DNA from: a virus
Reading direction: 5' to 3' (one strand)
DNA length: 23,137 bases
IMG/VR virus record: IMGVR_UViG_3300008450_000484
Location: 1-23,137 of that record
The position numbers and the translations under genes were made by a program. Below, piece by piece: positions 1-23,137 of this stretch; positions within the stretch are counted from its first letter, which is position 1, and each line of letters starts with the position of its first letter. The notes under the pieces are model-generated. The model did not search any database. It saw only the letters and a program-made list of their open reading frames with translations, and was not told the DNA's origin.

Positions 1-534
1 TTGATTTTTTTCTTCCTCACTAACATCTGGAATTAAATGGAAGAATTGTTCTTTGTTACCTGATTTAATGGCTGCTCTTGTTTTTGTTCCACTAACACCA
101 CCTGAGGTAGTAATGACTTTTACCTCAATATTAGGATATTTTTCAATAGATCTAGTTCTAGATTCAATATCTTTTAAATCATCTTCATCACCTTCTCTAG
201 CACCTAAAACCCAATAAACTTTTTCTTCAGGATGATCTTTAGCGTATCCTAAAACAGATTTAACAGGAGCCACTGATGGTTCTATATCAACTTTAGGGGA
301 TAAATAATTTTTATATATCTCCCATATTTTAATAGATTCCTCTTGAGTAATACCATCTCTAACTCCACCACCAACAAATATTTTTAATTCATCTATTTCA
401 GGGAAGTCCTCTAATGTTTTTTTAACCACAGCAAAATGACCTTTGGTGGGAGGTTTAAACCCACCACCATAGATAGCTACTGTTATTGGTTTTTCTAACA
501 GTTCTTGTAATAAAGATTCTGTTACCTCAGACAT
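1..534 (-). CDS. nucleotidyltransferase (T/HxGH superfamily), 3' end cut by window edge
   Basis: An open frame runs from the ATG at 534 to base 1 with no stop, giving the first 178 residues of a protein. The start overlaps the stop of the upstream gene as TAATG. Residues 18-34 form a beta strand followed by GGGFKPPTKGH, with the T-x-G-H nucleotide-binding signature at 30-33. A second signature, SGTKTR (148-153), matches the ISxTxxR motif near the end of NMN/pantetheine-phosphate adenylyltransferases and cytidylyltransferases. Such enzymes transfer a nucleotidyl group from an NTP to a phosphorylated acceptor; the acceptor here cannot be read from sequence. Residues 1-17 are an amphipathic leader very like that of the kinase two genes upstream. 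It is the last gene of a tight kinase / coiled-coil / nucleotidyltransferase run. The fold is fairly secure, the substrate unknown. Confidence 0.8.
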   Translation of the reverse strand, partial: MSEVTESLLQELLEKPITVAIYGGGFKPPTKGHFAVVKKTLEDFPEIDELKIFVGGGVRDGITQEESIKIWEIYKNYLSPKVDIEPSVAPVKSVLGYAKDHPEEKVYWVLGAREGDEDDLKDIESRTRSIEKYPNIEVKVITTSGGVSGTKTRAAIKSGNKEQFFHLIPDVSEEEKNQ

Positions 535-899
535 TATTGTAAAGCTTTAATTTTATCTTTAGCGGATTTTTTCTTTTCCTCAATATCTTTTTTAGCCGAA
601 CGAAACTCTTCCATAGCATCTTCCATTTCTTTAAGTTGCATTTCGTATTCTTTAAGGGCTTCAGTAGCTATTCTAGAGGCATCTGATTTTTGTTTGTAAA
701 CACCTTTGATTTCATCCATTTTGATTTCATCAAATACAGTAGCTTCATACATTACATCTTCTTTAGTCATACCTTTTTTAGGTTTTTTAACTACAAAGAA
801 TTTACCAATTTCGTTAACTACCTCAGGTGCTTCTTCTTTAACAGGTTTTAATACCTCTTTTTCCTCTATTTCATTTAATAGATCTAATAATTTTTTCAT
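534..899 (-). CDS. small charged coiled-coil protein, function unknown
   Basis: This 121-residue protein has no family I recognise. The N-terminus (MKKLLDLLNEIEEKE) is an amphipathic leader. Residues about 30-70 form a small mixed region, and residues about 75-120 are a long charged helix rich in Glu, Lys and Met, almost certainly coiled coil. The gene overlaps the kinase stop as ATGA and the nucleotidyltransferase start as TAATG, so the three are probably translationally coupled. The leader carries an L-x-E pattern, as do its two neighbours, which could mark T4-like prohead packaging; that is inference. It could be a structural or scaffold-like internal protein, or an accessory subunit of a neighbouring enzyme. 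TATAAATA, the T4 late-promoter core, lies directly before the ATG but also encodes the kinase C-terminus, so I do not call it a promoter. Confidence 0.75.
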   Translation of the reverse strand: MKKLLDLLNEIEEKEVLKPVKEEAPEVVNEIGKFFVVKKPKKGMTKEDVMYEATVFDEIKMDEIKGVYKQKSDASRIATEALKEYEMQLKEMEDAMEEFRSAKKDIEEKKKSAKDKIKALQ

Positions 900-1657
900 T
901 TATTTATAAAGTTAGTGATTTTAGACTTTGCTTGTTCCTCAGTATCAAATTTAGGTTGATTTTGTAATGATGATTTGATATCTGAATATATTTGTTCTGA
1001 TTCTGCTTTAGATTTAGCTAATTCCTCAGGTGATTTTTCTTTACCTACTTGACCTAAAGGTTCAATAAATGTTTTAAAAATATATTCTTGGTCAAATTCT
1101 TTATTAGCATCTTCAGGATCTAAATTTACTAATGTAAAATTATTTCCAAATGCTTGTTTATATGCGTCTATATTTTTATTTACATCACGCCAAGAACGAA
1201 TTACGATGCTTGGCAATAATGATCTGTCTCGTTTCATATTACGCTCTAGTGAGGTAATAGGCGATACATAAGTCATTATCATTGCTGTTTCGTAACCTAA
1301 GTCTTCTAATTCTTGTTTTTTCTTAAGTAATGTTTTAGATGAACCTCCTACACTATCAATTAAAATATTGTTAGCATTTTCTAATGCTTTTTTATATTTT
1401 ATGTCTGTAGCTTTTCTGGCTTGGCCCATTAATTCACCTGCCTTTTTTAATTCATCAGGTGACATGTTAGCTAACTTCATTCCAATACCTGAGGCCTGTA
1501 ATAATTCCTCATAGGTATCATCTACGTTAATAGTTTGAAAGTCTGAAGGTACTAATATTTTAGATATATAGGATTTACCTGATCCTGCTGGACCTGCCAT
1601 AAAAATTGCTTTTGGCTTGCCTTGTATTTCTTTTAAGAGAGATATCAGTCCAATCAT
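896..1657 (-). CDS. P-loop kinase / zeta-toxin-like ATPase
   Basis: The 253-residue protein starts with a 16-residue amphipathic leader, then a hydrophobic strand and the Walker A motif GPAGSGKS (22-29). An acidic strand end with NVDD lies near 44-47 and a Walker B-like strand ILIDSVG at 98-104. The basic stretch RNMKRDRSLLPS (139-150) could form the lid. This layout matches small P-loop phosphotransferases of the zeta-toxin / polynucleotide-kinase / AAA_33 type, which move the gamma phosphate of ATP to a small molecule or nucleic-acid end. The last 60 residues are charged and probably helical. It lies after the PD-(D/E)XK nuclease and overlaps the next gene by ATGA. No antitoxin partner is visible, so an enzyme role is likelier than a toxin. 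The ATG at 1657 follows a 34-base gap containing a TATTTATG element. Confidence 0.8.
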   Translation of the reverse strand: MIGLISLLKEIQGKPKAIFMAGPAGSGKSYISKILVPSDFQTINVDDTYEELLQASGIGMKLANMSPDELKKAGELMGQARKATDIKYKKALENANNILIDSVGGSSKTLLKKKQELEDLGYETAMIMTYVSPITSLERNMKRDRSLLPSIVIRSWRDVNKNIDAYKQAFGNNFTLVNLDPEDANKEFDQEYIFKTFIEPLGQVGKEKSPEELAKSKAESEQIYSDIKSSLQNQPKFDTEEQAKSKITNFINK

Positions 1658-1670
1658 GGATAGGGTTTGC

Positions 1671-1680
1671 CATAAATATA
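1671..1680 (-). promoter_or_regulatory. variant of recurrent AT-rich intergenic element
   Basis: The coding strand reads TATATTTATG, a one-base variant of the ATATTTATAA element found in other gaps of this window. It ends 13 bases before the kinase ATG. The out-of-frame ATG inside it does not fit the kinase frame. The role (promoter or translation leader) is inferred only from recurrence. Confidence 0.25.
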
Positions 1681-1691
1681 TAAAAAGTAAA

Positions 1692-2465
1692 CTAGGATTC
1701 CAAATCCCTCTTTATTACAGTTTTGAATTCTGTAAATGTGGGTGCCTCTTGTGGGTTTTCTATATCAAATAAACGTTTAACCATTTTAAAAATTTCAATA
1801 TTTTCATCTTGAGTACGTTCAGGTAAAACAACTTCCCATCCTTTACCACTCATTTTTTCTACATTTAATCTACGTTTAGAGGATTTTAACCATAAAATAC
1901 CATAATTTTCTACATCAACCCCATAACATTCTTTATAACAGTATCCGTAAACGGCTGTTTGTAATGGATAAGTATTGTGCATCATATTAGAGGTTTTAAC
2001 ATCCAATAACCAAATTTTACCATCAATTCTACAAATTAAATCACAAGTACCTGCTACTTTTAGTTCATCTGAAAATAAATGTACTTCTGTTTCAATTAAT
2101 TCAGGTTTGTATGTTTCCCAAAACTCAACAAAACGTAAAAACATTTGCCATATTTCAGTATCATATCTTGGATTATCAAATTTATCTAAAAAATGTATTT
2201 CCTCACCATTTAAATACCTTTCAACTAATTCATGAACTTTAGTTCCGTTTTCGGCTGCTTTTTTAACAACATAATCAGCAGAACGACCCATATTTTTAAG
2301 CCAGTCCTCAAATTGTTTTCCTTTAGGATAATAATTTAAAACATAAGTTATTGATGGGTAATATTCACCATTTCGTCTATAATAACGAGCATCAGGTAAT
2401 GTTACTTGTTTGTGGTCATCGGATATTTCTAATATTCGATTGTAAGTGTGTTTGATTTTTGTCAT
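1692..2465 (-). CDS. PD-(D/E)XK nuclease (RecB/exonuclease-like)
   Basis: This 257-residue protein has the core of the PD-(D/E)XK nuclease superfamily. Residues 74-79 (GTKVHE) give the family's early histidine, H78. E127 sits on a strand (IETEVHL), D142 in GTCDL, and D155-x-K157 in LLDVKTS; these would bind the metal and catalyse phosphodiester cleavage. A downstream Q/Y helix (PLQTAVYGY) fits the RecB-like motif. I see no cysteine cluster, so it is not a Cas4-type iron-sulfur enzyme. The start overlaps the primase stop by ATGA, which places it in the replication block, where a role in DNA end processing, recombination or host DNA breakdown is plausible. The superfamily call is strong; the polarity and substrate are unknown. 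Confidence 0.85.
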   Translation of the reverse strand: MTKIKHTYNRILEISDDHKQVTLPDARYYRRNGEYYPSITYVLNYYPKGKQFEDWLKNMGRSADYVVKKAAENGTKVHELVERYLNGEEIHFLDKFDNPRYDTEIWQMFLRFVEFWETYKPELIETEVHLFSDELKVAGTCDLICRIDGKIWLLDVKTSNMMHNTYPLQTAVYGYCYKECYGVDVENYGILWLKSSKRRLNVEKMSGKGWEVVLPERTQDENIEIFKMVKRLFDIENPQEAPTFTEFKTVIKRDLES

Positions 2466-3397
2466 GAAAATAGTTTTTTCTCAAGTAATCCTGAGAATGT
2501 TAGTGGATAGGTATCTGTTATTGTATTTATAAAATTTTTAAATCCCATTTCGGATGGGTCCTTATCTTGCATATCTACAAGATATACTTCTTTACCCTCA
2601 TTCATTAGTTGTTCACAAAATGATAAGGCTTGTTTTTGAGCATCTTTATCAAGAGCTATATATATTTTATCAACAGAAGACATTACTATCTTCCTCATTA
2701 GTTTTGATTGTATATTTTTGCCTAATAACGGAATTACATTCCTTTTAATGGCTATGGCATCAAATGGTCCTTCGCACAATATAAACGGTAAATCCCAATT
2801 TATAAACAACTCAAAGGGTATGATGTCACGAGACACAGATGGATTTTTATATTTAATTTTAGGTTCTTTTTCAAATGAACGACCTGTGAAATAGTTTAAT
2901 ATTCCATTTTCATCATAAGAAGGAATAATAACCATATTTTTATATGGTCCTGATTCGCAATAACCAATATTGTATTTAAGTATATCTTCCTCAGTAATAT
3001 TTCTTGATTTAAGATAAGCTAAAGCGTGTCTTCCAATAATATTAGATTGCTGGATATTGAGTAGTGGTTTGAATTCTTTGGGTAAATTAAGTTTTTCAGT
3101 AACAACAAAGTCTTTATCTGCTGTTTCTGTTTTAACAATAGATCTTAATTCTAGTAAGGCATCAGGAGAGGCACTTATTTGTTTAAATACTTGAACTAAT
3201 TTTTTACCACGTTTATCACAAACCCAACAATGCCAAGGATTTTCACCCTTTTTATTTTCGGTCATGTTGATTTCTAATTTAGGTTTGTGGTGGTTACAAA
3301 ACGGGCAATTATAAGCATAATTACCTCGTGCTGTTGGTTTACCTGTTCCTAAAACAGAATTTGATAATGCAATCAAAGGTTGATTCAGCATAACCAT
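2462..3397 (-). CDS. DNA primase: zinc finger plus Toprim domain (gp61/DnaG-like)
   Basis: The protein synthesises RNA primers at the replication fork, normally working with a replicative helicase that is not in this window. From the start chosen here (311 residues), CPFC at 31-34 and CWVC at 57-60 form a zinc ribbon of the CHC2/T4 gp61 type. The C-terminal half carries Toprim signatures: LCEGPFDA (acidic Glu) and, about 45 residues later, IALDKDA (the DxD metal site). The frame is also open up to an ATG at 3472, but that longer start lies within the upstream gene and its first 25 codons run through an intrinsic terminator (3401-3430). I therefore choose the ATG at 3397; the ATG at 3391 is equally possible. 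The downstream nuclease overlaps by ATGA. Confidence 0.88.
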   Translation of the reverse strand: MVMLNQPLIALSNSVLGTGKPTARGNYAYNCPFCNHHKPKLEINMTENKKGENPWHCWVCDKRGKKLVQVFKQISASPDALLELRSIVKTETADKDFVVTEKLNLPKEFKPLLNIQQSNIIGRHALAYLKSRNITEEDILKYNIGYCESGPYKNMVIIPSYDENGILNYFTGRSFEKEPKIKYKNPSVSRDIIPFELFINWDLPFILCEGPFDAIAIKRNVIPLLGKNIQSKLMRKIVMSSVDKIYIALDKDAQKQALSFCEQLMNEGKEVYLVDMQDKDPSEMGFKNFINTITDTYPLTFSGLLEKKLFS

Positions 3398-3400
3398 AAT

Positions 3401-3430
3401 ATAAAAAAGAAAGCTTGGTTTCCCAAGCTT
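3401..3430 (-). terminator. intrinsic (Rho-independent) terminator
   Basis: On the coding strand the perfect 8-base stem AAGCTTGG / CCAAGCTT closes a GAAA tetraloop and is followed by TCTTTTTTAT. It overlaps the stop codon of the GIY-YIG gene and lies just before the primase start. It is the clearest terminator in the window and separates the tail block from the replication block. Confidence 0.9.
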
Positions 3431-3869
3431 AATTAAAGTCTTTAGTGAAAAATTTTCCAAGGACGTTATCATTCATCCATTTATCTGGGTGTTCTAGAAC
3501 CTCATTTATAAATAAATACTTACATTCATAGTAAGTAAGAAGTTTTTTATTAGGAACCAATTGTAAAATCTCACGAGTAAATTCCTCTTGTTTACCATCC
3601 TTAATGAGAGCTATAATTGGTTTAGCAGAGCCATAATAGGTTTTCCAGTCCGATTCTTTTACTACCACCTTAGTGGCTGACTTCCTGCCTGGTCCTGTTT
3701 GTTCTGCTATTTCCTTTTTTGTTAATTTTTTCTTTACGTTATGGTAAAGAACTTTTTTTCCGATATATGCTTTTCCTGTTGGTCTATGTTTTACAATGTA
3801 AATAAAACCAAAGGTGTCTTGAGGCATATCCTCAATTTTGTCAATAACTTTTTCTTTGTATAACCACAT
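3429..3869 (-). CDS. GIY-YIG endonuclease-like protein
   Basis: Residues 21-24 (GFIY) and 34-37 (AYIG) form the two halves of a GIY-YIG nuclease core, followed by the basic stretch KKVLYHNVKKK. E115 in TYYECKYLF fits the metal-binding catalytic glutamate on the family's later helix. SDWKTYYGS (73-81) resembles the segment 'ESDWxxYYGS' that I recall from GIY-YIG proteins of T4-like marine phages. The 146-residue length suits a free-standing nuclease without the DNA-binding modules of classical homing enzymes, though the insert between the YIG motif and SDW is long. It may cut branched or host DNA or act as a mobile endonuclease; I cannot decide which. It is the last gene before the terminator. 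The start is the ATG one base after the upstream stop. Confidence 0.75.
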   Translation of the reverse strand: MWLYKEKVIDKIEDMPQDTFGFIYIVKHRPTGKAYIGKKVLYHNVKKKLTKKEIAEQTGPGRKSATKVVVKESDWKTYYGSAKPIIALIKDGKQEEFTREILQLVPNKKLLTYYECKYLFINEVLEHPDKWMNDNVLGKFFTKDFN

Positions 3870-3870
3870 A

Positions 3871-4845
3871 TTATTTATCTATATTTACTAAAATTGTTGT
3901 ATCTGTTGTAGGGGAGGTTGGTAAAGGTTGTGCTAATTTTCCTATAGCTAATAGGTTTTGGTTTTCATCATAAAGTCCTACTGTAGTAACATATGGAGAA
4001 AAATAAGATCCTGTTACAAAATCATAAGGTGTTCCATCTGTTGAGCCTGAAATAATTGAAGGGTTCAAACTAAAATTATATTCATTTTCTCTAATAGTAC
4101 ATTTATATTGAGTTTCATAAATGGTAAGGGATGAAGAAAAAGAACAAGTTACACTATCGGATAATATGAAACTATCTAAAATTTCAGAATCAGTATAACC
4201 ATAAGTTGAAATACCATAACTACCACTTCCGTATACTCCAAAATTACCTGCTCCACTGCTTGAAAAAACAGTAATAACAGCTAAACCGTGTCCATAAAAT
4301 ATATTTCCGCAATAACCTCCATTGTATAATAAATTTCCCTCTCCATCATCAGTTAATGTACCGGCATATGAGGACATATTAAATGAATTTGGTTGGATAT
4401 AGTTACCAAATATTCCTACAGGAATAGATATAACCCCTATTCTAGCGGATGATTCGGTTGGAAATACTTTTTGGAAAGTTAAAGTTGTTTGTGGATAACT
4501 AAAATATCTACCAGTAGAAGAGGTTGTACCTACTAGTACATTTCCTAATTCATTATTACCAGGAACTAAACTAGAGGTTACAACAGGTAATCCATAATTT
4601 GAAGGTCCTAAATTATTTTCGTAATAAAGATGTTTAATAGAATTGTATACTAAAGATTGATACTGGATAGTTATCTGTCCTGTAGTATCTGAAGAAAGGC
4701 TAAATGGTTGGTTTTCACCAAGATATCTATCTATACCAACATTAGAGGCTGTTAAAGCAGCAGCACCTTGAAAGGTAAAACTTTTGTTTACCTCAAAAGG
4801 CGTTACAATAACGTCGGCTGATAGGAATTGTTTGTAAGCACTCAT
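3871..4845 (-). CDS. tail structural protein, paralogue A (shared C-terminal module)
   Basis: A 324-residue protein rich in Ser, Gly, Thr, Tyr and Asn, as expected for beta-rich virion parts. Its last 85 or so residues match the C-terminus of the gene directly upstream: both have a core like NPS-(I/F)-ISGST followed by TTVGLY and LLA-(I/V)-x-KL. The middle contains GNIFYGHGLAVIT, which I recall as typical of conserved structural proteins of uncultured marine myoviruses. No catalytic motif or membrane segment is visible. Its position after the wedge proteins suggests a baseplate-periphery, fibre or fibre-connector role, but no T4 counterpart can be named. It lies four to ten bases from neighbouring structural genes, so it is co-transcribed with them. 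Confidence 0.7.
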   Translation of the reverse strand: MSAYKQFLSADVIVTPFEVNKSFTFQGAAALTASNVGIDRYLGENQPFSLSSDTTGQITIQYQSLVYNSIKHLYYENNLGPSNYGLPVVTSSLVPGNNELGNVLVGTTSSTGRYFSYPQTTLTFQKVFPTESSARIGVISIPVGIFGNYIQPNSFNMSSYAGTLTDDGEGNLLYNGGYCGNIFYGHGLAVITVFSSSGAGNFGVYGSGSYGISTYGYTDSEILDSFILSDSVTCSFSSSLTIYETQYKCTIRENEYNFSLNPSIISGSTDGTPYDFVTGSYFSPYVTTVGLYDENQNLLAIGKLAQPLPTSPTTDTTILVNIDK

Positions 4846-4850
4846 TCATT

Positions 4851-5906
4851 TTAGAAATCTAACTTTACTCTAATTAAGGCTTCTTTTGTAAAATCTTTAA
4901 CTAAAGGTCTTGATAATTTAGCTACCGCTAATAATTCGTTTGTATCGTTATATAAACCTACAGTTGTAATATATACTTGAGGACTATTTATAAAGTTAGA
5001 GTATAGTACTTCTCCAGTTGATCCTGAGATAAATGAAGGGTTTTCTGAGTAGTTAAATTCTGAACTTCTTGGTCTTATAAAAATATAATCTGAAGTAATT
5101 GTTTCTTGAGAATTTATAGTAAAGCTTCTAGCTCCAGAACCACTAATTGCTCTATACAAAGAGGACATAGGAGTTATGATTGGATTAGCAGAACCAGTTC
5201 CTGGTACTGTTGCAGACCCACTATAATTAAAAGCAATACCTCCACTAATTTGAGGTTCAGCTAATGCTAAAGGATTTAAAATAATTGTTCCAATATCGGG
5301 TAATAACCAACCATAAGATCCAGACTTAGCTGAATATCCTTCAGATGTGGTACCACTGTTTGTAGTTCTAACTCCGGCAGAACCAGATATTAATTGAAAT
5401 ACTCTTCCTGCTTCAGTAAAAGTAACAGAACTAACATATTGACTATTATCTGTTAAAGTAATAGGTCCAGCACTTCCTGAAAGTTTCAATGTTAAAGAAC
5501 CAGGAAATAAAGCCTCTTTATATCTTGCTCTATCAAAAGTAATAGCAAAGAATTGAGATTGAGTTACAGCCCCAAAAGTAAAATTAGTGTTTTCATCACC
5601 AATTACTAAATCTTGCCATTGACCAAATACTGTAGAGGAAGGTGATCTTCCATCAACAGCTAAATTAAATACTTGACTACCACTACCAAAAGTATTACCA
5701 TAAGCAATACCAAATTGTACTGCCGAACCAGATAAATCTGATCCTGTTTGATATACGTTTAAGTAATAATCTCCTGAAGAACCTGCCTCTTGGGTAGATG
5801 ATGAAAAAAATGTTGTTAATTCAGCATTTCCTGTGGACCATAAAGTAGAGGTTATTGAATCAGCGCTTACTACAAAATCGTCGGCTTCTAATCTTTTAAA
5901 TGACAT
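4851..5906 (-). CDS. tail structural protein, paralogue B (shared C-terminal module)
   Basis: A 351-residue Ser/Gly/Thr-rich protein. Residues about 1-250 look like repeated beta strands with many SGSA and GSG turns. The C-terminal 85 residues (about 267-351) align by eye with those of the next gene: E-F/Y-N-Y/F-S-x-NPS, ISGST, Y-x-TTVGLY and LLAVAKLSRPL. The remainder of the two proteins is much less alike, consistent with duplication followed by divergence or domain exchange. The shared end could be the attachment module to the baseplate, with the unlike N-terminal parts doing different jobs. The gene starts at an ATG ten bases after the previous stop. Function is inferred from neighbourhood and composition only. 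Confidence 0.7.
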   Translation of the reverse strand: MSFKRLEADDFVVSADSITSTLWSTGNAELTTFFSSSTQEAGSSGDYYLNVYQTGSDLSGSAVQFGIAYGNTFGSGSQVFNLAVDGRSPSSTVFGQWQDLVIGDENTNFTFGAVTQSQFFAITFDRARYKEALFPGSLTLKLSGSAGPITLTDNSQYVSSVTFTEAGRVFQLISGSAGVRTTNSGTTSEGYSAKSGSYGWLLPDIGTIILNPLALAEPQISGGIAFNYSGSATVPGTGSANPIITPMSSLYRAISGSGARSFTINSQETITSDYIFIRPRSSEFNYSENPSFISGSTGEVLYSNFINSPQVYITTVGLYNDTNELLAVAKLSRPLVKDFTKEALIRVKLDF

Positions 5907-5916
5907 AGTCTATATA

Positions 5917-6564
5917 TTAAGATACTTTTGTTACTGTTACTGGAATAGTTAAACGAGCACCTGAATCTCTACCTTCTACTGTTAATGTAGCTTGTAATTG
6001 GTTGTTTGAACCAAATAAAGTATTGATTGTAGTTGCTCTTAAATTAATAGTTGTACCAACTACTGTTTTAGAAACGTTTGTACCTACTGTAGTAGTTTGG
6101 TTTAAAGCTTGTGCTTGAGGTGTATTAATACCTACACCCTCAAATGTATTAAATAACCTAACATCAGAAATAGTAGCTGTGTATCCACTTGATTCAAATG
6201 TATTACCACCTAAGTAATTCAAGGTTTGAGGAGTAATTGCTAAACTAGCACCTTGTTTAATAATGATAGCACTATATCCTAAATCCAAAATAGGCAATTT
6301 AGCAGTACCACGAGGTAAAGTAGTTAACTTATATTTCATTGCTTGAGTTTCCTGTGGGAAAGCCTCAAGTAAAGGCATATTTGAAAGTGCTTCACCATAA
6401 TAAGCAGAACCTGAAGGGTGGTTTGGATTATAAAGTGTATAATCGATTTCATCATCAGCTAAGGAAAATTGAGTAATATTAAAATTACCTTGAGCCAATA
6501 ATTCTCTTCCTTTTGTTGTTAAGATAGCATCTACTGTTACTACCGAGTTATTTAAATATCCCAT
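5917..6564 (-). CDS. conserved tail/baseplate structural protein
   Basis: The 215-residue protein begins MGYLNNSVVTVDAILT, then KGRELLAQGNFNITQFSLAD and an acidic DEIDY segment. I recall such a beginning from conserved structural proteins of environmental T4-like phages. The C-terminal 80 residues are Thr/Val-rich and probably form an immunoglobulin-like beta sandwich (TTTVGTNVSKTVVGTTINLR through LTIPVTVTK). No enzyme motif is seen. It lies downstream of the giant wedge protein and upstream of the paralogous tail pair. Its 43-base leader carries the recurrent ATATTTATAA element and a near-duplicated TTTGTTAT block, the strongest hint of an internal promoter in the tail block. Confidence 0.7.
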   Translation of the reverse strand: MGYLNNSVVTVDAILTTKGRELLAQGNFNITQFSLADDEIDYTLYNPNHPSGSAYYGEALSNMPLLEAFPQETQAMKYKLTTLPRGTAKLPILDLGYSAIIIKQGASLAITPQTLNYLGGNTFESSGYTATISDVRLFNTFEGVGINTPQAQALNQTTTVGTNVSKTVVGTTINLRATTINTLFGSNNQLQATLTVEGRDSGARLTIPVTVTKVS

Positions 6565-6607
6565 TTGTTATCAAATATTTTGTTATAAATATGTTTATTT
6601 TTAGTTT
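6565..6607 (-). promoter_or_regulatory. intergenic leader with recurrent element ATATTTATAA and direct repeat
   Basis: The element occupies 6583-6592 (plus strand TTATAAATAT), ending 18 bases before the ATG at 6564. On the plus strand TTTGTTATAAATAT here is identical over 14 bases to the block before the gene starting at 22253. An imperfect copy (TTTGTTATCAAATAT) lies directly beside it. I read this as a candidate phage promoter or A/U-rich translation leader; the sequence alone does not say which. Confidence 0.4.
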
Positions 6608-9600
6608 TTATGTAATGATTCCTGCTTTTCTAGCTAAATCGTATGGATTATAGTTTGGATTAAAGTTTTCTGGTATTAGAAATCCAGGGTCTGTAAATGT
6701 TATTAAGCTTTGGATTACTACATTTGTTTCGTCAGGAACTCTTCTAAATAGTCTCCAGTTTTGATTTTGTAAATTATTTACTCCTCCTATAAAACTAGAC
6801 GTTACGTATGAAGATAATGAAGGTATACAATATAAAGAGGAGGATGAAAATAAATCTAAAGATGATGAAAGTATAGTAACACTTTGTATTCCATTAAATG
6901 AAAAATCAAGAGAACTAGAATCAGAAGAACCACTAACTCTAGCATCTCCAAATCTTATAATATCATAAGGTTTTAGGGGAAGTAAAGTATCATAATAGTT
7001 AATAGGATAAGGTACTCCATTACTGTCTGAGGAAATAGTTTGTTTTGAATTTTTATTATATATATAAAAATCATCACTAGCATATAAAACAGAATTTGAT
7101 GTATCCTCATCAGAATTGTATAAAACATATCTTAACCAATATTCATTGTATCCTGGAGTTATATCTAAATCACTCAATATAGAGGAATTACTACCTGTGG
7201 TAAAATAAGTATTATAAGGAAGACTACCGACTATAGGAAAATTATTTCCATAAAGAATACCAAATGATGTTCCATTACCACTTACTGAACCAGATAAGGT
7301 AAATATGGTTTGGAAATTAGCACCTCCATCAAAAATAGTAACTTGAGGGTTTATATTTCCTGCTGAATATACTGCCGGTAAAATATTGGCTTTTAATCCT
7401 GGAGGGAAAATATTAGATACTTCACTAACATAATTATTATCTCCTGTTAAAGGAATAGCTTGTCCTTCAGTAGTAATTAAATATACACTATGAATATTAC
7501 CTCCACCAGGTACTTCAGGATAAGAAGATTCAATATAGTCAAAATATACAAAATAATTTGAATATCTTGAGGCATTAGGTACTTGAGATTGTGTAGATAA
7601 GGTTGTTAAACTACTATAAATAGGTTGGTTAAAACCAGGTGATGTTGTTCTGCTTCCATTATATCTAGGATTTATACTACGAGCCATAGTATAATTTGAA
7701 TCTGGAATTGGGAATTTAGTGGCACTACCACTTAATATAGCTTGTTGATTAACAGGTATTAAAGAATTGTTTGTATAATCAACATCCATATAAACAGTAC
7801 TTAATCTATTATCAGATATATTATTATCTAAAGGAAGAAAAGTATCATTTGAATTATCTTCATTTAAATCCCCATCAGTAACAGTTAATATAGAACCACT
7901 AAACTGACCATTAAAAAACTCTGATTCATTATTTTGGATAAAAGGTACAGAACCACTTGGTGAAGGAATAGTACCTGTCCAACTTTGGGTTACAATAGAG
8001 GTAATATTTAAAGCTCCACCATTTGAGCCCGAAATCTCATACATATCAATTGATCCTGTATATAAAGACTGAGTATATTCTAATTGAGGAACAGGGTATT
8101 TGTTTCTTTCTAATAAATGTTGCTTAATTACAACCCCAGAAGCTAATGAAGTTCTAACAGGAGTCCAATCTTGTAACATTTTAAATAAAGAATTATCAAA
8201 ATATTTAATAAGTCTTATATAATCCCAAATGTTATAATTACTAATATATTTTAAAAAATATTGGTTTCTTAAAGCATCTAAATCAGGATAAGATTCTGCA
8301 GATGAGGATACTTGTCTTGGGTCACCAATATAATCTCCTATATTAAAAAACCCTAAAGTTGACATTATGTCCTCATTTATTTCATTTTGAGGAGAGAAAG
8401 CAACCTCTACATAATCAACATCTCTAGTATAAGAAGAACTTATAGAAGGATTTTGTTGGATTGAAATTTGAGAAGATAAAACTTTACTATTAGGAATATT
8501 TGAATCAATACTTGTTGTAGTAGGTAAAACTAAATTTGAAGTTTTTATCTTATTAGAAACTATATTTTGAATACCTACTGCAGGTTGATCATAAAAATAA
8601 GTTTCAGTATTTGCCGAATAGGTTGGGTTAGAACTTGTATAAAAATTACTTGTTCCTGTAAATGAAGATGTTGATGTCCAAGATCCTGTTACTTTAGGAT
8701 GAATAGATGTTGAACCAGTATATAATTCACCTCCTAAAGCAGCTCTAAAAGCCAAATATTGACTTTGTTCAATAGATGAAGGATTCATTACATAAGCATC
8801 AAAGCTACTTTCAGAAATAGGTTGAGTATAATATCTTATTTCTTGTAATGAACCTGAAAATCCTACATGAGTGGCTGAAGAGCTAGCAAATAATATTTTT
8901 GCACTTGCACTCCATAAAGTAGGAATATTTAAGGAAGATGATGCTTGGAATCCTATAAGATTTCCATCCTCACCATTATATATACTGTTTTTAGCATATA
9001 AATAATATCCGTTACTTCCACTATTAACTAAAACAGACCACCAATTATTATCAAAGAAAGGTAAATAAACACTTGCAGAATCAGTTCCTGAAATGAATTT
9101 TAAAGTACCATACTGATAATAGGGATTTACTACAGCTCCTGCATATGATCCTGTTGTTAATCCTGAACCTGTATATTCTAGGAATACTCCTAAACCTTGA
9201 TCTGTGGACCATAGACTTTGAGAATAATATGTTGGAGGAATAGATTCGGCTTTAAATCTAAATTCTACAGCCCCAGGAACATTATTTGGAGCACCCCAAG
9301 TAGAGTTTAAAGCAAAAGAAGAAGATAAGTAATATGAACCTGTTGATTTATAAGCATAATTAAATTCATCTTGCCAAAAATCATAAGTGTTTGGATTTTT
9401 ATCTTTGCCTCCAAATTCATTTACTCTTAAAACAGTATCAGGGATACCGTAAATAGTAATTAATGTTCTTAAACCCTCTACAGTACCTTTTTTCTTAAGT
9501 AAATAAGGTAAATTGTGGTATATGCGTTTATAAATTTCTTTATTAATGTCATCTACAGGAGACAGGGAGGACGTTGAAGACGCGGTAACAAACGTACTAA

Positions 9601-11143
9601 CGTATTCAAAACCTTGTGGGGTTGGTAATAAAGTAGATGCATCTGGAATGTTAAATAAACTACCTGATGGGGTAAAACCTAATAAAGCCGAATATAAATC
9701 ATTAGATGAAAAATTATTTTGGTATATTTTAATACCTAAATCTCTTAATACATCCGCTACTAAATCTTTTGAAATACCATAATCTAATCTATTGTCAGCA
9801 TTATATTTTTGTGTAACATTTTCAATATAAAGATAAATGTTATCAAACATTTGTGCTAACATTTCCACAAATAACTCATATTGAGTATTATTTGGGTCTT
9901 CTATAATGTATGAAGGAATAGCATTTACTAAAGCATTATCATTATTATCATCATATAAAGAGGCACTTAGTGATTGGGTTGTTAAAAATGATAAACCTGC
10001 AGCTGAGGTAGTAGTAACATTTATGTAAGGAGGGGTTGAATTGGTTTTAGGCCATGCTTTTGAACCTGATTCATAATAAAGATAATATTCATAACCATCA
10101 AAATTAGTTATGATTTCATCTATTTTGTTTTGCCAAATAATATTACTTGAAGAAACATAGTAATTTGTTGTAGTACCAGATGATAAAGAGGCACTAGCTT
10201 GATATGTTTCTATTAATGAAAGTTTATAATAAAAATTTTCTAATCTTGTTTGTGCCGAGGACATATAAACAAAATCAGAGTAATCAGTATAATCTACATT
10301 TATTTCAATTCCTTTTTCAGCCAATAAACTATTTACTTGATATAAGTAACTTCCCGTACCTTGAGATTTATTAGTGGTTGATAAACTAGTATATGAATTA
10401 TAAGGGGTTGAATTATTTATTTGATCTTTTAAACCAATATTAAAATTAGGTCCTTTTAACTGAATATTTTCGTCTATTAAATTAAACGAAATTAAAATAT
10501 CAATGTTGTAAGCAAGAGGTTCTGCTATTTGTTCTACAACCCAACATTCAGTTTTTAATGCAAACTCAATAGGGAGTGGTTCATATAATTTTATTAATAC
10601 TGTTGGGTCATTAGAATTTGAATTATCTAATAAAACATTATTAGCAATTATTAATCTATTAGAACCAAAATTTAAATAAAAATCTAAATAACTACCTGTT
10701 GAATTTTGGATTTGAGAAGCAAAATCATTAGTAGTAGAGACTACTTCCTCATTAGGAATAGATGTAGTATTTAATCTTATTTCTGTTCTATCAGCAGAAA
10801 TTTCATCAATATAATATCTATTTAAAGCAGATGATCCTAATTTATTAGTAAAAAAGTTATATAAAACATTATATTGACCCTCTTCATATCCTTGAGATTT
10901 TAAATTTTCTAAAGGCTCTAAAGATAATTGATTATCTAAAATTGAGTAATTAGGATATCCAATTTCATTAGAATATAATATAGTATTATTTAAATCATAT
11001 ATGAAATATTCAATATGATCCGTTTGAGGATCAAATGTTGTTTCAAAAGTATTTGAAGAAATCAGAGAAGTATCCTCAGAAGAATATTCCTGAAATTCAA
11101 AAGTATTAGGATTTAATGGTTGTATGTTAATTATTTCTTCCAT
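6608..11143 (-). CDS. giant baseplate wedge/tail-fibre protein with LamG-like insert
   Basis: At 1511 residues this is the largest protein here. The N-terminal 200 residues are beta-rich. Residues about 290-320 resemble a helical segment (RLENFYYKLSLIE) known to me from marine myovirus proteins. Residues about 415-480 are a helical wedge-like region (NTQYELFVEMLAQMFDNI), and about 537-577 contain YHNLPYLLKKKGTVEGLRTL, typical of gpI/gp7-like baseplate proteins. Residues about 600-780 look like a LamG/concanavalin-like sandwich, a fold often used for sugar binding. Residues about 981-1019 hold a helical core with GVVIKQHLLERNKYP. The remainder is Ser/Gly/Tyr-rich. It follows gp25, gp6 and two more baseplate genes, so a gp7-like wedge or fibre-attachment role is likely. 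The exact T4 counterpart is uncertain. Confidence 0.75.
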   Translation of the reverse strand: MEEIINIQPLNPNTFEFQEYSSEDTSLISSNTFETTFDPQTDHIEYFIYDLNNTILYSNEIGYPNYSILDNQLSLEPLENLKSQGYEEGQYNVLYNFFTNKLGSSALNRYYIDEISADRTEIRLNTTSIPNEEVVSTTNDFASQIQNSTGSYLDFYLNFGSNRLIIANNVLLDNSNSNDPTVLIKLYEPLPIEFALKTECWVVEQIAEPLAYNIDILISFNLIDENIQLKGPNFNIGLKDQINNSTPYNSYTSLSTTNKSQGTGSYLYQVNSLLAEKGIEINVDYTDYSDFVYMSSAQTRLENFYYKLSLIETYQASASLSSGTTTNYYVSSSNIIWQNKIDEIITNFDGYEYYLYYESGSKAWPKTNSTPPYINVTTTSAAGLSFLTTQSLSASLYDDNNDNALVNAIPSYIIEDPNNTQYELFVEMLAQMFDNIYLYIENVTQKYNADNRLDYGISKDLVADVLRDLGIKIYQNNFSSNDLYSALLGFTPSGSLFNIPDASTLLPTPQGFEYVSTFVTASSTSSLSPVDDINKEIYKRIYHNLPYLLKKKGTVEGLRTLITIYGIPDTVLRVNEFGGKDKNPNTYDFWQDEFNYAYKSTGSYYLSSSFALNSTWGAPNNVPGAVEFRFKAESIPPTYYSQSLWSTDQGLGVFLEYTGSGLTTGSYAGAVVNPYYQYGTLKFISGTDSASVYLPFFDNNWWSVLVNSGSNGYYLYAKNSIYNGEDGNLIGFQASSSLNIPTLWSASAKILFASSSATHVGFSGSLQEIRYYTQPISESSFDAYVMNPSSIEQSQYLAFRAALGGELYTGSTSIHPKVTGSWTSTSSFTGTSNFYTSSNPTYSANTETYFYDQPAVGIQNIVSNKIKTSNLVLPTTTSIDSNIPNSKVLSSQISIQQNPSISSSYTRDVDYVEVAFSPQNEINEDIMSTLGFFNIGDYIGDPRQVSSSAESYPDLDALRNQYFLKYISNYNIWDYIRLIKYFDNSLFKMLQDWTPVRTSLASGVVIKQHLLERNKYPVPQLEYTQSLYTGSIDMYEISGSNGGALNITSIVTQSWTGTIPSPSGSVPFIQNNESEFFNGQFSGSILTVTDGDLNEDNSNDTFLPLDNNISDNRLSTVYMDVDYTNNSLIPVNQQAILSGSATKFPIPDSNYTMARSINPRYNGSRTTSPGFNQPIYSSLTTLSTQSQVPNASRYSNYFVYFDYIESSYPEVPGGGNIHSVYLITTEGQAIPLTGDNNYVSEVSNIFPPGLKANILPAVYSAGNINPQVTIFDGGANFQTIFTLSGSVSGNGTSFGILYGNNFPIVGSLPYNTYFTTGSNSSILSDLDITPGYNEYWLRYVLYNSDEDTSNSVLYASDDFYIYNKNSKQTISSDSNGVPYPINYYDTLLPLKPYDIIRFGDARVSGSSDSSSLDFSFNGIQSVTILSSSLDLFSSSSLYCIPSLSSYVTSSFIGGVNNLQNQNWRLFRRVPDETNVVIQSLITFTDPGFLIPENFNPNYNPYDLARKAGIIT

Positions 11144-11146
11144 TTA

Positions 11147-11488
11147 TTATATACTTCCTGAAATTATTTGTTGTTGTAAATCAAAGTTTTCTTGTCTTAA
11201 TTGGTTAATTTCATCAATTAGGGCTTGAATTGTATCATCTTGAATATTTGTAGATCCAACATATTCTTGACTTGTTTTTATAAGGTACTCATGAGAATTT
11301 GTTTCTCCAAGTTTAGGTATTTGAAAAAATATTTCCTGGTAATTAGAGAAAAATTCAGCTACTGAAATTGAGGGGATTGATTCGGGGGTTGGTGTTGGGG
11401 GTTGAACCAATTGAGTAAAAGAAGTATCAATTACCCTTTGGTATTGATTTTTATCATATGATTCTTTATTTAAGTTTACCTTAGCCAT
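11147..11488 (-). CDS. small baseplate-associated protein with C-terminal coiled coil
   Basis: The 113-residue protein starts MAKVNLNKESYDKNQYQRV, has a Pro-rich linker (PPTPTPESIP, about 30-40), then an aromatic helix (AEFFSNYQEIFFQIPKLG) and SHEYLIKTSQEY. It ends in a heptad-like coiled coil, LIDEINQLRQENFDLQQQI. Its start lies inside the end of the DNRLRE-like gene with an eight-base overlap, and it stops three bases before the giant wedge gene, so the three are surely co-expressed. I infer a connector or chaperone in wedge assembly. No family name can be given from sequence alone. Confidence 0.65.
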   Translation of the reverse strand: MAKVNLNKESYDKNQYQRVIDTSFTQLVQPPTPTPESIPSISVAEFFSNYQEIFFQIPKLGETNSHEYLIKTSQEYVGSTNIQDDTIQALIDEINQLRQENFDLQQQIISGSI

Positions 11489-12608
11489 TAACTACTTTAA
11501 AATTGTAATTGTTATCAAATACTATAGTAGAACCATTGATTGTAGTTTGAATTAAAATAGTATAATATCTTTCTGGTTCTAAACCATTCATATACATTGT
11601 GAAATAACTACCACTAGCATCACAACTTAGTTTTGTATAAGTAGAATCAAAATCTATTACATATTCATTTGTATCTAAATCTTTTATAGCATAGTAAGAT
11701 GCGGTAGGTAAAGCATAATTTGTTGTATAAAGAGATGCTGTTTGCCATACCCTAGCAGGATATAAAGGAGCAGCATTTACTCTAAATACATTAATACTAC
11801 TAGAATAAAATACTCCTGGATTTTGGTCAAGGGCAATATTTGCAGGAATAGTATTTAATACTGTTAAACTACCTGTTGAATATGTAAAATCATTCCATTT
11901 AAACTCTAATTGAGGAGGATAAATAGTATGAGTATCTCTAGAAAAATATTTTAAAGTAACCTGTTGATTAGTATCATTTATAAATTCTTGAGATTGAGTT
12001 TGTCTAACTATAAATCCATAATTAGTAAATGAACTACTATACCATTCCGAAACTATAGAGGTTACATTAGAATTTAAATCTAAATCAGAATAATAATTAA
12101 AAATTTGAGTAGCTTGAGAACCAGTATACCATACCCCACCTCCAGATGAAGAGGGATTTGTAGTTAAATTATAAGATCCTGTAGTACCTGAGGTAAAACT
12201 TGAGGTAGTCCATTTTGTACTTCCAGAATAATCTTTCCAAACCCAAGAGGAACCATCACTATTTTGAGGTAAATCTAAATAACGACCAGTACCCATTGAC
12301 CAATCTTCGGCTACAGCATTGATAGCTATAGAAGAGGTATTACTTAAACCAGTGGCATTAGCTATAAAAACTCTTAAATTAGATTGCCAAGTAGATCCTG
12401 ATATTTTATTATTAATAATATCTGTGATTTCTGAGGAATCAAATTTGATTAAATATCTTGATGATTGAGGAAATTGTCCTACAACCTGTAATTCACCTGT
12501 GGTAAAGTTAGTTGATGCTTCTATTATTTCATCTAAACCTGTATTCATAGAAGGATATCCTGAATATAGGGTAGAATCGGCTATTGGGAATATTTTATAT
12601 ACTGCCAT
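11481..12608 (-). CDS. baseplate/tail protein with N-terminal DNRLRE-like beta domain
   Basis: The 375-residue protein opens with KIFPIADSTLYSGYPSMNTG, a good match to the start of DNRLRE/CBM-like beta-sandwich domains (A-D-x-x-I/L-x-S-G-x-P-x-x-N-x-G), probably covering residues 5 to about 210. The rest is Ser/Thr/Tyr-rich beta sequence ending in a fibronectin-like strand pattern (LEPERYYTILIQTTI). Such domains usually bind polysaccharide or proteins at surfaces. In T4 the slot after gp6 holds wedge proteins gp7 and gp8, so this could be a positional gp8 analogue or a surface decoration. The gene starts eight bases after the gp6 stop and overlaps the next start by eight bases. Confidence 0.65.
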   Translation of the reverse strand: MAVYKIFPIADSTLYSGYPSMNTGLDEIIEASTNFTTGELQVVGQFPQSSRYLIKFDSSEITDIINNKISGSTWQSNLRVFIANATGLSNTSSIAINAVAEDWSMGTGRYLDLPQNSDGSSWVWKDYSGSTKWTTSSFTSGTTGSYNLTTNPSSSGGGVWYTGSQATQIFNYYSDLDLNSNVTSIVSEWYSSSFTNYGFIVRQTQSQEFINDTNQQVTLKYFSRDTHTIYPPQLEFKWNDFTYSTGSLTVLNTIPANIALDQNPGVFYSSSINVFRVNAAPLYPARVWQTASLYTTNYALPTASYYAIKDLDTNEYVIDFDSTYTKLSCDASGSYFTMYMNGLEPERYYTILIQTTINGSTIVFDNNYNFKVVNG

Positions 12609-12616
12609 TGTTTAAA

Positions 12617-14476
12617 TTATAAAGGTACTATTCTTCCTTGAATATCGGTATTAGGATATTTAACTTCAAAAATCATAGGGTCTAAAGATGGATAAATTAC
12701 ATTATTAATAGTTGCTCCTTTTACATCATATGAATAAGGAGAATATCCTAAATTTTCACCTGTTAAATTATTCATTTCTATATTTTTAACAGTTTGAACA
12801 CCTTCAATTCTATCTAATAAAATATAAATATCTCTTAAAATAATTGGTTGATTAATTTGCCATTTGTCTACAGCAAAATAATCTTGTAAAGCCAAAATAC
12901 ATTTAGTTAAAATTTCATTACTATTGTAATCAGGCAAAACAATTATATCAAAATTAACACCAATATTAATGATAAATCCGTCTTTAATACTTACAGCATC
13001 TCCTACCATTTTATATTGAGATAAATAGGTATTTAAATTTTGTTTTAAAGCGGGAGAAGCATTAACTAATTGATTAGATGAATTATAAGATAACACATAT
13101 AAATCTAAAACAGATTGAGCCTCACCAGCAGATATTGAACTTACTTTTGTTGGTTCAACATATGCTTTAGCAATAACTCCATATTTAGAAGGCATTGAAA
13201 GAGCTCTTACTAAATAATCATCTTGGGTTACGTTACGTAATTGAGAAGCAAAGTTTGCTGATGAATTTTGTCTTATTTCCTCTATTGTATCTCCATCTCC
13301 TCCACCATCAGCTGCATCTGGATTTGTAACTGCTAATGAGTTAAATATAGTATTAGCTGTAGTTGAGTTAAGATTTGAATTGATAAAATTAATGGTTCCG
13401 GATAATGTTGTTAAATCATTTGATGGAACATTTGATTCAACTCCCCCACCAGTTAAATATCTTACAGTTAATGTGGTATTAGAAGGTGTTATACCGTAAG
13501 TTTTAGTTAATAAAAAGTTATTAGGAGCAAAAGCTGTATTTAATTTTGTTTTTTCAAAAGGTAATCCTAAACCTACATTATTTGCATTAGGAATTATTTC
13601 CTCATCAGTATCTAAAGGATCTCCAGAACCAAATTGGATTTGAAGAGAACCAGAATTTATAAAACGAGTTGTAAATCTTCTTTGGATTTTTTCTAATTTT
13701 AATAAATAAGGGGTATTTGAGGAATCTGTTGAATAATTAGGATCATTTGGGTTAGTATTCTTAATAGAATTATAAACCATTTCTTGTCCCAAATAATCAA
13801 CCTCATACCATTCATTTCCATCACTGTCTATAACATCTAAAATACCAATAATGTTATCAGTATTAATATTAACAGTAGTATAAGGTTCTGGTAATCCAAA
13901 TGTAAAAGTAGTTGTACTTATATTAGCTGATATTGCTTTTTTATTTTTTCTTAATAAGAAATATGTTGGGTTTCCACTTCCATCAACACTAAAAATAGAT
14001 ACTTCTGTGGGATCTAATGAGCTAGAATATGAGAAATCTACAGACTCTTCTATTAAGAAACCAACACTAGGAGTATTTGATGAAATTATATTTGAATTTT
14101 CAGCTATTAAAAGAGAATAATCAAAGTCAGGAACATAAGTTGAGCCTGAAAGTTTAGCTGGAACTTGTTGGTAGAAATCAATGTTAGTAATAGCCACTTG
14201 AGTTACATTTGGTTTATAACCAAACATATAAGCTAACTCATATAAGTTGTTTGTTTGACGAGCATATTGTAAAAATGTTTCTTGTATCTGATTATCTGTA
14301 TAAAAAGATAAAACATCACCTACATAAGCGGCCATCTCCATAAACATCATACCTGGTGATGTTGGAGAAAAATCATTATAAGTTGTTGGGAAATAAGTAC
14401 GAGCATAATTAATTAAACTAGCTCTTAATTCCGTAAAATCTTTATTGATGTATTGTATATTTCTTTTAATTGCCAT
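12617..14476 (-). CDS. baseplate wedge subunit gp6 (baseplate J-like)
   Basis: Residues about 14-91 are the classic gp6/J opening: FTELRASLINYARTYFPTTY, then SPGMMFMEMAAYVGDVLSFY and an ELAYMFGYKP turn. In T4, gp6 dimers form the inner ring of the baseplate iris that opens when the sheath contracts. The middle is beta-rich. Residues about 380-430 carry a conserved N-x-S-A-N-F-A-S-Q-L-R-N-V-T-Q-D-D-Y segment, and the C-terminal 150 residues repeat the helix/strand pattern of the J-protein end (LRDIYILLDRIEGVQTVKNI). Length (619) is close to T4 gp6 (660). It shares a TAATG overlap with the gp25 gene upstream, the same partner and order as in T4. Confidence 0.92.
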   Translation of the reverse strand: MAIKRNIQYINKDFTELRASLINYARTYFPTTYNDFSPTSPGMMFMEMAAYVGDVLSFYTDNQIQETFLQYARQTNNLYELAYMFGYKPNVTQVAITNIDFYQQVPAKLSGSTYVPDFDYSLLIAENSNIISSNTPSVGFLIEESVDFSYSSSLDPTEVSIFSVDGSGNPTYFLLRKNKKAISANISTTTFTFGLPEPYTTVNINTDNIIGILDVIDSDGNEWYEVDYLGQEMVYNSIKNTNPNDPNYSTDSSNTPYLLKLEKIQRRFTTRFINSGSLQIQFGSGDPLDTDEEIIPNANNVGLGLPFEKTKLNTAFAPNNFLLTKTYGITPSNTTLTVRYLTGGGVESNVPSNDLTTLSGTINFINSNLNSTTANTIFNSLAVTNPDAADGGGDGDTIEEIRQNSSANFASQLRNVTQDDYLVRALSMPSKYGVIAKAYVEPTKVSSISAGEAQSVLDLYVLSYNSSNQLVNASPALKQNLNTYLSQYKMVGDAVSIKDGFIINIGVNFDIIVLPDYNSNEILTKCILALQDYFAVDKWQINQPIILRDIYILLDRIEGVQTVKNIEMNNLTGENLGYSPYSYDVKGATINNVIYPSLDPMIFEVKYPNTDIQGRIVPL

Positions 14477-14883
14477 TATATAAATGATATTGAAAGTTCA
14501 TCGGTAATTCCTGTATTTGCTATACTATATTTAAAATCAACAATTATTTCATTAGTATCAGGATTAGATAATATATCTAAAGAAGAAATAATAACATTAG
14601 GAAAATATAATCCCAATTGTGTTTGTATATCTTCTTTTAATCCTTCTAAATTGTTGTTTGTTATTTGTTCAAAAATAAATGCTCTTAAGTTTCCTCCAAA
14701 TATTGGATTTAAATATATTTCGTTTTGATTTGTTAGAAAAAAATTTAACAAATTAACTTTTATAGCATCTTGAGTTAAGTAAGTAGATTTAAATACACCG
14801 GGAGCATTAAAAGGAATAGAAACACCAACACCAGTTCCTGGTTTGGTATCTATGGGGAATATCTTTTTTGCTCCAAATGCCAT
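14476..14883 (-). CDS. baseplate wedge subunit gp25 (GPW/gp25 family)
   Basis: This 135-residue protein fits the GPW_gp25 family in length and layout. It has a short N-terminal strand (KKIFPIDTKPG), a Gly/Pro loop, then a helix with VNLLNFFLTNQNEIYLNP followed by FGGNLRAFIFEQI, the hallmark helix-loop-helix. The C-terminal beta strands (VIISSLDILS and IIVDFKYSI) complete the fold. In T4, gp25 staples the gp6/gp7 wedge together and helps nucleate the sheath. Both ends overlap neighbours as TAATG, with gp6 downstream, conserving the T4 pair. Confidence 0.93.
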   Translation of the reverse strand: MAFGAKKIFPIDTKPGTGVGVSIPFNAPGVFKSTYLTQDAIKVNLLNFFLTNQNEIYLNPIFGGNLRAFIFEQITNNNLEGLKEDIQTQLGLYFPNVIISSLDILSNPDTNEIIVDFKYSIANTGITDELSISFI

Positions 14884-15230
14884 TATTTATTCATTAAAGC
14901 CATTATCTGGTCTAATCCAACTTGTCCTTCAGGTAAAGCACCATTAATAGTATCTACTGGACCTGTTGGGTTTATAGTGCCTTGGTAAGAAGTATTTGCT
15001 ACACCTCCATTTTGCATTCCCTCTAACATACCAGAAAACATATTTCTACGTTCTTCTGCGGTTAATTGTTTTGGTTGAGAAATATGAGGTTGAGCATAAG
15101 TATCTCTTATAGATTCATTTACAATTGTTTTAGGAGCTTTTACAGCCTCTAATATAATTTCACGTAACTCTTCTTGGATTGCCTCTTTAACGGCTTCCTT
15201 GATCATTTTTTTAAATTCACTTGGTTTCAT
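14883..15230 (-). CDS. small baseplate-region protein with amphipathic N-terminal helix
   Basis: I do not recognise this 115-residue protein. Residues 4-30 are a long amphipathic Lys/Glu/Ala/Ile helix (FKKMIKEAVKEAIQEELREI) ending in IILEA, an L-x-E|A pattern like T4 prohead-protease sites. A disordered Pro/Gln linker follows, then ERRNMFSGMLEGM and a Gly/Asn/Thr-rich segment. The C-terminus is a short helix, LDQIMALMNK. It sits between the hub-associated gene and gp25, so it is probably a minor tail component or assembly factor, but a packaged internal protein is possible. The start follows an 18-base gap with the recurrent ATATTTATAA element three bases before the ATG. Confidence 0.65.
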   Translation of the reverse strand: MKPSEFKKMIKEAVKEAIQEELREIILEAVKAPKTIVNESIRDTYAQPHISQPKQLTAEERRNMFSGMLEGMQNGGVANTSYQGTINPTGPVDTINGALPEGQVGLDQIMALMNK

Positions 15231-15233
15231 TTT

Positions 15234-15243
15234 TTATAAATAT
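15234..15243 (-). promoter_or_regulatory. recurrent intergenic element ATATTTATAA
   Basis: This is one of four exact copies in the window, ending three bases before the ATG at 15230. The coding strand reads TTTTAATATTTATAAAAAATG, with no Shine-Dalgarno sequence. If it is a promoter core, transcripts from it would be almost leaderless; it could instead be an A/U-rich initiation region. Confidence 0.35.
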
Positions 15244-15248
15244 TAAAA

Positions 15249-16184
15249 TTAATAAGCTTTTAGATTATCTCTATCAATTATTAGTTTAAGTTCATTGATT
15301 AATACCTGATCATCTGTAGTAAATGATAGTTCAGTTTGAATTAAACTTATTCCTTGAGAATTTTTACCAATAGCTCTTCTACGATTAACAGTAGGTGTAT
15401 AAGGTAATTCCTCTATTTCAATTATAAACCCTTGATAGGTAATTTGATTTTGTGTTTGTTGGGCTTTATTTTGAGAATCAGCAATACTATTTATTTCATC
15501 TGAAATTGGGGTTAATTCTTTAGATAATTCAGGATTACAACTTTGTATGTAACTGTCTATTTGATTTAATTGATTAACTACTTGTAAAACATAAACCCCA
15601 ATAATAGAAATTACTAAAGAAGAACTATTTATAATAGATTGAATTTTAGATAATTTAGAATTTCCAAATTGATCAAATGTAGTTTTTCTAATAAAAGTTT
15701 GTAAATCATTTAAAGTAGATGGAACAGCACCTGGAATTACAGGGACAGCTTTTGCAGCTAAAGATACAGCTATAGATGTTATTTCAATAGTTGTTATAAT
15801 CCCTAAGGTTATATTTAAAAAATCAGAAACTCCAGTTATAGATGTTCCTAATTTATTTATTCTAATTCCTATACTATTTAAAGAATTTACTATATTATTT
15901 CGTTGAATTAAAAGTTCATTTATATTATCCGAACATACTTGAGGGTTCGGAATATAAGTTTGAATTAAATTATCTAAAGAAGGTTTAATAATTTGGGGGA
16001 TTTGTGAACCTAATCCAAATATTATTAAGGGTAACTTAGAAGAACCTTTTGGTTTTTGGTTATCTGGAGTAGCATCTTGTATTAAAGAACTATCTACAGT
16101 TTTTTGACTTGTTAAAATAGTTTGTTTTTCTATTTTAGCTTGTTCTTCTTGTCTTTGTTGTTCTAATTCAAAAGGAGTAGCCAT
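15249..16184 (-). CDS. hub-associated tail protein with two hydrophobic segments
   Basis: The 311-residue protein begins with a Gln/Glu-rich helix (FELEQQRQEEQAKIEKQ). Two hydrophobic stretches at about 126-150 (LGIITTIEITSIAVSLAAKA) and 186-205 (INSSSLVISIIGVYVLQVV) could cross or insert into a membrane, with amphipathic helices around them. The C-terminal 65 residues form a separate domain containing NRRRAIGKNSQG and the run QTELSFTTDDQVLINELK. It lies directly downstream of the gp5-like spike with a TAATG overlap. I infer a baseplate-hub or tape-measure-tip protein that may help pass DNA through the host inner membrane, in the manner of T4 gp29. The T4 counterpart is not certain, and there are no enzyme motifs. 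Confidence 0.6.
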   Translation of the reverse strand: MATPFELEQQRQEEQAKIEKQTILTSQKTVDSSLIQDATPDNQKPKGSSKLPLIIFGLGSQIPQIIKPSLDNLIQTYIPNPQVCSDNINELLIQRNNIVNSLNSIGIRINKLGTSITGVSDFLNITLGIITTIEITSIAVSLAAKAVPVIPGAVPSTLNDLQTFIRKTTFDQFGNSKLSKIQSIINSSSLVISIIGVYVLQVVNQLNQIDSYIQSCNPELSKELTPISDEINSIADSQNKAQQTQNQITYQGFIIEIEELPYTPTVNRRRAIGKNSQGISLIQTELSFTTDDQVLINELKLIIDRDNLKAY

Positions 16185-17425
16185 TATACTGTGTAATTAT
16201 ATTTAGACTTTAAATTATTTAAATTAGATTGTAATGCATTTAAAGAACCTATTAATTGAACAGATGCTACATTTAATGGTGCTATAGGGGTTCCTGGAGG
16301 GGTTGAAACTAAGGTACTACAAACCTCAGCAAACGAGGATAAATTACTGATAAGTTGATTCAATAATTTTACTGTTTGATCTCCTAACAATAAAGGTTCT
16401 TTAGCACTTTTAGAACCTAAGTAAATATTTTGGGATTGGATAGTTACGATATTAGTATCTATATTTACTCCTCCTAAAGAATTTAAGTTAATACTTTTAT
16501 TTGATGATAATAATAAATGATCATCGGTTGTATTAAATATTAACCTTCCAGATGATATAATAACTTGTTTACCTGAGTATTCTTTAGGTGATTCAGGGGG
16601 ATTTGATTTATATGATGTATAATCTGAACTAGCGGGATTTAATGGTACTTGTTGAGTAGAGGTTAAATAAATTGATGATTCATCATTATTAATATCCTCT
16701 ACAGTTGGTATCCATCCTTCTTTAGTTTGAGTACCTTGACCATTTCTTAAAATTAAAATAGGATCACCTGCTGAACCTATTGATGACCAATTATTAGAAG
16801 TATTAGGTACTGTTGAACCTATTCTTATACTATTTCCCCATCTACCTTCATAAATTGTATCTCCTTCAAAAGGTAAGAGGGGATGGATATTAGATTTTTC
16901 CTTAAAAGTATTACCTAAAAATATCTCTGTTGATTGGTCTGTTACTCTTCTAACACTACCTGCTTGGGTTTGAACATAATCTTTTTGTTGAGTTGGAGGT
17001 AGAGTATTAGGTTGAGTAGGATAAGCATTGTGATGTGGGTGATTCCAAAGTGCTACAGTTGTTAAATAATAATTATCATTTGATGTAGTAAATTGACCAA
17101 TATTTGTATTAGGTAAACTGAATAAAAATACTATTTCATTGACTAAAGGTAATGATTTTTGATTTGATAGTAAGGGACGAGCATAAGGTAAAGGTTCATT
17201 ACTTGAAATAGGATTAGATACAGTTTCATATTCAATAATTCCTAATCCATTCCACTCACCTAATTCTTTAAATCTAGGATGAGATTCATTTAAAATAATA
17301 CTTTTTACTCTAACGGGTTGGAAAATATTACCTACTTGTTGAGCAAGAAGAGAACTAAAAACATCTCCTACAGATGAATTAAAGGCATTATTTAAAGAAA
17401 CTAATCCTGATTTAGTTATAGGCAT
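16184..17425 (-). CDS. baseplate central spike, gp5-like, without lysozyme domain
   Basis: In T4, gp5 is the trimeric spike that pierces the outer membrane. Here residues about 35-128 form an OB-fold-like domain (VRVKSIILNESHPRF to YYLTTVALWNHP). Residues 188-204 carry GDTIYEGRWGNSIRIGS, a signature I recall from gp5 proteins of T4-like marine phages. Residues about 285-340 have the repeating V-x-I/L-x-S pattern (IISSGRLIFNTT, INLNSLGGVNI) of the triple beta-helix. Residues 346-413 are helical. No lysozyme domain with its catalytic Glu lies between OB fold and helix, which explains the length of 413 against 575 in T4. The start overlaps the upstream stop as TAATG. Confidence 0.82.
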   Translation of the reverse strand: MPITKSGLVSLNNAFNSSVGDVFSSLLAQQVGNIFQPVRVKSIILNESHPRFKELGEWNGLGIIEYETVSNPISSNEPLPYARPLLSNQKSLPLVNEIVFLFSLPNTNIGQFTTSNDNYYLTTVALWNHPHHNAYPTQPNTLPPTQQKDYVQTQAGSVRRVTDQSTEIFLGNTFKEKSNIHPLLPFEGDTIYEGRWGNSIRIGSTVPNTSNNWSSIGSAGDPILILRNGQGTQTKEGWIPTVEDINNDESSIYLTSTQQVPLNPASSDYTSYKSNPPESPKEYSGKQVIISSGRLIFNTTDDHLLLSSNKSINLNSLGGVNIDTNIVTIQSQNIYLGSKSAKEPLLLGDQTVKLLNQLISNLSSFAEVCSTLVSTPPGTPIAPLNVASVQLIGSLNALQSNLNNLKSKYNYTV

Positions 17426-17763
17426 TATTTTTTCTCTCCAATATTTTTAGCTAAATCAAATAATTGTGCTTTTTCTTCTTCTGAGAAAGATAAATCATTA
17501 GCACCTGTTTGTGATTGTACTTGTAAAGCTCTTTGAACAATTGTAGCCATTTTAATTAATTGTTCATCATTTTTAACCCCAATTTCCATATACTCCTTAA
17601 TTAAAGGTACAACCAGAGTCGCATCACCTATATCATTAATAAGTGGTTTTAATTCACCTATTAAAGCAGAAATTTGTGATTCCTTTTTCTTTTGGTTCTC
17701 GTAAATTTCTTCTAAAATATCGGAAAATTTTTTCTTTTTAAATATTACAGCATCTAGACTCAT
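17425..17763 (-). CDS. small helical protein of unknown function, baseplate operon
   Basis: The 112-residue protein is almost all helix. It has a basic start (VIFKKKKFSDILEEI), a charged segment (YENQKKKESQ), a hydrophobic middle around LIGELKPLINDIG, and an acidic end (FSEEEKAQLFDLAKNI). I do not recognise the family. Its stop overlaps the spike start as TAATG, so a tail-assembly or chaperone role is possible, but it also directly follows the sigma-factor gene and could be regulatory. The 26-base leader contains an exact ATATTTATAA element within an inverted repeat, which makes a transcription boundary here plausible. Confidence 0.65.
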   Translation of the reverse strand: MSLDAVIFKKKKFSDILEEIYENQKKKESQISALIGELKPLINDIGDATLVVPLIKEYMEIGVKNDEQLIKMATIVQRALQVQSQTGANDLSFSEEEKAQLFDLAKNIGEKK

Positions 17764-17768
17764 AAAGA

Positions 17769-17795
17769 TTTTGATTATAAATATTTAAATCAAAA
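17769..17795 (-). promoter_or_regulatory. inverted repeat enclosing recurrent element ATATTTATAA
   Basis: Perfect 8-base arms TTTTGATT (17769-17776) and AATCAAAA (17788-17795) flank an 11-base AT centre. The exact element lies at 17775-17784, ending 11 bases before the ATG at 17763. The stop of the sigma-factor gene is inside one arm. The stem is too A/T-rich to be a convincing terminator. I read it as a candidate promoter or binding site at the junction of regulatory and tail genes. Confidence 0.4.
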
Positions 17796-18497
17796 CTTTG
17801 TATATCCATGCTCTAAATAAAATACATAACCTTCTTTAAATATATCGTAAAGTTGATTTGCTATTTTAGTAATTTTAGGAGTTTTAACATCAATTATTTC
17901 ACGAATGTAAATGTAAAGTGCTTTTTTATTAAATACATCTAAGTTTTCTCGTTTACGAAATAATTCTAAAATAGCATCAGCAATTTGAGCATCCTCACCT
18001 TTTGGAAATAATTCAAATATATTTTCAGTACAATATTCAGCAAATTCATCTATATAATAAGATAATTTTTCAATGGGTTGATCATCTTCAATTTCATAAG
18101 AATGATTTTCATCTTCCTCTAATATAGAAACTGGGGCTGTATCTACTCTTTTTTTATAATTTTTCTGATTAGATAAAATTAAGTAACGTTTAGCAATAGT
18201 TCCAAAATAAGAATATGCTTTAGCTCCTTTTGCTGGATTGAATAAATGGATTTTAGATAATAAAAATGAAATAACCTCAAATTGTAAATCCTCAATATTA
18301 TCTACCTCAGTATAATAAAATTTAAAGGTATGGATAATATTTTCAGTTAATTTAAAGAAGGCATAATGGATACGTTCATGATAAATTTTATTTTTTTCAT
18401 CAAACGTAGTAGCATTATTATATAATACAATGGCATCCTCAGTATCTTGAGTAAAATACTGTACTCCCTTCTTTTTCTTTACTACTACCTCACTCAT
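17790..18497 (-). CDS. late-transcription sigma factor, T4 gp55-like
   Basis: The 235-residue protein is likely to direct host RNA polymerase to phage late promoters. Residues about 40-115 resemble sigma region 2: a helix with HYAFFKLTENIIHTF, an acidic helix (NIEDLQFEVISFLLSKIHLF), then NPAKGAKAYSYFGTIAKRYL, which matches the core-binding and melting helices of gp55-type sigmas (a 'F-x-P-x-K-G-x-K-A-Y-S-Y' pattern common in phage relatives). A basic NYKKR follows. T4 gp55 ends in a short sliding-clamp-binding motif (SLDFL); this protein ends YVFYLEHGYTKF, so clamp binding is not evident. The start overlaps the membrane-protein stop by ATGA. Downstream lie the tail genes it would be expected to activate. 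Confidence 0.75.
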   Translation of the reverse strand: MSEVVVKKKKGVQYFTQDTEDAIVLYNNATTFDEKNKIYHERIHYAFFKLTENIIHTFKFYYTEVDNIEDLQFEVISFLLSKIHLFNPAKGAKAYSYFGTIAKRYLILSNQKNYKKRVDTAPVSILEEDENHSYEIEDDQPIEKLSYYIDEFAEYCTENIFELFPKGEDAQIADAILELFRKRENLDVFNKKALYIYIREIIDVKTPKITKIANQLYDIFKEGYVFYLEHGYTKF

Positions 18498-18769
18498 AAA
18501 TTTTTAATTCTAAATTGATTTAAAACATCTTGAATCATCTTAATATTTGTAAAGAAAAATCCTATCTCATCATCACTTTGAAAAGATCCTTTAATATCAA
18601 TTTCATGAATTTTTTTATCTGACATTTCGATAATATCTGATATTTTGTTAAGGTAAGTTAAGTAAGAAGCTAAAATGTCTTCTTGTTTTTCGTTTTTTCG
18701 TAATAAGTTAAAGGTCGTATATCCTAAGATTACGACCATTATACCTAAAATAATTGTTAATATAATCAT
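18494..18769 (-). CDS. small single-pass membrane protein
   Basis: Residues 2-22 (IILTIILGIMVVILGYTTFNL) form one clear transmembrane helix or uncleaved signal anchor, followed by a basic RKNEK stop-transfer and a cytoplasmic helical tail (YLTYLNKISDIIEMSDKKI). GSFQSDDEIGFFFTNIKMI near 61-80 is a distinctive motif I associate with small proteins of other T4-like phages, without a known function. It overlaps both neighbours by ATGA, coupling it to the HD hydrolase and sigma factor. A role in membrane tethering, superinfection exclusion or host takeover is possible but not shown. Confidence 0.7.
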   Translation of the reverse strand: MIILTIILGIMVVILGYTTFNLLRKNEKQEDILASYLTYLNKISDIIEMSDKKIHEIDIKGSFQSDDEIGFFFTNIKMIQDVLNQFRIKNL

Positions 18770-19554
18770 AAATTGTCTAACATGTTTTTAAGCCCCTCAC
18801 TTTTCAAACTACCTAAAGCTTTAGCTTTTTTATCTGAAGTGACTGGAGCTGATTTTTTATTAGTTTCCAATATAAATGATTTCTTTTGATTATCCACGTT
18901 ACCCTGTAATTTAGGTAACCATTCTCTTTCAAATTCAATCCTAGCAGCCATTAAATCCGCCTGATGTACAATAAAAGGTAATGATGTCCGAGGTTTTTGT
19001 TCTGGGAGGTAAGTCATTAAATACTTTTTATTTGCCTCATCATATAAACCATCATGGGTTTGAATAGTAATCATTTCATTAAATGTATATTGAATACCAT
19101 GAGACTGGAGTAAAAATAAACCACGGTCAGGAACAGAGGCAAATGCAACTTTAGTATTAAACATATAATCCTCTCCTAATTTTTCACGTCTCCAATTGTC
19201 AGTCTGGGGGATATATGAATCATTTTCTTCATCACCCATTTTACCCAGGTCATGATTTAAAGCGGAAAATACAAGTTCTTCTTTAGTATAAGTAGTAGTA
19301 TCACAACCCATTTGAGCCCATAATTCATGAAGATGAAGAGCACAAGTAATTACTCTATTTACATGCTCTACATATCCTCCAGGAAATGCATTATGATATT
19401 CTTTTTTATGAGCAGCAGGCATCAACATTAGACGCTCACTATATCTTTCATAAAATTCAATTAATTTAGTTTTACGAGGTTCAGAAATATGATCTTCAAT
19501 AAAACCCATTAAACGTAACCAATTTTTAGAAATTTGTTCGGCAGTAAGATTCAT
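18766..19554 (-). CDS. HD-domain metal-dependent phosphohydrolase
   Basis: The 262-residue protein carries the HD superfamily signature: H64 in GGYVEHVNRVI, the H101-D102 pair in SALNHDLGKM, a downstream histidine in TIQTHDGLY, and a final Asp in VHQADLMAARIE. These ligands bind one or two metals and hydrolyse phosphate esters of nucleotides, cyclic nucleotides or RNA ends. The layout recalls YhaM-like or dNTPase-like HD proteins, but it has no OB-fold nucleic-acid domain, and the substrate cannot be read from the motif. The C-terminal 40 residues (KKSFILETNKKSAPVTSDKK) are basic and disordered. It lies in the regulatory cluster with an ATGA overlap to the membrane protein. Nucleotide-pool control or removal of a host signalling nucleotide are plausible roles. 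Confidence 0.82.
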   Translation of the reverse strand: MNLTAEQISKNWLRLMGFIEDHISEPRKTKLIEFYERYSERLMLMPAAHKKEYHNAFPGGYVEHVNRVITCALHLHELWAQMGCDTTTYTKEELVFSALNHDLGKMGDEENDSYIPQTDNWRREKLGEDYMFNTKVAFASVPDRGLFLLQSHGIQYTFNEMITIQTHDGLYDEANKKYLMTYLPEQKPRTSLPFIVHQADLMAARIEFEREWLPKLQGNVDNQKKSFILETNKKSAPVTSDKKAKALGSLKSEGLKNMLDNL

Positions 19555-19557
19555 ATA

Positions 19558-19755
19558 TTAATATGGATTAATTTCGTTTGGACTTATTGGTTCTTGGTCA
19601 ACAAACATTTTTGTTTCGGAAACCAATTCCCTCATTTCTTGTAAATTTTCCTCAAATTGGTCTCTAGTACCTTGACGTTGGAGGATTAGGTACATCTTCT
19701 CGATATTACCCTCTATTTTCTCCAACCTTCTTGTTATTATGTCTCTGTTTTTCAT
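19558..19755 (-). CDS. small coiled-coil protein, function unknown
   Basis: With the ATG at 19755 this is a 65-residue protein, mainly one charged helix (IITRRLEKIEGNIEKMYLIL) with heptad spacing, followed by a second helix and a short Pro/Asn tail. The frame is open upstream to a TTG at 19809, which would add 18 residues (LSIIFQLRGLKKH), but the ATG is preferred since all other genes here start with ATG. The gap from 19756 to 19816 then holds a possible promoter. It precedes the HD hydrolase by three bases. It may form a dimeric regulator or adapter, but nothing in the sequence shows a target. Confidence 0.6.
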   Translation of the reverse strand: MKNRDIITRRLEKIEGNIEKMYLILQRQGTRDQFEENLQEMRELVSETKMFVDQEPISPNEINPY

Positions 19756-19780
19756 ATGTTTCTTTAAACCCCGTAATTGG

Positions 19781-19809
19781 AATATAATACTTAAAACATT
19801 ACACTCCAA
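19781..19809 (-). promoter_or_regulatory. possible sigma70-like promoter
   Basis: On the coding strand TTGGAG (19809-19804) is followed after 17 bases by TATATT (19786-19781), a 4/6 and 5/6 match to the general -35/-10 consensus at ideal spacing. It would serve the coiled-coil, HD hydrolase, membrane-protein and sigma-factor genes. Chance matches are common in DNA this A/T-rich, and Bacteroidetes hosts use a different consensus, so confidence is low. Confidence 0.2.
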
Positions 19810-19816
19810 GTTTAGG

Positions 19817-20242
19817 TTAAAGAGTTTTTGTAAAATCTAATATTTTTTTGATAAATGCACATTTTTCATATTCTTCATATTCCTGGAAGAATAAAATTGA
19901 TTGTTCTAGTGCTTTTAATAATTGTTTATCTATATTTAAACTTATAGAGTCTTGATGCATTTTATCTGTAATATCAATCTTAGAAAGATAATAATAAGCT
20001 CTTTCATAGGAAACCCTATCACCCATTCCTTTTAAATTCTCTATATCTATTTCAGGATTAATTTTATCAAAAAATCCAACAATTTGAGAGGTAAATATAT
20101 GATTATTTTGAATTAATTTTTTAAACATTCCTATCCAGTAAATAGGAGTATTTTTAATATCAATAAACATAACATCCTCTTCCGATTTTTGTTCAGAACC
20201 AGATTCAAATAAATCGAATATTTTATTTATATTCACGGACAT
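19817..20242 (-). CDS. helical protein of unknown function
   Basis: I choose the ATG at 20242 (141 residues, MSVNINKIFDLFESG). The ATG at 20257 would sit in the loop of a GC-rich hairpin and use its arm as codons. The protein is acidic at the start, then helical, with an aromatic segment (NTPIYWIGMFKKLIQNNH) in the middle. The C-terminus (SILFFQEYEEYEKCAFIKKI) resembles a UVR-like helical hairpin (a 'Y-E-x-A/C-A-x-I/L-R/K' pattern), a motif known from UvrB/UvrC and McsA contacts, but the match is short. No catalytic residues are visible. A regulatory role is guessed from the cluster only. The start codon is itself part of a TATTTATG element. Confidence 0.6.
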   Translation of the reverse strand: MSVNINKIFDLFESGSEQKSEEDVMFIDIKNTPIYWIGMFKKLIQNNHIFTSQIVGFFDKINPEIDIENLKGMGDRVSYERAYYYLSKIDITDKMHQDSISLNIDKQLLKALEQSILFFQEYEEYEKCAFIKKILDFTKTL

Positions 20243-20316
20243 AAATATAGGCGCCATACACTTTTATATAGCGCCTATAATGCATTATTTTATAATTTTC
20301 ACCGATTGTGGTGATA
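20243..20316 (-). promoter_or_regulatory. hairpin-rich intergenic region, candidate terminator or leader structure
   Basis: This is the longest gene-free gap in the window. A perfect 9-base GC-containing stem (plus strand TATAGGCGC at 20246-20254 and GCGCCTATA at 20271-20279, 16-base loop) ends three bases before the ATG at 20242. A perfect 12-base palindrome, ATAATGCATTAT, lies at 20277-20288. The stem is followed on the coding strand only by TTT, so termination would be weak. It may instead be a leader hairpin controlling the next gene, or a boundary between the lysis and regulatory groups. Confidence 0.5.
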
Positions 20317-20694
20317 TCAACCAATAACGTCGTCTAAATGGTCAGGAATACCGTCTCCATCTACATCGGCTATTTCTTTATAACCAAAAGCCTCCATAAA
20401 TTTAGCTACTCTTTCTTTTAGATCTCCATCAGTATCTTCAAACCAATCTTCTTTAAGTTGGTCATGATCTAAAATAGTAGTTAATGCTTTATACATTTTT
20501 TCAACATCATCAACCAAATAGATATCTGGTGTATGAAAGTCTAAACTAAAGGCATAATCATCGATTTGTGGTATTTTCATTAAATCATCTGTTGTACCTA
20601 TTTTCTTTTCAGATGGAACATCTTTTCCAAACTTATGAAAATATTCTCCAACGTAGATATATCCTTGTCCTGGTTTTAATTGAAACTCACTCAT
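20317..20694 (-). CDS. GIY-YIG (T5orf172/MUG113-like) protein with calcium-loop tail
   Basis: Residues 11-15 (GYIYV) and 31-35 (KIGTT) fit the two core strands of the T5orf172/MUG113 branch of GIY-YIG domains. E65 (VEKMYKALTTIL) could be the catalytic Glu, and EDWFE (82-86) matches the family's late aromatic motif. The arginine that normally follows the K-I-G-x-T-D segment is not seen (LMK instead), so nuclease activity may be weak or lost. Residues 108-122 (IADVDGDGIPDHLDD) are a thrombospondin-type-3-like calcium loop, unusual on a phage GIY-YIG protein. The start overlaps the endolysin stop as TAATG. It may act on DNA or be a structural descendant of the fold. Confidence 0.6.
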   Translation of the reverse strand: MSEFQLKPGQGYIYVGEYFHKFGKDVPSEKKIGTTDDLMKIPQIDDYAFSLDFHTPDIYLVDDVEKMYKALTTILDHDQLKEDWFEDTDGDLKERVAKFMEAFGYKEIADVDGDGIPDHLDDVIG

Positions 20695-21524
20695 TACTTT
20701 AATAAATTATAATACTCGTTAAAATGTTTAATACGATCAGGCAAACCAATTGTTCCACCATTTACTCTTTTTGTAACAGCAGTTACAGTTCCTTGGTCAG
20801 CTCCTTTATCACATATTAACCAAAGTTTATTTTTGTCAAAAAACCAAGCAGCAGACATTAAAGGATATTTAGTAGCAACTAAATCAGGATTACCTAAAAT
20901 ATCTTCAGGAACAAACTTATCAAAAGCTGAATAGTTATCTTTACCAGTTAATTGGATATAACCACGTCCTCTAAACTTATATCCTTCTTGAGTAGGTTCA
21001 GCACCATTCCCCATTCTACCTCCGTAAACACGAGAGGCAATAGCAATAGGTTTACGAGCATATTGTTCGGCTAAAGCTAAAGTAGGGAAATATTTTTTAA
21101 ATATACCCATTAAACCTTTAGAAGAATAATTCAAATTTTCTGAAGTTGCTCTCCAACCTCCTGATTCATGACCACATTGAGCTAAGAAATGAGCTAATCT
21201 CATAGGATTAGTAATATTAAATTTAGCAGCAGTATCAGGGATCTGAGATAATACAGAATCAGGAATATGTCCTTTTAATTTATCTAATTTAAAAGAACTA
21301 GGAGGAACTACTATAGCTGGAGCAACAGGTGCCGCAGGAGTAGAACCCATAATTTTATCCCAAGTAGTAGGACCAACAATACCATCTGCTGTTAAACCAT
21401 GTTTTGCTTGAAAAGCCTTTACAGCTTCTTCAGTCTTAGGACCAAAGTTACCTACAGGATCAACCCCCAGTTTAACTTGAAGTTGTTTAACCTGTTCGTT
21501 ATTATCACCTTTTTTTAGTAACAT
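20694..21524 (-). CDS. endolysin: peptidoglycan-binding domain plus GH19-type hydrolase
   Basis: The enzyme cleaves the host cell wall at the end of infection. Residues 2-60 are a PG_binding_1 domain (VKQLQVKLGVDPVGNFGPKT to DGIVGPTTWDKIMG). An Ala/Pro linker (61-77) leads to a GH19 chitinase/lysozyme-like domain (about 80-276). FLAQCGHESGGW places one catalytic Glu at 120, and E129 in SENLNYSSKGL is the second. GRGYIQLTGKDNY and the Asn/Gly-rich TKRVNGGTIGLPDR are family core segments. Length and modular order match phage endolysins of Gram-negative hosts. No signal peptide is visible, so export would depend on the holin encoded just upstream. Confidence 0.92.
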   Translation of the reverse strand: MLLKKGDNNEQVKQLQVKLGVDPVGNFGPKTEEAVKAFQAKHGLTADGIVGPTTWDKIMGSTPAAPVAPAIVVPPSSFKLDKLKGHIPDSVLSQIPDTAAKFNITNPMRLAHFLAQCGHESGGWRATSENLNYSSKGLMGIFKKYFPTLALAEQYARKPIAIASRVYGGRMGNGAEPTQEGYKFRGRGYIQLTGKDNYSAFDKFVPEDILGNPDLVATKYPLMSAAWFFDKNKLWLICDKGADQGTVTAVTKRVNGGTIGLPDRIKHFNEYYNLLK

Positions 21525-21526
21525 AA

Positions 21527-21805
21527 TTATCCTTCTTCTTCAGTTGGTGTTTTATCTTTATCTTCCTCGTGTTTGTCTTTTTTGTTCATAAATTTATCTA
21601 AAGATGCTATACCAAAACATCCTAAGATAATTACCATAAATCCATCGAAGATAAATTCGTTAATTACTAAAGCAGTTCCCATGTAACCAGTTACTAGGTC
21701 AACCATAAGTGCTAATACTAAACACAAAAAAGCGATAAAACCTACTACGGATTTTTCGTTAATTGTGTTGTTGTCGTCAAATAAATTTTTAAAAAATTGT
21801 TTCAT
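21527..21805 (-). CDS. putative holin (two transmembrane helices)
   Basis: The 92-residue protein has two hydrophobic segments, about 20-42 (VVGFIAFLCLVLALMVDLVT) and 50-68 (EFIFDGFMVIILGCFGIASL), then a highly charged tail (KKDKHEEDKDKTPTEEEG). Small size, two helices, charged C-terminus and a position one gene before the endolysin fit a class II-like holin that opens the inner membrane for lysis. No sequence motif proves this, since holins are poorly conserved. It stops two bases before the endolysin ATG. Confidence 0.7.
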   Translation of the reverse strand: MKQFFKNLFDDNNTINEKSVVGFIAFLCLVLALMVDLVTGYMGTALVINEFIFDGFMVIILGCFGIASLDKFMNKKDKHEEDKDKTPTEEEG

Positions 21806-21806
21806 A

Positions 21807-22253
21807 TCAAAATTGTTTAGTTGTGTTTTTCAAAGCTTCTTGCAACGCTTTCGAAAACGCCTTACGGTTTAACGGAACCTCATTATTTTCTACGTTTAAA
21901 AACATAGCAAAAATAAATGTTCTTCTTTCGCCAACTCCATTAAAACAACCTGATCCTATACAAACTGTGGTCTTGACAATATAATCTTTTCTTAACCATT
22001 GTAATCCTGCGATATTAAGTAACTGTTGAGGAGAATAAATACTATCTATTGATACTTCAACATCAAATCCCTCTCCAGAATCAATAGGTGTATACCCTTT
22101 TTCAATTAATAATTCTTCTACTGTTTCTTTAACCCCAAATAAAGGGTCTCTACCATCAATTTGTTGAATTTGGGTAGAATTATGTACATGAACCTTTACA
22201 AAAGTGGGGGAAGGTTGTAGTGCAAACAATATTGAAGTAAAAACACTTAACAT
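21807..22253 (-). CDS. small secreted/periplasmic protein of unknown function
   Basis: The first 14 residues (MLSVFTSILFALQP) resemble a short signal peptide without a lipobox cysteine. The rest alternates strands and helices: VKVHVHNSTQIQQIDGRDP, then VKETVEELLIEKGYTPI, VEVSIDSI, and the C-terminal KAFSKALQEALKN helix. This recalls the fold of small periplasmic lipoproteins of the YajG/LpoB kind, a weak likeness. Two Cys residues in VCIGSGCFNG could pair in the periplasm. It is encoded one base before the holin, so a role in lysis or in altering the envelope is likely, possibly a spanin substitute. It does not look like a standard spanin, as it lacks a second anchor. Confidence 0.6.
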   Translation of the reverse strand: MLSVFTSILFALQPSPTFVKVHVHNSTQIQQIDGRDPLFGVKETVEELLIEKGYTPIDSGEGFDVEVSIDSIYSPQQLLNIAGLQWLRKDYIVKTTVCIGSGCFNGVGERRTFIFAMFLNVENNEVPLNRKAFSKALQEALKNTTKQF

Positions 22254-22256
22254 TTG

Positions 22257-22266
22257 TTATAAATAT
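22257..22266 (-). promoter_or_regulatory. recurrent intergenic element ATATTTATAA
   Basis: This is an exact copy, ending three bases before the ATG at 22253 and beginning just after the stop of the adhesin-like gene. The surrounding coding-strand sequence ATATTTATAACAAA is identical over 14 bases to the element at 6579-6592. It is a candidate promoter or initiation element for the lysis cluster. Confidence 0.4.
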
Positions 22267-22267
22267 A

Positions 22268-23137
22268 TTAATTTCTATAACCTGTGCGAAATAGATAATA
22301 ATTTGAATTTCCTTTATTTGTGAGTCCTGATAAAGTAATAGATTGAGTTCCTGAATAAGTTGATTTGGGATTAGATGATGATATACTAATAGTATTCCAT
22401 TCTATAGGTGTAAATATTCTATAATTAGGTACTCCTATCTTCCAACTTACCCCTATTATTTTAGCATATATTAAATATACATCTGTAATAGTTAAAGTAT
22501 TATCATTATTAACATCCATTCTATAATAATCTCTGGCATTAAAGGATTGTTGTAATACTTTTTGATTAAATGATTGAGCATCACTTATTGATGGATTAGA
22601 TATAGTTAAAGTATTAATTTGAAGTTGAAAATCATAAGTTGTAGCATCTTTAGTAGATGAAATAGTGTATTTACCGCTTGCATCTGTATTAATAGTACTC
22701 TCTAAATTATAGGTAGATGCTGATTTTAATTTAGAATAAAATTTAACAGGTATATTTTGTATTCCTACCCCCTCAGAATTATAAATAAATCCAGTATAAG
22801 AAAAAGGATCTGTAGCACCAACAATTCTAGTTTTAAAGTCAAAAGTATTACCATAAGGGTATGTTCCACAAATTACAGGTGAACCAGAATATTGCATTAC
22901 AAATCTCATATAAACTTCTCCATTATAAACAGAGGTAGGAACAGTAAATGTAGCTGTGATTGTTTTGGTTCCTGTCCAAGCATAATTTGAACTGTGAACC
23001 AATTCCCCAGCATCTGTTAATACCCCATTTCCATTAAAATCAATCCATAATTTAAAATATTCCATATAATTACCATTAGTAACTCCTGTATATGAAATAG
23101 AGATTGATTGACCTGCTCTAATTCTAGGAACAGTATC
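22268..23137 (-). CDS. adhesin-like protein: GEVED-like, Ig-like and dockerin-like domains (5' end outside window)
   Basis: The frame stays open through the right edge, so only the last 289 residues are seen; the Met at 23065 is internal. Fragment residues about 20-107 resemble a GEVED domain (LWIDFNGNGVLTDAGE, then a conserved ICGTYPYGNTFDF end), a fold common in secreted Bacteroidetes proteins. About 112-175 is a carboxypeptidase-regulatory/CNA-B-like sandwich (TGFIYNSEGVGIQNIPVKFY with GKYTIS). About 185-225 carries a dockerin-like calcium loop (DVNNDNTLTITDVYLIYAKI). The C-terminus is a Ser/Thr-rich beta segment without a sorting-signal pattern I can identify. On a phage this would be a tail fibre, adhesin or surface-binding protein. 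It is the first gene seen in the lysis group. Confidence 0.7.
   Translation of the reverse strand, partial: DTVPRIRAGQSISISYTGVTNGNYMEYFKLWIDFNGNGVLTDAGELVHSSNYAWTGTKTITATFTVPTSVYNGEVYMRFVMQYSGSPVICGTYPYGNTFDFKTRIVGATDPFSYTGFIYNSEGVGIQNIPVKFYSKLKSASTYNLESTINTDASGKYTISSTKDATTYDFQLQINTLTISNPSISDAQSFNQKVLQQSFNARDYYRMDVNNDNTLTITDVYLIYAKIIGVSWKIGVPNYRIFTPIEWNTISISSSNPKSTYSGTQSITLSGLTNKGNSNYYLFRTGYRN

Follow-up and report, generated by a model that had tools for sequence, protein, structure and literature searches.

Related short N-terminal leaders, candidate capsid-targeting sequences, on unrelated neighbouring proteins of a T4-like phage

A leader-bearing gene trio at the window edge

The stretch of DNA analysed here, called the window, is a 23,137-base fragment of a T4-like phage record and carries its genes on the minus strand. 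Head genes are absent from the fragment, and PHROG searches of the window matched none. Judged from the window's relatives, the phage group probably has Bacteroidetes hosts; the closest isolate to the MCP of one relative (G001) is Flavobacterium phage immuto, at about 65% identity. Three genes at the window edge concern us, in the transcription order kinase (1657..896), coiled-coil protein (899..534) and nucleotidyltransferase (NTase; 534..1, cut by the window edge). Upstream of them lie a PD-(D/E)XK exonuclease, a primase, a GIY-YIG protein and tail and baseplate genes. A further edge ORF (22268-23137, minus strand) matched no PHROGs family and resembles a secreted adhesin with a dockerin-like segment. 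Relatives were collected by one search with the kinase as query, which returned 80 loci, and four long relatives were read whole or in part.

The first gene (896..1657, minus strand) encodes a P-loop kinase of the zeta-toxin/polynucleotide-kinase type with 253 aa (Pfam Zeta_toxin, E=5.8e-10). Its ORF begins MIGLISLLKEIQGKPKAIFMAGPAGSGKS and opens with the leader MIGLISLLKE (leader feature MIGLISLLKEIQGK, 1616..1657, minus strand), in which the motif [LI]xE occupies residues 8-10 (1628-1636). The AlphaFold model of the kinase has a pLDDT of 91.7, with about 50 in the leader and more than 86 in the remainder of the protein, and the first ten residues form a short separate helix ahead of the first strand, outside the fold. 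The nearest solved folds are epsilon-zeta toxin, PezT toxin and polynucleotide kinase. The phage protein has the kinase core fold in common with the zeta/PezT toxins and polynucleotide kinases and, unlike these, has an added leader and sits in a phage late-type operon. No antitoxin gene of the kind that adjoins a zeta toxin is recognisable beside it, its exonuclease and coiled-coil neighbours giving no antitoxin match.

The second gene (534..899, minus strand) encodes a small coiled-coil protein of 121 aa with a conserved E[IV]GKFF[VI]VKKP core, for which family searches gave no match above the cut-off. It begins MKKLLDLLNEIEEKE, with the leader MKKLLDLLNE (leader feature MKKLLDLLNEIEEK, 858..899, minus strand) and [LI]xE at residues 8-10 (870-878). 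The third (1..534, minus strand) encodes the N-terminal domain of a HIGH-type (cytidylyltransferase-like) nucleotidyltransferase (PHROG 3041 cytidyltransferase, E=1.6e-4), of which the window copy stops after 178 aa. It begins MSEVTESLLQELLEKPITVAIYGGGFKPP, with the leader MSEVTESLLQE (leader feature MSEVTESLLQELLEKP, 487..534, minus strand) and [LI]xE at residues 9-11 (502-510).

A preliminary description of this DNA had proposed that related leaders stand on these three unrelated neighbours, and all three proteins do have them. The literal pattern that it gave, S-L-L-[KQ]-E-[IL]-x-x-K-P, is present in both enzymes and was rejected as the tag itself, few NTase relatives keeping the KP. From these comparisons we read the exact SLL..E..KP match as partly coincidence and [LI]-x-E as the fixed part. 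The kinase-NTase leader pair reaches a best ungapped score of 28, the shuffles averaging 13.7 (p=0.002, uncorrected for the window's pairs); this similarity alone is modest, and the case therefore rests on the relatives.

Conservation and exchange of the leaders among relatives

An alignment of relatives, as the preliminary description had suggested, shows that the motif is kept on all three proteins. [LI]xE is present in the leader of 71/71 distinct kinase relatives, within the first 14 residues of 44/44 coiled-coil relatives and within the first 15 residues of 64/65 NTase relatives; these counts are not independent, since every locus was found via the kinase and many are close kin. Among the 71 kinases the Glu is invariant (entropy 0) and lies five residues ahead of the P-K-A-I-F core, while the remaining leader residues vary; many of the sequences are closely related, so that part of the conservation reflects shared ancestry. 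The Glu and the [LI] are likewise fixed in a 25-sequence kinase alignment that reaches down to 57% identity. The sole NTase relative without [LI]xE begins directly at the first core strand, which disfavours the leader as a part of the NTase fold. The leader as a part of the kinase fold is disfavoured by the AlphaFold model and by the replaced leaders of distant homologues.

The leaders of the relatives are interchangeable, one core occurring with different leaders and one leader on unrelated cores. Kinase relatives also bear MIRLVDLLLE and MKIRIKE, each followed by Ala, and three coiled-coil relatives carry another leader type (MKQSQLRQLIREEI, MKLSDLKQLIKEEL, MKRSELKQLIREAI) ahead of the same core. 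A search for the same leaders on other proteins, also suggested beforehand, found them shared by many unrelated families, and the types that can be named are KLLDLLNE, FDLKKYLVENK..S.LNE, RMQKLAGIITE and KKSELRxIIKE. For a quantitative comparison, families were defined by the sequence after residue 30 and their N-termini were compared with shuffles. Leader pairs scoring at least 33 numbered 45 downstream of the kinase (3.4 for shuffles), 127 upstream of it (2.0) and 5 elsewhere (1.4), some of the high-scoring pairs possibly being distant members of one family. As a separate observation, small variable genes inserted just upstream of the kinase, between it and the exonuclease (in L010, L031, L035 and others), carry RMNQLAGIITEGQAKKM or FDLKKYLVENK leaders, and many of them have two [LI]xE sites.

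Codon identity at the shared leader residues is close to background in the two most widespread types (0.66 against 0.68, and 0.57 against 0.52), which points to selection on the peptide and not to recent copying of DNA. It is raised in the KLLDLLNE type (0.73 against a background of 0.58) and somewhat above background in the KKSELR type. Recent DNA copies or recombination joints as the origin of the leaders are thus disfavoured by the codon test in the two widespread types, less clearly so in KLLDLLNE. The same numbers bear on a broader alternative, in which the likeness is due to chance, short acidic amphipathic N-termini being common in AT-rich phages, or to conserved DNA joints for module exchange. 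The window's single pair, with its p value just 0.002 before correction, would fit such an account, and the codon identity of KLLDLLNE leaves room for some sharing at the DNA level; leader sharing nevertheless far exceeds both the shuffles and the rest of the same genomes, and with the background-level codon identity of the two widespread types we regard this explanation as very improbable.

Register, siting and protease-site signal

The leaders can be compared with the capsid-targeting sequences (CTSs) of T4. Ala follows the leader Glu in T4 IPI, IPII and IPIII, and Ala, Gly or Ser is usual at this position (P1') in T4. Mutation of the ten-residue CTS of IPIII has tied residues 4 and 7 to targeting and residues 8 and 10 to processing, and a protein with Asp at position 10 retained targeting and lost processing (PMC9026906). 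The corresponding register, hydrophobic at 4 and 7, L/I/V at 8 and E at 10, is found in T4 ipII and ipIII (MKTYQEFIAE followed by Ala) and in gp24 (MAKINELLRE followed by Ser). The window kinase and coiled-coil leaders are both in this register (L4, L7, L8, E10); the NTase leader misses it by one residue, some NTase relatives being in register. Counted by family, the register is found in 4.4/72 genes downstream of the kinase, where shuffles predict 0.15, and in 1.0/274 genes elsewhere, where they predict 0.58 (contrast of family counts, p=0.011), and all four register matches of G001 fall within the stretch from kinase to MCP.

Like the leaders of T4 IPI, IPII, IPIII and Alt, those described here are about ten residues long, hydrophobic at positions 4 and 7, end in L/I-x-E and stand on otherwise unrelated proteins, and the phage group, like T4, has gp21, a gp22-type scaffold and gp23. 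The short leader is common to unrelated cores both in the three window proteins and in families of the relatives, and the kinase, coiled-coil and NTase leaders all contain the gp21 site L/I-x-E. They differ from the T4 sequences in standing on identifiable enzymes and a multi-domain polyprotein, in their often bulky P1' residue, in the coexistence and swapping of several distinct leader types, and in that packaging is here a prediction from sequences. Whereas the T4 core has four internal proteins (Alt, IPI, IPII, IPIII), about a dozen candidate genes per genome are found here. Head proteins of phiKZ and SPN3US, cut by the gp175/gp245 protease, similarly have an N-terminal propeptide with a short motif ending in Glu. 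The SPN3US propeptides are mostly long, at 111-254 aa, with two of 20-24 aa (PMC10052503), and in contrast to the present leaders they have not been presented as a swappable tag common to several proteins.

In the long relatives the leaders cluster between the kinase and the gp21/gp22/gp23 genes. The gp21 and gp23 families were found in 4/10 relatives searched, all four longer than 100 kb, at 20-30 kb from the kinase; two other records above 100 kb and the shorter ones gave no gp21 or gp23 match and may be fragments. One contig of 268.7 kb (L018, G003) has two different gp21 and gp23 sets, at 31-35 kb and 233-238 kb, and is either two phages joined in assembly or a single genome that carries two head modules. 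Leader-like N-termini occur also at scattered early-region genes, and in the window a small protein adjoining the baseplate genes (14883-15230, minus strand) has a leader-like start with IKE and ILE, each followed by Ala (MKPSEFKKMIKEAVKEAIQEELREIILEAV). The leader style is therefore not confined to the head side, and not every leader need mean head packaging.

A late-type promoter-like motif, ATATTTATG (1671..1679, minus strand), lies upstream of the kinase-coiled-coil-NTase operon, and ATATTTAT is found upstream of the window operon and of 71/80 kinase relatives. Its enrichment before structural-block genes is seen in two long relatives (20/81 against 6/105, p=2e-4; 19/75 against 16/138, p=0.009), and it precedes sheath, tail tube, portal and several leader genes. 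We infer from this distribution that the motif upstream of the kinase operon acts as a late promoter. Other motifs, TTTGG...TATATT, precede many genes outside the structural block in G001 and G004 and look like a second (early, host-type) promoter class.

The preliminary description had placed L-x-E before a small residue, which fails in the window: P1' is Ile in the kinase and the coiled-coil protein and Leu/Lys in the NTase. With Ile or Leu in place of Ala, Gly or Ser, cleavage of the three window leaders is doubtful, and a bulky P1' is the majority state in the kinases and coiled-coil proteins of the relatives. Small residues do follow the Glu in some relatives and in distant homologues. 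In the 72 families downstream of the kinase, Ala, Gly or Ser occupies P1' in 37% of the [LI]xE motifs within residues 1-45, compared with 18% in other genes (Fisher p=8e-4), and in 32% once known head genes are removed. By position, [LI]xE[AGS] peaks at residues 10-20 (15 per 1000, compared with about 2). The gp21-, gp22- and gp67/68-like proteins of the long relatives bear it as well. Alignment with T4 gp23 did not fix the exact MCP cleavage site of the lineage, and no P1' rule was taken from that site.

Kinases of distant phages have the motif before a small residue ahead of the core: that of the Pelagibacter phage HTVC008M begins MIPFILKE followed by Gly, the next gene being an NTase, that of the Methylophilales phage Melnitz begins MKTFAELQE followed by Gly, and that of the Cronobacter phage S13 begins MNFKEFCQLDE followed by Ala. 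In Agrobacterium phage Atu_ph07 (L129) the kinase is a domain of gp53, with EVTE followed by Gly just ahead of it, and gp53 itself starts with the leader MKWNDLNE followed by Ala, variants of which begin gp54-gp62. Of the products of the whole range CDS 31-76, within which gp53 falls, 29 have been identified in virions (PMC6102473). The gp53-gp62 run, whose genes start M[KR]WxQL[TNI]E, lies in a virion-protein gene cluster, and most of its genes have a YRGM motif reminiscent of ADP-ribosyltransferases.

The same sites recur inside the NTase product of the relatives, which is the head of a polyprotein of 291-1337 aa that usually has an HEMVHHEQ metallopeptidase domain at its end; one lineage has the next gene's nucleotidase fused to it too. 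Single polypeptides of this kind, uniting NTase, metallopeptidase and nucleotidase, occur in L068 (around 11094-12668) and in relatives, and one such fusion has LTE followed by Gly immediately ahead of the nucleotidase domain. Within the NTase domain [LI]xE[AGS] is almost missing (2 in 5,940 residues); it recurs right after that domain and about 80 residues before the metallopeptidase His, where the border of the metallopeptidase domain is taken to lie. In 19 sequences the Glu behind the NTase domain, E189 in L004, never varies. The polyprotein model (pLDDT 64, pTM 0.37) is only partly reliable and was used just for its confident NTase domain and for the low-confidence stretches in which both border sites fall. 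Polyvalent proteins (Iyer et al. 2017, PMC5512222) are likewise large and multi-domain, lie close to phage head genes, combine an NTase, variable modules and a metallopeptidase, and are predicted to be packaged and injected. The polypeptides of the relatives unite the same elements, with at least two disparate enzymatic domains (NTase and metallopeptidase, sometimes a nucleotidase); unlike polyvalent proteins, they have an NTase of the HIGH type and not Pol-beta, [LIV]xE at domain borders, and single-domain neighbours that bear similar leaders.

A candidate route into the prohead

Taken with the T-even internal proteins, which have been described as defence proteins of diverse kinds that share only a conserved CTS and so provide a strong precedent (PMC3012670), these observations suggest that the leaders are capsid-targeting sequences that work like those of the T4 internal proteins and package the enzymes for injection. 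We put the probability of this reading at about two in three; each leader most likely "works like a CTS", which is a weaker claim than "is a proven CTS". The prohead-packaging tag that had been proposed earlier is accordingly the best-supported reading, through register, invariant Glu, swapping, gp21-gp23 siting, promoter motif and the distant kinases with LxE before Gly or Ala, and it falls short at the small P1' in the window. In the likely sequence of events, the kinase-coiled-coil-NTase operon would be transcribed late, and the leaders, short amphipathic helices ending in [LI]-x-E, would each dock their enzyme on the growing prohead core of gp22- and gp67/68-type proteins. Once the shell has closed, the gp21 protease would cut behind the Glu at those sites that suit it well enough. 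Kinase, coiled-coil protein and NTase polyprotein would remain inside the head and be injected along with the DNA into the host, where they might act on nucleotides or host targets before phage gene expression. Docking, packaging, cleavage, injection and enzyme targets are all inferred.

The leaders could instead be a docking helix that assembles an intracellular metabolon, all of them binding one partner, which could be the coiled-coil protein, a replication scaffold or a membrane scaffold, with nothing packaged. Such a helix would account for a shared amphipathic segment on neighbouring enzymes and for the window's lack of a small P1', and the low leader pLDDT is as expected of a peptide that needs a partner. 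It leaves unexplained the invariant Glu, the [LI]xE[AGS] enrichment, the sites before Gly or Ala in distant kinases and at polyprotein borders, the gp21-gp23 siting and the late-type promoter motif, and we consider it rather improbable. As the docking alternative of the preliminary description it is also not a clean rival, since the T4 CTS is itself a docking peptide.

Within the capsid-targeting reading, it is conceivable, though we hold it only tentatively, that the window leaders dock in the prohead and, because of their Ile or Leu at P1', remain uncut, the proteins being packaged with the tag on. T4 IPIII with Asp at position 10 behaves in this manner (PMC9026906), and most kinases and coiled-coil proteins have the bulky residue; set against this, the Glu need not be invariant in 71/71 kinases were cleavage irrelevant, and Ala does follow LLE in two kinase relatives and IKE in others. 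T4 Alt moreover loses about 7 residues (PMC9026906), and the only [LI]xE of its propeptide region is ITE, then Leu, so that a bulky P1' may be tolerated.

A further extension of the capsid-targeting reading is possible but doubtful, namely that at least four interchangeable leader types serve as distinct addresses by which a dozen or more variable proteins reach the prohead or other parts of the virion and, jointly, that the prohead protease cuts the polyprotein at its [LIV]xE borders into separate injected effectors. The literature searched, which covered few subscription journals, held no earlier description of the leaders and no virion proteomics of the lineage; what is new here is the breadth, with enzymes and polyproteins bearing several leader types in one phage group. 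If the capsid-targeting reading is true, the N-terminal sequence alone would show which uncharacterised genes of a large aquatic group of T4-like phages are injected, and the "hypothetical" neighbours of their head clusters would become candidates, open to testing, for early proteins of host takeover or anti-defence. The leaders would also add new short tags with which cargo could be loaded into phage heads, and the T4 CTS idea would reach beyond a few internal proteins to include enzymes and polyproteins.
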